Assembly: GCA_020436025.1 (NCBI GenBank)
Contig: JAGQYP010000007.1
Coordinates: forward strand, 1-64,000
Direction: 5' to 3'
DNA length: 64,000 bases
Origin: Crocinitomicaceae bacterium
Lineage (GTDB): Bacteria; Bacteroidota; Bacteroidia; Flavobacteriales_D; Crocinitomicaceae
The notes beneath the pieces are model-generated. The model was not told the origin of the DNA, searched no databases, and was given only the letters and a program-made list of their open reading frames with translations. Below, in pieces: positions 1 to 64,000 of the stretch (its first letter is position 1; the number at the start of each line of letters is the position of its first letter). A program made the translations under genes and the position numbers.

Positions 1-107
1 TTTCACGCATATTTGCTACTCAACACATTCTTCTTGGCGGAATATTTATTCTTTTGCTCTATCCATTAATGGTAATAGAATACTTCATACAGAAACACTT
101 GAAATAA
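1..107 (+). CDS. C-terminal end of an unidentified membrane protein (partial)
   Basis: The frame starting at base 3 is open from the window edge to a TAA at 105-107 and gives 34 residues. They contain one hydrophobic segment (LLGGIFILLLYPLMVIEY) followed by a short basic tail, as expected for the last transmembrane helix of a membrane protein. The other two forward frames give no membrane-like pattern. A hairpin with a T-run lies about 75 bases downstream. The family cannot be named from this fragment. Confidence 0.5.
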   Translation, partial: SRIFATQHILLGGIFILLLYPLMVIEYFIQKHLK

Positions 108-182
108 TGAATTGAAAAAGTCGAAAGGCTTATTTCTAAAAAATCCGCTTTTTCTTGGAACTGACCTTTCTTTCACCCCCAA

Positions 183-206
183 CCCCCTGAAGGGGGCTAA
201 TTTTTT
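183..206 (+). terminator. Rho-independent terminator for the upstream plus-strand gene
   Basis: Stem CCCCC (183-187), loop TGAA, stem GGGGG (192-196), then CTAA and TTTTTT at 201-206. It is part of the left arm of the inverted-repeat element. Confidence 0.55.
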
Positions 207-232
207 ATGGTATAAATATATAGACTACCAGC

Positions 233-252
233 GGAAAAGTCCCCTTTAGGGG
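233..252 (-). terminator. Terminator-like hairpin for the crotonase gene
   Basis: Read on the minus strand: CCCC (252-249), TAAA, GGGG (244-241), then ACTTTTCC. The stem is short and the T-run is only four bases, so this is weaker than its partner on the other strand. Confidence 0.4.
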
Positions 253-288
253 ATTTAGGGGTGATTATTTACTTCTTGGAACTAATCC

Positions 289-1065
289 CTACTTTTTCTT
301 AAACGCATTGATCGCATTTACTGTGAAATCAGACAACACCAATTTTCCTGACATGGCTGCTCTTTCAGCTAGTAAATCGTCCCAGTTTTCGGTGCCTTGC
401 CAGAATACTTTTTTAAGTAGTTCCATCGCTTCTGGATTGGATTTGGATAGTTTTCCTGCTAGAGTTGAGATCGCCTCATCCATTTCTTCGGTTGTATCGA
501 AGATTTCGGCGTAGAGTCCTTTTTCTTTGGCCCATTGAGCGGTTTGCCATTCTGTGGCATCGATAGCTAACTGAGACATTCCAGATAATCCGATTTTTCT
601 CTCTACTGCTGGTCCAACCACGAAAGGTCCGATTCCAACGGCTAATTCAGAAAGTTTTACTGAAGCATGTTTGGTTGCAAAACAATAGTCTACAGCAGAA
701 GCTACTCCAACACCTCCACCAACAGCTTTTCCGTGTACACGACCGATGATTAATTTCGGGCATTTTCTGCATGCATTGATCACGTTGGCAAATCCAGAGA
801 AGAATACTTTTCCGGTAGCTAAATCTTTAATGGAAATCAATTCATCAAAACTCGCACCTCCGCAGAAGGCTTTTTCACCTGCAGACTTCAACACAATTAC
901 CTTAACGTCCTTGTTTTGACCTAATTCCGAAATGGTAGTGGCCAATTTTGCCAAAATTTTTCCTGGAAGAGAATTTGAAAGTGGATGACCAAATTCAACT
1001 GTGGCAATTCCGTTGTCGATAGCGAATTCTACATGTCCTTGATCTACTGCGTTTGCTGTGCTCAT
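289..1065 (-). CDS. Enoyl-CoA hydratase/isomerase family protein (crotonase)
   Basis: A 258-aa protein of normal crotonase length. The oxyanion-hole segment FCGGASF is at about 67-73 and GKAVGGGVG at 112-120. Against the classic hydratase pattern the second catalytic glutamate is present (E140 in SELAVG) but the first, 20 residues earlier, is glycine (G120). Members with one glutamate are often isomerases, hydrolases or lyases rather than hydratases, so the substrate is open. I chose the ATG at 1065 (MSTANAV) over an ATG 18 codons upstream because a -7 promoter word lies between the two. Probably acts in the cytoplasm on an acyl-CoA. Confidence 0.88.
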   Translation of the reverse strand: MSTANAVDQGHVEFAIDNGIATVEFGHPLSNSLPGKILAKLATTISELGQNKDVKVIVLKSAGEKAFCGGASFDELISIKDLATGKVFFSGFANVINACRKCPKLIIGRVHGKAVGGGVGVASAVDYCFATKHASVKLSELAVGIGPFVVGPAVERKIGLSGMSQLAIDATEWQTAQWAKEKGLYAEIFDTTEEMDEAISTLAGKLSKSNPEAMELLKKVFWQGTENWDDLLAERAAMSGKLVLSDFTVNAINAFKKK

Positions 1066-1084
1066 AATTCTGAATTTTGTTGGG

Positions 1085-1092
1085 CAAATATA
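1085..1092 (-). promoter_or_regulatory. Promoter -7 element of the crotonase gene
   Basis: TATATTTG on the minus strand is an exact match to TANNTTTG and ends 19 bases before the chosen ATG. A TTG lies about 24 bases further upstream, slightly beyond the usual spacing. Confidence 0.6.
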
Positions 1093-1157
1093 GCTATTTT
1101 TTGATGGTTCATTAAGCAATCATAGGTAGAGCGATCAATTTTCATTATTTTCGAAGC

Positions 1158-1874
1158 ATGAGATTTTTCATCTTATTCATATTATCACTTTTTCTCTTCT
1201 CCTGCGGAAATCAACAATTCGCAAAAAGACGCTATACCAAAGGGGTGTATGTGGAGAAGCGCACGAATGTGGCAAGGGGAAAGGGGAAAGTGGTAAGTGA
1301 TAAGTATGGGGTTGCTAAGCGAGAAAATGGATCTAAAAATAATAATGAAGTCTCTGAAAATGAGAAGAAAATCAAACCAACTTCTTCGAAAAAAGAACTA
1401 GTTGTAAAAGTTGAAGAAAAGAAGAATGAAGAATATTCTCCAATCAAACCGCAAGAAATTCCATTAGATGATCTTATTTCCAATGATGGAAATCCAGAAT
1501 TAGATGCAAACCCAAAAGAAGTGGGACCGCCTGAAACTGAAGATGGGGAAGTACTGAGAAAGTCGAGAAAGGCCGATAGTTTGGGCTTAGCATCTGGAAT
1601 CATGGGATATACGGCTCTTGGATTACTTTTGATTACAGGCTTGCTTATTTTCATTCTTTGGATTGTCTTTTACGTTGGCCTAATAAGCTGGGCACTGGTT
1701 TCGATTATTGCACAATTCCTTTATTACGGAAGTATGGCGCTTGGTATTGCGGCGCTTGTGACCGGTGCTATTTCCTACGCAAGAGGAGAAAACGGAATGG
1801 CGCTTGCCGGAATCATTATTGGGGCTATTCTTCTTTTACTGTTGATCATTACCTTAATTGCCGTTCTGGTTTAG
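1158..1874 (+). CDS. Lipoprotein with C-terminal membrane helices, paralogue 1 of 3
   Basis: 238 aa. A lipoprotein signal ends in LFSC with the lipidated cysteine at about residue 16. It is followed at once by FAKRRYTKGVYVEKR, a block shared nearly unchanged with the next two genes. A charged, low-complexity Lys/Glu linker follows (about 40-135), then three or four hydrophobic helices to the C terminus, with a glycine-rich turn resembling DUF4190-type proteins. A lipid anchor plus several membrane helices implies the inner membrane. It is divergent from the crotonase gene and first of a tandem set. Function unknown. Confidence 0.75.
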   Translation: MRFFILFILSLFLFSCGNQQFAKRRYTKGVYVEKRTNVARGKGKVVSDKYGVAKRENGSKNNNEVSENEKKIKPTSSKKELVVKVEEKKNEEYSPIKPQEIPLDDLISNDGNPELDANPKEVGPPETEDGEVLRKSRKADSLGLASGIMGYTALGLLLITGLLIFILWIVFYVGLISWALVSIIAQFLYYGSMALGIAALVTGAISYARGENGMALAGIIIGAILLLLLIITLIAVLV

Positions 1875-1924
1875 CAATTTTCATTTCTTGCGATTTTCGC
1901 AAATTTTCTAGCAAACTCATCCCT

Positions 1925-1932
1925 TAATTTTG
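1925..1932 (+). promoter_or_regulatory. Promoter -7 element for lipoprotein paralogues 2 and 3
   Basis: TAATTTTG matches TANNTTTG and ends 21 bases before the ATG at 1954. This suggests paralogues 2 and 3 can be transcribed independently of paralogue 1. Confidence 0.6.
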
Positions 1933-1953
1933 GTTCAAACTAAAATTTGAATC

Positions 1954-2622
1954 ATGGGAAAAGTAATCTACTATACACGACTGATCTTATTATTGTGGCT
2001 GCTTTTTAGTTGCGGAACCAATAATTTTGCAAAGCGTCGATACATGAAAGGTGTTTATGTGGAGAAGCGATCTGTGGCTTCGAGTAGAAAAATGAAAGCC
2101 GAACATCAAACAAAAAATTCTGAGGTAGCTAAAAAATTTACTGATGAAAAAGAGGAGAATAAATCAAATTTGAATCTTACAATCATTGAAATCGAGCAAG
2201 ATCCTGAAGAAATCCAAAGGCAATATGAAAGATTCGAAAAAAATGATAATCTCCAAAAAGATCAGGAAAGCAACAAATCTCATGTTCCAATAAACAAAAC
2301 AACATTTCAAGCCTATTCAGTTCCAGTATCTTCTCCTGCACCTTCATACTATCCTGCCCCACTATTCATTTGGAGTACGATCTTATCTCTATTTGGATGG
2401 GCGATGGTTTTAGTGGACATTTTTGTTTCCCTTGAAGGGCTTTTGGCATTGTTTTTAGGATTGCCCATTGGAGTGGCTGCTTTGGTCATGTCCATAATTT
2501 CTGTTGTACGAGCTTTTGCCTGGGATTATGGTACTTTCGGTAAAGTAATGGCCATTATTAGTCTGGTACTTGCCGTTTCACTTACCATCATTTCGATCAT
2601 CGTCTTTATTGGATTAATCTAA
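1954..2622 (+). CDS. Lipoprotein with C-terminal membrane helices, paralogue 2 of 3
   Basis: 222 aa. Lipobox LFSC with cysteine at about residue 20, then the shared block FAKRRYMKGVYVEKRS. A charged linker rich in Lys, Glu and Asn spans about 45-115 and a Pro/Ser/Tyr stretch about 117-132. Two to three hydrophobic helices follow (IWSTILSLFGWAMVLVDIFV, the LLALFLGLPIGVAALVM region, and a final helix). It has its own promoter word and is followed after 11 bases by paralogue 3. The nucleotide sequence encoding the block (cgtcgatacatgaaaggtgt) is identical in paralogue 3, pointing to recent duplication or conversion of that part. Function unknown. Confidence 0.75.
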   Translation: MGKVIYYTRLILLLWLLFSCGTNNFAKRRYMKGVYVEKRSVASSRKMKAEHQTKNSEVAKKFTDEKEENKSNLNLTIIEIEQDPEEIQRQYERFEKNDNLQKDQESNKSHVPINKTTFQAYSVPVSSPAPSYYPAPLFIWSTILSLFGWAMVLVDIFVSLEGLLALFLGLPIGVAALVMSIISVVRAFAWDYGTFGKVMAIISLVLAVSLTIISIIVFIGLI

Positions 2623-2633
2623 ACTATCTTTTT

Positions 2634-3692
2634 ATGAAACAACTATCCTATTTATTCAAAATCTTTATTCTGATTTTTCTAATCCACAGTTGTGCAAATA
2701 GCAATTTCACGAAGCGTCGATACATGAAAGGTGTTTATGTGGAGAAACATAGTGGTGCCAGGAGTCAAAAGCGGAAAGCGGAAAGTAAGAAGTTCATTAC
2801 TCAAAATGATAAAAATGGACAGGGTGAAAAAAAGGATGAGAATAAAATCGTTCCAACTAAAGATTTTTCGGAAGAAATACTAGATAAAAATGAATTACAA
2901 CCACAAGAAAAGTTCAATCATGTCTCTGATGATCCCCTAACAAAAGAAGTTACGGAAACAAAACTTCCTATTGATGAATCTTCATTACCAAAAGTATCCG
3001 AAGAAGATGAAGAGGAGTTATCAAAAGACCCTATTGTAAAAAAGCAAATTACCGTTGGAATCATTCTACTCATTTTAGGAGTCATTTTAGCAATAATTGG
3101 TTTCTCAAGTTTATTTTGGTTTTTAGTTCCTGTTTTTTATTTCCTATTTGTTTCCGCTGGGATAGTCATGGGGATTGTAGGAGCTGTTTTTCTTGGGGTA
3201 GGCTTAAGAAACAAGCGATTAGGCAAAGACTACAAAAAAATAGTTCAGGACATCAGAGTCAAGAAAGGGACCAATTGGAAAGGGAAATTACGAAAAGGAT
3301 TTACTCTTTATTTATTGGGAATTCTAATGATTTTAATAGCGTTTATAGCGGCGATAGTAGCAGTATTTACTTATTTTCTCTTCGCTTTATTCGCAGCCAT
3401 CTATTTAATCTATCCTGGGATCATTATGTTGAGTATTGGTCTTGCTCGTGTATTTCTATACCTTAACGTAAAAGGTATTAAAACTGAAAAAAATAAAAGT
3501 CTTGTAATTGGCACTTTTGTCTTACTACTTTCCTTAATCCCCATTGGATTGCTAGTACCCATATTTGGATTCATTTTTGGGACGCTAGGTGTTTGGATTT
3601 TGCTTGGTTTGGCCATTGCTATATTTATAGCAGCTCTTGTAATGGCAATTTTGACCTTGATCGAACTTAAAAAATCTTATAAAAAGATTTAA
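2634..3692 (+). CDS. Lipoprotein with C-terminal membrane helices, paralogue 3 of 3
   Basis: 352 aa, the longest of the three. Lipobox IHSC with cysteine at about residue 20, block FTKRRYMKGVYVEKH, then an acidic/basic linker to about residue 135. Two blocks of paired hydrophobic helices follow (about 138-195 and 225-345) separated by a basic loop, which looks like an internal duplication of the membrane module. Only 11 bases separate it from paralogue 2, so the two are probably co-transcribed. It converges on the thioesterase gene with a 9-base gap. Function unknown. Confidence 0.75.
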   Translation: MKQLSYLFKIFILIFLIHSCANSNFTKRRYMKGVYVEKHSGARSQKRKAESKKFITQNDKNGQGEKKDENKIVPTKDFSEEILDKNELQPQEKFNHVSDDPLTKEVTETKLPIDESSLPKVSEEDEEELSKDPIVKKQITVGIILLILGVILAIIGFSSLFWFLVPVFYFLFVSAGIVMGIVGAVFLGVGLRNKRLGKDYKKIVQDIRVKKGTNWKGKLRKGFTLYLLGILMILIAFIAAIVAVFTYFLFALFAAIYLIYPGIIMLSIGLARVFLYLNVKGIKTEKNKSLVIGTFVLLLSLIPIGLLVPIFGFIFGTLGVWILLGLAIAIFIAALVMAILTLIELKKSYKKI

Positions 3693-3701
3693 CACACAAT
3701 T

Positions 3702-4115
3702 TTAAAGCTTCCACTCTTTCCCAGTACGATAAACCATGCCTTTAAAAAGTGCTACTAATTCTCCATCCTGGTTTTTTACTTTCACTTCGTAAAGACCTGT
3801 TTTGTTCGTCACGTTGAGTTCTTTGGCATCTGCAATAAGTGTATCGCCTTCTCTTGTAGGTTTGATATGGTTGATGGAAGTCTCAATCGAAACCGATTGT
3901 ACTCCTCTTCCATTGGAGGCAAACGCCAAAGCCGAATCAGCAAGGGAATAAGTGATGCCTCCGTGAGCAATTCCGAAACCATTTAGCATGTCTTTGGTAA
4001 CTTTCATCTTTAGAATTACATGCCCTTTGTCGACCATTACTTTTTCAATACCCAACCACTGTGAGAAGTAGTCGAATTCATACATGCGGTCAACGATCTT
4101 CTTACTTTTAGCCAT
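3702..4115 (-). CDS. PaaI-family hotdog thioesterase
   Basis: 137 aa, the usual size for a single hotdog domain. The signature NGFGIAHGGITYSLADSA (about 45-62) contains the HGG turn at 51-53 and the aspartate D60 that acts in PaaI-type acyl-CoA thioesterases. The expected reaction is hydrolysis of an acyl- or aryl-acyl-CoA in the cytoplasm; PaaI itself acts on hydroxyphenylacetyl-CoA. No other phenylacetate pathway gene is visible here, so a paa role is not shown. Its start overlaps the end of the upstream gene by 8 bases, so translation is probably coupled. Confidence 0.88.
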   Translation of the reverse strand: MAKSKKIVDRMYEFDYFSQWLGIEKVMVDKGHVILKMKVTKDMLNGFGIAHGGITYSLADSALAFASNGRGVQSVSIETSINHIKPTREGDTLIADAKELNVTNKTGLYEVKVKNQDGELVALFKGMVYRTGKEWKL

Positions 4116-4587
4116 TTGCCACTTTATTTAAGAGTCCGATAATATTCATGGTTACCAGGTAAAGCTGAATTTGAGTTTCATCTCCCAATAAATTACCTTC
4201 TGAATCTTCTGCACCAATTTCATCTACCATCCAATTTTCCAAAACCGGTTGATTAATCAAAGAAGAAATTTCCGAATAGTCTTCGGTGGTATGAATCAGA
4301 TCCAAGGCCTCATGAAAAGGTTCTTGGAACGCATCAATAAGATCATCTTCAACAATTCCCATTTTGTATCCTGCATTTTTAAAGGATTGATAAATGATGG
4401 CAAAATAGTACATGATCAAATCGTTCAGTTCTTCATTCTGAAATTCGATAGCTGCCTGTAATGAATAGCCTGCAAGTGAATTTTGCTCTAAAACAAATGT
4501 TTCAATCAGATGACTTAAAGCATCATCATCCATCCCCTCTATCTTATTGATCGCATTATTGATGTGCTCTGCTGTAATGTATTCCAT
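4108..4587 (-). CDS. Conserved-looking hypothetical protein upstream of the thioesterase
   Basis: 159 aa, soluble, acidic and apparently mostly helical, without signal peptide or membrane helix. I recognise no domain. The 8-base overlap with the thioesterase gene makes a two-gene operon very likely, so it may act with it, but nothing in the sequence shows how. Divergent from the DUF2461 gene. Confidence 0.7.
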   Translation of the reverse strand: MEYITAEHINNAINKIEGMDDDALSHLIETFVLEQNSLAGYSLQAAIEFQNEELNDLIMYYFAIIYQSFKNAGYKMGIVEDDLIDAFQEPFHEALDLIHTTEDYSEISSLINQPVLENWMVDEIGAEDSEGNLLGDETQIQLYLVTMNIIGLLNKVANG

Positions 4588-4664
4588 TCTTCTTCGTTTA
4601 TTTAGTCTGGAAAAATACTTATTTTCAAACTGATTTATTCACTTTTCATTTAAATTCTCAAATT

Positions 4665-5339
4665 ATGGCCCATTTTGATCCCGATTATTTAGAGTTCTTC
4701 AAAGAATTAGCACCCAACAATCACAAAGACTGGTTCGACGAAAACCGAAAACGTTATCAAAAGAATGTCAAAGATCCGTTCTATGCCTTTGTGGATGAAA
4801 TCATTCCTGAAATAGCTAAAATTGACGAGATCAAATATGAAATCACGGCCAAAGATTGTGTCTTTAGAATCAATCGAGATGTCCGTTTTTCTAATGATAA
4901 ATCGCCTTACAAATTGAGAATGTCTGCCATAATATCTCCCGCTGGCAAAAAAGACAAAACTTATCCGGGATTGTACTTCGAAATGGGGCCAGAAAACTTC
5001 ACCATATATGGGGGAGTTTACATGCTTAGCAAAGACCAGCTTTACGACTGCCGAGAAGCTATAGCGAAAAATGCCAAGGAATTTGACAAAATAGTGAACG
5101 ACCCAAAATTTAAAAAGACTTATGGTGAAATTCACGGAGAAAAAAATAAAGTGATCCCAAAAGAATTCAAAGAAGCAGGAGAAAAACAGGAGCTGATCTA
5201 CAATAAAAATTGGTATTACTACTGCAAATTAGATCCAGAAACTATCTTGAAAGATGATGTTAAAAAGATTCTCCTTGAAAACTACAAAGCAGGAAAACCA
5301 GTAAAAGATTTTTTCGAGAAAGCTTTGAAAGATGGCTAG
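4665..5339 (+). CDS. DUF2461 family protein
   Basis: 224 aa, full length for the family. Characteristic parts are the N-terminal segment with FFKELAPNNHKDWFDENR, the central CVFRINRDVRFSNDKSPYK and the glycine-rich GLYFEMGPENFTIYGG. The family (TIGR02453) is widespread in Bacteroidota and has no assigned reaction. No signal peptide, so cytoplasmic. The TAG stop codon is the first three bases of an 8-bp tandem repeat. Confidence 0.85.
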   Translation: MAHFDPDYLEFFKELAPNNHKDWFDENRKRYQKNVKDPFYAFVDEIIPEIAKIDEIKYEITAKDCVFRINRDVRFSNDKSPYKLRMSAIISPAGKKDKTYPGLYFEMGPENFTIYGGVYMLSKDQLYDCREAIAKNAKEFDKIVNDPKFKKTYGEIHGEKNKVIPKEFKEAGEKQELIYNKNWYYYCKLDPETILKDDVKKILLENYKAGKPVKDFFEKALKDG

Positions 5340-5397
5340 ACTGTTAGACTGTTAGACTGTTAGACTGTTAGACTGTTAGACTGTTAGACTGTTAGAC
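5337..5397. repeat. 8-bp tandem repeat (TAGACTGT), 7.6 copies
   Basis: Seven perfect copies of TAGACTGT at 5337-5392 plus TAGAC. The first copy supplies the stop codon of the DUF2461 gene. As the unit has a TAG in one frame and the unit length is not a multiple of three, read-through would stop quickly in any frame. Copy number is likely to vary between strains. Confidence 0.95.
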
Positions 5398-5438
5398 AAA
5401 AATATTCATTTTGCACTTTGAATTTTGAATTTTGCATT

Positions 5439-5741
5439 TTATTCCGCTCTTCTTTTCAGAATTAGATACATGATAAGAGCAATCGGAATGACCCCTAGGA
5501 GCAACCAAAGGGTCATTTTATTCGAGTCCAGTTTCCCGTTTTCCTTTTGATGTTCTTTTTTCGTTTGTTTTGTGGAATCGACGTCAGCTTTGGCACTTGT
5601 ACCCGAATCAGAAGTATGATCCTGAAAAGTTTGTATCAAGTTTGAATTAGGGGTGCTAAGAGAAATAGCCTTATCCGTATCATGCGACCAAATATGGGCA
5701 CAAACGGATAAGGCCATTATCACCGGTAATAATTTTTTCAC
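5439..5741 (-). CDS. Small exported protein with a C-terminal membrane anchor
   Basis: 100 aa. A basic start (KK) and hydrophobic stretch look like a signal peptide, followed by a hydrophilic Ser/Thr/Lys/Asp-rich region, then one C-terminal helix (LWLLLGVIPIALIMYLIL) ended by KRRAE. That places the middle part in the periplasm. The start is GTG at 5741, supported by an exact -7 word 16 bases upstream; an internal ATG would remove the basic n-region. No family recognised. Confidence 0.6.
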   Translation of the reverse strand: MKKLLPVIMALSVCAHIWSHDTDKAISLSTPNSNLIQTFQDHTSDSGTSAKADVDSTKQTKKEHQKENGKLDSNKMTLWLLLGVIPIALIMYLILKRRAE

Positions 5742-5757
5742 TTTCCTAGATATTTCA

Positions 5758-5765
5758 CAAATCTA
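5758..5765 (-). promoter_or_regulatory. Promoter -7 element of the small anchored protein
   Basis: TAGATTTG on the minus strand, an exact TANNTTTG match 16 bases before the GTG start. Confidence 0.55.
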
Positions 5766-5888
5766 AATAAAGCATCCGAATTGACTGATTTACTGTAGAA
5801 AAATAAATTCACATTTAGACGAATCCGACTTTTCTCTCCATGAATCCAAAATAAAAAAATGAACTTTTAAGAACTTTTAATAGTTTTA

Positions 5889-5921
5889 TTTGTATTAATG
5901 ATAGTATTACTATTATTTTTG
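5889..5921 (+). promoter_or_regulatory. Promoter of the tetR-exporter operon
   Basis: TTTG at 5889-5892, a 21-base spacer, and TATTTTTG at 5914-5921 match the Bacteroidota -33/-7 arrangement. The -7 word ends 18 bases before the ATG of the TetR gene. It is the only promoter I see for the five-gene operon. Confidence 0.7.
5897..5917. promoter_or_regulatory. Predicted operator for the TetR-type repressor
   Basis: A 21-bp near-palindrome centred on 5907. The 13-bp core ATAGTATTACTAT at 5901-5913 is perfect around one central base; the outer AAT/ATT pairs match and only one pair (5900/5914) does not. It fills the spacer between the -33 and -7 elements and overlaps the start of the -7 word, where a bound repressor would block RNA polymerase. 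TetR family members often bind palindromes of this size upstream of their own gene; binding here is inference. Confidence 0.55.
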
Positions 5922-5939
5922 CGATTCTAAACACTAAAT

Positions 5940-6617
5940 ATGGAAGTACATTTATCCAATTTTACGATTCAAGTCAATGACAATATTTATCTAAAAAACC
6001 CTGATTCTAGCGATTTAGGTAAGAAAATCATTAGTCACTCCATCATGATGATCGAGCAAGATGGACTTGAAAATTTTACTTTTCGAAAACTGGCGAAAAG
6101 GATCAAATCCACCGAAGCATCCATTTACCGCTATTTTGAAAGTAAGCACAAATTGCTTCTTTACTTGATTTCCTGGTATTGGGGTTGGATGGAATACAAG
6201 CTGGTGTTTGGAACCGCAAATATTGAAGATCCTCAAATCAGACTAGAAAAGGCCATTAAAATTTTGACGGAAACGATAGAAGAAGACCGCACTTTTTCTC
6301 ATGTCAACGAAGTCAAATTGAGTCAGATCGTCATTTCTGAGTCTTCTAAAGTGTACTTAACCAAAGATGTAGATGAGGAAAATCGAAAAGGGATTTTTAC
6401 GCCTTACAAGCAAATAGTTGAACGAGTGGGTCAGATAATTTTAGAGATCAATCCAAATTACAAATACCCGCACATGTTAGTTTCTACAGTGGTTGAAGGG
6501 GCTCATTTGCAAAGATATTTTGCCGATCATCTTCCCCGACTCACCAACAATATTGATGGGGAAGATTCAGTCGTGAATTTTTATATGGATATGGTCATTA
6601 AAAACATTCAGAAATAA
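5940..6617 (+). CDS. TetR/AcrR family transcriptional regulator
   Basis: 225 aa. The N-terminal helix-turn-helix is clear at about 30-78: a FTFRKLAKRIKSTE region followed by ASIYRYFESKHKLL, the recognition helix typical of TetR proteins. The C-terminal ligand-binding part is specific to this protein. Its stop codon overlaps the ATG of the ABC exporter by one base (TAATG), so regulator and exporter are translated from one message. The natural reading is an autorepressor released by a substrate of the exporter; the near-palindrome in its promoter supports this. The ligand is unknown. Confidence 0.9.
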   Translation: MEVHLSNFTIQVNDNIYLKNPDSSDLGKKIISHSIMMIEQDGLENFTFRKLAKRIKSTEASIYRYFESKHKLLLYLISWYWGWMEYKLVFGTANIEDPQIRLEKAIKILTETIEEDRTFSHVNEVKLSQIVISESSKVYLTKDVDEENRKGIFTPYKQIVERVGQIILEINPNYKYPHMLVSTVVEGAHLQRYFADHLPRLTNNIDGEDSVVNFYMDMVIKNIQK

Positions 6618-8284
6618 TGGAAAAAATAACTCCCGTAAATAGATTGTTTCGTCTGCTGAAACCAGACAGCAAAGAGATCAGAAATGTCTACGTATATGCT
6701 ATTTTCAACGGACTTGTCGCATTAACACTACCTCTTGGGATTCAAGCCATTGTGAATTTGATCCAAGGTGGAAGCGTGAGTACATCCTGGATTGTATTGG
6801 TTTGTATTGTGGTTTTTGGTGTGGCTGCCTCAGGATTATTGAGGATTGCACAACTTCGAATTACTGAAAACTTGCAACAGAAAATCTTTACCAGAGCAGC
6901 TTTTGAATTTGCTTATCGAATTCCAAAGATCAAATTGGAGGAACTCTATAACAAATATGCTCCGGAATTAATGAACCGGTTTTTTGATGTGATTTCCATT
7001 CAAAAAGGGCTTTCCAAAATATTGATTGATTTCTCTGCGGCAGGATTGCAAGTGATTTTTGGTCTATTGCTCCTATCCTTTTACCATCCTTTTTTCATCA
7101 TTTTCTCTCTGATTTTGATCGCTTTAGTCTTTGCTATTTTCAGATTTACCTCCAAAAGAGGATTACTAACAAGCTTAAGAGAATCCAAATACAAATATGA
7201 AGTGGTTTACTGGTTGGAAGAAATCGCGCGAACCTCGAATGCATTCAAATTGGCTGGTAAAACAAGCCTACACCTGGAAAAAACAGACAAAAATGTAGGG
7301 AATTATCTAAGAGAAAGAGAAGCGCACTTTAAAGTTTTGGTGAGACAATACTACTTGTTAATCATTTTTAATGTGGTAGTTGCTTCCGGATTGTTGGCAT
7401 TAGGTGGAATTTTGGTGATGGAGCAATTGATGAATATTGGTCAGTTCATCGCAGCAGAGATCATCGTGCTTTTGATCATGAACTCCGTTGAAAAGCTGAT
7501 TGTGAGTTTGGAAACCATTTACGATGTATTGACTTCAGTAGAAAAAATAGCGCAAGTAACTGACTTGGAAATTGAAAATGAAGACGGGATCGACTTGCAA
7601 AAGGAATGTGATCATTGTGGCTTAAGCGTAAAACTTGAAAGACTTTCATTTGCTTATCCGGAGCAAGAAGTCAATACCCTGAAAAGCGTTGATTTGGAAA
7701 TTGAGTCTGGTGAAAAAATTGTGATTGCAGGTGAAAATGGTTCCGGAAAAAGTACCCTTCTTCAAATCATTGGATCTCTTTACGTTCCAACGGAAGGAAT
7801 GATTTTTTACAATAATGTGAGTCAGTCAAGTCTGGATCTCTGTTCCGTGCATACCACAATTGGAGACGCCATCAGCCAGGAAGATTTATTTGAAGGAACG
7901 ATCGTAGAGAATATCACCATGGGTCGTCCGGCGGCTTCAATAGAGAACGTGAAATGGGCCATTGAGAAGCTCGGATTGGGCGATTATGTTTCCCATTTAC
8001 CCAAAGGTTATGATACCATTTTAGATCCAACTGGAAGAAAAATTCCAAGATCGATTAGTCAGAAATTACTCCTGGCAAGAAGCATTGTCATCAAACCAAA
8101 ATTACTGCTACTGGAAGATGCCTTCGAGCATTTTGAGGTGGAAGAAAGACAAAGAATTGTCGATTTTCTGACAGACAAAGAAAATGAATGGACCATGGTC
8201 GCGGTATCCTCGGATCCTTATTTATCAAGTAAAGTAGATCGGGTATTGATCATGAAAGAAGGTAAAATACTGAATCCAAAATAA
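6617..8284 (+). CDS. ABC exporter (membrane domain fused to degenerate ATPase domain)
   Basis: 555 aa: a six-helix exporter domain (about 20-290) followed by a nucleotide-binding domain (about 330-555). Walker A is intact (GENGSGKST, 372-380) and the Q-loop region ISQED is present. The remaining motifs depart from canon. The LSGGQ signature position reads IPRSI (476-480), Walker B ends in Glu-Asp (E500-D501) instead of Asp-Glu, and the switch histidine is replaced in the VSSDP segment. It lacks a C39 peptidase domain. It lies between TetR and HlyD/TolC partners, so it should be the inner-membrane motor of a type I-like tripartite exporter. ATP hydrolysis may be slow or unusual. Confidence 0.88.
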   Translation: MEKITPVNRLFRLLKPDSKEIRNVYVYAIFNGLVALTLPLGIQAIVNLIQGGSVSTSWIVLVCIVVFGVAASGLLRIAQLRITENLQQKIFTRAAFEFAYRIPKIKLEELYNKYAPELMNRFFDVISIQKGLSKILIDFSAAGLQVIFGLLLLSFYHPFFIIFSLILIALVFAIFRFTSKRGLLTSLRESKYKYEVVYWLEEIARTSNAFKLAGKTSLHLEKTDKNVGNYLREREAHFKVLVRQYYLLIIFNVVVASGLLALGGILVMEQLMNIGQFIAAEIIVLLIMNSVEKLIVSLETIYDVLTSVEKIAQVTDLEIENEDGIDLQKECDHCGLSVKLERLSFAYPEQEVNTLKSVDLEIESGEKIVIAGENGSGKSTLLQIIGSLYVPTEGMIFYNNVSQSSLDLCSVHTTIGDAISQEDLFEGTIVENITMGRPAASIENVKWAIEKLGLGDYVSHLPKGYDTILDPTGRKIPRSISQKLLLARSIVIKPKLLLLEDAFEHFEVEERQRIVDFLTDKENEWTMVAVSSDPYLSSKVDRVLIMKEGKILNPK

Positions 8285-8291
8285 TTGAGTT

Positions 8292-9650
8292 ATGTTAAAC
8301 ATTTCAAAACATTCAGTAAAGCAAGAGATTGACAAGGAAAACTTGAAATCTCTAAGAGAAGTAGAAAGCAAAGTTTCCAAAAAGGTATTGCGCAGGATGT
8401 TGTATTCTTTCAGCGCCGTTCTCTTAATAATTTTGTTTCTCCCGTGGACGCAAACCATACAATCGGATGGGAATGTTACCACTTTGAAGCCAGATCAAAG
8501 ACCACAAACCATTCATTCCATTATTGCAGGAAGAATAGAAAAATGGTTTGTCATGGAAGGTGATTTTGTGAAGAAAGGGGATACTATTCTGTTCATTTCA
8601 GAGATCAAGGATGAATACTTTGATCCCAATTTGCTTTCACGAACGGAAGAGCAATTACAATCAAAAGAATTGTCGGTAAAATCCTATTTCGAAAAAGTAC
8701 AAGCATTGGATAGCCAGATTGATGCTTTGGAAAGGAATTCATTACTCAAATTGGAACAGCTCAAAAACAAACTGATTCAGGCCAAACTAAAAGTGAAGTC
8801 GGATAGTATTGATTTGGTTGCAGCAGCAACAAATGAAAAAATTGCAGAACAGCAATACGATCGTTTGAAAGAGCTATATGATCAGGGATTAAAATCTAAA
8901 ACCGATCTTGAAAACAGAAATCTCAAACTGCAAGAAGCACAAGCTAAAAAGATTTCCGCTGAAAACAAGTTCCTGACTAGTCAGAATGAGGTCATCAATG
9001 CGCAAGTGGATTTGAATTCGATTCAGGCAGAATTCCAGAATAAAATCTCAAAGGCGGAATCAGATAAATTCACAGCCCTTTCAAGCATGTACGATGCAGA
9101 AGCAGTAGTAACCAAACTCCAAAATCAGTACATGAATTATTCGGTACGAACAGGCATGTACTACATTACAGCCCCTCAGGATGGGTATGTTACCAAAGCC
9201 ATTCAGCAAGGTATTGGAGAAACGGTAAAAGAAGGGGCTTCCATCGTGAGCATCATGCCTGCAGATTATGAATTAGCAGTTGAAATGTACATACGACCTA
9301 TTGATCTTCCGCTAATGGAAAAAGGACAGCATGTTCGAATTCAATTTGACGGTTGGCCTGCAATTGTCTTCTCAGGATGGCCCAATACCAGTTATGGAAC
9401 CTACGGAGGAACGGTCTATGCGATAGATAATTTTATCAGTGAAAATGGGAAATACAGAGTTTTGGTGGCTCCAGATCCAAATGATCCACCTTGGCCAAAA
9501 GCATTAAGAGTAGGTTCCGGGACAAGAGCCATGGTCATGCTGAAAGATGTACCTGTTTGGTATGAACTCTGGAGGAAAATCAATGGATTCCCGCCGGAGT
9601 ACTATCATACTGAATCCAATTCGGACCATACAAAAAAGGAGAAAAAATGA
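8292..9650 (+). CDS. HlyD-family periplasmic adaptor
   Basis: 452 aa. One membrane helix at about 36-52, a biotinyl-lipoyl-like half (IIAGRIEKWFVMEGDFVKKGD, about 77-98), a long coiled coil rich in Lys/Glu/Gln (about 110-285), the second lipoyl half (ITAPQDGYVTKAIQQGIGETV) and a beta-barrel C-terminal part. This is the membrane-fusion protein of a tripartite exporter. It starts 7 bases after the ABC gene and its stop overlaps the TolC-like gene (ATGA). Confidence 0.92.
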   Translation: MLNISKHSVKQEIDKENLKSLREVESKVSKKVLRRMLYSFSAVLLIILFLPWTQTIQSDGNVTTLKPDQRPQTIHSIIAGRIEKWFVMEGDFVKKGDTILFISEIKDEYFDPNLLSRTEEQLQSKELSVKSYFEKVQALDSQIDALERNSLLKLEQLKNKLIQAKLKVKSDSIDLVAAATNEKIAEQQYDRLKELYDQGLKSKTDLENRNLKLQEAQAKKISAENKFLTSQNEVINAQVDLNSIQAEFQNKISKAESDKFTALSSMYDAEAVVTKLQNQYMNYSVRTGMYYITAPQDGYVTKAIQQGIGETVKEGASIVSIMPADYELAVEMYIRPIDLPLMEKGQHVRIQFDGWPAIVFSGWPNTSYGTYGGTVYAIDNFISENGKYRVLVAPDPNDPPWPKALRVGSGTRAMVMLKDVPVWYELWRKINGFPPEYYHTESNSDHTKKEKK

Positions 9651-11032
9651 AGACATTAATGTTTTTTCTATTTCTAATTCCAGTTAGCCTTTTAGGTCAG
9701 AACGTACTGACTTACGAAGAGTTTAACTCCATTGTCAAAGAAAATCATCCCTTGGCTAAGAGCGCAGAATTAAGAGCCTTGAGCGGTCAGTATCAGCTGA
9801 AATATGCCAAAGGAAATTTTGACGCCAAGATCTTTTCAGACATCGATCAAAAGTACTTTGACGAAAAGAAATATTATAGTCTGATGAATTCAGGTTTGTC
9901 CGTGCCCGCTTGGTTTGGAGTCGAAGTAAAAGCTGGATATGAGCACAATGTTGGAACCAATGTCAGTCGCCAGAACATAACACCAGCAGCTGGATTGTGG
10001 TACGCAGGCATCTCTGTTCCACTTGGTCAAGGTTTATTGATTGATGAAAGAAGAGTAGAGCTCAGAAAAGCTCGGTTGACACAAGAAATCTCAAAACAAG
10101 AACAGGTATTGTTAATGAACGACCTACTCTACGAAGCAGGAATCGCGTATTGGAATTGGTTTGAGGCCTACAACGATTTGCAAGTTTATCAAGAAGCTGT
10201 GCAGTTGACTCAAGATCGCTTTAACGCTGTATTCAACGAGGCTAAAAGTGGAAACAGACCCTATATTGATACTTTGGAAGCTGGAATTCAACTCCAAAAT
10301 CGAAAATTAGCCCTTCAAGAGGCTGAATTAAAATTTAAAAATACTGGGCTGAAATTGACAGTCTATCTTTGGGCGGAAGGATTTATTCCACTTGAATTAC
10401 AAACCGGTACGGTACCCCCTAAAAGGAATGATCTTTCGATTAATGAAGTGGCGGAAGCATTTTTACTAAGTGCAGATACAGTCAGTTTAAGTCACCCAGA
10501 AATTTTCAGAACCAATTTCAAAATCGATCAACTTGAGCTGGATAAAAGATGGAAAATTGAGCAATTCATTCCGAAAGTTCGCATCAATTATAATTTCCTT
10601 ACTGAGCCTTTTGGGGGACAAATGTTTCCGGACTATTCCATTAATAATTATAAATGGGGATTAAATTTCTCAATGCCTATAAGTTTTGCGAAAGAACGAC
10701 AAGCCTACAATTTGGCTAAAGTGAAGCTTCAAACTGCCGAACTGGAGCTGGAAACCAAAAGAAAATTGATTGAAACCAAAGCTTTAAGCGCCATCAATAA
10801 ATGGCAAACTACAAAGAGTCAGGTGGAATTGTATCGAAGAACAGTTTCCGATTATTTGAAGTTATTGGAAGGAGAAAGAACCATGTTTCAAACAGGAGAA
10901 AGTTCTTTATTTATGGTCAATTCCAGAGAATTGGGTTATATCAATGCTCAAATAAAATTAATTGAGTTGATCACTAAAAACCATATGGCGGAACTGGAAA
11001 CGAATTATGTTTTTGGGGTTTTAGGAAAATAA
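9647..11032 (+). CDS. TolC-family outer-membrane efflux protein
   Basis: 461 aa with a signal peptide (cleavage near SLLGQN). The helical repeats typical of TolC proteins appear twice, for example LRKARLTQEISKQEQVLLM and LAKVKLQTAELELETKRKL. Forms the outer-membrane channel for the ABC/HlyD pair. Start ATG overlaps the HlyD stop by 4 bases. Confidence 0.9.
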   Translation: MKTLMFFLFLIPVSLLGQNVLTYEEFNSIVKENHPLAKSAELRALSGQYQLKYAKGNFDAKIFSDIDQKYFDEKKYYSLMNSGLSVPAWFGVEVKAGYEHNVGTNVSRQNITPAAGLWYAGISVPLGQGLLIDERRVELRKARLTQEISKQEQVLLMNDLLYEAGIAYWNWFEAYNDLQVYQEAVQLTQDRFNAVFNEAKSGNRPYIDTLEAGIQLQNRKLALQEAELKFKNTGLKLTVYLWAEGFIPLELQTGTVPPKRNDLSINEVAEAFLLSADTVSLSHPEIFRTNFKIDQLELDKRWKIEQFIPKVRINYNFLTEPFGGQMFPDYSINNYKWGLNFSMPISFAKERQAYNLAKVKLQTAELELETKRKLIETKALSAINKWQTTKSQVELYRRTVSDYLKLLEGERTMFQTGESSLFMVNSRELGYINAQIKLIELITKNHMAELETNYVFGVLGK

Positions 11033-11044
11033 AAATTTTGTGCT

Positions 11045-11362
11045 ATGATTTTATTAAGAATATCATCTTCGGAACGCAGTAAAATAGAGGAAATAGCTGC
11101 TTTATTGCTCGAAAAACATTTAATAATAGATGTTAATGTCAAGCAAAACATTGAGAGATGGAATTTGGTGATGAACAAGATTCAAAAATCTTCCATTTAT
11201 TTACTTACTGGTAAAACACGCGCCAATCTTTTCAGCAAAATTGATGAAATGTTGAAAGAAAAATATGGTGAAAACATGCCTGAACTGTATTCACTCCCTA
11301 TCGTTAACATGGATTGGCAGCAAGCGGATGAACTGCAAAAATTCATTCCGCCCAATAGTTGA
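11045..11362 (+). CDS. CutA-like protein
   Basis: 105 aa, the size of a CutA1 domain. The core resembles CutA: a first half with AALLLEKHLIIDVNV, a KTRANLFSKIDEMLKEKYGEN helix and the PELYSLPIVNMDWQQAD segment (CutA consensus: PEIIALPI...Y..W). CutA proteins form trimers; the old link to divalent-cation tolerance is debated. The gene follows the TolC-like gene by 12 bases, so it is probably the last gene of the exporter operon, an unusual partner. The N-terminal part is divergent, so the family call is good but not certain. Confidence 0.7.
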   Translation: MILLRISSSERSKIEEIAALLLEKHLIIDVNVKQNIERWNLVMNKIQKSSIYLLTGKTRANLFSKIDEMLKEKYGENMPELYSLPIVNMDWQQADELQKFIPPNS

Positions 11363-11412
11363 AATTAAGATCAAACTATTCTGATTATCACTCCATTTAT
11401 CTGCCCTGAAAT

Positions 11413-11446
11413 AAAAAAACCCAACCAAACGGGCGTTTAGTTGGGT
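11413..11446 (-). terminator. Rho-independent terminator downstream of the MFS gene
   Basis: Inverted repeat ACCCAACCAAACG (11419-11431) and CGTTTAGTTGGGT (11434-11446) with one mismatch. On the minus strand it is followed by seven T residues (11419-11413). It would end minus-strand transcripts about 160 bases after the MFS stop codon; there is no T-run for the plus strand. Confidence 0.75.
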
Positions 11447-11457
11447 AAGGTCAAAAA

Positions 11458-11541
11458 TTAATTCATTCTCCTTACCAGTGACAGTTGCTTGTTGCTTTGA
11501 GATCGAGTTGCAGGTAAGACGAATCTTGAAAGTTTACTCAT
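11458..11541 (-). CDS. Possible 27-aa basic peptide before the terminator
   Basis: An ATG-started frame of 27 codons encodes a peptide with seven Lys/Arg residues and no acidic residue (for example LSRFVLPATRSQSNKQL). It ends 12 bases before the terminator stem and fills half of the 3' tail of the MFS transcript. There is no clear promoter of its own. It may equally be untranslated. Confidence 0.25.
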   Translation of the reverse strand: MSKLSRFVLPATRSQSNKQLSLVRRMN

Positions 11542-11605
11542 GCAAAGATGTCTTAATTTTTTGAGGCTTGAATTAAGAGAGAATAAAAGATGGGTTATGC
11601 TTTTG

Positions 11606-12835
11606 TTAATTCTCAGTAGGGGCTGCCTCCGATTTGGTCCCAAAAGCGATGAATACAGCCACCAATGGAAAAGCAGCATAGATCCAGTAGGCATAAGATC
11701 CAATCCAACCATAAAGTGCTGCTGAAACTAAAGGGAAAGAAGCCATTGCGAAAGAATGAATGGAATCTGAAACACCCATGGTTTCTCCTTGTTTTTGAGG
11801 ATTCGCATGCTGAGCTATCACAGAATTGAAAGTTGGAAAGGAAAGCGACAAGCCTAGATTCATGATGTAATAAAAACTAATGAAAACCCATAGATTGCTG
11901 GTCAAGGTGATACAAAACAATCCAATGAATACACCAGACAATCCAATTTTCAAAGTATTGTACTCGCCAAACCATCTTACAAACATTCTAGAAACAACCG
12001 CCTGATTAAAAGAAAGAAACAACCCGACAACCAACATGAAGAAGCCTAATTCTTGTTTGTTGAAATCAAATAAATCAATAAGATATAATGCGATTGAACC
12101 AATATAACAAGCCACTGTAGTTGAAAAAAGCAACTTCAATAAAAAGATTCTCTTCAGAAATGGCGAAATGTTTAATTCTCGAATCCTTTTGATCAGAAAG
12201 AGATTTTTGACAATTCTTTGTTTGCCCGCAGGACTCCTTTTTTCTTCAGGATGCGATTCTTTCAACCAAAAAAAGATGGCAATTAAAGTCACCGTTGAAA
12301 TAGCTATTGCAGTGACCATGGTTCCCAGATAGCCCCAAGAGGAAGAGGCAGTTAACCCACCTAAACCTGGCCCGACGATCAACCCAATACCAGCAATTCC
12401 TCCTAAATAACCAAAAACGGAAGCTTTTTCTTTGGAAGTGGTAATATCTGCCACGTAGGCGTTGGTTACAGAAGCATTTCCACCTGTAATTCCGTCCAAA
12501 ATTCTTGAAAATGCAATTACCCAAAGTGCAATTGAAAAACCAAATAGCTGCTGATCCTTTGGAAGATAAAGGGCAAATACAAAAACAAACCAACTTAAAA
12601 GAGTTCCTGCTTGACTCACCAGCAAAACTGGCTTTCTTCCCATGTGATCTGACAATGCACCTAAAAAAGGTGCGCCAAAAAACTGAAATGCGGAATAGAA
12701 GGTTAGCAAAAGTCCGTAAAACCATTCCGGAGCCCCATAATCTTTTACAACAAATGGAAGAATAGGCATCAGAATACTGAAGCCTAATACATTCACAAAA
12801 GTGAGTAAAAATGCTGGGACGAGTTTTTGAAACAT
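11606..12835 (-). CDS. MFS transporter, DHA1/TetA-like subgroup
   Basis: 409 aa with 12 expected membrane helices. The loop 2-3 signature GALSDHMGRKPVLL (about 59-72) and the motif C-like GIAGIGLIVGPGLGG region (about 145-160) are those of drug/proton antiporters related to TetA. Likely exports a small molecule across the inner membrane; the substrate is not visible. The -7 word ends only 5 bases before the ATG, so the mRNA is probably leaderless or nearly so. Confidence 0.88.
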   Translation of the reverse strand: MFQKLVPAFLLTFVNVLGFSILMPILPFVVKDYGAPEWFYGLLLTFYSAFQFFGAPFLGALSDHMGRKPVLLVSQAGTLLSWFVFVFALYLPKDQQLFGFSIALWVIAFSRILDGITGGNASVTNAYVADITTSKEKASVFGYLGGIAGIGLIVGPGLGGLTASSSWGYLGTMVTAIAISTVTLIAIFFWLKESHPEEKRSPAGKQRIVKNLFLIKRIRELNISPFLKRIFLLKLLFSTTVACYIGSIALYLIDLFDFNKQELGFFMLVVGLFLSFNQAVVSRMFVRWFGEYNTLKIGLSGVFIGLFCITLTSNLWVFISFYYIMNLGLSLSFPTFNSVIAQHANPQKQGETMGVSDSIHSFAMASFPLVSAALYGWIGSYAYWIYAAFPLVAVFIAFGTKSEAAPTEN

Positions 12836-12840
12836 GGCGG

Positions 12841-12848
12841 CAAAGGTA
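12841..12848 (-). promoter_or_regulatory. Promoter -7 element of the MFS gene, 5 bases from the ATG
   Basis: TACCTTTG on the minus strand is an exact TANNTTTG match. Its last base is separated from the ATG at 12835 by five bases. With a start site a few bases after the -7 word the 5' untranslated region would be 0-3 bases. Confidence 0.6.
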
Positions 12849-12864
12849 GGGGATAATTGATGAA

Positions 12865-12896
12865 ATGATGTTATGATGCTATGATATTATGAGCTT
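12865..12896. repeat. Degenerate 8-bp tandem repeat (ATGATGTT type), 4 copies
   Basis: ATGATGTT, ATGATGCT, ATGATATT, ATGAGCTT in direct succession, starting 16 bases upstream of the MFS -7 element. It covers the region where a -33 element would lie. Confidence 0.6.
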
Positions 12897-13026
12897 GTAC
12901 TTTTATATGTTAATTGAGTAATGGGAATTTCGCACTTTGTAAATCGTACTTTTCTGGTTTGCTGGTATATGGATTTTGTAAATAGAATAGTCCAGTTTCC
13001 AGAAATCTAGATATCCAGCAATCCAA

Positions 13027-13057
13027 TTTGAACAAATCCAGACTTTTTCTATTTTTA
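13027..13057 (+). promoter_or_regulatory. Probable promoter of the alkane-monooxygenase-like gene
   Basis: TTTG at 13027-13030, 19-base spacer, then TATTTTTA at 13050-13057, one mismatch from TANNTTTG, 10 bases before the ATG. Confidence 0.45.
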
Positions 13058-13067
13058 GGTAAGCATA

Positions 13068-14126
13068 ATGAATTCTGTCAGCAAAACATATAAGTGGGAG
13101 TATTTGCTCATTTTGTCATTACCCATTAGCGTGGTCGTAAATTTGCTTTACGATGGGTGGTTTTCCTTTCTATCGCTTGCAATCTTCTTTGTTTTGGTTC
13201 CCTTGCTGGAGTTGATTCTTCCTTCCAATCATGATAATGTATCCAAGGATTTGGAGGAGAAAGTAGCCAATGACAAGTTTTACGATGTTATGTTACTCAT
13301 TAGTTTGCCTATTCAATATGGGGTTTTGGTTTTTTACCTATTTCAATGTTCTAAAAATCCAACTTTCAACGCGGATTGGGCAGGCAACACCGTGGCTGCT
13401 GGACTCATGTGCGGTGTGGTTGGGATAAATATTGGACATGAGCTGGGTCATCGGGAAAACAAATGGCAAAGACTGGTTGGAGAACTCTTACTTCTTTCTT
13501 CATTGAACACACATTTCCTGCCCTACCACAATTATGTCCACCACAAAGAAGTAGCGACACCTAAAGATGCAGCAACAGCTCGACTGAATGAACCTCTTTA
13601 CATTTTTTGGATTCGCTCTCACTTCTCCGGATATTTCTATGCCTGGCAAGTTGAAAATCGACTCTCAGCTGACGCTCGAGGAACTAAATATAGCCTCAAA
13701 AATAGGATGGTCGTGTATACGATTTGGAATGTTATGCTTTTAGTTGGAATCTATTTAAGTTTGGGGTGGTTTGCCTTTGTTTCATTTTTAATTGCAGCTG
13801 TAATCGGTATTTTACTTCTGCAAACCGTCAATTACATCGAGCACTATGGTTTGCTCAGAAAACAAAATGATCAAGGTCGCTATGAACGGGTACGCTATTG
13901 GCATTCTTGGAATAGTGATCATATTATTGGTCGACTATTATTGTTCAATTTGTCTCGGCATTCAGACCATCACTACAAAGCTTCCAAACCTTATCAAATA
14001 TTGGATTCCATTGAAAACGCCCCTCAAATGCCAACCGGATATCCTGGGATGATGTTACTGTCTTTTCTGCCTCCCATTTTCTTTGCGATAGTGAATAAGA
14101 AAATAAAGCAATTTGATTACCGTTAG
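13068..14126 (+). CDS. alkB: AlkB-type membrane non-heme di-iron monooxygenase
   Basis: 352 aa, slightly shorter than typical AlkB (about 400). Histidine boxes are HELGH (124-128), HNYVHH (154-159, followed by VATPKDAATA), NYIEHYG (255-261) and the SRHSDHH segment (297-302), with hydrophobic helices between. These are the iron ligands of alkane 1-monooxygenases, which oxidise the terminal carbon of n-alkanes using a rubredoxin. No rubredoxin gene is nearby. Box 2 has V where alkane hydroxylases usually have G (HNxGHH), and the usual LQRH before box 4 is LSRH, so the substrate may be different. Its stop codon overlaps that of the converging phosphatase remnant. Confidence 0.85.
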   Translation: MNSVSKTYKWEYLLILSLPISVVVNLLYDGWFSFLSLAIFFVLVPLLELILPSNHDNVSKDLEEKVANDKFYDVMLLISLPIQYGVLVFYLFQCSKNPTFNADWAGNTVAAGLMCGVVGINIGHELGHRENKWQRLVGELLLLSSLNTHFLPYHNYVHHKEVATPKDAATARLNEPLYIFWIRSHFSGYFYAWQVENRLSADARGTKYSLKNRMVVYTIWNVMLLVGIYLSLGWFAFVSFLIAAVIGILLLQTVNYIEHYGLLRKQNDQGRYERVRYWHSWNSDHIIGRLLLFNLSRHSDHHYKASKPYQILDSIENAPQMPTGYPGMMLLSFLPPIFFAIVNKKIKQFDYR

Positions 14127-16076
14127 ATTCTAACTCCGAAGACAACAACGTCATCGACTTGTTCATTGTCTCCTCGCCATGCCTCAAATGCTTGGTTGAT
14201 TTTTGTTTTTTGCTCTTCCATGGGTAAATCTTTCACAGATAGGAATAGCTTCTTAAGATTGGATACTTTGAACTTCTTCCCTCCAGGGTGATTCGTAGTG
14301 CCACCAAATTGATCCGCATATCCATCAGAAAAAATATAAATCTGATCTCCATTAAAAACATTCAATTCATGAGTCGTAAATGGATGTTCAGCCCGATAAT
14401 TACCCACGGGTTGTTTATCCGCTTTAATTTCTTCAATCACATCTGAGTCCTTTCTGATAATCCAAAGAGGGTTATTTGCTCCCGCATATTTAAGTTTGAA
14501 GCAAGAACTCTGTTTAGCAGAAACTCCATCCTCTTGCTCTTGCTCTTGCTCAATACTCACAAGCGCGATATCCATCCCGTCCTTAACCTCTCGATTCGAT
14601 TTATCGAATTCTCCAATAACTAATTCTCTAGTTTTATCTAAGATTTGCCCTGGATCTTTCAAACCAAATTCGCGAACAGACCTGTTCAAACCATTATTAC
14701 ACATAACAGAAACCATGGCCCCTGGAACCCCATGCCCCGTACAATCAGCAGCAGCAAATAGAATAGTTCCATATTTAGACTGACTACTGTCTACTTGGTC
14801 CTTGGAACTACCAACTGTCTCCATCCAATAAAAATCTCCCGCTACAATGTCTTTCGGTTTGTACAAAATAAAGCTATCTGGAAGCGCATTTTTAATCATC
14901 TCACTTGGAGGGAAAATGGCTTTTTGAATTTGACTAGCATATTTGATGGAATCTGTAATTTCTTTGCTTTTCTCTTCAATCATGAGCTTTTGTTCCACTA
15001 AAACAAGATTCATTTTACGCTTGCGCCTATTTGCTAGAGCCACAAAACCTAGGAAAAGAACCAAAATTAACATGGATGCAATGATCATTCTTCTTGTTCC
15101 TTTTATGGATTCTAAAAAATCTTTTTCCGGGGCAACAATCCCAATATAAAAAACTTGATTTCCAATGTAATAGGGCTGGAAAACACACCACCAGTCTTCG
15201 CCATTGTGTTCGAATGGAAAATAATATTCCCTTTGTTCCAACTGTTTCCATGCCTCATAAGCTGAATGCATTGGAGTTCCAGAAAATTCAGAAACAGGTT
15301 TTAATACCTCAGCCTTTAGATCCCTATCTTTCATTTCCGCGGGAAGTCCCAATACCTTCATTTCCTTATTCAGAATAAAAGAAGAACCATTTTTACTTAC
15401 ATTCGACTCAATCGTCTTTTTGGAAATATCCAAAAGCATTAAATCAAACCCTATCACATGTTGTAAACCCTTACGATCTACCCATCTTTTTGAAACAGTT
15501 ATTCCAGGATCTTTAGTAGTAAAAAAAGTATAAACATTGGTCCAATAAGCCTTATCTCTGGCTCTAACAGCTCCCAGAAACCAGGGTCTCCATCATGGAT
15601 TATAGGAGCTCCCTTCTTCTAATTTTTCGATCAGTTTTAATTTTCTTTCTCGAATTTCCCATTTGTATTTTGTCGATCTTAAATCAGTACCTGAACCTGT
15701 AGGCAAAGTTTCTCTATTGATCAAAATTGAATCTAAATCTAAAATCATGAATTCTTTTCCTTGTTCTGTAGCCATCATGATAGAAGAAACCGGTCTGGAT
15801 TCTTTTAAAATAGGCAAAAAGTGTTGATTGAATTCCTCTAAATTCATTTGATCAAATTCACCTCTTTTTGCCTGTTCAACAGCAATTTCTAAAATCAGAA
15901 ATTACCGGATTAAAAAAGTTATCTAACTCAACTTGTGTTTGGTCTTTCTTTTCATGAAGGATGGATTCCGCAATGTCTTCGACCGTTTGAGACAGATTAA
16001 AAAATGTAAAGGTGAGAACTACTGCTCCAATGGATAACAATCCATAAATGATATATTTTTCAGGAATCTTTTTCAT
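14123..16076 (-). pseudogene. Cache-domain PP2C (SpoIIE-type) receptor phosphatase, broken twice
   Basis: Read as one gene this is a 650-aa receptor: N-terminal helix, periplasmic Cache sensor, second helix (about IIASMLILVLFLGFVALA), coiled coil, and a PP2C phosphatase domain. Two lesions interrupt it. A T-run of four near 15895 shifts the frame; with three T the protein continues ISDLEIAVEQAKRG into the next open frame. An in-frame TGA at 15595-15593 lies in the Cache motif NP*WRPWFLGA, where the family usually has Arg, so CGA to TGA is the simplest cause. The open part after the TGA (444 codons from a GTG at 15457) still holds the second helix and an intact-looking phosphatase domain (VAGDFYWME, AAADCTGHG, FSDGYADQFGG). 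ATG at 16076 overlaps the upstream stop by 4 bases. Confidence 0.85.
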
Positions 16077-18250
16077 ATTCTCACGCCAATAAAACAAACA
16101 TCATCAAGTTGTTCATTTTCACCTTTCCATTCTTCGAAAACCTGGTCTAATTGCTCCTTTTGGGTAGACATTTCCAAATTTTGAATATCCAGCAAAAGGG
16201 TTTTTAAATTTGAAGCTTTGAATTTTTTACCCTTGTCGCCGCCGAACTGATCCACATAACCATCCGAGAAAATATAAAAAGTATCTCCACTATTTAATGT
16301 CAGCTCATGAGTAACAAAAGGTTTTGAGTGACTAAATTTACCGATAGGCTGTTTGTCTGCTTTGAATTCCTCTATTTCATTTGAATCTTTTCTGATCACC
16401 CAAAGAGGGTTGTTTGCACCCGCATATTTGAGTTTCGAGCAAGAAATTGATTTCGAAGAAGCTCCTTCCCCTTGCTGTTGCTCAATACTCACAACTGCAA
16501 TATCCATCCCATCCTTGACTTCTTCCTGAGATTTCTCAAATTCTTTAACTACCAGTTCTCTAGTTTTATCCAAAATTTTACCCGGATCTGTTAATCCAAA
16601 TTCCCTTACCGATCGGTTCAAACTATTATTACAAACCACGGAAACCATCGCTCCAGGCACCCCATGCCCCGTACAATCCGCAGCTGCAATTAATACGTTC
16701 TCTTGCTCTTGCGCAATACTCTTGCCCATCTCCATCCAATAAAAATCACCTGCAACAATATCTTTCGGTTTGTACAAAACAAAGGAGTTCGGTAAAGATC
16801 TCTTGATTAGATTATCAGAGGGTAATATGGCAGATTGAATTCTTTTGGCATAAGTTATTGAATCCGTAATCTCCTTATTTTTTTCCTCAACAATTTCTTT
16901 TTGAATCGTAATTTCTTTGTTTTTGGAACGTAATATTTCATTGTTCCTTTTTCTTAATTGAATGCTTCGAATTGCAAATCCTACTCCCAATAGCAGTAAT
17001 AAAACTAAGGCCAACGCACCATAAATCAACGTATTCTTTCGTTCCGAATCAGCTTCTGCTTTATAAGCTCTAAGTTTATTAAGTTCATTCGCTCTATTGG
17101 CTGATTGAAGTTGTTCGTCCTTTTCCTTGGTTTCATATTTTGTTTGCATTTCTGCTAACGCCTGAGAACTTTTTACCTTCGAAATAGAATCTTGAAGGGA
17201 GGAAAACATAAAAAGTTTTTCATAGGCTTCCTTATAATTACCAATTTTATAGAGTGCATTAGAAAGATGTTTATTTCCGAACATTATTGCTTCTACAGAT
17301 GCGCTCTCCTCGGCCTTTTCGAGTCCCATTCTTAGATTGGGAATCGACTCTATAAATTTTCCTCTCTTGATTTGAATTTCACCTAATCTGATTAGTGCCA
17401 TACCAATAGTTTCCTGGCTTATTCCTTCAACTTGAAGTTTTAATTCCAAGGCTTTTTTCAGATACTTTTCAGCGAGATCGATTTGATTCATCAATACATA
17501 AAGCTCTGCCATATCAGAATAGGTATAAGAAGCGCCATAAATATCTCCGGCATCCTCTTTCATCTTTAAGGATATTTGAAAATAGTATTCAGCTGAGTCT
17601 AATTGCCCGATATTTTGCATCGAAGTAGCCATATTGTTAATTGGCCAAGAGGCATACGGATCATTAATTTTTTGGAGAAATTTGGCAGATTTTCTATATC
17701 TATCCAAAGCCTGATCCCAACGTTCTGTGGCGTGATAAATATTGCCTATCCCTAAATTCGCCATTCCCACACCCCGATCATTATTAGCCTGTAAAAAATA
17801 TTCTTCACCTTTTAAATAGGCGTCTAAAGCCCTGGTGTAATCGCTTTTAATATCATAGATATTCCCTTTGGAAATGTAAAGATTAGCCACGCGCTGCTTG
17901 TTTTCGATTTGATCTTCTTGTTGCAAAATGGTATTTAAAATCTGCAAGGCTGTATCCAATCTGCCTTGTTCAGTAAATTTTCTTGAAAAGAATTCCAACA
18001 CATCAATTTCTCCCTCCTTATAGCCAATTTTTTTTGATAGGTTTAAAGCCTCTAAAGCATAGTTTGTAGAAATAATTGTATCGGAACGCATTAATTTAGT
18101 GGCTAAAGTATACAAGAGAAAGATACGTTTCTCATCCTGTACTTCCTTTTTAAGAAGTCCTTTTAAGCTATCAACTTCCCTATTCAGTTGTCCCTGGGAA
18201 AAAGTTAGAACTGTAGTAAAGAATAATATAACGAAGAAGATTTTTTTCAA
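16073..18250 (-). CDS. TPR-containing PP2C (SpoIIE-type) phosphatase
   Basis: 725 aa. Signal peptide, a TPR region in the periplasm (about 50-330; e.g. LYISKGNIYDIKSDYTRALD and the A.YYFQISLKMKEDAGD repeat), coiled coil, one membrane helix (LIYGALALVLLLLLGVGFAI, about 400), a second coiled coil and a C-terminal PP2C domain. Metal-binding acids are in VAGDFYWME, AAADCTGHGVPG, FSDGYVDQFGG and the final LDDV. In Bacteroidota such proteins resemble histidine kinases with the kinase domain replaced by a Ser/Thr phosphatase. The start is TTG at 18250, two bases after the caspase gene stop, chosen because it begins a good signal peptide. It shares its C-terminal domain closely with the downstream broken gene. 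Confidence 0.88.
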   Translation of the reverse strand: MKKIFFVILFFTTVLTFSQGQLNREVDSLKGLLKKEVQDEKRIFLLYTLATKLMRSDTIISTNYALEALNLSKKIGYKEGEIDVLEFFSRKFTEQGRLDTALQILNTILQQEDQIENKQRVANLYISKGNIYDIKSDYTRALDAYLKGEEYFLQANNDRGVGMANLGIGNIYHATERWDQALDRYRKSAKFLQKINDPYASWPINNMATSMQNIGQLDSAEYYFQISLKMKEDAGDIYGASYTYSDMAELYVLMNQIDLAEKYLKKALELKLQVEGISQETIGMALIRLGEIQIKRGKFIESIPNLRMGLEKAEESASVEAIMFGNKHLSNALYKIGNYKEAYEKLFMFSSLQDSISKVKSSQALAEMQTKYETKEKDEQLQSANRANELNKLRAYKAEADSERKNTLIYGALALVLLLLLGVGFAIRSIQLRKRNNEILRSKNKEITIQKEIVEEKNKEITDSITYAKRIQSAILPSDNLIKRSLPNSFVLYKPKDIVAGDFYWMEMGKSIAQEQENVLIAAADCTGHGVPGAMVSVVCNNSLNRSVREFGLTDPGKILDKTRELVVKEFEKSQEEVKDGMDIAVVSIEQQQGEGASSKSISCSKLKYAGANNPLWVIRKDSNEIEEFKADKQPIGKFSHSKPFVTHELTLNSGDTFYIFSDGYVDQFGGDKGKKFKASNLKTLLLDIQNLEMSTQKEQLDQVFEEWKGENEQLDDVCFIGVRI

Positions 18251-18252
18251 AA

Positions 18253-21200
18253 CTATTTTATCCTGTAATCCATCATAATGTTTTCAATTCTTGCAGTTGG
18301 TGTTTGCTTCCCACCTGATAGTTGAGTTACCTTATCATATACATATTGCCTCAATTCAGATATAAGAACCTTCCCATCCCCATTTTTATCTGCCCGGCCA
18401 TTTTTTAATCCTTCTAAAAAGCAATAAGTAAATAATCCATTCTTCCACTCTGAACTTTCCATGGCATATTCGGCACCCCCTGCAGATGAAATGACCGTAG
18501 CTCCAGAACCTTTTCTTAGATCTGAAAACAAGTCTTGCATTAGTTCAACAGAATTTTCCACTCCAATACCTTCTTTTTGTCTGATACCAGCTCCAGCCGA
18601 TCTAAATTCCACATCTCCTTCCACCTTATCCACATCTGGGCCACCTTCTTCAACTTCTTCTTCATCTACTTCTCCGGAGTGACAAGTATCCATGATCAAT
18701 AGCTTTCGAAGCGATTTTATGTTGTCAAGAATACGATCTAATCTTTCGTAAGACATTCCTTTTTCTATAGGATTATTAAAATCCATGTCATAGGTTCCGA
18801 AATAATAGTTAAAATCGGCATCCAAAACTCCGTGGCCTGCGACGAAAATAATAACTACATCTTCCGGTTTAGCATCCTTTACAAAATCCGAAATATCTTC
18901 CATATTTTCTATAATCACCTCTTCATCTACAAGTTTTTTTACATGGATTTCATTGAACAATTCGATAGAGCCTTCTAGAGAATTAATGATGTCTGCAGCA
19001 TCCTTTGAAGGATAGGTCAAATTGAATCGTTCATCTTTATATTTGGAAACGCCGATAGCAACTATATACAAATCAGATTTCTTTTCGTCCCCTTTTCGCA
19101 TAATCGAAACGGTTTTAGATAAGGATTCAGCTCCTTTATCATTCAAAACTGAAAATGAAATTTTATTCGGTCCTGGAATCAAGGGCACCTTAATATCCTT
19201 GAGAATAGAACCCAAGTTTTGATCTCGAAGTAGTATTCCATTTGTTCCGTAAATTGGTACATCATTGACATACACATTGATTCGGTCGAGTTTAAATTTC
19301 TCATCCCATGCTTTTAATTTGATCAACATTTCTGCTTCTTCGGTTGCAATTGGAAGATCGGATTCATTTTCAATCCTCACCTTAGGAAGGTGAAACTCTT
19401 TTCCTAATTGTTCTTCCGTGAATCCCATTTTTCTCAATCTCTTTTTGTATACATATTTGTAAGCATTAAGCAAACGAGGAGAGGTAAATCCAATTCGTTC
19501 CCCAACAATATCTGGTCGGTTTAATCTCAAGTCAAACTGATCAAATGGATACAATTCCCCATCTACTCGAAAGCTAATTCCTTTTAATGCTTCTTTGGAT
19601 GCCATGTAGTAGTTATCTGGCGTAATCAGGGCAAAATCAGAATAGCCATAAGAGATTAAAGTTGCTACATTTTTGCATTCATCTGCATCTGAAATTTTAA
19701 TTGTCCCATCATTAGAAGCAGATATAAATCGATTCTTATCCTTTTGAAAAACAACTTTGGAAACCTGATCGCTATGATCTAGAAAATGACATTTCTTTTC
19801 TCCAGAAGGGATACTCCAAACGATCATGGAGTTATCTGCTTCAGAAACTGCATTATTCCCCGCAGCCGATACAAGTAGACTTCCATCACTATTAAAATCA
19901 ATAGAAGTAATCATATTGACATGCCCCTGCAGGGTTTTTACTAAGGTATAGTTTTGTGTCTCATATAAATTGATTGTTTTGTCCCAAGATGCAGAGGCAA
20001 GATATTTGCCATCCGGAGAATATTTGACAGCCGAGATGGAAATTGTCTGATCCTTTTTTTGATGTAACTCTTTTCCCGTTTTAAGATCCCAGACCCTTAA
20101 AGTTTGATCATATCCTGCTGAAGCGATATGACTGTTGTCCGGACTAAAAGCTAAACCATAGATTCCTCCTGCATGACCAGTCATCTTTTTAATGAGTTTT
20201 TTGGTTTCCAAATCCCAAATCTTAATGATTCCCATAAAACCTGCTCCTGCCAAATACTTCCCATCATCAGAAATTGCCAACGTTTGAATGAGCTCCATTT
20301 CGCAATCCAATTGACCTACTCTTTTGTTTTTATGTACATCAAAAATCCCAATGCGCATATCCGCAGCCATCGCATACAGTAACTCTCCTCCGGTATCAAA
20401 TTTTACTGGAAAAAAGGCGATCAATTCAGATTCTACCTTGTTGTTTTTCATATTCCAGATTTTGATTCTCGCTTGATCTGAGGCAACAGCTATGTATTTT
20501 CCATTTTGCGCATAATCCATCGAAACAATCTTATTAATTTTTTGGGTGTATTCACTTTCGTAGTCTCCCGTTTCTACATTTCGATATCGAATCCTTCCAT
20601 AGATTGAAGATGCCTCAATCAGTACATCTTGAATGGGATGGGAAACAAAGCTTTGAACCCCGGACATGTCTTTGATTTTCCACTCCTGATGCAATTTTTT
20701 AGTTTCGTAATTCCAAACTCTAAGAATCCAGTTGTGATTGTAGGTATACAAATACTTTCCCTTTTTGTCAAAATGAATTCTTTGGATCTTGCCTTCTTCT
20801 TTCTTGCTTTCCAAATCAACCTTGAATGTTTCTAAATTAATCAGGCGTGTGATATCATCATTAAAACCAGCTGAAATGTATTTCCCATCCGGAGAAATTA
20901 CTGGTCCAGAGAACGGAACATTAAAAAAATCAAAAATTTTGTGCTCCCCTTTCAGGGTCATGGTGGTAAGATCAAAAACTAATAAATTTCCTTTTACATC
21001 AAAAGAATAAGCCTCCATTCTAGGCTCGTAAACATCTACTGTATAGCCAAAATCCAAAGCGACTTTTTTCGATGCTTCTGTTCCAAAAACGTCCGCTATT
21101 TCTAATTCTGAATTCGCATTTTTAAATACAATTTTTTGTCCATTGTTAATCCAACACACATTCCCGTTATAATCTGCTGGAAGTTCCTTAACCACCTCAC

Positions 21201-21519
21201 CAGTTTGCACATTCCATACTTTAACTGAACCGTGATTGATAACAGCCGCAAGATGCTTGTTGTCTGGCGAAAAAGTCATTTTATTAATTCGACCATCATT
21301 TCCGGAAATTGTACGAAATTCTCTGCCTGTGGGGACATCCCAAACCTTGATTACCTTATTGTTTGCCGCCGTAGCCATGTATTTTCCATTATTGGAGATC
21401 TCCATGACTTGAATAACATCTGTATGGCCTGTGGTAAGGACAACTTCAGGTTCGGATTGAGCCTGAATTTGCGAGAAATAAGACACAAAAAAAATAAGAG
21501 CGAATATCTTTAAATACAT
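18253..21519 (-). CDS. Exported WD40-repeat protein with C-terminal caspase-like (C14) domain
   Basis: 1088 aa. Signal peptide ending near IQAQS, about 13 WD40 blades (roughly 25-640, e.g. VIKVWDVPTG, IIKIWDLETKK, TLRVWDLKTGKEL), a linker with a beta domain (about 715-800) and a caspase domain (about 805-1088). The catalytic pair is visible: H896 in FVAGHGV and C946 in MDTCHSGE. An insertion rich in Glu/Gly follows the cysteine, where caspases are often processed. A canonical 12-residue EF-hand loop (D1044 to E1055, DKNGDGKVLISE) lies inside the caspase domain. First gene of an operon with two PP2C phosphatases. Likely a periplasmic or surface protease switched by a partner bound to the propellers; target unknown. 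Confidence 0.88.
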   Translation of the reverse strand: MYLKIFALIFFVSYFSQIQAQSEPEVVLTTGHTDVIQVMEISNNGKYMATAANNKVIKVWDVPTGREFRTISGNDGRINKMTFSPDNKHLAAVINHGSVKVWNVQTGEVVKELPADYNGNVCWINNGQKIVFKNANSELEIADVFGTEASKKVALDFGYTVDVYEPRMEAYSFDVKGNLLVFDLTTMTLKGEHKIFDFFNVPFSGPVISPDGKYISAGFNDDITRLINLETFKVDLESKKEEGKIQRIHFDKKGKYLYTYNHNWILRVWNYETKKLHQEWKIKDMSGVQSFVSHPIQDVLIEASSIYGRIRYRNVETGDYESEYTQKINKIVSMDYAQNGKYIAVASDQARIKIWNMKNNKVESELIAFFPVKFDTGGELLYAMAADMRIGIFDVHKNKRVGQLDCEMELIQTLAISDDGKYLAGAGFMGIIKIWDLETKKLIKKMTGHAGGIYGLAFSPDNSHIASAGYDQTLRVWDLKTGKELHQKKDQTISISAVKYSPDGKYLASASWDKTINLYETQNYTLVKTLQGHVNMITSIDFNSDGSLLVSAAGNNAVSEADNSMIVWSIPSGEKKCHFLDHSDQVSKVVFQKDKNRFISASNDGTIKISDADECKNVATLISYGYSDFALITPDNYYMASKEALKGISFRVDGELYPFDQFDLRLNRPDIVGERIGFTSPRLLNAYKYVYKKRLRKMGFTEEQLGKEFHLPKVRIENESDLPIATEEAEMLIKLKAWDEKFKLDRINVYVNDVPIYGTNGILLRDQNLGSILKDIKVPLIPGPNKISFSVLNDKGAESLSKTVSIMRKGDEKKSDLYIVAIGVSKYKDERFNLTYPSKDAADIINSLEGSIELFNEIHVKKLVDEEVIIENMEDISDFVKDAKPEDVVIIFVAGHGVLDADFNYYFGTYDMDFNNPIEKGMSYERLDRILDNIKSLRKLLIMDTCHSGEVDEEEVEEGGPDVDKVEGDVEFRSAGAGIRQKEGIGVENSVELMQDLFSDLRKGSGATVISSAGGAEYAMESSEWKNGLFTYCFLEGLKNGRADKNGDGKVLISELRQYVYDKVTQLSGGKQTPTARIENIMMDYRIK

Positions 21520-21563
21520 AAGAGTAAAACTTTGATACTCAAATATAAGGTATTCGCTCTTAT
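21494..21563. repeat. Perfect 13-bp inverted repeat around the caspase-gene promoter and start
   Basis: ATAAGAGCGAATA at 21494-21506 and its exact reverse complement at 21551-21563, separated by 44 bases that hold the start codon and the -7 element. One arm lies within codons 5-9 of the gene, the other just upstream of the -7 word. Could be paired operator half-sites or an mRNA/DNA structure. Confidence 0.5.
21540..21547 (-). promoter_or_regulatory. Promoter -7 element of the caspase/phosphatase operon
   Basis: TATATTTG on the minus strand, exact TANNTTTG, 20 bases before the ATG at 21519. Confidence 0.65.
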
Positions 21564-21583
21564 AATCCTTTTTTAGCTTTTTA

Positions 21584-24500
21584 TTATCTAATCAAAGTAA
21601 CATGTCCTTGAAATACTTTCTTCTCATCCGTGAATGAATCTTTCAATGAAATTTTCCATACATAAACCCCATCCTGAACTATGTTTCCTTGAAAAGTTCC
21701 ATTCCAACCCACATCCGAATTGTGACTTTCAAAAATAAGTTCCCCCCATCTATTGAAGATCAATAATTCATAAGAATAAGGATTAAATCCTGAAGTCATA
21801 ATGGGTTTAAATGTTTCATTGAAATCATCATTGTCCGGTGTAAATGCATTTGGGACATACATGATGAACTCATCTCGAATAATCACTTTTGAATAGGCTG
21901 TATCTGTACATCCATATTCATTTATTGCAATCAGATAAATAGGATATTCACCTGCTTCTTCATCTGGGAATACATGAACCGGATTTTCCTCGTTGCTGCC
22001 CTGACCGTCACCAAAATCCCATATGTAGGTTGTAGCATCCTCACTAAGATTTTCGAATGAAACATGCGTATAAGCTGTTGTTGGAACTTGAGGTTCATGT
22101 AAGAAAGAAGCCGTAGGATAAGGGTAGCCGCACAAGTAATCCACTATTGTGGTATCTGAAACACATCCTTCAGGAGTTGTAACCGTAAGTGTTGCGCTAT
22201 AACAACCAGGACTATTAATGGTAACCTGAGGATTGCAGTTCGTAGAGCTCGTTCCATTTCCAAACTGCCAGAAACAACTTCCTTGAACCAATGTTTGATT
22301 TACTAAATTAAATGTAGATGGAATACATGTTGCGGAATCTGGAGTACTAAATGTAACCACAGGGGTTGGATTAACCGTGATTGTCACTGCTGCATAAGAA
22401 GGTGGCGTTCCACATCCATCTGTAACTCCAAGAGTATATGTGGTGGTTTGTACAGGAGTTAATCCATTTTGCGTTGTCCCATTCAAAGTATCAGAAAAAT
22501 TAGTCGTCCACGTATACACCAAGTTTCCGTCTCCTCCGTTCGCGGTTCCCCAAATATTTACAGATTCACCTTGACAAATAGTCTGACTTGTAAACGCTTG
22601 TGCATTTAGAGGAGGGTTAACATTTACTGTAATAGTAGCCGTAGGAGACGTGCAACCATTTGGAATATCGGTTGCAAAAACCTCGTATGTAGTTGTAACT
22701 GTAGGATTTACATTTATCGCATTTGATGTAGTTGCAATAGGGCCGGATCCAATTTCAGTCCAGGTATAATCAAATACTCCTGTACCCCCTTGAGCAAGTG
22801 CAGAAAGATCAGCCGCTCCTGTGATACAGATTGTAGTATCGGATACCGTTTGTATGTTAATTGGGTTAATGCTCCCAACAGTGACATTTGTATCATGTTG
22901 ACAACCGTCTGCATCTAGGACATAAATATCGTAATTCCCTGGACACATATTATTGAATACATTTCCAGCCTGATAATTTTGCCCTCCATCGGTAGAGAAT
23001 TGTGTTGCTGTTGCCGCATTTACAGTTATTGATCCATCACAAGATCCTGAACATACCTCATCGGCAATAACTACGTTTTGAATTTGCATTGGCGGGTTTT
23101 CACTAATAGCAAATCCAAGAGTATCTATTGTACATCCGTTATTATCTGTAACTGTCAAATCATAAGTCCCTGCACAAACATCAATGATTGTGGAATCATT
23201 TTGAATATTCAATCCAGCTGTCCAAACATAAGAGTAAGGAGCAATTCCTCCGGAAATATTAGCTTCCGCATAGCCATCGCAATCACCATTACATACTGCA
23301 TCCGCAGTATGAAATACTAAATTGAGGGCAATCGGCTCAACAACGTTAATGATTCCGTTACTGGTACATCCATTTCCATCCTGAACAGTTAAACTGTAGT
23401 TTCCGGCACACAAACCTACAAACAAGGAATCTGCTTGAGGTCCTACCGCAGTGCCATTACTAATAGTAAAGCTGTAAGTCCCATCACCTCCCAATACATT
23501 ATGAATTTGAATTTCTCCATCGCACACACCGTTGCAAGAAGCATCCGTTGAATCAGCCATAAATGAAATTGGTGCTGGTTCATCTATTGTTACCTGTGTT
23601 GTGGCTACACAACCAGTTTGATCTTCTGTCCAAATATCATACACTCCAGCACACAATCCAGAAAAGGTGCTATCGGTTTGTGTTGTTGTACCGTTATCAA
23701 TACTAAAATTAATCGGAGTAACTCCACCTGACATGTGAACAGTAAATGAACCATCGCAAAGCCCATTACAGCTAGTTGCTGAACTGTCAACACTAACTAT
23801 TGTCTGGGAAGACACATTGGTAACGTTAATAGCTTGTGAATATTCACAACCACTGGCTACATCAATTACATATCCAGAATATGCTCCTGCACTCAAATTA
23901 TTAAAAATGGAATCGGTTTGAGTCGGTGCCCCTCCAGTGATACTAAATTCGTAACCAGATCCTCCGGTAGCATTTATCTCAATAGAACCATTGGAAGCCC
24001 CACATGTTGCCTGAACGGTTGAAAAAGTAAAATTGATATTCGGTCCAGCCTTAACGATTGCTTGTGAAGTAACTACACAACCGCCATCATCAACTTCAAT
24101 ATCGTAAGTTCCAGGTGCTAAATTTGGAAAAATCCCAGTCCCATTTTGAGCAATTTGCGCAGCTCCTTGTAAGAGTGTAACAGTTGGTGAACCAGTTCCA
24201 CCACTGATATGCACTTCAATAGACCCATCATTTAAACCAAAACAGGATTCATCAACTATAGTTACTGAATCAATAGCAGGGACATTTAATGCCGAACCAA
24301 CTGTAAAAGTATCGACAGAAACACAACCTGTTCCATTTTGATCTGTAACAGTGATTTCATAATCTCCTGTGGATAAACCAGTTAAATCTTGCGTACTTCC
24401 CATATTTGTCCCTGAAGGAACAGCTACCCACTGATAAATATAAGGTGGCGTACCACCTGCTGGAGTCAAGTCGATCTCTCCATCCATTCCCGCACAAGAA

Positions 24501-26695
24501 ACATCTGTAATTGCAGCGTTCAAAGCAAATGAAGTACTTACATTTACGGTTACATCATCTGTTTCGGTACATCCATTTGCATCTGTCCCAGTGATCGTAT
24601 AAACAATTGCACCTGTAGATGAGGGACAGACATTTGGAACTTGTAGTGAAGGATCATTCATGTCACCTCCAGGCGACCATGAAGTGGTTAAAAAGTTAGT
24701 ATCCGGTTCATCATTAAATGTAATCGACCAGTCTAAAACAGTTCCATCATCATTGTCACAAAAGAATAGAAAACAGTTGTAATCTCCTGTGTCATCTGTT
24801 ACATGTAGTGTCCAATTTCCATTAGCAGAGCATCCAACAAATGCATTTCCAAGTGGTCCACCTTCAGGGATAAAATTTCCACTAAAAGGTGCAGAACCTC
24901 CTGTAATTGGATTTACAGCGGATACGGTAAAACAAGTTCCAACATAATTGTTGTTGGTTCCTCCGTTATCCGTAGTCAATTCAAAAATAGTTCCATCCGG
25001 ACATTCCAGAAAGATATCTAATTCTCCAGCAGCTCCATGGTTGATATTCAAACATACGGACTCAATAGATCCGGCGGAAATATTCGTCATGGTTAACCCA
25101 GAAACATTGATTGTAGAGTTTACAGGTGTGTTATCATCTATATAGGCATTTGGATTGGCTGAAAATGTCACTGGTCCTGCAGGAGGTGTTACCTGAACTG
25201 CAGTACCTTGGAGATCCACGCACTGACCAGCGCAAATATTTTGATCCGGTCCAGCATCTACTGTTAAATCACCCAAATTCGGTAAAACCTCAACGGTTAC
25301 GGTATCTTTGTTTCCACAAACACCAGCGCCGGTAAGATCACTTGTGACAATATAAGTTGTGGTTACACTTGGAGTAGCTACAGGGTTCTGACATGGGTTA
25401 CATGAAAAATTCGAAGGCACATTAATTGGATCTCCATTCAAAACGGACCACGTAAATGTCGTTCCATTATTCACAGATAAATTGGCTTGTAAGTTTCCAC
25501 AAACTTGAATGGTATCAGAAGTACCCAATACAGTTCCTCCATTTATAGTTATACAATAAGAATTTGTTGTGGAACCTACATAGGGACACTGATCATCCTG
25601 AACCATAACAGTAAAACACTGAGTTGTTCCAATATCACCAGGACCTGGAGTCCAGTTAAAAGAAGCTGTTCCATCCCCATTATCGACAAAACTTGCGCCA
25701 GGAATAGATGAATTCCATGTCATGGTTAGTACATTTCCTGGATCATTGGGATCTGTCGCATTGATCACTTGACTAACTGATGTACCCGGACAAATTTCCA
25801 AACTGACATTGGAACCATCCGGTGCAATTGGACTTCCATCGAAACCGAGTAATTCAGGGTTTTCATTGGTACAATTGCTTACATTCACTTGTATATCTCG
25901 AATTACGGATCCCACCCATACACCACTCGAATTGTATTGATCCACTCTAACGGCCATAACCGATACAATTGGTCCAGAAGCTGTAAAACAAATATCTCCT
26001 GTTTGAGTATTCAAAGTAAATGGTCCTCCGGCTGTTGTAGGTAAGGGGTTGTTAGGGCCATAAGGAGCGATATAAGTTACCGTTCCTCCAGAAGCATTGT
26101 TCAATGGAGTAATCATCGTATATACAAGTGAATCACCGTCTGGATCTAATGCCCCAGGATTCATACAATAAGGGGTGTTTGCACACAAGAATGAAACAGG
26201 TGCATTGGTAAAATCAGGGGAACTGTTACATGGAGCATCCAAATTGTTTAGATAAGCCTCCACACATAAATCTTGTAAGTCTGGACTGTTAATAACATCA
26301 ATAATTCCATTTCGTGCATTTTCACAAAAAGTAAAATGCCAATTTGTGCAGTTGGCAGGTAAAGTCACCGTGGCTTCAAAAGTATATTCTTCATAACCAG
26401 TAACCGACCCTCCATCACATACTGATGATGCGGTTGGACAAAGGGGAGTCACCTCAGTTAAATTTACTTGGGTAAGAGAAATAGACCCAGATCCACCACA
26501 TCCATCATAATTAACAGTTGGTGACGCAGTCACACTAACCCCGCTGCAATCCCTGTAAAATTTTAGCCGAATTAGGTATTGATTTCCCCCAAGACATTCA
26601 TAGGTTAACTGAGCCCCTGAGGCGTGAGAAGCGTGTAAGTTTGTTGTAATTGTGAGTAGTACGAGGCAAGATACAATCGTGTAAATCCATTTCAT
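21584..26695 (-). CDS. Giant T9SS-secreted protein with SprB repeats and gliding-motility-type C terminus
   Basis: 1703 aa from the ATG at 26695 (a TTG three codons upstream is less likely). Signal peptide, a cysteine-containing N-terminal region (about 25-290), Ig/cadherin-like region, a proprotein-convertase P-like domain (about 510-665), seven SprB repeats (about 735-1285, each of the type SCNGLCDGSFTVHMSGG..GLCAGVYDI), Ig-like repeats, a PKD domain with YIWDFGDG (about 1560) and a C-terminal type B sorting domain starting near MYVPNAFTPDND (about 1611). In Flavobacteria such proteins are exported by the type IX system and act as adhesins; SprB itself carries gliding. No T9SS or gld gene is in the window, so gliding is not shown. 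Confidence 0.92.
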   Translation of the reverse strand: MKWIYTIVSCLVLLTITTNLHASHASGAQLTYECLGGNQYLIRLKFYRDCSGVSVTASPTVNYDGCGGSGSISLTQVNLTEVTPLCPTASSVCDGGSVTGYEEYTFEATVTLPANCTNWHFTFCENARNGIIDVINSPDLQDLCVEAYLNNLDAPCNSSPDFTNAPVSFLCANTPYCMNPGALDPDGDSLVYTMITPLNNASGGTVTYIAPYGPNNPLPTTAGGPFTLNTQTGDICFTASGPIVSVMAVRVDQYNSSGVWVGSVIRDIQVNVSNCTNENPELLGFDGSPIAPDGSNVSLEICPGTSVSQVINATDPNDPGNVLTMTWNSSIPGASFVDNGDGTASFNWTPGPGDIGTTQCFTVMVQDDQCPYVGSTTNSYCITINGGTVLGTSDTIQVCGNLQANLSVNNGTTFTWSVLNGDPINVPSNFSCNPCQNPVATPSVTTTYIVTSDLTGAGVCGNKDTVTVEVLPNLGDLTVDAGPDQNICAGQCVDLQGTAVQVTPPAGPVTFSANPNAYIDDNTPVNSTINVSGLTMTNISAGSIESVCLNINHGAAGELDIFLECPDGTIFELTTDNGGTNNNYVGTCFTVSAVNPITGGSAPFSGNFIPEGGPLGNAFVGCSANGNWTLHVTDDTGDYNCFLFFCDNDDGTVLDWSITFNDEPDTNFLTTSWSPGGDMNDPSLQVPNVCPSSTGAIVYTITGTDANGCTETDDVTVNVSTSFALNAAITDVSCAGMDGEIDLTPAGGTPPYIYQWVAVPSGTNMGSTQDLTGLSTGDYEITVTDQNGTGCVSVDTFTVGSALNVPAIDSVTIVDESCFGLNDGSIEVHISGGTGSPTVTLLQGAAQIAQNGTGIFPNLAPGTYDIEVDDGGCVVTSQAIVKAGPNINFTFSTVQATCGASNGSIEINATGGSGYEFSITGGAPTQTDSIFNNLSAGAYSGYVIDVASGCEYSQAINVTNVSSQTIVSVDSSATSCNGLCDGSFTVHMSGGVTPINFSIDNGTTTQTDSTFSGLCAGVYDIWTEDQTGCVATTQVTIDEPAPISFMADSTDASCNGVCDGEIQIHNVLGGDGTYSFTISNGTAVGPQADSLFVGLCAGNYSLTVQDGNGCTSNGIINVVEPIALNLVFHTADAVCNGDCDGYAEANISGGIAPYSYVWTAGLNIQNDSTIIDVCAGTYDLTVTDNNGCTIDTLGFAISENPPMQIQNVVIADEVCSGSCDGSITVNAATATQFSTDGGQNYQAGNVFNNMCPGNYDIYVLDADGCQHDTNVTVGSINPINIQTVSDTTICITGAADLSALAQGGTGVFDYTWTEIGSGPIATTSNAINVNPTVTTTYEVFATDIPNGCTSPTATITVNVNPPLNAQAFTSQTICQGESVNIWGTANGGDGNLVYTWTTNFSDTLNGTTQNGLTPVQTTTYTLGVTDGCGTPPSYAAVTITVNPTPVVTFSTPDSATCIPSTFNLVNQTLVQGSCFWQFGNGTSSTNCNPQVTINSPGCYSATLTVTTPEGCVSDTTIVDYLCGYPYPTASFLHEPQVPTTAYTHVSFENLSEDATTYIWDFGDGQGSNEENPVHVFPDEEAGEYPIYLIAINEYGCTDTAYSKVIIRDEFIMYVPNAFTPDNDDFNETFKPIMTSGFNPYSYELLIFNRWGELIFESHNSDVGWNGTFQGNIVQDGVYVWKISLKDSFTDEKKVFQGHVTLIR

Positions 26696-26957
26696 GGCAA
26701 TCAAATTTGTAGTTAAAACTCCGTTCTTTTCATAGTTACCAGTACACGGGAGTTTGGGTGAGTTTCAATTTGAAGACGGCTAATTTTACTATTGGTTGCC
26801 AATATTTCGAAGAAAAGGAAATCTTTATTTTTATACCTCAAAATTCCAAACTACCCGAACGCTAAAAAAAACTATTAAACCCTATTAAATTAGTAGAATA
26901 CAAAAAAAATTGAGAGGTGAGTTCTTCATAATTCAAGAAAAAATATAATTTGTTGAA

Positions 26958-27296
26958 ATGGAACTGAAAGAAAAGAAAGAATTCGAGAAAATCATTCAGA
27001 AAAAGATTGTACAATTGATAAAAGACATTGCCGATTTAAAGGAAAGCACGCAAACCTTAGAACCGGATTGTTCCATAGGAAGAGTTTCCAGGATGGATGC
27101 CATTAACAATAATAGTATCAATCAAGCCGCTTTAAGAAAAAGAGAAGAGAAATTAAAGGGGTTGGAATATGCACTAGCCCATTTGTATGAAGAAGAATTT
27201 GGCAAATGTTCTAGATGCGGGAATGAAATACAGAAGGAGCGAATTCTATTGATGCCTGAAAGTAGATTTTGTGTTCCCTGTGCTAAAAGAGGTTAA
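26958..27296 (+). CDS. DksA/TraR-family C4 zinc-finger protein
   Basis: 112 aa. An N-terminal coiled coil is followed by a C4 finger, CSRCGN (about 92-97) and CVPCAKR (about 105-111). In DksA proteins this arrangement lets the coiled coil enter the secondary channel of RNA polymerase. The usual DXXDXA tip of DksA is not obvious, so the exact role is uncertain. It stands alone, with a 262-base spacer upstream in which I see no gene. Confidence 0.8.
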   Translation: MELKEKKEFEKIIQKKIVQLIKDIADLKESTQTLEPDCSIGRVSRMDAINNNSINQAALRKREEKLKGLEYALAHLYEEEFGKCSRCGNEIQKERILLMPESRFCVPCAKRG

Positions 27297-27369
27297 TTTC
27301 TCACCTTCCCTTGAAATTATTTCAGTTCTTTATCGTTTATTCCAATATTTGCAAAAAATTAAGTAACAA

Positions 27370-28086
27370 GTGGAATTATTCAAATTCATATTTCATCTGG
27401 GAATCGTTTTCGCGATCTTCAGTTTTGTCTGGTTCTTTTTAATGCTGGGTATTAATTTATTGATGGCCGGGCGTAGAACTAAATTTCTAAACTACCTCTA
27501 CAAACTGATCAAATATATGTTCTTATCCTCTGTAACCGCTCGATTTATTCTTGAGTTTTCGGGAGAAGACATTCAATCATCCAATGGAATTGCTTATTTC
27601 TCCATTGGAGGTCTGATTTTATTAATGTATTGGGTGGGAAAGCTACAAAAGAGAGAAAACATGCTTCAAATGCAAGCCATGATGAGCAAAATGATGCCTG
27701 GAATATCGCAACCCATCTATGATCGCACACTTGAAATCGCCACTATCGGAGTAGGAATTGTCAACTTCATTGCTTGTGTATTTTACCCTGCCATCTTAAA
27801 TAATGCCTTCATCACTTGGTTTTCAAGCACCATCCATGGGATTTATGAGGCTCCAATCATTGGATTTATCTTCAAAGTGATTGGTTTCTTCTTCTTGATC
27901 AGCATTTTGTTCAAAGGAATTACTTCTATTGGAAGAGCATTGGGAATTTTACCTGCACCACCAGAAGTCAACAGCAGCTTCAATTTCGAAATGTTCCAGA
28001 ACTTTCAGAACCAAAACCCATGGGAAGAAAAGAAAGATGAGGATGATTTTGATGATTTTGAAGAAGTTGAAGAGGAAGAGAAATAA
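27370..28086 (+). CDS. Multi-helix membrane protein with acidic tail
   Basis: 238 aa from a GTG start at 27370. Four to five hydrophobic helices (about 5-30, 70-88, 125-150, 165-190), a basic loop containing GKLQKRENMLQMQAMMSKMM, then a strongly acidic C-terminal tail of Asp/Glu after about residue 220. No family recognised. A one-mismatch -7 word (AATATTTG, 27344-27351) precedes the start. Converges on the M16 peptidase gene. Confidence 0.7.
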   Translation: MELFKFIFHLGIVFAIFSFVWFFLMLGINLLMAGRRTKFLNYLYKLIKYMFLSSVTARFILEFSGEDIQSSNGIAYFSIGGLILLMYWVGKLQKRENMLQMQAMMSKMMPGISQPIYDRTLEIATIGVGIVNFIACVFYPAILNNAFITWFSSTIHGIYEAPIIGFIFKVIGFFFLISILFKGITSIGRALGILPAPPEVNSSFNFEMFQNFQNQNPWEEKKDEDDFDDFEEVEEEEK

Positions 28087-28114
28087 AAGTAATTTGAAAA
28101 TTGTTTGATTTGAA

Positions 28115-28161
28115 AATTTGAAGATTATTTTCAAATTGACTCATTTTCAAATCTTCAAATT
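28115..28161. repeat. AT-rich 11-bp inverted repeat between convergent genes
   Basis: AATTTGAAGAT at 28115-28125 and ATCTTCAAATT at 28151-28161 are exact reverse complements; further TTGAAAAT/ATTTTCAA pairs lie inside and around. The right arm overlaps the M16 stop codon. It might help end transcription on both sides, but is very AT-rich and lacks a GC stem. Confidence 0.4.
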
Positions 28162-29389
28162 AATCTTCGACTTCGTAAATAAGATAATTCAGACTGTTTG
28201 GATCAAACACTTCATTGGCAATTTCCAACATTTGTTCAGGCGTAATGTCGTCAATTGCTTGAAATACGGTTTCCAAACTTTCAATGTCCAGGTTAAATAA
28301 AACACTTTTTCCAAGTGCCAGCATCTGATTCAGGTTGTTTTCTTCGGATAAGGTGATGTTCCCTTTCAACTGAATTTTTGCCCTTTCCAACTGATGGGGA
28401 GTCAACTTTTTCTCTCTGAATATTTTTAATTCTTTCTCAATCAGTTTGATGGTTTTGTTCATGTATTTCTTATCCGTCCCTGCATAGATGTTCATCATGC
28501 CCAAATCTGAATACGGGGTATAATTTGATTCAATATTATAGGTAAATCCAAATTTTTCTCGAATATTCAATACGAGTCTGGAGTTTAAGGAAGGTCCACC
28601 CAACATATTGTTAAGTAAGATCAACCCTCTCCTTTTTGAATCGTGAATATTGTAGGCTTGGGTTCCGATCATGATATGACTCTGATAATTCGCTCGATTT
28701 GTCTTCTTAATAAAAGATTCTCGCTGAAAGGAATCATCAAAATTTAAATCTGATTTCGAATGAAATTTAGGAACGATATACTTCTCACATTTTCGGATCA
28801 GGTCATTCCATTTATAGTCACCAACAATGGAAACGACCATGTTTTCAGGAATAAATCTATTTTCTACAAAATGCAATAAATCCGACCTTTTTATATTCGT
28901 AACGGATTCCGATGTACCTAAAATGTTTTTGCCAAGTGGATGCCCTTCAAATAAGGTATCTTCAAACTCATCAAATATATACTCAGAAGGAGAATCCAGA
29001 TAGGAGTTGATCTCGTCAATCACAATATCCTTCTCTTTTTCTATTTCTTTTTCAGGATAAATCGAATTGAAACTGATGTCATTCAACAACTCAAGTGAAC
29101 GATTGATAAACTCTTTTGGAAAAGAAGCATATAAAACGATCTCTTCTTTGGTTGTATAGGCATTCAACTCTCCCCCAATCGAATCTACACGATTCAATAT
29201 GTGAAAGGGCTTCCTTCTTTCGGTGCCTTTAAAAATGGAATGTTCTAAAAAGTGAGCCAAACCAGCTTTGTCATCAGGATCAAATCGAGTACCGGCAAGC
29301 GACATAACCCCTACATGAGCCACCTGCGACTTGATTGGGTAGAAAACCAATCGAATCCCACTACTTAATGTATGTAAATGATAATCCAT
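28160..29389 (-). CDS. M16-family zinc metallopeptidase
   Basis: 409 aa, the length of a single-unit processing-peptidase-like M16B protein. The inverted zinc motif HFLEH (about 46-50) is followed after some 75 residues by the third ligand Glu region (KEKDIVIDEINSYLDSP). No signal peptide, so cytoplasmic. Members of this type cut peptides or process proteins; the target is unknown. An exact -7 word lies 10 bases before the ATG, so the leader is short. Confidence 0.9.
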   Translation of the reverse strand: MDYHLHTLSSGIRLVFYPIKSQVAHVGVMSLAGTRFDPDDKAGLAHFLEHSIFKGTERRKPFHILNRVDSIGGELNAYTTKEEIVLYASFPKEFINRSLELLNDISFNSIYPEKEIEKEKDIVIDEINSYLDSPSEYIFDEFEDTLFEGHPLGKNILGTSESVTNIKRSDLLHFVENRFIPENMVVSIVGDYKWNDLIRKCEKYIVPKFHSKSDLNFDDSFQRESFIKKTNRANYQSHIMIGTQAYNIHDSKRRGLILLNNMLGGPSLNSRLVLNIREKFGFTYNIESNYTPYSDLGMMNIYAGTDKKYMNKTIKLIEKELKIFREKKLTPHQLERAKIQLKGNITLSEENNLNQMLALGKSVLFNLDIESLETVFQAIDDITPEQMLEIANEVFDPNSLNYLIYEVED

Positions 29390-29399
29390 TTGAAGCTTG

Positions 29400-29407
29400 C
29401 AAAAGTA
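29400..29407 (-). promoter_or_regulatory. Promoter -7 element of the M16 peptidase gene
   Basis: TACTTTTG on the minus strand, exact TANNTTTG, 10 bases before the ATG at 29389. Confidence 0.55.
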
Positions 29408-29454
29408 AAGCTTAATTTCTTCATATAAAACATGTAACCACCTATAATTAAACT

Positions 29455-29482
29455 AAAAAAGGCCTTACAAAATTGCAAGACC
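29455..29482 (-). terminator. Terminator of the multicopper oxidase gene
   Basis: On the minus strand GGTCTTGC (29482-29475), a six-base loop, GTAAGGCC (29468-29461) pairing with two G-U wobbles, then TTTTTT (29460-29455). It lies 23 bases after the oxidase stop codon. Confidence 0.65.
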
Positions 29483-29505
29483 TTCTTCCCTAAATATATA
29501 TTTTC

Positions 29506-31188
29506 CTACTCTACCACAAACTTCTCCCGTCTGCCTCTAGCATCTGTGGCTATATAAAGACCAGGACTTACATTCAATTGAACTTCTGTTTTTCCATAAG
29601 CTTCAAAAACTTGAATAATCTTTCCTGAAAGGTCTGTAATTGTAATTTCAGTTTTCTCTTCTGCTTGAAAAAATACTTTTCCATTGGATGGATTCGGATA
29701 CAATGTCCAATTCGATCCTGCTTCATATTCTATAGTGTTTAAAGTTGAATCGATCACTAAAAACTGGCCCATCATTCCCATGTCTTCATGTGTTAACATA
29801 TGGCAATGGTACATGTAAGGAATACTGTCGTTAGTATGATTTTCAAATTTTGCAATGAAACGAACCGTTGACATTCCGGCTGGAACTAAAACCACATCAT
29901 TGTAACCGGCCATTTCTGCTGGCGGCGCATTTCCATTGATATCTAGAATGAAAAATTGTACATCGTGAATATGGAATGGATGGGCAATAGGTGTCCCATT
30001 TGTCAGCTCCCAAATTTCAATATTATTCAACTGAACCGTATAATTCATCACGTTCATATCGAATGTGCTATTATTGATTACAAATGGCCCATTCAAATCT
30101 CCCATTGGTCCATCTGAAGAAAACAACAAAGTTCTCGTTGTTACTGCTGATGCTTCTTGCCAAGGAGTGAAAGTGGCTAATGAAGATGGAATAGATGTGA
30201 TTGGCGAACCCGTAGCTGCTACCACATTGATATCTAAAAAGGAGTAATCTGCACCGTTTAATGGGTTACTTGTATAGTCTGGCAATGAACTTGTTGCGCC
30301 TGGTCCCATTCCTGGTTGTGCTGCCCCATAGTACGCACTAGGAATTTCAGAACCAAAACTCATCAATTGGAAATTCTGACCTAAACTTGATGAAAGATCA
30401 ACTAAAATATCTGCTCTTTGTCCAGGACCCATGGTATATCTAGTCAAACTTACTGGAGCAGCCAATAAACCACCATCTGTTCCAATCAAACTAAAAGAAC
30501 GATTATCAGAAAAACCTAATTTCATAACCCTCATGGAAGATCCATTCAAAATTCTAAGTCTCACAACTTGCGCTGGAAAATCCGTTACGGCATCCACCAC
30601 CCCATTTGCCATAACTGAAGTGTCTAAATCAGTATGAACCAGTATTTGCCCTTGCGCATCAAACCCTTTAGTTTGAAGAACCAATGGGATTTCATCTACT
30701 CCATAAGTCATAGGCAAACCAAGACTGGCTTCCTCTGAATCTCTTACTAAGATCATCCCAGCAATTCCTTTCGAAACATGCTTGTCCGTTTGCATATGCA
30801 AATGTGGATGATACCAATAAGTCCCCGCTTTATCTAATACTGTGAATTGTGGATTCCACGAGTTTCCAGGTAAAATAATCGAGTGTGGTCCTCCATCATC
30901 CTCGGGAGCCACATGCAATCCATGCCAGTGAATGGTTGTTGTGTCCGCAAGCTGATTATCCACGGTGATATTCACATTGTCCCCTTGATTCAAGATTAAA
31001 GTAGGCCCTAACAAAGGTCCGTTGGCGCCAAGCGTATTCGTTGTTACTCCAGGATAGAACATGGTTGTTCCTTCATCTAGAGTTAAATTAATTGTTGTAT
31101 TTGTGATCGCGGTAGGAATATTTAAAGCATTCTGAGAATAAGTCAGAAATGAGGCTCCGATAAGAAGCATTGTCAATTGAGTCTTCAT
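29506..31188 (-). CDS. Multicopper oxidase with T9SS type A sorting domain
   Basis: 560 aa. Signal peptide, then cupredoxin domains with copper ligands HWHG (87-90), HPHLH (127-131), HPFHIH and the type 1/3 site HCHMLTHEDMGM near the C terminus. After about residue 480 comes a secretion-system tail (LYPNPSNGKVFF...GLYIATD) of the type IX class A kind. So the oxidase is exported to the surface or medium. Closest in layout to CueO/bilirubin-oxidase-like enzymes that oxidise Cu(I) or phenolics using oxygen. A CRP/FNR-like box lies upstream. Confidence 0.92.
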   Translation of the reverse strand: MKTQLTMLLIGASFLTYSQNALNIPTAITNTTINLTLDEGTTMFYPGVTTNTLGANGPLLGPTLILNQGDNVNITVDNQLADTTTIHWHGLHVAPEDDGGPHSIILPGNSWNPQFTVLDKAGTYWYHPHLHMQTDKHVSKGIAGMILVRDSEEASLGLPMTYGVDEIPLVLQTKGFDAQGQILVHTDLDTSVMANGVVDAVTDFPAQVVRLRILNGSSMRVMKLGFSDNRSFSLIGTDGGLLAAPVSLTRYTMGPGQRADILVDLSSSLGQNFQLMSFGSEIPSAYYGAAQPGMGPGATSSLPDYTSNPLNGADYSFLDINVVAATGSPITSIPSSLATFTPWQEASAVTTRTLLFSSDGPMGDLNGPFVINNSTFDMNVMNYTVQLNNIEIWELTNGTPIAHPFHIHDVQFFILDINGNAPPAEMAGYNDVVLVPAGMSTVRFIAKFENHTNDSIPYMYHCHMLTHEDMGMMGQFLVIDSTLNTIEYEAGSNWTLYPNPSNGKVFFQAEEKTEITITDLSGKIIQVFEAYGKTEVQLNVSPGLYIATDARGRREKFVVE

Positions 31189-31211
31189 AGTTATTTAGTT
31201 GCGATGAGTCC

Positions 31212-31257
31212 GAAAGATACAAAAATTTGATTCTCAATAAATGTGACATAGGTTACA
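31212..31257 (-). promoter_or_regulatory. Multicopper oxidase promoter with CRP/FNR-like box
   Basis: A -7-like word TATCTTTC (31219-31212, one mismatch) lies 23 bases before the ATG. Upstream of it, TGTGACATAGGTTACA (31242-31257) fits TGTGA-N6-TCACA with one mismatch. If transcription starts four bases after the -7 word, the box is centred near -41.5, the usual place for an activator that contacts RNA polymerase. The regulator itself is not in the window. Confidence 0.4.
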
Positions 31258-31322
31258 GAATAGAATTGATCTAAAAATTCATTAAATTGGTTTGATCAAT
31301 TCCACAACGACGAAAGTTTCTC

Positions 31323-31802
31323 ATGAAAAACACTTTTACAATTGTTTCACTTTTATTTCTCTTGAATTCTTTCGGACAAAACTTAAATTTTGAAATCCTT
31401 TTTGGAAATTACGCAAACGATCATTTTGAAAAGAAATTTCATGTTCAGGAACGAAAATGGGTTTTGGATAACGATCAATTGAGTTATTCTATAGATGAGC
31501 ATGATACAAGATATGCTGATACACTCACTTTAACAAAGGAAGAGCAAAAAAGGATTTCGGATTATGTTTTGAAAGAAGGACTCAATCAAAACATAGAAGA
31601 AGAAATTGAAAAAGACTATTTGAAAGGAGAAGGAACCAAAGGAGTCATCAAAGGTTTTATTCAAATAAATTCTACAAAAAATACGATTTCGCTCATTGGG
31701 GAAGCGCTGTTTTTAGTTGTCGATACCCCCAATGGTAAAAAGTTAAAGGAACTGGAAAACATATTGCACAATATTGTAGACAACTATGGAATCAAAGAAT
31801 AA
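31323..31802 (+). CDS. Secreted protein of unknown function
   Basis: 159 aa. Signal peptide (cleavage near NSFGQN), then a hydrophilic domain with the KWVLDNDQLSYSIDEHD segment and a C-terminal helix. I recognise no family. Its end overlaps the DinB-like gene by 17 bases, making it the first gene of a four-gene operon. Confidence 0.65.
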   Translation: MKNTFTIVSLLFLLNSFGQNLNFEILFGNYANDHFEKKFHVQERKWVLDNDQLSYSIDEHDTRYADTLTLTKEEQKRISDYVLKEGLNQNIEEEIEKDYLKGEGTKGVIKGFIQINSTKNTISLIGEALFLVVDTPNGKKLKELENILHNIVDNYGIKE

Positions 31803-32271
31803 TCAAATTGCCTTACAAATTGCCAAACACATGCATGATGTGCATTTCGGAGGAAACTGGACGGTTTCCAATGTGAAAGAAACTCTTTCCAATATTCAGT
31901 GGAATGAAGCTTTGGTGCAAAAAGAAAACGTGAACTCAATTGCTACTTTGACATATCATATTAGCTATTTTGTAGGTGTTGCTTTAAACTATCTTCAATC
32001 TGGGAAATTGGAAGGTGATGATAAATTGAGCTTCAATCACCCACCCATTCATTCTGAGGAAGATTGGCATATGATGACCGCCCACTATTTGATCCAAGTA
32101 GAAGAATTGGTCGAGGAAATCAAAAAATTAGATGATGCTACTTTATTCCTGGATTTTGGAGATTCGAAATATGGGAATTATTTTCGGAATTTAATCGGTA
32201 TTGTAGAACATACACATTATCATTTAGGTCAGATCAATCTTTTAAGAAAATTAAATCGAGCAGAGAAATGA
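31786..32271 (+). CDS. DinB-like four-helix protein
   Basis: 161 aa. The DinB fold is suggested by length and by three spaced histidine positions: LTYHISYFVG (about 55-65) and HTHYHLGQINLLRK (about 145-158), the latter a typical metal-binding last helix. DinB-superfamily proteins include thiol-dependent transferases; no reaction can be assigned. It overlaps the methyltransferase gene by 4 bases (ATGA). Confidence 0.8.
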   Translation: MESKNNQIALQIAKHMHDVHFGGNWTVSNVKETLSNIQWNEALVQKENVNSIATLTYHISYFVGVALNYLQSGKLEGDDKLSFNHPPIHSEEDWHMMTAHYLIQVEELVEEIKKLDDATLFLDFGDSKYGNYFRNLIGIVEHTHYHLGQINLLRKLNRAEK

Positions 32272-32882
32272 AAGAATTTTGGGATGAAAGATATGGAGCC
32301 GAAGAATGGGCCTACGGAAAAGAAGCAAATGAATTTTTAAAGGAAAGTATTTCAAGTTTGACTCCCGGAACAGCCTTATTCCCAGCTGAAGGTGAAGGAA
32401 GAAACGCTGTTTATGCAGCCAGTTTGGGTTGGGAAGTTTCAGCTTTTGACCAAAGTGTGAGCGGACGAAAAAAAGCACTTGAACTCGCCATCGAAAAAAA
32501 AGTTAGACTCGACTACCAGGTTGCCAACTTTGATGAAATAGATTATCCAGACAATTATTTCGACCTCATCGTGTTGATTTTTGTCCATTTTCCTCCCGCT
32601 GTCAGACCCAAATACCACGAAAATCTATTGCATTATCTTAAACCTGGGGGTAAGATCATTTTAGAGGGATTTAGTAAAAAACACTTAGAATACAGCAAGG
32701 CCAATCCAAAAGCGGGTGGTCCACCCAATATAGATTTCCTTTTTTCCATTGAGGAAATGAAATCGGATTTTCAGGATTTGGACATTCAAGTATTAGAAGA
32801 AATAGAAGTGGAAATGAATGAAGGCTTATACCATGTAGGGAAAAGTTCAGTAATTCGACTAATAGGCACAAAAAAGAAATAA
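32268..32882 (+). CDS. Class I SAM-dependent methyltransferase, TehB/thiopurine-like
   Basis: 204 aa. Motif I reads PAEGEGRNAVYAASLGWEV (about 39-57), the form seen in TehB and thiopurine methyltransferases except that the usual CGEGRN begins with Glu. The post-motif acid D is in SAFDQS, and LKPGGKIILEGF (about 123-134) is the conserved beta-strand segment. Cytoplasmic; could act on tellurite, thiols or other small molecules. Third gene of the operon, one base before the next. Confidence 0.85.
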   Translation: MKEFWDERYGAEEWAYGKEANEFLKESISSLTPGTALFPAEGEGRNAVYAASLGWEVSAFDQSVSGRKKALELAIEKKVRLDYQVANFDEIDYPDNYFDLIVLIFVHFPPAVRPKYHENLLHYLKPGGKIILEGFSKKHLEYSKANPKAGGPPNIDFLFSIEEMKSDFQDLDIQVLEEIEVEMNEGLYHVGKSSVIRLIGTKKK

Positions 32883-32883
32883 G

Positions 32884-33261
32884 ATGAAACCAAAGGTACT
32901 TCTAGGAATTTTGATTGCTACCATCTGGATTAGCCTCTCTGAGTTTATTCGAAATGAATTTATTCTGAAACAGTATTGGACGGATCATTACGAGGGAATG
33001 GGACTTTCCTTTCCTGCCGACCCAATCAATGGAGCTGTTTGGGGAATTTGGTCGCTTTGTTTTGCGATCGGAATTGCAGTATTAATCCAAAAATTCAGCT
33101 TAATTCAAACTTCAATCATTGCTTGGTTTTTTGGATTTGTGCTGATGTGGCTTGTTGTTGGAAACATGGGCGTTCTTCCTTTTTCCATTCTCATTTTCGC
33201 CATTCCATTGAGCATGCTTGAAGCTTTTTTGGCTAGTTGGATCTGTTTTAAGATGAAGTAA
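32884..33261 (+). CDS. Small four-helix membrane protein
   Basis: 125 aa with hydrophobic segments at about 5-22, 52-70, 75-97 and 98-120. No family recognised with confidence. Starts one base after the methyltransferase stop, so last gene of the operon. The stop lies three bases from the end of the converging subtilisin gene. Confidence 0.7.
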   Translation: MKPKVLLGILIATIWISLSEFIRNEFILKQYWTDHYEGMGLSFPADPINGAVWGIWSLCFAIGIAVLIQKFSLIQTSIIAWFFGFVLMWLVVGNMGVLPFSILIFAIPLSMLEAFLASWICFKMK

Positions 33262-33264
33262 AAA

Positions 33265-35433
33265 CTAATGCTTTATAAACTTTCTCTGCTCTACAAATCC
33301 ATCTCTGACCACCCTCAAAATATACACTCCACTTTCTAAAAGATTGGTTTGAATTTGTTGTGTGTCTACTTGAAGATTTAGAATCATTTTTCCATTCAAA
33401 TCATATACCTCCAGCTTTTTCACTTTCCCTTCTAAACCACCAATATTCAATAGATCGTTTGTTGGGTTGGGATAAATCGTCCAAGCCGGTTCAAATTGAT
33501 ATTCTTCATATCCGGTAGTGGCTAAAGCTAATTGCACGGCTGCATAAGCATTCAATTTGCCCCATCCCCAAATAGTTGAGTGTGGTGGAATGGCTCCCGT
33601 ATATTGATCTTTTCTGGCAGATTGCATGATAACTTCTCTTACTTGTTCTCCACTTAAATATGGATTGGCTTGCAAGACTAAAGCTGCAATTCCAACTGTT
33701 GCCGGTCCGGCCATGGATGTTCCACTGTAGCCTTCAAAATAATAATCTGTCCCCTGAAAATTGACTGTATCTACCGGAGTAACTGTTTCTGTGGTGAATG
33801 AGGAAATGGAAGAAACAATATTTACTCCGGGTGCACAAACATCCGGCTTTAAAGTTCCATCAATCAAAGGTCCGTGACTTGTGAAGTTGGCAATTTGCCC
33901 TCCATATTCATTCCCGTTGAAGGCGGCAATATATTCTGGTTGATAGGCTCCGACTGCCAAAGACAAACTAGCGCAGGCAGGCTGACCCATCGAATATTCA
34001 TTATCTCCGCCAACAGAAGGAAAACCAAGCCCTGAAAATGGAATACCCCAGTTACCTCCTCCGTGATTAAAAGAGATTAAATTCAAAAAATGCACGGTAT
34101 CATCTACGGCCGTTGCACTTAAGCCTGCCCTGTATCCGGTCGGTAAATTCAACATTTGTAAATGCATGTAGGAATACCCATTCGAGGGATAAGCATCATC
34201 AATACTTAAATTGAAAAAAACGGTATCTGTTCCAGCAGCAACAATAAAGGAATCTAAGAATGCTTGAGAAGTGGCTGTGTGATACCAAGGGGAAACATTA
34301 AGCTCATTATTCAAATTATCAGCAACAATTAATTGTACTGAAAAATCTTTTCCAGGTCTTCCCCACATGTGAACATCCTGACCCTCATCTACGGGTAATC
34401 CAGAATCGTAAAATTCAATCCTTGTTCTGATGGTATCAGATGCAAAGGCCTTTTTGATATGGAAAAAAGAATCTCCATTATTTCCTGCAGAAGTAACAAT
34501 TACAACATCGTTCTGTACATATCCGTCCAATGCCTGACTTAACAAATCACTACCGTCCAATGCCCCAATTTGATATACTCCCCAGCTACAATTAATGACC
34601 AATCTTTTGCCTTCTGCCTGAGCATAATTGTACATCCAATCCCAACCATCAATGGCAAAACTCTCATCAATAATCAAAGTCGAAAAAATAAAATCGCACT
34701 CAAAAGCCATACCTCTATGAATGGTTCCGGCTCCACTTCCTCCTGCAATTCCTGCGCAGTGGGAACCATGGGTTGCATAATCGTACATTCCAGATGTGTC
34801 TGACCCCATGCTTTGTAAATCATTGAATCCAATTACTTCTGTTCCATATCCATAAGCTGAGGGTGCAGGTCCGGAAGTTTTGTATTGATCCCAGCATGCT
34901 AAAATTCTACTTGTTGTAAGTGTGGTATCATAGAACATAGGATGAGTAAAGTCAAATCCCCAGTCTTGAACTCCAACTATAACGTTTTTCCCTGTATAGG
35001 ATTGCGGTAAATTGATTCCTTGCCAAACGCTGTCCACATGAGTTGCATACTTCACCTTATCCAGCATGGGTTTAATCATTCCAGCCATTTTGAAATAACT
35101 AAAAGAAGATTCTGAAAGCACGTTTTCCAGATCATTTAAAGGATAACGAACCGTTACAATATCCTTAATTCGACTCCCAATTTTGATGCCTCGATTTTCC
35201 AAATCCACTTGATTATAGGTGGAGTTTACCTTAGCTAAAAATGAAACATATTCCACTCCATTGAAATTGTGAATGGGATATTTACTTCTGATTTCAGGAG
35301 TCACTTCTCCACCCGATTGATTTAAATATTTTTTGATAAGCTGAATTTTACCAATAGTTAGGGCACTGGTTTCCTGTGCATGGGATTCCATTGATAAAAG
35401 GAGAAGGAGTAAGGCTACGAAAATACGTTTCAT
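33265..35433 (-). CDS. Subtilisin-family (S8) protease with T9SS type A sorting domain
   Basis: 722 aa. Signal peptide ending near ESHAQ, a pro-region (about 20-125), and the S8 catalytic motifs: Asp in VGVQDWGFDFTHP, His in HGSHCAGIAGG, and Ser in GYSGTSMAGPATVG. A C-terminal sorting tail begins near IYPNPTNDLLNIGG and ends in GVYILRVVRDG..QRKFIKH. So it is a secreted protease exported by the type IX system. An exact -7 word lies 24 bases before the ATG. Confidence 0.93.
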   Translation of the reverse strand: MKRIFVALLLLLLSMESHAQETSALTIGKIQLIKKYLNQSGGEVTPEIRSKYPIHNFNGVEYVSFLAKVNSTYNQVDLENRGIKIGSRIKDIVTVRYPLNDLENVLSESSFSYFKMAGMIKPMLDKVKYATHVDSVWQGINLPQSYTGKNVIVGVQDWGFDFTHPMFYDTTLTTSRILACWDQYKTSGPAPSAYGYGTEVIGFNDLQSMGSDTSGMYDYATHGSHCAGIAGGSGAGTIHRGMAFECDFIFSTLIIDESFAIDGWDWMYNYAQAEGKRLVINCSWGVYQIGALDGSDLLSQALDGYVQNDVVIVTSAGNNGDSFFHIKKAFASDTIRTRIEFYDSGLPVDEGQDVHMWGRPGKDFSVQLIVADNLNNELNVSPWYHTATSQAFLDSFIVAAGTDTVFFNLSIDDAYPSNGYSYMHLQMLNLPTGYRAGLSATAVDDTVHFLNLISFNHGGGNWGIPFSGLGFPSVGGDNEYSMGQPACASLSLAVGAYQPEYIAAFNGNEYGGQIANFTSHGPLIDGTLKPDVCAPGVNIVSSISSFTTETVTPVDTVNFQGTDYYFEGYSGTSMAGPATVGIAALVLQANPYLSGEQVREVIMQSARKDQYTGAIPPHSTIWGWGKLNAYAAVQLALATTGYEEYQFEPAWTIYPNPTNDLLNIGGLEGKVKKLEVYDLNGKMILNLQVDTQQIQTNLLESGVYILRVVRDGFVEQRKFIKH

Positions 35434-35457
35434 AGTAAATAGTTAATTGATTCGACC

Positions 35458-35465
35458 CAAAAATA
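35458..35465 (-). promoter_or_regulatory. Promoter -7 element of the subtilisin gene
   Basis: TATTTTTG on the minus strand, exact TANNTTTG, 24 bases before the ATG at 35433. Confidence 0.6.
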
Positions 35466-35489
35466 CTGAAATTGAATGAAAAAGTGAAG

Positions 35490-36113
35490 TTAGATGAATT
35501 TACCTAAAGCAGCCGGACGATAAAGCAACCACCCTGTTAAACTATATCTACTTTTATTAGCTTCTAAAACCGCATGAGGAACCTCTGCACTTTGAAATAA
35601 GACACATCTCTTTTTATGAGGCTCAACCAGATAGGCAGCATCATCAAGGTAAATTTCCAATTCCCCGCCGTCTCCCTTTTGCCATCCTTCATTGAGGTAA
35701 ATAACCATGGAAATCAGGCGATTATCTCGGTTGGAAAACTGATCCAAATGTTTTTCGTAATGTCCTCCGGGCGGATAATGAGCTAAGTGAAATTCAAACC
35801 CTGAAATTGAAAGGAAACATGTTCTGTTTAAGGTTTCAATTGTTTCATTGACCAGGGACCACCAATCCTGCAAATTTTCATCCCTTTTTGAATCCAGCCA
35901 GTAGGTTTGATCTCCTCGAATATTTTTCTGTATAAGATTTTGATCCAAAGCTCCAATTCCGGCTTGTTCAAATTCATCCAATTTGCTGATAAATAGGTTG
36001 CGGATGGTCTGATAGAGATCATCACTTAAAAAATCATCGATTACTACGAATCGGCTATCGGAGAGCTCGTCGATCCAGTTGAGCCACTTCCCTTCTTCAT
36101 GAAATGTTTTCAA
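35490..36113 (-). CDS. 2OG-Fe(II) oxygenase (prolyl hydroxylase-like)
   Basis: 207 aa. The iron motif HxD is in YEKHLDQF, the distal His in EVPHAVLEA, and the 2-oxoglutarate-binding Arg in SRYSLTGWLLYR, in the order and spacing of SM-20/PHD-type enzymes. No signal peptide. It probably hydroxylates a protein or small molecule. The start is TTG at 36113: a stop lies four codons upstream and the next methionine is more than 100 residues in. Confidence 0.85.
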   Translation of the reverse strand: MKTFHEEGKWLNWIDELSDSRFVVIDDFLSDDLYQTIRNLFISKLDEFEQAGIGALDQNLIQKNIRGDQTYWLDSKRDENLQDWWSLVNETIETLNRTCFLSISGFEFHLAHYPPGGHYEKHLDQFSNRDNRLISMVIYLNEGWQKGDGGELEIYLDDAAYLVEPHKKRCVLFQSAEVPHAVLEANKSRYSLTGWLLYRPAALGKFI

Positions 36114-36183
36114 GCAGTACTTTCAAAAAGCGAATGGCCAATATTAGCTAATTAATGACTCGCTTGTATTTTTTGGAAAGAAA

Positions 36184-36585
36184 TTATTTTTTTAAGAAAA
36201 AACGAATGATGTCAGCAGTAGAAACAATTCCTACGACTTCTTCACCTTTTAGAACAGGTAATGCATGAAATTCCCCTTTTGCTAGAATCTCTGCGCCCTG
36301 GCTCACTGTATCTTCAGTATAGAGGAAATATGGGTTGCCAGACATGATTTCTTTAACTGTCGTGTTTTGATAAACATCAGCATCGTCAAAAAGCCCGCCT
36401 TTATCTGCCTTTCTCATGAAATCGATCAGACTAACCATTCCTACTAATTTACCATTCTCAACCACAGGAATATGATGGTGAAAATTTTCTTTTTCGTAGA
36501 TATGTTTTACATCTACTAATTTTTGATCAGGTGTTACCGTATCAATTTTAGTAGTCATGATTTCAGAAATGGGTGTCGATTTCAT
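36184..36585 (-). CDS. CBS-domain pair protein
   Basis: 133 aa, two tandem CBS motifs (about 7-60 and 75-130) with the typical HIPVVENGKLVGMVSLIDF and HALPVLKGEEVVGIVSTADI segments. Such pairs bind adenosine nucleotides and regulate a partner. No partner domain is fused. Exact -7 word with a TTTG 17 bases further upstream. Confidence 0.9.
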   Translation of the reverse strand: MKSTPISEIMTTKIDTVTPDQKLVDVKHIYEKENFHHHIPVVENGKLVGMVSLIDFMRKADKGGLFDDADVYQNTTVKEIMSGNPYFLYTEDTVSQGAEILAKGEFHALPVLKGEEVVGIVSTADIIRFFLKK

Positions 36586-36603
36586 ATTTCAAATTTTGTT
36601 CAA

Positions 36604-36611
36604 CAAAGATA
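36604..36611 (-). promoter_or_regulatory. Promoter -7 element of the CBS gene
   Basis: TATCTTTG on the minus strand, exact match, 18 bases before the ATG; TTTTTGG begins the -33 region about 17 bases upstream. Confidence 0.65.
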
Positions 36612-36702
36612 GAACTAAACTTCTATTCCAAAAAGTATCTTTTGCTAATAAAATACGTATGAACAAGTGATATAAATCATTTTAATTGGCTGAATACAGT
36701 TG

Positions 36703-36710
36703 TATATTTG
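36703..36710 (+). promoter_or_regulatory. Promoter -7 element of the phasin-like/UbiB operon
   Basis: TATATTTG, exact match, 24 bases before the ATG at 36735. It overlaps a TTG that could otherwise be taken as an upstream start. Confidence 0.65.
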
Positions 36711-36734
36711 CCTGAATGCATTAATTCTATCCAC

Positions 36735-37106
36735 ATGAAAGCAAAAACATTACTCGAACTAGTTACTCTTTCTGCAAGTCTCTATCAGTTATCTAAAGAC
36801 GAAGAACTGATGCATCGACTTAAAACGATGGCTGAAAAGGGTAAAGACAGAATCAATAAGGCCGTTTCTGATCCTGTTGTAGATGAAAATGGAAACGAGA
36901 TGGAATTTGTGGACAAACTCATTCACAAAGCAGGGCAAGCCAAAGAAGAATTGGAACAAAAGATAGAAGAAGTAGTAGCTGATTTCTATAAGAAAGTCAA
37001 TATCGCTCATATTGATGAAATCAAAGGACTTAAATCCCAATTAGAAGAGCAGGATAAAGTAATCGCCCTTTTGGAGGCAAGACTAAATAAGTTGGAAGCA
37101 AAGTAA
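36735..37106 (+). CDS. Phasin-like helical protein
   Basis: 123 aa from the ATG at 36735. Almost entirely helical: an N-terminal hydrophobic helix (LLELVTLSASLYQLS), a KGKDRINKAVSD segment, and a C-terminal coiled coil with heptads (LKSQLEEQDKVIALLEARLNKLE). The composition fits phasin/PhaM-like granule or membrane-surface proteins, but the match is by type only. The TAA stop is followed immediately by the ATG of the UbiB-family kinase, so the two are translationally coupled and may act together. Confidence 0.65.
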   Translation: MKAKTLLELVTLSASLYQLSKDEELMHRLKTMAEKGKDRINKAVSDPVVDENGNEMEFVDKLIHKAGQAKEELEQKIEEVVADFYKKVNIAHIDEIKGLKSQLEEQDKVIALLEARLNKLEAK

Positions 37107-38828
37107 ATGGGTCTGTTTTCAAATATTCGAAGTAGATACCGATCTCTTGTAAGATACAATCAGATCATCAAAGTCTTAGTAAAATATGGCTTTGAAGATT
37201 GGGTGCATCATTTACAAAAAGAGAAAAAATTTGGTTTTTTCCGCCGCTTGATTCCTCGTGCTATACGCAGACATGCGTCCGAACACACGAAGTGGGAAAT
37301 GATCCGATTAGCTTGTGAAGAATTGGGGCCAACATTTATCAAATTCGGTCAGGTTCTTAGTAATCGGCCTGATTTGGTTCCGATAGAACTCATTCAAGAA
37401 TTTGAAAAACTGCAAGATAATGTACCCCCAATGGATGAGGACACCGCAAGAAATATGGTGGAAACCGAACTCAATGGTAAAGTAGATGAACTATTTGCCT
37501 GGTACGAACCTCAATGCTTTGCTTCTGCATCCATGTCTCAAGTTCATAATGTAACTCTGAAGACAGGAGAAAGAGTCGCTTTAAAAATACAGAGGCCTGG
37601 GATTAAAAAGATCATCCGAGAGGACATTAAGGTGATGTACCACGTAGCGGCCATTTTGGAAAAAAGAATGCCCGAATTAAAGAGTTTCTCCCCAATTGAG
37701 ATGGTGCAGCATTTTGAAAAATCGATTAATAGAGAATTGGACTTTTTGAATGAATCCATTAATATTCAGCGATTTAGAAACTATTTGAAAAGAGATGAAT
37801 CTACCAAGCAATTTGCATATGCACCAAAGGTATATTTAGATTTCACTACGGATAAAATCTTGGCCATGGAGTTTATCCAAGGGATTAAGATTAGCCATTT
37901 TAATGAATTAGAAAACAAAGGTCATCAAAGAGAGCAGATTGCTTTCAGACTCTCCAATACTTTCTTTAAACAAATTTTTGAATACGGTTTTTTCCATGCG
38001 GATCCACACCCGGGAAATTTATATGTTTTGCCTGATGGGAAAATTTGCTATCTCGATTTTGGAATGATGGGAAGTATTCTACCCAGAGACATTGAAATCT
38101 TTGGGAGACTCTTCATTTCGCTTCGAGAACAAAATGTAAGAAACATTGTAAAAGCTATTCAAGACCTGACAAACAATGCGCCGATCATGAACATGCGAGA
38201 GTTTGAATTTGACGTCAATGAGTTTGTCGAAAGATATTATGTAAGGGAAGTGAATGAAAGTGAGATGAGTACAATCCTCATGGAAGTAAAAGATATCATT
38301 GTCAAACACCATTTAAGGGTTCCAGGTCACTTTTTCCTTTTTATTAAAGCGATTGTTACTATAGAAGGAGTAACCTACAGTTTAGACCCTAAGCTTTATC
38401 AGTTTGAAGTAGTGCGTCCGTATCTGCTTAGAACCGTAGCTAAAAAACTGAATCCTATCAAAATGGGTAAAAAAATCCTGAATTCATTGTACGAACTAGG
38501 GTCCTACATGGAAGAATTTCCAGGAGATTTGAAAAATGCCATTAAAAAAATTAATGATGGACAGATTCGGGTAGATTTGACGCATAAAGGTGTGGATCCA
38601 TTAGTACACACCACTCAAAGAATTGCCAAGCAAATCATTTCTGCCTTCCTAATTAGTGCTTTGATTATCTCTTCCTCTTTATTTATCATCTTTGATATCC
38701 AGCCAACTGTAGGTGGATACTCAGATTTTGGAATTATTGGATTAATCTTGGCTGCCATCCTTTCCTATGGCATGATTCGAAACTTGAGAAAAGGCGACCA
38801 CGACGATTGGAAAGGTTGGGGGAGATAG
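37107..38828 (+). CDS. UbiB/ABC1/ADCK-family atypical kinase
   Basis: 573 aa. The family motif KxGQ is in FIKFGQVLSNRPDL (about 80-93), the Ala-rich nucleotide loop is SASMSQVH (about 139-146), the VALKIQRPG lysine follows, and the catalytic HADPHPGN and YLDFGMMG motifs are present. Two C-terminal membrane helices end the protein (about 510-560). UbiB proteins support quinone synthesis or handling of lipids at the membrane. Bacteroidota use menaquinone, so a lipid or quinone role is plausible but not shown. Followed by a hairpin terminator. Confidence 0.92.
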   Translation: MGLFSNIRSRYRSLVRYNQIIKVLVKYGFEDWVHHLQKEKKFGFFRRLIPRAIRRHASEHTKWEMIRLACEELGPTFIKFGQVLSNRPDLVPIELIQEFEKLQDNVPPMDEDTARNMVETELNGKVDELFAWYEPQCFASASMSQVHNVTLKTGERVALKIQRPGIKKIIREDIKVMYHVAAILEKRMPELKSFSPIEMVQHFEKSINRELDFLNESINIQRFRNYLKRDESTKQFAYAPKVYLDFTTDKILAMEFIQGIKISHFNELENKGHQREQIAFRLSNTFFKQIFEYGFFHADPHPGNLYVLPDGKICYLDFGMMGSILPRDIEIFGRLFISLREQNVRNIVKAIQDLTNNAPIMNMREFEFDVNEFVERYYVREVNESEMSTILMEVKDIIVKHHLRVPGHFFLFIKAIVTIEGVTYSLDPKLYQFEVVRPYLLRTVAKKLNPIKMGKKILNSLYELGSYMEEFPGDLKNAIKKINDGQIRVDLTHKGVDPLVHTTQRIAKQIISAFLISALIISSSLFIIFDIQPTVGGYSDFGIIGLILAAILSYGMIRNLRKGDHDDWKGWGR

Positions 38829-38905
38829 GCGATAAGGATTAAGTGGTAAGATTTGAAAATCCAGCTTCCAGATATCTAAACATCCAGACATCCAAAACAA
38901 AAAAA

Positions 38906-38926
38906 ACGGATCAACAACTGACCCGT
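38906..38926. terminator. Bidirectional terminator between the UbiB-like and coiled-coil genes
   Basis: ACGGATCA (38906-38913), five-base loop, TGACCCGT (38919-38926), one mismatch. A-run before it and TCTTTTATTT after it give T-rich tails on both strands, serving the two converging genes. Confidence 0.7.
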
Positions 38927-38954
38927 TCTTTTATTTAAGTATTCTAATTGTAGC

Positions 38955-39560
38955 TTAATTCGGTTTAGCAAAAGCCTTTTTAAAGTGACCGAAAGCTTCT
39001 TTGATTTCATCTTTAAAGTGATCAAATCTTCCTTCATCTTTGGCCTCTTGATATCTTTTTTTCATCTCGTCTACAAACTTATCAAATTCCACTTTTCCTT
39101 TTTCGTAAGCTTCCTTGGCGGCTTCTTTCCCTGCTTCGTAATTGCTCATAAGGAAATGTAATTGAGTTTTGAATTTTTCCAGCTCGATGAGCAACATGGC
39201 ATAATAGGTCTTGAGTTTTTCATCGCTCTTAATCTTGGCAATGATCTCATCTATTTTTGCTTCTATTTTTTCTTTTTGAGCTTTAAACTCTTCCATGGTT
39301 TTTGCCTTGCCTTTTTCCAGATAAACTCTAAGTGGATCTAAAAGCATATTCATTTCAGCTAACTTTTCTTTACCCGCGTCAATCTCACTATCGTGATCTT
39401 GTAAAAACTGATTTAGCTTTTTCTTTAATTCCTCGTATTTATCAGCTGCATCTGCCTTTCCAAGGGAGAGTTTCACCTGAAGTTCTTCCAATTCTGTTGC
39501 AGCCTTTCTTAACGCTTCAGCTACTTTATCAATAAAATGTGTGTTCGAAGTTGATTCCAT
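38955..39560 (-). CDS. Charged coiled-coil protein
   Basis: 201 aa, nearly all helix-forming and Lys/Glu-rich, no signal peptide, no membrane helix. Repeating 11-residue-like patterns (YEAGKEAAKEAYEKGKVEF) recall LEA/apolipoprotein-type amphipathic helices. It may bind lipid surfaces or be a stress protein; I do not recognise a defined family. It converges on the phasin-like/UbiB operon, which also carries a helical protein. Confidence 0.65.
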   Translation of the reverse strand: MESTSNTHFIDKVAEALRKAATELEELQVKLSLGKADAADKYEELKKKLNQFLQDHDSEIDAGKEKLAEMNMLLDPLRVYLEKGKAKTMEEFKAQKEKIEAKIDEIIAKIKSDEKLKTYYAMLLIELEKFKTQLHFLMSNYEAGKEAAKEAYEKGKVEFDKFVDEMKKRYQEAKDEGRFDHFKDEIKEAFGHFKKAFAKPN

Positions 39561-39646
39561 TGTTACTTATTTTACTAGTTCTTTATTCCAAATTTCCAGT
39601 AATTTAAGCATTCTTTTACTGATGAATGTCAAGATATTCAATGACT

Positions 39647-40768
39647 TTACTTTAATCTGTAAAAATATTCTGTGCTATCTTTTTCATTTTGTACTACTTC
39701 TATGAGATTCTTTAGTACAATTTGAGGTTCAAGTAAGGCATCACCAAAATAATCTGAAATCGCTGTATTACAAACAATTACATTGTTTTTTTGCACCGCG
39801 GCAAATTCGGAATAAAGATAGTTCTCACTTTTAAGCTCTTCCATTGAAAATCCAGTATTACGCTGAGCAATAATAATCCAGTATTCCGTATCTAAACATC
39901 TGTCTAGCATTTCTTCAACCGTCTTTGCGAGATTTTCATCTTGCTTTGCTTCCTGGAATTCATAGCCCAATCCTGCATCTCTCATCAAACTAACGGAGTA
40001 GGAATTTGCTGGTGGACAATCCCAAATTCCATTAAAGGGTAAATTCATAAAATATTCATGATTTGTGTCTTGTAATTTGATAGCATCGTATTCATTTACA
40101 ATTTGATTAAAAACTTCCGTGGCATAGCCTTCTTCATTAAAAAATAAAGCGAAAAATTTAATCCATTCTGCTTTTGCTAATGGGTTCTCTTCCAGATATT
40201 CTGTTGTCAATATTGTTTTAACATGCTCTTTTATTTGTTCTATCGATTGCTGATCAAAAGGGTACATGAAAAACAAATCTGGCTGTATATCAATGAGTAA
40301 CTCCTTATTCATTTGACTACCAGTAGTTAGATTTTTGATTTTATTTTCATCTATTAATTTTTTCGCATTTTCATTTCTTACGAAGTCGGCAAAACCCACG
40401 GCATATAATTTATCCAGCACATGAATCCGATCAAAATAGGAAACATGAGTGGTTGACTGACTTGCTACTTTCTGTAAACTGATTTTCACCGATTTTTTGC
40501 TTTTCAATGAATCTGGAAGGACAGCTTTTTCACTTGAAATCAACACAATTTGATCCAAAACTTCTCCGGATTTAGGGTGCAAAACTTCCAAAAATTTTCC
40601 ACCTTCAAAATAGGAAACTCGGAATCCTTTGGCGTGAAGAATTTCAATCTTATCAAATTCCTCTTCTGTCGCCTGACTCTCTTTCTGTTTAAGACCATCT
40701 TTATTGATGCATCCGAACTGGACCCACATCACAATAAGACCAAAAAGGAACAAGTGTAGTCTATTCAT
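39647..40768 (-). CDS. Substrate-binding lipoprotein of the Fe-siderophore/cobalamin type
   Basis: 373 aa. Lipobox ending FGC at about residue 20, followed by the helical-backbone metal receptor fold: VSYFDRIHVLDKLYAVGFADF (start of the N lobe), SQMNKELLIDIQPDLFFMYPFD, and the connecting helix around EYLEENPLAKAEWIKFFALFF. Resembles BtuF/FhuD-type binding proteins of ABC importers, but no permease or ATPase is adjacent. It overlaps the deacetylase gene by 8 bases and is last in the wecB operon. Without importer genes its role (uptake or sensing) is open. Confidence 0.8.
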   Translation of the reverse strand: MNRLHLFLFGLIVMWVQFGCINKDGLKQKESQATEEEFDKIEILHAKGFRVSYFEGGKFLEVLHPKSGEVLDQIVLISSEKAVLPDSLKSKKSVKISLQKVASQSTTHVSYFDRIHVLDKLYAVGFADFVRNENAKKLIDENKIKNLTTGSQMNKELLIDIQPDLFFMYPFDQQSIEQIKEHVKTILTTEYLEENPLAKAEWIKFFALFFNEEGYATEVFNQIVNEYDAIKLQDTNHEYFMNLPFNGIWDCPPANSYSVSLMRDAGLGYEFQEAKQDENLAKTVEEMLDRCLDTEYWIIIAQRNTGFSMEELKSENYLYSEFAAVQKNNVIVCNTAISDYFGDALLEPQIVLKNLIEVVQNEKDSTEYFYRLK

Positions 40769-41975
40769 TTAAACTAATATTATAGTTTAATACATCCTGC
40801 CAACCTTGCCAGCTTTCGTAATTTCCAACCGTTTCATTATGCCACAAACAAATGAAATTACCCCCAAATTTTTTAGTTTCATGATGTAATTGTTCGACCA
40901 CATTTTTCGCTTGGTCAATGGAAAGATTCATGTACTCATTCAAAGTGCCATCCATGTATTGGAACTGATGGACAAGTAATGCTGTTTTTCGATTGGATGC
41001 CAAATCAAAGAAATAAAATGGCCTGGACGTTCCGGCTCTCCATCCAAAATGGTCAGCATACCCCATGGAATAGTCTTCCTTGATTCCAATTTTCTCCAAA
41101 TTCTGATAGGTTTCTGGAATATTTAATCTTAAAAAGTGTTGACGCGAACGAATAATTTCATGTCCAACAATTTCTTCTAACCTTGCTTTCTCTATTTTTA
41201 CTTTTTCAGGCTTATCAAAAGAATCAAAACTAGGGTGTATGCCTACCTCAGCAAACTGATCTATTTTTCTAATAAGATTCTGAAATTCTTTGTTTTTCCA
41301 GCTTATATTTCGATCGTATTTTCCATAATCGCCTAGAAGAAAAAAGACTTTTGGATTCCAACTTTTGAGAGACTCAATAAAGTCATAAGTATCATATGGA
41401 TCCTTCATTCTACCAGACAAAACCGCCTTCCTTTCTTGAATTCGCTTTTTATTTTTTTGAATCAGATCTCTGGATCGAGAAGCTGCTGTGCGCAAAGCCC
41501 CTTTATTCTTATATGCCCAAGCATTATCAATATCGAAAGTAGGTATAAATTGATACGGAAAATCTGTTCTCAGCCCGAACTTTGATCGAAGTTCTCCTAC
41601 CCATTCATCCACAACGGGTTCTTCCAGTTTTTTACTCTCAAATAACTCGGATTGTTTCGCTGTAAACCTTTCAAAATGATCCCTTTCAGAGGACAAATAT
41701 TCTTCATAGCGACACAAAACATAAAATATACTGGATAAAATATCCTGATGTTGAAAATCATGTTGATAGTCTTCATCAAAGGAATGATGGTTCAATAATC
41801 CTGAAGGAAGGATCCAGATTTGCTCTTTTCTGTTCAGTTGCTGTTTGGAGTAATTCAAGATTTTTCCTTCTCCGAGCTTTGCAATGTCACTAGTTACTTG
41901 AAATTGATCTTCAAATACAAACTCGAGTACGTAAAGCAATCTTTCCGATATGTCTTCCGCATAAACCTGTATCAC
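40761..41975 (-). CDS. Polysaccharide deacetylase-like protein
   Basis: 404 aa. The C-terminal half has the NodB-like pattern: the metal-binding FIPTFDIDNAWAY (about 143-155), HPSFDSF (about 247) and a late LWHNE (about 379). The N-terminal part resembles the domain often preceding it in Bacteroidota. GTG start at 41975, overlapping the wecB stop (GTGA). The neighbouring UDP-GlcNAc epimerase suggests a substrate in surface polysaccharide. Confidence 0.82.
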   Translation of the reverse strand: MIQVYAEDISERLLYVLEFVFEDQFQVTSDIAKLGEGKILNYSKQQLNRKEQIWILPSGLLNHHSFDEDYQHDFQHQDILSSIFYVLCRYEEYLSSERDHFERFTAKQSELFESKKLEEPVVDEWVGELRSKFGLRTDFPYQFIPTFDIDNAWAYKNKGALRTAASRSRDLIQKNKKRIQERKAVLSGRMKDPYDTYDFIESLKSWNPKVFFLLGDYGKYDRNISWKNKEFQNLIRKIDQFAEVGIHPSFDSFDKPEKVKIEKARLEEIVGHEIIRSRQHFLRLNIPETYQNLEKIGIKEDYSMGYADHFGWRAGTSRPFYFFDLASNRKTALLVHQFQYMDGTLNEYMNLSIDQAKNVVEQLHHETKKFGGNFICLWHNETVGNYESWQGWQDVLNYNISLNE

Positions 41976-43123
41976 TTATTCATAAATTCAAAAAGCGTTT
42001 CGCAAATATTTTCTGAAGCTCTTCCATCCCCATAATAATTAGGATAGGTAAAATTTCCATCTAGTAATTTCTCGAAGGCATCAGCTATCTTTAACTCATC
42101 GGGCCCTGTCAATATCGCATTGCCATTTTCTACAAGCTCTACCCACTCGGTCTCTTCTCTAAGAACAATACAAGGTTTATGAAGAAAAAAGGCTTCCTTT
42201 TGAACTCCACCGGAATCCGTTACGATCATCTTGCAGTGATTTTCCAGTAAGATCATTTCTAAAAAAGAAACAGGAGGAATGATAATAAACTTCACGGAGG
42301 ATTCAATAGCCCTTTTCAGTTCCGCTGATAAATGCTGATCCATGCATTTTTGGGTTCGCGGATGAATCGGCAAAACTACTTTCAATTCACTCTCCTCGGC
42401 TATTTTCAAAAGGGAATTAAAAATTGCATTGATGTTTGTTGGATCATCGGTGTTGGATGGTCGGTGACAGGTACTCAAAATAAACTGACCCGATTTTAAT
42501 CCATGACGCTCCAATAATTCACTTTTTGCTTCGGCAAGTTGAGTAAAATAGAGCGTGTTGTCTAACATGACATCTCCAGATTTGTAAACTCCAGGATGGT
42601 CAATGGAAGCATTCTTAATTGGCCTATTCAACTCAAAACCTTCCTTCTCTAAATTCACAAGTGCCGAATCAGTCGGGCAAAACAATAAAGAAGAAACGTG
42701 ATCCGAAAGCACTCTGTTGATTTCTTCTGGCATAGATTTGTTGTAGGATCGAAGTCCTGCCTCAATATGGGCCACAGGGATATGTATCTTCGACGCCGCC
42801 AACGAACCAGCAATCGTAGAATTGGTGTCCCCATAAATCAATAAAAGATCCGCTGCCTCCTTAACTAAAATTTCTTCAATCCCCTGAAGCATTCCTGCCG
42901 TTTGTCCTCCATGTTGACCAGAACCAATATTTAAATTGTAATTGGGTTTAGGAATGCCTAACTCACCAAAAAACACATCCGACATATTGGCATCATAATG
43001 CTGACCTGTATGCACAATCACTTCCTGAATTTTTCCTTCAAACTCATTTTTAAGTGCTCTACTAATCGCAGCAGCTTTAATAATTTGAGGTCTGGCTCCA
43101 ATAATGGTGACAATTTTCTTCAT
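41972..43123 (-). CDS. wecB: UDP-N-acetylglucosamine 2-epimerase (non-hydrolysing)
   Basis: 383 aa from the ATG at 43123 (MKKIVTIIGARPQ). Family marks are GARPQIIKAA, HTGQHYDANMSDVFF, GDTNSTIAGSLAA, HIEAGLRSYNKSMPEEINR and TDSGGVQKEAFFLHKPCIVLR. Converts UDP-GlcNAc to UDP-ManNAc in the cytoplasm for surface polysaccharide. First gene of a three-gene operon. The -7 word is 5 bases from the ATG, so the leader is predicted to be absent or 1-3 bases. Confidence 0.94.
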   Translation of the reverse strand: MKKIVTIIGARPQIIKAAAISRALKNEFEGKIQEVIVHTGQHYDANMSDVFFGELGIPKPNYNLNIGSGQHGGQTAGMLQGIEEILVKEAADLLLIYGDTNSTIAGSLAASKIHIPVAHIEAGLRSYNKSMPEEINRVLSDHVSSLLFCPTDSALVNLEKEGFELNRPIKNASIDHPGVYKSGDVMLDNTLYFTQLAEAKSELLERHGLKSGQFILSTCHRPSNTDDPTNINAIFNSLLKIAEESELKVVLPIHPRTQKCMDQHLSAELKRAIESSVKFIIIPPVSFLEMILLENHCKMIVTDSGGVQKEAFFLHKPCIVLREETEWVELVENGNAILTGPDELKIADAFEKLLDGNFTYPNYYGDGRASENICETLFEFMNK

Positions 43124-43128
43124 ATCCT

Positions 43129-43136
43129 CAAAAGTA
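43129..43136 (-). promoter_or_regulatory. Promoter -7 element of wecB, 5 bases from the ATG
   Basis: TACTTTTG on the minus strand, exact TANNTTTG. Five bases separate it from the ATG at 43123. Confidence 0.6.
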
Positions 43137-43151
43137 GGAAATATCAATTAC

Positions 43152-43182
43152 GAATTATGAATTATGAATTATGAATTATGAA
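43152..43182. repeat. 7-bp tandem repeat (GAATTAT), 4.4 copies upstream of wecB
   Basis: Four perfect GAATTAT units plus GAA. It begins 16 bases upstream of the wecB -7 element and so covers the -33 region. Confidence 0.9.
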
Positions 43183-43256
43183 CCGAGCGATAGCGAGCTC
43201 ATTGACCGATAGGGAAATTAGTATCATACGAACGATAGTCCACTTACAACCTAGAA

Positions 43257-43949
43257 CTAAAAAACCACCCCCTCATCCACAAAACTATAATAGCCTTTGT
43301 CTGTAAAAATGATGTGATCAAGTACCTGAAGATCTATCAATTTCGCAAAGCTGTTTATCTTTTTGGTTAAGTCGATGTCGGACTGGCTTGGCTGGACATT
43401 TCCACTTGGATGATTGTGACACATGATGAAGGCTGAAGCGTTATTCTCTAACACATCTTTGAAAATGATTTTACCGTCCACAATGGTGCTTGAAAGTCCT
43501 CCTTTTGAAATCAAAACCGGTTTGATTACTGTATTGGATCGATTCAGCAAAATGATGTAAAATTCTTCATGTACTTTATCCTCAAACAGATGCTTGAAAG
43601 AATCGTATAAGGATTTCGAGCTGGTAATCTTCACTTTTTGAGAAGTAAAAGCATTTTTTCTCCTTCCCAATTCCAACGCAGCTGCAATGGTAATGGCTTT
43701 TGCCGGGCCAATCCCCTTGCATTTTGTTAGTTCCTTTATTGAAGCTCTTGCTAGTAAATTGAGGTCATTTTGATAATTATTAAGAATTTGTTTTGCCAAT
43801 TCGATGGCAGAATTTTCTTTCGTTCCTGTATTGATTAAAATGGCCAATAACTCAGCATCTGATAGTGATTGCTTTCCTTTCAGGCTCATTTTTTCGCGCG
43901 GGCGATCATCTTCCGCAAGGGATTTAATGGTGAATTTGGTGGTATTCAT
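43257..43949 (-). CDS. radC: RadC/JAB-type protein
   Basis: 230 aa, full length. N-terminal helix-hairpin-helix part (LLARASIKELTKCKGIGPAKAITIAAALELGRR) and C-terminal MPN/JAB metal site HNHPSGNVQPSQSD (about 178-191). Once linked to DNA repair; current view leaves the function open. Convergent arrangement is absent; it is divergent from the histidine kinase gene. Confidence 0.92.
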   Translation of the reverse strand: MNTTKFTIKSLAEDDRPREKMSLKGKQSLSDAELLAILINTGTKENSAIELAKQILNNYQNDLNLLARASIKELTKCKGIGPAKAITIAAALELGRRKNAFTSQKVKITSSKSLYDSFKHLFEDKVHEEFYIILLNRSNTVIKPVLISKGGLSSTIVDGKIIFKDVLENNASAFIMCHNHPSGNVQPSQSDIDLTKKINSFAKLIDLQVLDHIIFTDKGYYSFVDEGVVF

Positions 43950-44011
43950 TTAAGTGGTTTTTGATTATTGAACAATAATAGTGAATTTTACAAAGAATTA
44001 GAAAGCAATAT

Positions 44012-45808
44012 TTGAGATCAATTGTTACATATATTTTAGCCGCTTTATTTGGGCTTTTACTTTGGATGCCTGTAAACCTCCAGGCTCAAGAATATGTGAA
44101 AGACAAAAAGGTTCAGGATCTAATCCAAAAAGTAGATTATTATACAGGTCGAGACAATCATAAGGCGCTCAACCTTACCATGAAATTAATTACCTGGGGA
44201 GAAGACCGAAATGATCGATTACTTCTGGGAATTGCCAATATCAGACGAGCAATTATCTACGATATTTCAGGCGACACGAAATATGCATCTATTTATTTTC
44301 AGAAAGGAATTGAGTTTTTAAAGAAAGAAAATGAACCCAATGAATTGGCCTTTGCCTACAATAATTTTGGGATTCATTTTTACAATCAAAGAGATTGGAA
44401 CGAAGCCATGAAGTATTACAATCTGGCAATCAAAAAATTTGAGGAAGCCAAAGACCCCGAGTCTGTGGTTACAACCAATATCAATAAAGCAGTTATTTAC
44501 AAAAATCTTGAGAATTATTCCAAGGCTTTAGGGATTTATAAAAGTGCGCTCCAATATTATACAGAACATTTTGATTCCACCATGCAACTGGCTTTAAACC
44601 AGAATATCGCTTCCCTATTTTATGATCAAGAAGCTATTGATTCGGCATTTCAATATGCACAGCTTGCCTTTAGTTTCAAAACCCATGATCTCGATTATCC
44701 AACAGAGGCGGGGATTCATATTTTGCTTGCCAATTGCCATATCAAAAAAGGAGATTATAATCGAGGATTGTATCATGCTAAGATTGCTTTCAAAATTGCT
44801 GATGATCATCACATTCCAGAAAGTAAAATGAGCGCCAGTGAGGCTTTGTCCTATGCGTATGAAGGAATAGGAGATTCCAAGCAATCCATGAAATATTTCA
44901 AGATGTTTTTTGAACTCAACGACTCTCTTTTCTATAAAAATAAGAGTGATGAAATCTCTGAAATACGAGCGAGGTATCAAGAGAAATTGTCTCGAGATAA
45001 AGCCATCATGGAATCTCGACTAGAAATAGAAAAATTAGAACAAGAATATATTGTACTACAACAGGAAAATTACTCCAGAAAGCAAAGAGAATTTTATATT
45101 GTTACCGTTTTGGTATTGGTGGGAATCATGATTATTACCATGATTGTATTTTCCTGGAACAAATCCAAAACCAATAAAGAGCTCCGAAATAAAAATGAAA
45201 TCATTGAATCTGCTCTTTCTGAAAAGGATATTTTGATCAAAGAAGTGCACCATCGTGTAAAAAATAATTTGCAATTAATTGTAAGTATGATGGAGCTGGA
45301 TTCCTTGAATATTCAAAACCCTGAAGCTAGGAGAAAAATCCGCGACACCATTGGGAGAATTCAGTCCATTGGAATCATTCACCAGAGACTTTACGAACAA
45401 GAAAATGTAACTGAGATCGACTCCAATATCTATTTTGACAAGCTTTTTGAGGAGATTTTGAGGACGTCAAAAGAGAATGTTGTTTTTAATGCCCACATCG
45501 AAAACTTTTATCTGGATATAGATGAAGGGATCTCATTCGGGCTCATTTTAAACGAGATGATCACGAATTCGATCAAGTATGTGGATGAAAAAGAAATTCA
45601 GATAAATATTGATTTCTCTAGAAAAAATGATAATTTAATTATGTCCTATTCGGATAACGGAAAGGTTCAGAAAGAGGATGAAGTCAAAGGAACTGGTTTT
45701 GGGATGAAATTAATTCGAATCATGGCCAGAAAACTGAAAGGGGAATTGACGGTAGACAAAAACAAAGGAATAGCCTACAAATTAGTGATAGAAAAGTATT
45801 TTAAATGA
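44012..45808 (+). CDS. TPR-containing sensor histidine kinase (HisKA_2 type)
   Basis: 598 aa. Signal peptide (cleavage near LQAQE), TPR repeats (about 35-320), a coiled coil, membrane helix (REFYIVTVLVLVGIMIITMIVF, about 358-380), phosphoacceptor segment KEVHHRVKNNLQ with His at 413/414, and an ATPase domain with NEMITNSIKYV and GTGFGMKLI. The start is TTG at 44012: the only standard start that yields the signal peptide, since an in-frame TGA lies 10 codons upstream. Its stop overlaps the response regulator start (ATGA). Senses something in the periplasm through TPRs; ligand unknown. Confidence 0.9.
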   Translation: MRSIVTYILAALFGLLLWMPVNLQAQEYVKDKKVQDLIQKVDYYTGRDNHKALNLTMKLITWGEDRNDRLLLGIANIRRAIIYDISGDTKYASIYFQKGIEFLKKENEPNELAFAYNNFGIHFYNQRDWNEAMKYYNLAIKKFEEAKDPESVVTTNINKAVIYKNLENYSKALGIYKSALQYYTEHFDSTMQLALNQNIASLFYDQEAIDSAFQYAQLAFSFKTHDLDYPTEAGIHILLANCHIKKGDYNRGLYHAKIAFKIADDHHIPESKMSASEALSYAYEGIGDSKQSMKYFKMFFELNDSLFYKNKSDEISEIRARYQEKLSRDKAIMESRLEIEKLEQEYIVLQQENYSRKQREFYIVTVLVLVGIMIITMIVFSWNKSKTNKELRNKNEIIESALSEKDILIKEVHHRVKNNLQLIVSMMELDSLNIQNPEARRKIRDTIGRIQSIGIIHQRLYEQENVTEIDSNIYFDKLFEEILRTSKENVVFNAHIENFYLDIDEGISFGLILNEMITNSIKYVDEKEIQINIDFSRKNDNLIMSYSDNGKVQKEDEVKGTGFGMKLIRIMARKLKGELTVDKNKGIAYKLVIEKYFK

Positions 45809-46524
45809 AAGCAGGATATAGCAAAGTATTAATCGTAGAAGATGAACCCTTAATTCAAGAGCATTTAAGTGCCTGTCTGAATGAAATAGGATACAAGGTT
45901 GTAGGAATGATCGATTCGGTCAATGAGGCCATCGATTTCCTGAAAAAAAATCACAACGATGTAGATATTGTTTTGCTGGATATCAATCTGAACGATGAAT
46001 TAGATGGCATTGATTTAGCGAATATCATTAAGAATGAATATGGGATGCCTTTTATGTTCGTTACATCCTACACAGACGATAAAACCATAGAACGAGCCAA
46101 ACACACGGGTCCGATCGGATACATTGTAAAACCTTTTACCACGGAAGATCTTAAATCCAATTTGGAAATTGCCCTATTCAATTATAGAAAAGAAATTCAA
46201 GAGTCTATTACCAGCGATTTTATCTATGTAAAAAAAGACCACGAATTAAAGAAATTGTCTTTTTCAGAGATTACTTATTTAGAGGCGAATGACAATTACT
46301 GCATGGTTTACACCGAAGACGGGAGATATTTGTTAAGTAAAACATTGAAAAAAACCATCGTCAAATTTCCTCCTTCCAAATTTATTCGTGTACACAGGTC
46401 TTATGTTATCAATGTTGATCAAATCGATTCCATTGGGCCGAATTACATCAAAATCAAAGGGAAAGAAATTCCGTTGAGTGAATCCTCAAGAAAGGAACTT
46501 ATGCAACAGATTGAAACCCTATAA
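45805..46524 (+). CDS. LytTR-family response regulator
   Basis: 239 aa. Receiver domain (about 6-125) with VEDEP acids, the phospho-acceptor Asp in VLLDINLND, and T/S and K in FVTSYTD and YIVKPF. A LytTR DNA-binding domain follows (about 140-238: LEANDNYCMVYTEDGRYLLSKTL, KFIRVHRSYVINVDQID). Partner of the upstream kinase by 4-base overlap. LytTR regulators often control envelope or surface genes; the targets are not visible. Confidence 0.92.
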   Translation: MKAGYSKVLIVEDEPLIQEHLSACLNEIGYKVVGMIDSVNEAIDFLKKNHNDVDIVLLDINLNDELDGIDLANIIKNEYGMPFMFVTSYTDDKTIERAKHTGPIGYIVKPFTTEDLKSNLEIALFNYRKEIQESITSDFIYVKKDHELKKLSFSEITYLEANDNYCMVYTEDGRYLLSKTLKKTIVKFPPSKFIRVHRSYVINVDQIDSIGPNYIKIKGKEIPLSESSRKELMQQIETL

Positions 46525-46541
46525 TAAAGGGTTGATTTTTT
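46515..46541 (+). terminator. Terminator of the kinase/regulator operon
   Basis: AACCCT (46515-46520), seven-base loop containing the TAA stop codon, AGGGTT (46528-46533), then GATTTTTT. Confidence 0.65.
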
Positions 46542-46633
46542 AACGTATTCCTGACCTACATCATTTTTAGCTCTTGTCTAAAATCACTATATTGCGTTCC
46601 CTTTTTCAAGCTAGGGATATTAAAAACTGATTT

Positions 46634-48721
46634 ATGGCAGAAGTGCAAGAGGAGAACTTAGTATCAGAAAATCTTACCAAAGAGGAATTATTAGAGGCTT
46701 TTAAGTTGATGTGTACAGCTAAAACACTAGCCGAGAAGTATGAAGCAAACGCCAAATTAACTTCGAAATACGTCCACGCTACTTCCAGGGGTCATGAAGC
46801 CATTCAGCTTGCTACGGCTTTACAACTTAAACCTCAGGACTGGGTAGCCCCATATTACAGAGATGACAGCATTCTCTTGGGGATTGGAATAACTCCATAT
46901 GAATTGTTATTGCACATTTTTGCAAAGAAAGACGAACCATTTTCGGGAGGGAGAACCTATTATTCGCACCCTTCTTTGAATCGTGATGACATGCCAAAAA
47001 TCCCCCATCAATCCTCAGCAACTGGGATGCAAGCCATTCCAACAACTGGTGTGGCCATGGGAATTCAATTTAAAGAATTGCAAGGTTTGGCCGAAGACTT
47101 TAACGGGGAAAATCCTGTTGTAGTTTGTTCGCTTGGAGATGCTTCCTGCACAGAAGGTGAAGTTTCAGAAGCTTTCCAAATGGCGGCCTTAAAGCAGTTT
47201 CCGATTATTTATTTGGTTCAGGATAATGAGTGGGACATTTCAGCAAATGCTAAAGAAACTCGTGCACAAGATATTACCCATTATGCGAAAGGCTTTAATG
47301 GAATAGAAACAAGAACCATTGATGGAACAGATTTCATTCAGTCTTATGAAACTATGAATGAGGTCATTAACATTGTACGAAAAGAAAGAAGACCTTTTAT
47401 TGTTCATGCAAAAGTTCCACTATTAGGACATCACACTTCCGGCGTAAGAAAAGAATGGTACCGTGATGATCTGGAAGAAGCTGCAAAAAAAGATCCTTAT
47501 CCGAAATTAAGAGATCTTGCAGTAAACCTATTTAGCAAAAAAGAGGTTGAAAACATTGAAAAAGAAATCAGCCAGCTGGTTGATGCAGAATATGAAAGAG
47601 CAAAAGAAGCTGAAGAACCTACACCAGAAAGCGTAAAGGATTTCATTTTTGCTCCAACCCCGATCACAGAAGAAAAAGGGGAAAGAGAACCTGCTGGTAA
47701 AGAACCAACTGTAATGGTAGATTCTGCCCTATTTGCGATTCGTGAATTAATGCAGAAACATCCCGAAGCCTTACTTTATGGACAAGATGTAGGAGGAAGA
47801 TTAGGTGGCGTTTTCAGAGAAGCTGCTACACTTGCTCAACAATTTGGAGACAATAGAGTATTCAATACTCCGATACAGGAAGCTTTTATTATTGGTTCTA
47901 CGGTTGGAATGTCTTGTGTAGGATTAAAGCCAATTGTAGAAGTACAATTTGCTGATTATATCTGGCCAGGTCTGAACCAGTTGTTTACAGAACTTTCAAG
48001 ATCTTATTATTTATCTAATGGAAAATGGCCCATAAGTTCTATTGTTCGAGTTCCAATTGGTGCCTATGGTTCAGGTGGACCATACCATTCCTCTTCAGTT
48101 GAATCTGTGGTTACGAACATTAGAGGTGTGAAAGTAGCTTATCCTTCAACGGGTGCAGATTTAAAAGGATTAATGAAAGCTGCTTTTTATGATCCAAACC
48201 CCGTCGTGATGTTAGAGCACAAGGGATTGTACTGGTCCAAAATAAAAGGAACCGAAGCTGCTGCTACCATTGAACCAGATGAGGATTATGTGATTCCATT
48301 TGGAAAAGCAAGAGTGGTCAAAGAAGCCGACCAAGAAAAAATTGATAAAGGGCAATCCATTGCTGTTATTACTTATGGTAGAGGTGTATATTGGACATTG
48401 GAAGCGGAAAAAGACTTTCCAGGTCAGGTAGAAATCATTGACTTAAGAACTTTGAATCCATTGGATGAGGAGGCCATGTACGAAGCTACAAGAAAACACA
48501 ATAAAGTCATGTTGGTTACAGAAGAATCTGTTGAGTGTAGCTTTACATTGGGATTGGCAGCTAGAATTCAAAAGAATTGTTTCCGTTCATTAGATGCTCC
48601 TGTAGCCATTTGCGGTTCAGAGGATACGCCAGCAATTCCATTGAATTCCATTTTGGAACACGCTTTGTTACCTAATGGTGAAAAAGTAAGTACCATGATT
48701 GGTGAGTTACTTGCTTATTAA
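46634..48721 (+). CDS. Fused alpha-beta E1 subunit of a 2-oxoacid dehydrogenase
   Basis: 695 aa: an E1-alpha-like half (about 10-330) and an E1-beta-like half (about 355-695). The thiamine diphosphate motif is GDASCTEGEVSEAF...QDNEWDIS (about 171-212). The beta half shows GQDVGGRLGGVFREAATL, QEAFIIGSTVGMSCVGLKPIVEVQFADYI and ITYGRGVYWTLEAE. In Bacteroidota this fusion is the usual E1 for a branched-chain or pyruvate-type dehydrogenase; E2 and E3 genes are not here, so the substrate is not fixed. Confidence 0.9.
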   Translation: MAEVQEENLVSENLTKEELLEAFKLMCTAKTLAEKYEANAKLTSKYVHATSRGHEAIQLATALQLKPQDWVAPYYRDDSILLGIGITPYELLLHIFAKKDEPFSGGRTYYSHPSLNRDDMPKIPHQSSATGMQAIPTTGVAMGIQFKELQGLAEDFNGENPVVVCSLGDASCTEGEVSEAFQMAALKQFPIIYLVQDNEWDISANAKETRAQDITHYAKGFNGIETRTIDGTDFIQSYETMNEVINIVRKERRPFIVHAKVPLLGHHTSGVRKEWYRDDLEEAAKKDPYPKLRDLAVNLFSKKEVENIEKEISQLVDAEYERAKEAEEPTPESVKDFIFAPTPITEEKGEREPAGKEPTVMVDSALFAIRELMQKHPEALLYGQDVGGRLGGVFREAATLAQQFGDNRVFNTPIQEAFIIGSTVGMSCVGLKPIVEVQFADYIWPGLNQLFTELSRSYYLSNGKWPISSIVRVPIGAYGSGGPYHSSSVESVVTNIRGVKVAYPSTGADLKGLMKAAFYDPNPVVMLEHKGLYWSKIKGTEAAATIEPDEDYVIPFGKARVVKEADQEKIDKGQSIAVITYGRGVYWTLEAEKDFPGQVEIIDLRTLNPLDEEAMYEATRKHNKVMLVTEESVECSFTLGLAARIQKNCFRSLDAPVAICGSEDTPAIPLNSILEHALLPNGEKVSTMIGELLAY

Positions 48722-48730
48722 ACCCTAATT

Positions 48731-49114
48731 ATGAAAGCACTTTTTCTGATTTCTATTTTTCTATTGAACTTTAATGGGGAAAAAGATCCCGTTTGTAAAA
48801 CATACAGCTGTCTTGAAAAACATAAAAATCAGAAAGGCATTGTTGAGGGTAAATTGCAAGTGTATACTCCAAATAAATCTGGAAAAGGAGCGGGACATAT
48901 GTTTTGGGATTATGAAATCGTCTTGAATGATTCAATTGCCATTCCTGTGATAGAAAAACCAAGGCATCATTTAGACTTTAAATCTTTTTTAGGCAAACGT
49001 GTGCAAATGAAATGCACGTTTTATTATGGAGTTGTTATCGGCGGAGGACATCCAGAGGCACAAGCGGCTACGGGATGGAGAATTGATGCAGAAAATATTG
49101 TTGAGATAAAATAG
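48731..49114 (+). CDS. Small secreted protein of unknown function
   Basis: 127 aa with a short hydrophobic signal-like start, then a domain with two N-terminal cysteines (VCKTYSCLEKH) and the segment VEGKLQVYTPNKSGKGAGHMFWDYEIVLNDS that reads like a small beta-barrel. No family named. It lies 9 bases after the E1 gene and before a hairpin, so it is probably co-transcribed. Confidence 0.6.
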   Translation: MKALFLISIFLLNFNGEKDPVCKTYSCLEKHKNQKGIVEGKLQVYTPNKSGKGAGHMFWDYEIVLNDSIAIPVIEKPRHHLDFKSFLGKRVQMKCTFYYGVVIGGGHPEAQAATGWRIDAENIVEIK

Positions 49115-49117
49115 AAA

Positions 49118-49146
49118 AAGGGTTGCTGATGCAACCCTTCTCCTTT
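49118..49146 (+). terminator. Terminator after the E1 operon
   Basis: Perfect stem AAGGGTTGC (49118-49126), loop TGAT, GCAACCCTT (49131-49139), followed by CTCCTTT. The T-tail is weak but the stem is strong. Confidence 0.65.
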
Positions 49147-49252
49147 ACTCTACTCGCTACTACTCACTTGACTTGTAAATAATAACCCAAATATGAAAAG
49201 AATATTGTATAATCCCTAAAATTTTTTCACTTTTTAACGAATTTTTACAATT

Positions 49253-49780
49253 ATGAAAACAAACTTAAATAGAAGAATATCAAGTAAGAAGGTGCAAAAC
49301 AGCCTATTAACAATGCTTTTCATTATTATATGCTTGCCTAGTTTTAGTCAGAACATCATCTTTGCTGACAGTGTTATTATTCCCCCAAAAATGAAAATTG
49401 ATAAGATGGGGTGGATCGAAGGAAGCTGGAAATCCAGTGGAGAAAAAATTACAATTCAGGAAACATGGACAAGAAACGGCGCACATTCAATGATGGCCGT
49501 AGCGAGTATCTATGAACAAGACAAAATCATTCTTTTTGAAGTGTGCACAATTACGGAAGAAAAGGGGACATTAATTCTCAGAATTCGTCATTTTGATAAT
49601 CAGTTAAATGCCTGGGAAGAGAAAAACAGTCCGAAATTATTACCTCTCATAAAAGCTGAAAAAAATAGAATTTACTTTCACGGATATACATTTGAGAAAA
49701 ACGGAAAAGACCAAATGACCCTGTACATTCAATCAACTCCTAAAGATCAGATTTTGACCATTCCTTATGTCAGAATTTAA
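49253..49780 (+). CDS. DUF6265-type secreted protein
   Basis: 175 aa. N-terminal basic region and hydrophobic stretch with probable cleavage near SFSQN, then the family pattern MGWIEGSWKS (about 55-64), IQETWTRNGAHSMMAVA, and ILRIRHFDNQLNAWEEKN. This resembles lipocalin-like DUF6265 proteins, whose function is unknown. Stands alone between two spacers. Confidence 0.75.
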   Translation: MKTNLNRRISSKKVQNSLLTMLFIIICLPSFSQNIIFADSVIIPPKMKIDKMGWIEGSWKSSGEKITIQETWTRNGAHSMMAVASIYEQDKIILFEVCTITEEKGTLILRIRHFDNQLNAWEEKNSPKLLPLIKAEKNRIYFHGYTFEKNGKDQMTLYIQSTPKDQILTIPYVRI

Positions 49781-49849
49781 ACAATGGTCTGTTTTTTGAT
49801 ATTTATCTGAGAAATAAAATTCGTAAATTCGAAATCAAACTATTTAGAT

Positions 49850-50341
49850 ATGAAAAATACATTAATTGCATTCCTGCTATTTACCTTAACTACACCCTTA
49901 TTTGCTCAAGAAGATCACAAAGGATTGAATTATGAAACTATTGAGGAGGCTCAAAAAGCAAGTAAAAAAGATGGAAAACCCATTTTAATTGATGCCAATA
50001 CACTTTGGTGTGGGCCATGTAAAATGCTTGCAAAATCTTTTGAAGACAAAGAAGTGGCAGCTTATTTAACCGAGAATTTCCATATTGTTAACTTCAATGC
50101 AGAAGGAAATGAAGTAATCAAATTTAATGGGGTAACCTATGAAAACCCGGATTACAAACCTGAAAACAAATTCAAGAGAAATAGCCAGCATCAACTTGCG
50201 AGAAAATTAAACGTGACGGCTTATCCAACCATCATGTTTGTGGACAGTAAGGGTGAATTATTTAAAACCGAATTAGGGTATAGAACTCCTGCTCAACTTA
50301 TGGATTTATTGAAAGCCATAGTTGCCGATCAATCCAAGTAA
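49850..50341 (+). CDS. Secreted thioredoxin-family protein
   Basis: 163 aa. Signal peptide ending near LFAQ, then a thioredoxin fold with the active site LWCGPCK (Cys54 and Cys57) and cis-proline in TAYPTIMFVDSKG. An extra segment between the helix and the cis-Pro strand (about 85-115) is longer than in plain thioredoxin. Probably a periplasmic disulfide reductase. The methyltransferase-like gene follows after 11 bases. Confidence 0.88.
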   Translation: MKNTLIAFLLFTLTTPLFAQEDHKGLNYETIEEAQKASKKDGKPILIDANTLWCGPCKMLAKSFEDKEVAAYLTENFHIVNFNAEGNEVIKFNGVTYENPDYKPENKFKRNSQHQLARKLNVTAYPTIMFVDSKGELFKTELGYRTPAQLMDLLKAIVADQSK

Positions 50342-50352
50342 AGGACTTGAAG

Positions 50353-51132
50353 ATGAAGCGGATCCATTTATTTGAATTTGAAGACCTCCCTTGGTTTCCG
50401 GATTTTGTCCGCGTATGCATGACCCGTTATTTATTATTGGTTCATAAATTGTTTGGATCCAGACCTGTTATCGCTGAGCTCTTAGCAAAAACACTCAAAG
50501 AAACGGGTAAAAATAAAATCATCGACTTATGCTCTGGGGCAGGTGGTCCAATGATCGAAGCTTATGAAGATTTGAAAAATGGAAACTTCAAAGACCTGGA
50601 AGTCAGTTTAAGTGACTTGTATCCCAATCAGTCGGCAGCAGAGGAGATCAATTCAAATGGAGATGCCAATTTGAGTTATATAACCCAGCCAGTAGATGCG
50701 ACACATCCTCAAAAAGAATTAGATGGTTTACGTACCATGGTGTGCTCCTTTCATCACATGACTGAGCAAAATGCCAAAGCCATATTGAAAGATGCCAAAG
50801 ACCAGAAACAACCTATTTTAATATTTGAAATTTCTGATAATAGTTCGCCTAAATTCCTTTGGTGGATTGCCTTTCCGATCAATATTTTTGTGGTGCTATT
50901 GCTTACCCCAATGATTAAACCTTTTACAAAGGAACAATTGATCTTCACCTACTTAATTCCTATACTTCCCATCGCCATCGCATGGGACGGAGCGGTATCC
51001 AACGCAAGAACCTATAGTCAGCATGATTTAGACCTATTGACCAAAGACTTGCAATCAGATGATTACATCTGGGAGAAAGGAATTGTCAAAGGCAAGGGAA
51101 ATAAACTTTGGTTGGTTGGGAAACCGGTTTAA
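50353..51132 (+). CDS. SAM-dependent methyltransferase-like protein with membrane segment
   Basis: 259 aa from the ATG at 50353 (an in-frame TTG lies two codons earlier). The SAM motif is KNKIIDLCSGAGGPMIEAYEDL (start about 55). Later parts show SDLYPN, a VCSFHHMT strand and two hydrophobic stretches (IAFPINIFVVLLLTPMI and IFTYLIPILPIAIAW) that would dock it to the membrane. Substrate unknown. Likely co-transcribed with the thioredoxin. Confidence 0.75.
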   Translation: MKRIHLFEFEDLPWFPDFVRVCMTRYLLLVHKLFGSRPVIAELLAKTLKETGKNKIIDLCSGAGGPMIEAYEDLKNGNFKDLEVSLSDLYPNQSAAEEINSNGDANLSYITQPVDATHPQKELDGLRTMVCSFHHMTEQNAKAILKDAKDQKQPILIFEISDNSSPKFLWWIAFPINIFVVLLLTPMIKPFTKEQLIFTYLIPILPIAIAWDGAVSNARTYSQHDLDLLTKDLQSDDYIWEKGIVKGKGNKLWLVGKPV

Positions 51133-51606
51133 AGCAAGAGGATGGCCCTTCGATATGCTCAGGAACCGAATGAGCAAGAGCAAGAGTATTGTACTGGTGT
51201 TTTAAGTAAACAAAATCTGAGACTTGAGAATCTACCAAACTTTAATAGTTCAAATTCCTTTGTGTTTTGAAAAACAGTCCTAGAATAGAATTCACAACAC
51301 TTCGACTACTTCTCGACTTCACTTCGTTGCGCTCGAAGTTGCTCAGTGACCCTAAGTTAAAAACTTGAGAAAGGCCGCAATCACCCTAAATTAAATTACC
51401 TCTATACGTCAATGCGGCCTCTAATACCATCCATACCACGGTCGCTGAGCCGGACCGAGTGGAAAGAAGCTAAAGCGCAATGGAATCGAGGTTCAGTCGA
51501 AGCGTTTTGAGATTATTTCTAGATTATGGTGAAGTACCAACCTTAAAATCAAAGAAAATATTCACTACATTAGAATAATATGGGACATCAATGAAATATT
51601 GTACAT
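51133..51606. other. 474-base spacer without a convincing gene
   Basis: No open frame of credible coding character. It contains the large inverted-repeat element (51296-51506), and a further short GC-richer word near 51146-51168 (CTTCGATATGCTCAGG) similar to the arm ends. The base composition of the arms is clearly less AT-rich than the surrounding spacer. Confidence 0.7.
51296..51506. repeat. Inverted-repeat element of about 210 bp
   Basis: Left arm 51296-51352 starts AACACTTCGACT and ends GCTCAGTGACC; right arm 51440-51506 starts GGTCGCTGAGC and ends AGTCGAAGCGTT, its imperfect reverse complement. Inside lies a perfect 8-bp pair AGGCCGCA (51372-51379) and TGCGGCCT (51413-51420). The layout is that of a non-autonomous palindromic repeat; no transposase, and no clear target duplication. 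Confidence 0.65.
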
Positions 51607-52029
51607 ATGAATCAGAAATGCTATAAATATATTTTGACTATTATAATTGTTATTCTAGCCTCTTGTAAATATAATATTGATGAAGAATTAACTCAAACAC
51701 ATACAAATATTGAAGGAGAAAAGCACATTAAAGATGATTCTTCAATGATTGTAAATGACTCAGAAAATAATAATATCGTCAAGACAATATTTAAAAGAGA
51801 ACATTATGACTCAGTAATTTATTTATTTGATAATGGCAGCAAAAAAGTTGAAATACACATTAAGGATTATGAAGGATTAAGTTTAATTAGGTGGTATGAT
51901 TTTAATGGAAATAAAAGGAGTTACGCAAAAATACAAGGAAGTCATATAATTGAAAAGGATTCTTTTAATGGCGAAGGTACTTTAGTTCTATCAATTATTG
52001 ATGATGATACAACTTTAAAAGATGATTAA
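51607..52029 (+). CDS. AT-rich lipoprotein of unknown function
   Basis: 140 aa. Lipobox LASC with cysteine at about residue 20, then Asn/Asp/Glu-rich sequence and a small beta-rich domain (about 65-130: SVIYLFDNGSKKVEIHIKDYEGL). Codon use is more AT-rich than its neighbours (many ATA, AAT, TTA), and an inverted-repeat element lies directly upstream, both consistent with transfer. No family recognised. Confidence 0.6.
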   Translation: MNQKCYKYILTIIIVILASCKYNIDEELTQTHTNIEGEKHIKDDSSMIVNDSENNNIVKTIFKREHYDSVIYLFDNGSKKVEIHIKDYEGLSLIRWYDFNGNKRSYAKIQGSHIIEKDSFNGEGTLVLSIIDDDTTLKDD

Positions 52030-52110
52030 AATAGAAGATAAATGCTTCCCGCCTAGTGTGGTAGAAAACAAAATCTACTTTCCACTTACGACTCACCACT
52101 CACACCAGTA

Positions 52111-52872
52111 CTACATAAACCTTCTTTCCACCATTTCAACGAATTGAGAAACGGTTTCTGATTCTAGATCCCAGCTGTTTTTACCGGATAATTCGCCTAA
52201 GAGTTCCCTGGCCTCATCCGCATTATTCATTAGGTCTATGGCTTCAACTGATTGATTGAAATCATCCGCATTACCACTGAACAAATCATTAATGAATGCA
52301 AACTTCACATTGATTCCTATTGCAGATTTTAAGTTTTGAATAGGTGTGTTTTTTAATTTGTTGGCTAATGAATTGTCTTCCTGACCAAAATAATTATCGT
52401 TCAAAGATCCGCTGGCTTTTCGTTCTTCGATGGCTGCACTTAAATTGGAAGAAGATGGTGTGGCTGTTTTCTTTTCTTCTGCTTTCGGTTCTTCTTTAAC
52501 TTCTTCTTTCGGCTCTGGTTCTGCAGTTTCCTCTTCTTTTGCCGGTTCAGCATCAAATAAGTTGAACGAAAATGCGGGGGGCGTTTCTTCAGTTATTTCA
52601 GGTTCCACTTCAGGCTCTTCTTTTTCGACGATTACGTTGACTGGTTGAGTCTTTGTTTCGTTAGGGATGTCTGCTTTTGTCTCTTTAAGCTCAGTAGGTA
52701 GAAAATCGTTTTTAGCCGTGAGGTATTTCAATACGGCCACTTTCTCATTCATGGAATTTAGCAATTCTGTGAATTCATGAAGATCTTGTAAAGAATAGTC
52801 CTTTTCCTGGATCTTTTTTGCGAGTTCTTTTACTCTTTTCCCCTGTTTTTCAATCGATTTCGAATCTGCCAT
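52111..52872 (-). CDS. Hypothetical protein with acidic linker, divergent from tdk
   Basis: 253 aa from the ATG at 52872 (MADSKSIEK). N-terminal coiled coil (about 5-55), a Glu/Pro/Lys-rich disordered middle (about 75-145) and a C-terminal helical domain with IGINVKFAFINDLFSGNADDFNQSV (about 190-215). This C-terminal motif is familiar from uncharacterised Bacteroidota proteins, but no function is known. An exact -7 word lies upstream. Gene order next to thymidine kinase may be conserved. Confidence 0.75.
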   Translation of the reverse strand: MADSKSIEKQGKRVKELAKKIQEKDYSLQDLHEFTELLNSMNEKVAVLKYLTAKNDFLPTELKETKADIPNETKTQPVNVIVEKEEPEVEPEITEETPPAFSFNLFDAEPAKEEETAEPEPKEEVKEEPKAEEKKTATPSSSNLSAAIEERKASGSLNDNYFGQEDNSLANKLKNTPIQNLKSAIGINVKFAFINDLFSGNADDFNQSVEAIDLMNNADEARELLGELSGKNSWDLESETVSQFVEMVERRFM

Positions 52873-52909
52873 CTGTTGATAATTTTTCAAAACTATACCC
52901 CTGAGTCCC

Positions 52910-52917
52910 CAAATTTA
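52910..52917 (-). promoter_or_regulatory. Promoter -7 element of the tdk-divergent gene
   Basis: TAAATTTG on the minus strand, exact TANNTTTG, 37 bases before the ATG at 52872. Confidence 0.5.
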
Positions 52918-52992
52918 TCGCCTTTTAATTCTTAATTATGTAGTGCGGTCAAAAGTTTACTCACATTTTTAATTTAATAACGAAACAGGAGC

Positions 52993-53568
52993 ATGTTTAT
53001 TGAGCAAATGCCTTATGATTCAAGGAAGCACGGATGGATTGAAGTCATTTGTGGATCCATGTTTTCGGGGAAAACGGAAGAACTCATCCGAAGGCTTAAG
53101 CGCATTCAATTTACAGATCAAAAAATTGAAGTTTACAAACCCAAAGTAGACGATCGCTACCACCACACCAAAGTTGTCTCACACGACGAAACAGATTTTG
53201 AAGCTATTACAGTTGAAAATGCCGCTGAAATCAAAGAAAAATTCAAAAGATCGGATGTTGTTGCCATTGATGAAGCTCAGTTTTTTGATGAAGGACTCTT
53301 TGAAATCTGCAACTGGTTAGCTTCTCAAAAAGTGCGTGTAATTGTGGCTGGATTGGACATGGATTATTCTGGAAAACCGTTCGGACCAATGCCTGCCATC
53401 ATGGCCACCGCGGAATATGTGACCAAGGTTCATGCGATTTGCGTTAAATGCGGAAGTCTGGCGAATTTCTCCTACCGTATCACGAATAATAAAGATGTCA
53501 TTGATGTTGGCGAAAAAGATAAGTATATTCCGCTTTGCAGATCTTGCTTCAACAAAATTGAACAGTGA
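52993..53568 (+). CDS. tdk: Thymidine kinase
   Basis: 191 aa. P-loop GSMFSGKTEELIRRL (about 22-36), Walker B-like VVAIDEAQFF, the lasso/substrate region, and four zinc-binding cysteines (CVKCGS and CRSC). Phosphorylates thymidine to dTMP in salvage. A purine-rich AGGAG sits just before the ATG. Its stop overlaps the GTG of the next gene. Confidence 0.95.
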   Translation: MFIEQMPYDSRKHGWIEVICGSMFSGKTEELIRRLKRIQFTDQKIEVYKPKVDDRYHHTKVVSHDETDFEAITVENAAEIKEKFKRSDVVAIDEAQFFDEGLFEICNWLASQKVRVIVAGLDMDYSGKPFGPMPAIMATAEYVTKVHAICVKCGSLANFSYRITNNKDVIDVGEKDKYIPLCRSCFNKIEQ

Positions 53569-55907
53569 AACTTGAACTTCGCATACAAGAAATTTTAGAC
53601 GTTTGTTCCGCCGAACTGCTTTCGGGAAATAAGAATGCTATTGTCAATCGAGTAGATATTGATTCCCGTGATGTTTACTTACCTGACCAAACCGCATTTA
53701 TCTGCTTAAAAGGCAACAAAACAGATGGACATCAATTTATTGCCAGCCTATACGAACAAGGTTGCCGGACTTTCATTGTTTCAGAAAGAACATCGGAATT
53801 GGAAGATGCAAACCTAATTCTTGTTAAGAACGCCCTTCAAGCCCTGCAGGAAATTGCTGCTTATCATCGTTCCAAATTTGACCTCCCAGTCATTGGCATT
53901 ACAGGTAGTAATGGAAAGACCATTGTGAAAGAGTGGATCTATGAACTTCTGAAAGATGAATATTCCATAGTGCGAAGTCCTAAAAGTTATAACTCACAAA
54001 TTGGGGTAGCGCTTTCTGTTTTGCAAATTAGAAAGGAACACGATCTAGCTCTTTTCGAAGCAGGTATAAGTTTGCACGGTGAAATGGATCGTTTGGAAAA
54101 AATGATTCAACCTACAATTGGAGTTTTTACAGGAATTGGAAAGGCGCATCATACTGGATTTGAATCGATGGAGCAGAAGATTACAGAGAAATTCAAATTA
54201 TTTCAAAACTGTTCTAAGGTAGTCTGCAACGAAGAGTTTGAAACATATGCTACATCTCCTGTTTTGTCTTGGAGTAATGAGGATATTGAAATCCGAGGAC
54301 ATCAATCCTTTTTAAAATTACAAGACAAAGACTTGGTGGTGGATTTTTCAACTCAATTTCCTACAAACTTGATGAATTCCATCTTATGCGCTTCTTTATT
54401 TTCTGACCATTTTGAGCAGCATATATCAGACTTATCCTCACTTTCTCTAAGGCTGGAAACTGAAAATGGAAATCATGGCAACATCATTATCAACGATGCC
54501 TATAGTTTTGATTTAGATTCCTTGAAAATAGCTTTGAATTATCAGTACCAACAATATCCAAAAGGAAAAAAATTATTGATTGCTTCAGTGCCAGAGAAAG
54601 ACATAGAAGACAATTTTTATAAGATCATAAACAATTACGATCTTGATGAAGTTTGGTTGATTGGGGATTCTAAGTCACATTCTAAGACCAAAATATTTGA
54701 AAGTAAAGAGGCCTTAATCGAAAGCGGAAGACTAGATGAGATTCAGGATACAGTGATTTTAATTAAAGGCTACCGCAAAGATCATTTGGAAGAGCTTACA
54801 CTTAAATTAGAGGAAATTACCCATAAAACCTGGCTGGAAATCGATTTGTCTTCCATGCGAAACAATATTCGAGTATTTCGAAAGCGACTTGCTCCTGGTA
54901 CAAATTTATTGGCCATGGTTAAAGCATCTGCCTATGGAGGCGGTATGGATCGAATAGGGAAAGTTCTGGAAAATGAAGGAATAGATTATCTGGGCGTGGC
55001 CTATACAGAAGAGGGAGTTAAACTTAGAAAGGCTGGAATCCATACCCCTACTCTTGTTATGAATTGTGAAAAACATTCCTTTGAGAAGCTGATTAAAAAC
55101 AAACTTGAACCTTCAATTTATAATGATCAGATTTTAGAAGAATTTATCCGATTTCTGATCAAAAAGGGGATTAAAAATTATCCTATTCACCTGAAGATTG
55201 AAACAGGAATGAACCGACTTGGATTTCGTCAGTTTGATTTAAAAAAGGTTGCTGAGAAAATTGTGAGTCAGCCCGAAGTAAGAGTAAAATCGGTATTTTC
55301 CCACCTTTCTGCCTCAGATGATCCCAACGAAGAAGAATGGACCAATAAGCAGAGAAACATATTTGATCAGGCAGTTGGCGCATTAGAAAATGCTTTAGGG
55401 TATGGATTTCTTCGTCACTTGTATAATTCAAATGCCATTTTACATTTCAAACAAAACCCTTACGAAATGGCTCGCATGGGAATTGGCTTGTATGGGATAA
55501 GCGATCCACAACATTCAGAATTGGAGCCTGTTTTAAAATTAAAAACAAAAATCACCCAAATTCGAACTATTGAAAAAGGGGAATCGGTAGGGTATTCAAG
55601 GGCTTTCATTGCAAAAGATCCCATGCGAATAGGAGTATTGGCAATTGGATATGCTGATGGTCTTATGAGAAGTTACTCCCAACCGGGTTCAGTCTTTCTT
55701 AAAGGGCAAAGAGCTCCAATCATAGGAAATATCTGTATGGACATGACCATGATCGACTTGTCTCAAATAGATGCCAAAGAAGGCGATGACGTGGAAATTT
55801 TTGGAGACCACATCTCCGTTCAGGAAGTAGCCGATAAAACCGGAACCATTCCTTATGAAATCTTCACTAGGATATCTGATCGCGTGAAGCGGGTGTATTT
55901 GGATTAA
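53565..55907 (+). CDS. murF-alr: Bifunctional MurF-type ligase / alanine racemase
   Basis: 780 aa: MurF-like half (about 1-425) with ATP loop GITGSNGKTIVKEW and EAGISLHGEMDRLEKMIQPTIGVFTGIGKAH, then an alanine racemase half (about 428-780). The pyridoxal phosphate lysine is K453 in MVKASAYGGG and the acid/base Tyr lies in VGYSRAFIA. This fusion is usual in Bacteroidota; it makes D-Ala and adds D-Ala-D-Ala to UDP-MurNAc-tripeptide. In the MurF half the usual NDSYN reads NDAYS. Start GTG at 53565 overlaps the tdk stop. Confidence 0.92.
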   Translation: MKLELRIQEILDVCSAELLSGNKNAIVNRVDIDSRDVYLPDQTAFICLKGNKTDGHQFIASLYEQGCRTFIVSERTSELEDANLILVKNALQALQEIAAYHRSKFDLPVIGITGSNGKTIVKEWIYELLKDEYSIVRSPKSYNSQIGVALSVLQIRKEHDLALFEAGISLHGEMDRLEKMIQPTIGVFTGIGKAHHTGFESMEQKITEKFKLFQNCSKVVCNEEFETYATSPVLSWSNEDIEIRGHQSFLKLQDKDLVVDFSTQFPTNLMNSILCASLFSDHFEQHISDLSSLSLRLETENGNHGNIIINDAYSFDLDSLKIALNYQYQQYPKGKKLLIASVPEKDIEDNFYKIINNYDLDEVWLIGDSKSHSKTKIFESKEALIESGRLDEIQDTVILIKGYRKDHLEELTLKLEEITHKTWLEIDLSSMRNNIRVFRKRLAPGTNLLAMVKASAYGGGMDRIGKVLENEGIDYLGVAYTEEGVKLRKAGIHTPTLVMNCEKHSFEKLIKNKLEPSIYNDQILEEFIRFLIKKGIKNYPIHLKIETGMNRLGFRQFDLKKVAEKIVSQPEVRVKSVFSHLSASDDPNEEEWTNKQRNIFDQAVGALENALGYGFLRHLYNSNAILHFKQNPYEMARMGIGLYGISDPQHSELEPVLKLKTKITQIRTIEKGESVGYSRAFIAKDPMRIGVLAIGYADGLMRSYSQPGSVFLKGQRAPIIGNICMDMTMIDLSQIDAKEGDDVEIFGDHISVQEVADKTGTIPYEIFTRISDRVKRVYLD

Positions 55908-56760
55908 TTTACCTCCTCTTCCTGTTCACTCAATTTATTATTGATCATTTCCTCTATTTCATTATCGGGCAAAACATCTATTTCGATCAGTTTTTCTTCC
56001 ATTGTAATCAGCGCCTCTTTGTAGAATTCGATACCACCAGTTTTTTCCCCTTTAAAGTAGGAGGACGTGATTAGAATAAAAGATAAAAGAACAGATCCTA
56101 AAATAGAATATGCCGATACAAAAATTACAGAAAGCTTAGTTTTTTCAAAGGTTGACAAAAAGATCAAAGACATCATGAAAATAAAAAGCAACAAATAAAA
56201 GACCGGAGAAATATTAGCTTCTTTTCTATACAATCTAACCCCTCTTTTTTCATCCATTTGATCGAGTAAATTAAATGAGTACGAAACTGTTTCTCAATAA
56301 AATTGGCAGGTTGCATTTTTAAAACCGCTGTTCTGAAATCGTCGTATTTCTCATTGGATTCACGAATGGTTTCTCTTTCAATTTCGAATCCAAATTCATT
56401 TTTTAAAACAAAATCTAGATAATCATGAAACACCGGCAACAGCTTTTTTTGATTCTTGACATTCAGATTTAAAATTGATCGGGTTACATCATTGATTTGA
56501 GATACTTCTGCTCCTGAACTATTTCGGATATGAGTGAATTCTGATCGTACCTGAAAAAGGGTAATGGAAAACAATAATGTAAGAATGCTAGCATTGACAC
56601 TAAACAACATGGCAGCCAATTTAGAGTCATCTCCTGTAATGAATCCTTTGACTACCCTTCTTGCTTTAATATGAATGAGTAAAGCAATTCCAATAATAAA
56701 AACGGACGTGATGCCAACTAAAACAAAAGGATTCACTCCAATAATCAATTCAAATAACAT
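55904..56760 (-). pseudogene. DUF4239 (bestrophin-like) membrane protein, frameshifted
   Basis: One frame from the ATG at 56760 runs through two N-terminal helices and the segment PANFIEKQF, then ends out of frame. A second frame continues the protein from about 56281 (YSFNLLDQMDEKRGVRLYRKEAN) through two further helices to 55904. Joining them needs one added base near the CGTAC at about 56283-56279, giving 285 aa. The full product matches the DUF4239 layout: two N-terminal helices, soluble middle with RNSSGAEVSQINDVTRSIL, the D..R..RL motif, two C-terminal helices. Its stop codon overlaps that of murF-alr. A sequencing error is the other explanation. Confidence 0.7.
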
Positions 56761-56916
56761 AAGCGTCTTCTCTTTTTCTCTGAAAATACTCTTTTTGTAG
56801 TAGAATTAGTGCGTAAAACTATTCAATTATAATTTATTCTGACATCAAAATCATCTTGCTTAAATTAAATTTCTCCACATAATTTAATATTCCTACTGAA
56901 TACCAGCTGTTTTTCA

Positions 56917-56924
56917 TATTTTTG
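56917..56924 (+). promoter_or_regulatory. Promoter -7 element of the secreted protein at 56943
   Basis: TATTTTTG, exact TANNTTTG, 18 bases before the ATG. It overlaps an in-frame TTG, which argues for the ATG as the start. Confidence 0.6.
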
Positions 56925-56942
56925 GTTCAAACTGAATTGAAA

Positions 56943-57776
56943 ATGAAAAAGATAGTATTGATCCTATTACTTTCCTTATTCGCTAATGCTGGAATTTCTG
57001 CAGCTGTGAAGCTTAAGGGAAAAATCGGCGGAAAATATGGAATTGAAATGGAGTTGGAGGCAAGCAAGGATGCAAAAAATCCAATTCAGGGTAAATACCA
57101 TTATGATGGGAAAACGACTGATCTCACATTGAAAGGAGTGATGTATGGCGATTATGTTGTGTATCTAGAAGAATACAACTCCGAAGGAAAAAACACCGGA
57201 TCTTTTTACCTTTCTTATGAAGAGAAAAAGTGGTCAGGAAAATGGACAGGAACCGAAAAATACTTTGATGTCGAATTGACCGTACAATCTGGAGATATGA
57301 GTCAGTTTAAGGAATTTGACATGGCTGAATTACAAAAAAAATGTAGTTCCTCATTAACTGGAAGCTATGCTTACGATTATTATTTTCTAAATGATATGTG
57401 GCTTCAAGAAACCGGTAATATGGAAGTTGGTTTCAACGGAGGAGTTGTATCTGTAAAAGAAGTTCATAAAGACACTCTAGAAATTCGTTTTGAATTGCTT
57501 TGTGGACCGACTTATCACATCGCCTACTTTGATGGGGACGCCGTAAAAACAGGAAAGAATCAATACGAATTCAACACCGCTCTTTACGAAGGAGAGGAAG
57601 CTTGTCATTTGGTTTTCACTTTCACAGAGAAAAAAGTAACGATCTCTCAAAAGTCTTCAAGCATGGATTGTGAATTTGGAGCCAGGGCCTATGCCGATGG
57701 AGATTTCACTAAAATCAGTGATAAAATATCGACCAAAGAAACCGTGGGAATTGAGGATGTTTTGAAGTTGAAGTGA
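56943..57776 (+). CDS. Secreted protein of unknown function
   Basis: 277 aa from the ATG at 56943. Clear signal peptide, cleavage near GISAA. The mature part is beta-rich with repeated strands (VKLKGKIGGKYGIEMELEA, IQGKYHYDGKTTDLTLKGVM, VYLEEYNSEGKNTGSFYLSY) that read like an avidin/lipocalin-like barrel in the first 120 residues. No family named. Monocistronic by its own promoter. Confidence 0.7.
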   Translation: MKKIVLILLLSLFANAGISAAVKLKGKIGGKYGIEMELEASKDAKNPIQGKYHYDGKTTDLTLKGVMYGDYVVYLEEYNSEGKNTGSFYLSYEEKKWSGKWTGTEKYFDVELTVQSGDMSQFKEFDMAELQKKCSSSLTGSYAYDYYFLNDMWLQETGNMEVGFNGGVVSVKEVHKDTLEIRFELLCGPTYHIAYFDGDAVKTGKNQYEFNTALYEGEEACHLVFTFTEKKVTISQKSSSMDCEFGARAYADGDFTKISDKISTKETVGIEDVLKLK

Positions 57777-57864
57777 TTTGTTGACTTATTGATTTAGGAT
57801 TGTATGACTTAGTGACCTTTTGTTTTTTGACTAGATTGATTTTATAAATTTAGATATTCAACCG

Positions 57865-59511
57865 ATGAATAACCCCAAATCACCCCCTTTTGAAATCGGC
57901 TTGTGTATGGCCGGTGCTGTTTCTGCTGGTGCCTATACAGCAGGAGTTATGGACTATTTACTGGAAGCTCTTGAGGAATGGGAAAAACGTAAAATACTGG
58001 ACCCCAAAAACACACCAATGCATGAAGTTGTGATTCCTGTCATGGGTGGTGCTTCTGCTGGCGGGATGACTTGCATTATTACTGCTAATGCGATTCAGAA
58101 TGAAATAGTCCCAATCAGAAACGTAGAAGATATTCCAACGAATAGCCCGAAAAACAAGCTCTTTAACGCTTGGGTGAATTTGACGAATGAGGATATGTTT
58201 CCGGAGCTTTTAAAAAACGATGATTTAAAAGATGGAGTTGTTGAATCTCTTTTTAATGCCCATTTTATTGATGAAATTGCCCAGAAAACATTGCAACCTA
58301 ATTCAAATCTGTCGCCAGCAAATAGAAAATACTTCGCTGAAGATTTGAAAGTTTTTACCACCTTAACCAACCTCAACGGTATCCAGTTCAAACAGGAATT
58401 CATGTCTGATTCCGACCAATCCAGTTACCATATTTCCAAACATTCTGATTTTGCTTGTTTTCAAATCAATGCTCAGCAGTATGAAGGTAAAGGCTGGATT
58501 CCTCTTAATTTCAGTAATCCAGATGAGCGTCAACTGGCAATGGATGCGGCAATGGCGACTGGAGCATTTCCTATTGGTTTAAAAGCTCGTAAAGTAATAC
58601 GACCTACTCAATATGTCAAAGACTGCATTTTTCATGATGATGTAGACATGAAGGTGGAAGATGAATATTTTGAAACGCTGAATATTGATGGAGGAACTAT
58701 AAATAATGAGCCCTATGAAAAGGTTCAAAAAGTGCTTGCTCAGAACAAACCACTTGAAAAATCCTATTCCAAGGCTACTTCCACGGTGTTGATGATTGAT
58801 CCATTTCCAAGTGAAGAACCCATCGAAAAGAAATTCGGAGATCAAATAGGCAATGTAATCTCAGGAACCATAGGTGCCATGCTGAATCACTTAAGATTTG
58901 AGCCCAAAAGTATCAGTGACAGTAATGATCCTGATGATGCCAGCGTCTACTTAGTTGCCCCAGTTCGTTATGAGAAAAAAGCCGATGGCAGCACAAAAAA
59001 AATAGAAGGGAAAGAAGCCATTGCCTGTGGCTTTTTAAGTGGATTTGGCGGCTTCATTCATCGTGATTTCAGATTGCACGATTACTTTCTGGGAAGAGCT
59101 AATTGTGAGCGGTTTTTGAGACAATACTTTACGATTCCTATTGAGGCAGAGAACCCGATCATCAATAAGGGTTATGAGCATTTGCCTACGGATGCCTTCG
59201 TGGTTACGAACAACAGCAGTGGAAGAAAAGAATACCCTATTATTCCTTTGTTTGATGAGCAAGACGATCTTTATTTGCCCGATTTCGATGGTCAGAACTG
59301 GCCCCAAAAAGAATTGAGTGAAATCCATCGATTTAGACAACCTTTAAAAAAGCGATTTGGGAAGATTATTATGAATATTATGAAGTTAAAATGGTATGTC
59401 AAGGGATTGCTTTGGATAGGCAATCATTTGGTATTGAAAAAGATGGCTTCAAAAAAATTCATCGAAATCATGGAAAAAGAAATGAAAGACTGGGACTTGA
59501 TTCGAAAGTAA
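57865..59511 (+). CDS. Patatin-like phospholipase
   Basis: 548 aa. The oxyanion segment CMAGAVSAGAYTAGVMD (about 14-30), nucleophile Ser64 in GGASAGG, and dyad Asp275 in NIDGGTINN are all present in the patatin order. The oxyanion loop differs from the usual DGGGxRG. No signal peptide; the C-terminal 60 residues are basic and hydrophobic and could hold it at the membrane. Longer than simple patatins (about 300 aa) because of an insertion between Ser and Asp. Likely a lipid acyl hydrolase. Confidence 0.85.
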   Translation: MNNPKSPPFEIGLCMAGAVSAGAYTAGVMDYLLEALEEWEKRKILDPKNTPMHEVVIPVMGGASAGGMTCIITANAIQNEIVPIRNVEDIPTNSPKNKLFNAWVNLTNEDMFPELLKNDDLKDGVVESLFNAHFIDEIAQKTLQPNSNLSPANRKYFAEDLKVFTTLTNLNGIQFKQEFMSDSDQSSYHISKHSDFACFQINAQQYEGKGWIPLNFSNPDERQLAMDAAMATGAFPIGLKARKVIRPTQYVKDCIFHDDVDMKVEDEYFETLNIDGGTINNEPYEKVQKVLAQNKPLEKSYSKATSTVLMIDPFPSEEPIEKKFGDQIGNVISGTIGAMLNHLRFEPKSISDSNDPDDASVYLVAPVRYEKKADGSTKKIEGKEAIACGFLSGFGGFIHRDFRLHDYFLGRANCERFLRQYFTIPIEAENPIINKGYEHLPTDAFVVTNNSSGRKEYPIIPLFDEQDDLYLPDFDGQNWPQKELSEIHRFRQPLKKRFGKIIMNIMKLKWYVKGLLWIGNHLVLKKMASKKFIEIMEKEMKDWDLIRK

Positions 59512-59542
59512 TTTTTGGCATAAATTCTGCTCTTTTACCCAT

Positions 59543-59995
59543 ATGAAACTATGGGTGATACTATTTCTTTTTATTAGTGGCTTGAGTTGGTCTCAGGATC
59601 AACCCACAATTTACCTTTACGCCAATGGTGATACATCTGTGATCGTTTATCCCTGGAAAGAACATCGTCGTGCAATAGTCCTCTATGATCTAAAGGGCAA
59701 GCAAACATTTGAATTGGAAGATGTTCGATTGAGTTATACGGTCTGGAATAAATTAAGCTTTCATCCCAACGGCGCAGTTAAAAAAATAGAGCAGCACAGC
59801 AATCCTGGTGCTAGTTTGTACAGTTATAAATCCACCATGACTTTCGATACCCTCAACAATCCATTGACAAAAAGAGACGAAAAATTTCCATCTGATCTTC
59901 AGGATCTGGAAAAGTCGAATACCTGGTTTTGGAATTCGAAACAGAAGAACTGGGTGCCACAAGAAACGATGGAATGTCAGCCTGTAAAACCCTAA
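59543..59995 (+). CDS. Secreted protein of unknown function
   Basis: 150 aa with a signal peptide (cleavage near LSWSQD) and a beta-rich mature part resembling MORN-like or YD-like strands (TVWNKLSFHPNGAVKKIEQHS). No family assigned. Adjacent to the stop of the converging gene with no spacer. Confidence 0.65.
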   Translation: MKLWVILFLFISGLSWSQDQPTIYLYANGDTSVIVYPWKEHRRAIVLYDLKGKQTFELEDVRLSYTVWNKLSFHPNGAVKKIEQHSNPGASLYSYKSTMTFDTLNNPLTKRDEKFPSDLQDLEKSNTWFWNSKQKNWVPQETMECQPVKP

Positions 59996-60610
59996 TTATT
60001 TCAGTTTAAACAGATTTTCCTTTTTATCGAAATTGATTTCTCTTGTGAATAATGCTTTTTCAATTCTTTCATATAGATCAGAGGAAATGATCTCATCTTC
60101 AACCACATAATCACAGAACAAAACTTTGGCAATGGAAACGGTCCCATGTTGAGGAATTTGAACTTGGATTTCCGCGTAATTATTGACATCCCCATAATTC
60201 TTCAAAAGTATATCTTGAGTAATAAAATCTTTCAGTTCCATTTTGGGAAAGTGAGTCGATGTTACATTTTTCCACTTTCCATTCTCAACAAGGTAAACAA
60301 AGGTTTTAGGCTCTTCGCAACAACAATGTTCACAGGCCTGGTTTCGAATTAGAATGAAAGACTGACCTTCACTTCCTCTATAGACAGCCGCTTGAAAAAA
60401 ATCATGTTCTTCTTCATTCCGCTTGAATCCAATAAACCCGTTTTTAATATCTAGAGTTTTGATGGAGTGATTTGCAATCCCATTTTCAGAGGTGTCGCGC
60501 CAGTTACAAAGCTGAAAAACTGAATCTGGAATTTGCTGAAAATAGTCTTCAATGGATTGACCAAAAGTAAACTGAGCTCCCAAAAAAAGTACAAGAATCC
60601 ACTTCATCAT
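59996..60610 (-). CDS. Secreted protein with a cysteine cluster
   Basis: 204 aa. Signal peptide (cleavage near TFGQS), then a domain with one isolated Cys (QLCNWRD) and a cluster CEHCCCEE (about 94-101), an arrangement suited to metal binding or disulfides. No family recognised. Its start (ATGATG) overlaps the stop of the kinase-like gene upstream by 4 bases, so the two are coupled. Confidence 0.65.
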   Translation of the reverse strand: MMKWILVLFLGAQFTFGQSIEDYFQQIPDSVFQLCNWRDTSENGIANHSIKTLDIKNGFIGFKRNEEEHDFFQAAVYRGSEGQSFILIRNQACEHCCCEEPKTFVYLVENGKWKNVTSTHFPKMELKDFITQDILLKNYGDVNNYAEIQVQIPQHGTVSIAKVLFCDYVVEDEIISSDLYERIEKALFTREINFDKKENLFKLK

Positions 60611-61641
60611 TTAAATATTTTAATCCCTAATTGCAATTCGAGATGTAAAGTGAGCATATCACCCATGTTATCAAATAATTTGAACTGATCAATTTGATGG
60701 TATTTTGCAAGTTCACTTCCTAATTGAGCAATATTTTCAGGAGTAGAAATTTTATCCTTTCGCATGGTTTTAAGCAGACTCCTAGTTCTTCTTCTAGCAG
60801 AAACATACCGCTTTCTCATGGCCACTCTTTCTTCTTTCATGTATTGCTGTGCGATTTCAGGTGAAAGCAATTCCGTGGCCAAATCTACAAGAGATTTATT
60901 GTCTTTAAAATATTGTGGTAGATAAATGGTTCTTTTGCCTTCAAAGGACTGTTGATCAAAATCGATGGCTCGAAGCCGGTATTGCACATTGTCAAAATCC
61001 TGAGTAATTTCAACCACAAAATTATAGGCCCTCATGTCGCCAAGCAATCGGCTATAGCATCTTTCATTGAACTTAACAAATTCTTTAGCAAACCGTAATC
61101 GATTCGCAATTTTTACATTTTCATTCTTCAGGATAAATTCATCGCATGGAATCCCGACAATGTGTTCTTCCACCAAAGTATCCGCACTTGTAAGAAAAGA
61201 AATTTTATCTGGAGAAAAAATCTCTTCCAATTCTAAACCATATATTCTGGATGCATCTATACGTTTGATATAAAAATAATCGTGATTGTCGTTGATGTCA
61301 TTCTTTACTTTAATTCTGAAGGGCTTGGAATTCCCAAAAGAACAAAACTCAATCGCCACAATGGTCAAATAGGGAATTCGCGTTCCATCTGCCACTAATA
61401 ACTCATAGATTTTAGTGAGTTCTTCCTGTAGCATTTCCAAATCTGTTGGACGGTAAATCGCTGAATACCAAAGTGTAGGATTTCCAGCTTGATCCAAAAC
61501 AGGAGCAAGGTCTTGATAGTGCGTAAGATCTTGATAACTAATAGGTAAATCACTCCATCTAGAGTAATTCTCCAAATGACTTTTTAGTCCGGATTTTACT
61601 TTAAAAAAGGGTTTTTTGTATTCTATGTGGTTGTATTCCAT
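60607..61641 (-). CDS. Protein with kinase-like motifs, function unknown
   Basis: 344 aa from the ATG at 61641; a GTG at 61656 would add five residues and overlap tspO. No signal peptide. The middle of the protein has DMRAYNFVVEI followed by YRLRAIDFDQQSFEGK (about 205-240). This spacing of D..N and IDFD resembles the catalytic and metal-binding loops of atypical kinases (HipA/Fam20-like). An N-terminal nucleotide-binding lysine is not certain (FRIKVKND). A basic Arg-rich helix (RKRYVSARRRTRSLLK) follows. Call is by motif only. Confidence 0.6.
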   Translation of the reverse strand: MEYNHIEYKKPFFKVKSGLKSHLENYSRWSDLPISYQDLTHYQDLAPVLDQAGNPTLWYSAIYRPTDLEMLQEELTKIYELLVADGTRIPYLTIVAIEFCSFGNSKPFRIKVKNDINDNHDYFYIKRIDASRIYGLELEEIFSPDKISFLTSADTLVEEHIVGIPCDEFILKNENVKIANRLRFAKEFVKFNERCYSRLLGDMRAYNFVVEITQDFDNVQYRLRAIDFDQQSFEGKRTIYLPQYFKDNKSLVDLATELLSPEIAQQYMKEERVAMRKRYVSARRRTRSLLKTMRKDKISTPENIAQLGSELAKYHQIDQFKLFDNMGDMLTLHLELQLGIKIFK

Positions 61642-61646
61642 TCCAT

Positions 61647-62108
61647 CTAGTTCCACGCATAAATATACGCATTTAAACTAGTTGCAATGGTGAGCCAAAT
61701 TACGTAGGGATAGACTAAAGCCGTGGCCCATTTCATTTTTTGCTGGTAATTCAAGATAAAGTAAATCATGAGCGCCCATAGACATACAATTTCCACTAAA
61801 CCAAACAACACCCAATGCTGATCAAAGAATATTGGATTCCAGGCTACATTCAAAATCCAGTGAATAATATAGAGTAGAAGCAAATTTTTTCTCGATGTTA
61901 CATTATGCCATGCAATTCCCATAAAGACACCAAAACAGACCATGATGAAAGTCCAGGCTGCTCCAAACACCCATCCAGGTGGAGTCCAAGGCGCCTTATT
62001 CAAGCTTTGATACCATTCAGCCGGTACACCATCGCCCATCAAATAGGCTCCGATAGCCAAAGCGATGAAATTAGAAAGGATAAAAATGATGCTTGTCCAG
62101 AGTTTCAT
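61647..62108 (-). CDS. tspO: TspO/MBR family protein
   Basis: 153 aa, five helices, family length. Conserved WYQSLNKAPWTPPGWVFGAAWTF (about 32-54) and the later ILNVAWNPIFF (about 85-96). Binds tetrapyrroles/porphyrins at membranes and has been linked to stress and light responses. Followed closely by the kinase-like gene, so probably one transcript. Confidence 0.93.
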   Translation of the reverse strand: MKLWTSIIFILSNFIALAIGAYLMGDGVPAEWYQSLNKAPWTPPGWVFGAAWTFIMVCFGVFMGIAWHNVTSRKNLLLLYIIHWILNVAWNPIFFDQHWVLFGLVEIVCLWALMIYFILNYQQKMKWATALVYPYVIWLTIATSLNAYIYAWN

Positions 62109-62162
62109 GGATTGATTCGTTTATTGGAAAAACCATCAGAATACCGAAATGTTCAAATCAAC

Positions 62163-62564
62163 CTAATTAAGAATGATATTATTTGAATTTATAAAACGAT
62201 CGTAATTGCCTTTTTTATTTATTCCAAAACCTAAAATACCAAACCCGGAAACGATAGGTCCATATAATAAAACCCATCCACCCGTAGTTCCAAACAAGTC
62301 AAAATAAGTTCCAAGAGAAAATAACACCCCAATTCCAATCAATCCCAATCCAGCAATTATAGAAGCGTAGCCAATTTGTTTATCCGATTTCAATGCATCG
62401 AACCTAGATTTTTTCTCATCTACATAGTTGATGATCAATGCTAACTCTTCTTCATCTAATCTTTTAAGATCTTCTCTGATGGTATTACGCATTTTGGAAA
62501 AGTCCCAATCATTATTTATTGCAAGATTCGTGTATTTGTTGATGGCTTCGTTACGGTTGTACAT
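62163..62564 (-). CDS. Small two-helix membrane protein
   Basis: 133 aa: a soluble helical N-terminal part (about 1-55, with NTIREDLKRLDEEELALIINYVDEKK), then two helices (about 62-82 and 92-115). No family recognised. An exact -7 word lies five bases before the ATG, predicting a leaderless mRNA, and it starts between the MORN gene stop and the ATG. Confidence 0.65.
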   Translation of the reverse strand: MYNRNEAINKYTNLAINNDWDFSKMRNTIREDLKRLDEEELALIINYVDEKKSRFDALKSDKQIGYASIIAGLGLIGIGVLFSLGTYFDLFGTTGGWVLLYGPIVSGFGILGFGINKKGNYDRFINSNNIILN

Positions 62565-62569
62565 AGCTA

Positions 62570-62577
62570 CAAATATA
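62570..62577 (-). promoter_or_regulatory. Promoter -7 element 5 bases from the ATG at 62564
   Basis: TATATTTG on the minus strand, exact TANNTTTG, five bases from the ATG and two bases from the upstream gene's stop codon. Confidence 0.6.
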
Positions 62578-62579
62578 TT

Positions 62580-63305
62580 TTATTCTGGAATTTTTGAGCC
62601 TATCTCTTTTATTTCTCCATTTTCATGGTACTTGATATAATTTCCAACTGGCTTTCCTATTTCAAAAGTAGCTTCCATTTTTAAATTCCCGTTTGGATAG
62701 TAGAATTTCCATAGACCTGTTTTGCGACTATTTTTATATCTTCCTTCTTCAATTTTATTACATGGAAGGTATTTTTTTTTCGGGTACTGATAACCAAAAA
62801 TGATCCAATAGCCCTGTTTTTTTAAGTGATGGCATGATTCAACTGCTGAGGGTTTATCATCTACACCTGAACTGTAGCAACGTGGTTGATTTAATGTATC
62901 ACATTCCTTAAAAACGTTTTTTATTGAATCCAGACAAGAAGTAGAATATTCAGGTGAATGTGAGTCATCTGGAACGTATTTATCATATTCTACTGTATTG
63001 CAGTCAATAATACTGCTTCCCATCTTGACATATTTCCCAGTTGCTTTTCCATTAACAAACTTTGAGGATATTCTTAGTCTGCCATCGGAGAAATAAAAAT
63101 ACCAATCTCCTGTCCTCTTATCATTCTTATAATTTCCTTGAGCCATAATAGAAGAATCTGGCCATTTTTTTTCAGGACTCATAAAACCATATTCAATCCA
63201 ATAACCTTGTTTTAAACCCTTTTCATCCACCTGATTAATAGTGTCGTTTTGGGAAAACAATAAAGAATTAAGAAGAAGAAATACTATGGAAAGGTTGGTC
63301 TTCAT
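62580..63305 (-). CDS. Secreted MORN-repeat protein
   Basis: 241 aa from the ATG at 63305 (MKTNLSIVF). Signal peptide cleaved near LLFSQ, then two blocks of MORN-like strands: GYWIEYG..MAQGNYKNDKRTGDWYFYFSDGRL (about 35-75) and GYWIIFG..EEGRYKNSRKTGLWKFYYPNGNLKME (about 160-215), joined by a cysteine-containing linker. The blocks are clear internal duplicates. Such repeats are common in secreted Bacteroidota proteins; function unknown. Confidence 0.75.
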   Translation of the reverse strand: MKTNLSIVFLLLNSLLFSQNDTINQVDEKGLKQGYWIEYGFMSPEKKWPDSSIMAQGNYKNDKRTGDWYFYFSDGRLRISSKFVNGKATGKYVKMGSSIIDCNTVEYDKYVPDDSHSPEYSTSCLDSIKNVFKECDTLNQPRCYSSGVDDKPSAVESCHHLKKQGYWIIFGYQYPKKKYLPCNKIEEGRYKNSRKTGLWKFYYPNGNLKMEATFEIGKPVGNYIKYHENGEIKEIGSKIPE

Positions 63306-63401
63306 TGACTTAAGATACAAAAAAAGGAGGGAAAATCAATGAGTAGAAGACACATTCAAAAAGAACTAATCAACTAAATAACAAAAAAACGAAACAACTA
63401 A

Positions 63402-64000
63402 TCAAGGTTCCCTTTTCACCTCAACACCTAACCAGGTTTCAAGTGTTTCAATGATTTCTTTTTTCACTTTTCGGTCAAAGTGGCGAATTCTTGTGGCGTG
63501 ATGCCCTTTCTCATTTACGTATAATTTGAGTCCTCTGGCTTTTGCTTTATCCGTAAGTTTTACACCTGTTGCTCCCCAAGTATCCAGTCCGCCATTAATA
63601 AACATGATCTTGGTTGCCTTCTCCTGAATAAACTGATTGAGTTTTCTCATCGGCTCTGGGTCAAATGCCTTTTCGTGGCCTTGAGGAAAGGCAAAATCGA
63701 AAGTGTAGGTTGTTTTTTGAGAAAGGTAATCTTTGAAGGCGTCAACTTCGTAACCGTAAATGCCTTCCTGAGTGAGGGCAGCCCAGAAATAAGGTCGGAG
63801 TTCTTCTACTCCATGCTTTTCAAAAAAGGATACACCCGTAACATCTAAAACATGCGAAAGCAGCTCCGCAGCACTTGCTTTTTCATCCGGGATTTCAGAA
63901 AATTTGGTAAATCCCCACTGCCAAAAAGCAAAGGAATATTCTAATACATAATATTCAAACGCCATTTCCAATGAAAAATCCCATTCCAATTTATTTTCTC
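63402..64000 (-). CDS. PS-10/S37-type serine peptidase, C-terminal part (partial)
   Basis: The frame is open to the window edge, so the gene continues beyond 64000. The visible ~199 residues include YYVLEYSFAFWQWG (about 13-26 from the internal TTG), FAFPQGHEKAFDPEPM and IMFINGGLDTWGATGV, which carry the acid region of the S37/PS-10 group of tripeptidyl aminopeptidases, and a late EKGHHATRI that supplies the catalytic His. The nucleophile lies outside the window. Family call is by these motifs. Confidence 0.7.
   Translation of the reverse strand, partial: ENKLEWDFSLEMAFEYYVLEYSFAFWQWGFTKFSEIPDEKASAAELLSHVLDVTGVSFFEKHGVEELRPYFWAALTQEGIYGYEVDAFKDYLSQKTTYTFDFAFPQGHEKAFDPEPMRKLNQFIQEKATKIMFINGGLDTWGATGVKLTDKAKARGLKLYVNEKGHHATRIRHFDRKVKKEIIETLETWLGVEVKREP

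Follow-up and report, generated by a model that had tools for sequence, protein, structure and literature searches.

Type 1 secretion exporters of the HlyB/LssB/PrtD type are close counterparts of the protein described here, P0001, which resembles them in its operon partners and in the fold of its transmembrane domain (TMD) and nucleotide-binding domain (NBD). A second group of related systems is represented by TmrAB, TM287/288 and TAP, heterodimeric exporters in which one of the sites is degenerate. In EmrAB-TolC, a secondary-active inner-membrane pump of the MFS is joined to a HlyD-type adaptor and TolC. The ATPase is the defining part of ABC transporters, and a secondary-active role of their membrane domains is unsettled. 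Support for such a role comes from LmrA and MsbA: proton-coupled ethidium transport, in which acidic transmembrane residues were important, has been reported for LmrA truncated to its membrane domain (PMC2704374) and likewise for truncated MsbA (PMC4979069).

P0001 is encoded at 6617..8284 on the forward strand (+) of the window, by which the whole analysed stretch of 64,000 nucleotides is meant, and comprises 555 aa. Translation, Pfam, alignment and structural model characterize it as a predicted pseudo-ATPase ABC half-exporter. The gene is part of a tight operon with the order TetR-ABC-HlyD-TolC, followed by a CutA-like gene. The first gene encodes a TetR-family regulator of 225 aa (5940..6617, +; PF00440, 38 bits), and at the junction TAATG one base is common to the TetR stop and the ABC start. 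Located 7 bp past the ABC stop is the start of hlyD, encoding a HlyD-type periplasmic adaptor of 452 aa (8292..9650, +; PF13437, 45.8 bits; TIGR01843, 79.5 bits, which is below that model's own cut-off). Its end is overlapped by 4 bases by the start of tolC, which encodes a TolC-type outer-membrane channel of 461 aa (9647..11032, +; PF02321, 120.9 bits). The gene set of a type 1 secretion system, consisting of ABC exporter, HlyD-type adaptor and TolC, is thus present. The CutA1-like protein (11045-11362, +; PF03091, 31.8 bits) starts 12 bp past tolC; a relative of it is found near the operon in 7 of 100 loci, which were searched for conserved extra operon genes and yielded no other. Elsewhere in the window (1158-3692, +), three successive genes display a similar lipoprotein-like N-terminus ending in KRRYxKGVYVEKR, followed by dissimilar membrane regions, and look like tandem paralogues with a kept N-terminal stretch.

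The AlphaFold model of P0001 (pLDDT 91.7) displays the complete type IV exporter fold with six long helices and long intracellular loops; it represents a monomer, and the domain swap of the type IV exporter TMD is thus outside its reach. The best structural matches, extending over about 545 residues, are TmrAB (Z 29.9), TM287/288 (Z 29.3) and HlyB (8dck, Z 29.0), and the closest NCBIfam models are TIGR03375 (177 bits) and TIGR01846, both with scores far below the cut-offs. The TMD (residues 1-317; 6617..7567, +) is strongly conserved and corresponds to the portion that is retained alone in the TMD-only relatives described below. It includes the region of coupling helix 2 (residues 206-217; 7232..7267, +), which is the NBD-docking loop. 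Two acidic residues are situated in TM6: Glu281 (7457..7459, +), which is about 99% conserved in the family and not found in the canonical ABC outgroup, and Glu292 (7490..7492, +), with about 99% conservation among the full-length degenerate members. The pseudo-NBD (residues 335-555; 7619..8281, +) is folded according to Pfam match, alignment and model, and is recognized as a P-loop domain of the ABC fold by PF00005 with 66.7 bits.

Within the pseudo-NBD, translation and alignment show an intact Walker A motif, GENGSGKST (residues 372-380; 7730..7756, +). The LSGGQ-type signature is replaced by IPRSI (residues 476-480; 8042..8056, +), aligned in register with the GxxLSGGQRQRIALARAL stretch of canonical paralogues. 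Walker B terminates in LLLLED, so that Glu-Asp (residues 500-501; 8114..8119, +) occupies the place of Asp and the catalytic Glu. At the D-loop position EHFE (residues 504-507; 8126..8137, +) is found for SALD, and at the H-loop position Ser532 (8210..8212, +) is found for His, within VSSDP. The first-pass annotation had reported the Walker A, signature, Walker B and H-loop sequences at these positions and had placed the gene in a TetR-HlyD-TolC operon; the former are confirmed by translation and alignment, the latter is borne out by the Pfam matches of the neighbours. A further loss is that of the Q-loop Gln, replaced by Ser420 (7874..7876, +; alignment). Canonical ABC proteins from this genome and related ones can be aligned through these motifs and display LSGGQ-like signatures, D-E (or D-D) and the H-loop His in nearly all cases. 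Since in addition 209 orthologues share the loss, it reflects neither chance nor a slip of the alignment. In P0001 the modeled fold is retained and the catalytic residues are gone.

Orthologues of P0001 with 38-86% identity are present in 23 of 38 relatives. A scan of public genomes yielded at least 541 confirmed candidate stretches, with Flavobacterium, Olleya, Aquimarina, Salegentibacter, Maribacter, Lewinella, Roseivirga, Saprospiraceae and others among the matches listed. Signature, Asp-Glu pair and H-loop His are missing in all 80 stretches that were analysed out of these at least 541. Among 209 unique full-length degenerate relatives, an intact signature does not occur (0/209), the H-loop His is found in two (1%), Asp-Glu in six (3%), Glu together with His in none, and the Q-loop Gln in 14. 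Walker A is kept more often, with GK[ST] in 165 of the 209 sequences (79%) and Lys378 in 94%. The replacements differ from member to member: ED is the most frequent substitute for Asp-Glu (77/209, 37%), next to KD, EN, TD, EE, DD, DN, ND and others, and IPRS-like signatures are limited to 24 sequences (11%). This variability points to repeated loss and not to a new conserved catalytic block. The suggestion of the first-pass annotation that the catalytic residues had changed together as a block, for which it proposed an alignment of IPRSI and Glu-Asp across orthologues, is therefore not upheld by that alignment, and the seemingly swapped pair represents a loss. The opposite outcome that it had named, orthologues with normal motifs, was encountered neither in the 80 stretches analysed (of at least 541) nor among the orthologues with 38-86% identity.

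The gene neighbourhood is well conserved. In 100 loci, which overlap to some extent between two sources, HlyD follows the ABC gene in 99, TolC is present in 91, some of the loci lacking it ending at a contig edge, and TetR is found upstream in 71. A canonical ABC gene, and hence an adjacent complementary half-exporter, is found inside none of the 100 operons. Locally, this agrees with the earlier assertion that no partner ATPase is available.

A phylum-wide sample added two further kinds of relatives, basal members and short TMD-only members. The basal members, found outside the window's class, are mostly about 690-830 aa long and carry an N-terminal extension; in addition, there is a group of 583 aa. 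They retain Walker A, Asp-Glu and mostly the His, and their signatures are altered to LPYGV, VPDGL, LSTGE or LSTGQ. D, E and H are all kept in 14 of them, and each of these is without the Q-loop Gln. The extension of the long forms (L174-L186) spans 150-250 aa and is situated where peptidase-type exporters harbor C39 or C39-like domains; no Pfam match was obtained for it in the two long forms scanned.

The TMD-only members (330-385 aa) end just past the linker VTDLxLE, with no NBD after it. Called by the range of the match, this form occurs in 58 genomes, corresponding to 12 of 40, 33 of 96 and 13 of 52 family-bearing genomes in three family samples. A model of a TMD-only protein (pLDDT 75) superimposes on the TMD of HlyB with a TM-score of 0.84 and 2.3 Å. 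In all 27 fetched cases HlyD and TolC directly follow the TMD-only gene, often with an 8 bp overlap. Relocation of the NBD to another gene was considered and rejected: an NBD-like ORF is found in none of the 27 fetched regions, and searches of eight TMD-only genomes, with a sister protein's NBD as query, yielded nothing beyond distant ABC hits (about 20-31% identity), most of them within full-size ABC proteins. Most TMD-only genomes are without a second family member. From these relatives it is evident that the trio needs no fused NBD for its role in their lineages, and they considerably strengthen the notion that no partner ATPase is involved. The TMD is maintained without an NBD in the TMD-only relatives and not in P0001 itself, for which findings on the short forms need not hold. 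A single split gene was found (L250:5343-7525, -), with TMD and pseudo-NBD on two overlapping ORFs of 498 and 236 aa; it possibly represents a second independent step to NBD loss, or a frameshift.

Loss of the NBD is mirrored in the docking loop. Phe210 of the coupling helix is 97% conserved in NBD-bearing relatives and relaxed in the TMD-only members. When the TMD-only proteins are compared with their NBD-bearing sisters, conservation of coupling helix 2 and its arms drops 2.2- to 2.5-fold, as against a 1.1- to 1.4-fold change elsewhere; because the two sets differ in breadth, the contrast between regions weighs more than the absolute values. Such a relaxation is expected if the full-length forms dock their pseudo-NBD and the TMD-only forms have none to dock.

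In a tree of the TMDs, built from 48 rows under LG+C20+F+G4, the proteins of the window's class, degenerate and TMD-only alike, are split from the DEH-type proteins with a support of 100/100. Nine TMD-only proteins group together in a single clade (100/99), which lies within a group (99/98) whose NBD-bearing members have lost the GK[ST] of Walker A. A more extensive quick tree that includes canonical outgroups shows the same nesting, with one degenerate sequence (L025) unresolved at the base. Our reading of the series is that loss would have begun with Q-loop and signature, continued with Glu, His and Asp, later affected Walker A in places and finally removed the whole NBD, mainly once; the early steps in this order are derived from a small number of basal sequences and from a root on a long branch. 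We would give an even chance to the view that the family passed in steps from an ABC pump driven by ATP to an ATP-independent tripartite exporter, ending in natural NBD-free TMDs that operate with HlyD and TolC and are ion-gradient-driven or passive.

For P0001, the reading that we favor is that it probably constitutes the inner-membrane part of a TetR-regulated tripartite exporter that gave up ATP hydrolysis and is driven by an ion or substrate gradient. Its ancestor would have been an ATP-driven type IV ABC exporter in which hydrolysis of ATP was abandoned. The pseudo-NBD would still fold, dock on the TMD and perhaps bind nucleotide through Walker A, without forming a hydrolytic composite site. 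The substrate would pass through the TMD and leave the cell via HlyD-TolC, driven by an ion gradient, with protons most likely, or by its own gradient. The loss of ATP hydrolysis, the docking of the pseudo-NBD, the homodimeric state of P0001 and its function in export are what we infer from the data given above. ATP-independent export by way of an ABC TMD, HlyD and TolC is proposed on the basis of the transport by truncated LmrA and MsbA taken together with the TMD-only relatives. These relatives resemble the engineered LmrA-MD and MsbA-MD in being the TMD of an ABC exporter without NBD. However, the latter were made in the laboratory by truncating working ABC proteins, whereas here the loss is natural, occurs in a HlyD-TolC system and is combined with an inferred transport activity. 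EmrAB-TolC works in the manner proposed for the P0001 trio, except that its pump is an MFS protein and P0001 contributes an ABC TMD.

Coupling to protons, perhaps via Glu281 and Glu292 in TM6, is a speculative extension of this proposal. Both residues are candidates because they are nearly invariant, with Asp replacing Glu292 in 4 of 28 TMD-only members; they provide only a lead, since they predate the loss of the ATPase. That they were gained in compensation can be rejected, as basal members that still have D, E and H carry both of them.

Alternatively, P0001 might contribute an inactive half to a heterodimer or mixed complex, with ATP hydrolysed by a canonical half-exporter or free-standing NBD encoded elsewhere. 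Heterodimeric exporters with a degenerate site are among its best structural matches. P0001 has in common with TmrAB, TM287/288 and TAP a type IV exporter fold that carries a degenerate NBD (Z 29-30), and other ABC exporters are encoded in all genomes. Another ATPase might likewise be recruited in trans, or active ABC dimers might be mixed into the same HlyD-TolC complex. However, the known heterodimers combine their two defects within one composite site and keep the other site working, whereas P0001 has lost the signature, the Walker B pair and the H-loop in the same chain and is without an adjacent partner gene. Judged from the known geometry of ABC sites, loss of the signature and of Glu and His in one chain would leave a P0001 homodimer without any canonical ATP site and would damage both composite sites of a heterodimer with a canonical partner. 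Together with the operons, none of which contains a canonical ABC gene, and the TMD-only relatives, which would leave a lone NBD without dimer partner in genomes mostly devoid of a second family member, this makes a heterodimer unlikely.

A nucleotide-gated conduit, in which ATP bound to Walker A opens or closes the TMD without being hydrolysed, would be in line with the retention of GK[ST] and Lys378 in most full-length members and of Phe210 for docking. Nucleotide binding may indeed still matter in full-length members, given that 79% of the degenerate ones keep Walker A. However, this motif has been lost repeatedly, and in one clade the entire NBD has disappeared while the trio is still there, which renders gating by nucleotide an improbable explanation. 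Equally in need of consideration is that the protein has ceased to be a transporter and that HlyD-TolC uses its TMD as an anchor in the membrane, a scaffold or a sensor. In favor of this, the adaptor and channel are always kept, but constraint extends across the TM helices and peaks in TM6, a pattern to be expected if the transport path is in use, and we regard this possibility as quite improbable. Conservation is unequal in the two domains, the mean column entropy amounting to 1.44 bits in the TMD versus 2.23 bits in the NBD.

Both the TMD and the pseudo-NBD are under purifying selection. Many pairs are saturated at synonymous sites; for close NBD-bearing pairs with unsaturated sites, dN/dS is 0.01-0.07 in the TMD and 0.02-0.16 in the NBD. 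TMD-only pairs display values of about 0.04-0.06, and two pairs reach 0.21-0.22. The idea of a decaying single gene, a pseudogene in progress, accounts for the absence of catalytic motifs but is rejected with near certainty in view of the open frame, an 86% identical and equally degenerate copy in another genome of the genus, hundreds of such relatives and dN/dS << 1. As the first-pass annotation had surmised, P0001 thus belongs to a subfamily with an altered catalytic site, the motifs being missing in all orthologues with 38-86% identity.

As far as sequence can tell, the members of the P0001 family are ABC exporters by descent and fold and not ABC ATPases by function, and the pipeline label 'ABC transporter ATP-binding protein' carried by several of these genes is probably wrong in function. 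In contrast to HlyB-type exporters, the degenerate members are without catalytic motifs, and one clade has dispensed with the NBD. The open-access literature searched yielded no earlier account of a family of ABC exporters that is naturally NBD-less or wholly dead. Evolution appears to have run the experiment of NBD removal, with intermediates and end state living in many cultured and uncultured Bacteroidota. The series lets the order of loss be read, and its natural, stable NBD-free proteins offer themselves for tests of ion coupling.

A search of plasmids revealed full-length degenerate members on those of the Bacteroidota Persicobacter, Aureibacter (with Walker A lost) and Riemerella. In addition, a similarly degenerate relative in Sphingobium extends the picture to Sphingomonadales. 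This protein has no recognisable Walker A and no PF00005 match, shares the TMD hallmarks NRFFE, QK, FYHP, KYEAAHWLE, HF and GQLVAAE, and is accompanied by its own adaptor and TolC genes. Close homologues, assigned by sequence match, are located on plasmids of Novosphingobium, Sphingomonas and Croceicoccus. A gene for the inorganic-carbon transporter DabA, which was not seen upstream of the trio on three other sphingomonad plasmids examined, is situated directly upstream of the degenerate ABC-adaptor-TolC trio on the Sphingobium plasmid pHAL16 (L304:1362-5664; PF10070, 731 bits).
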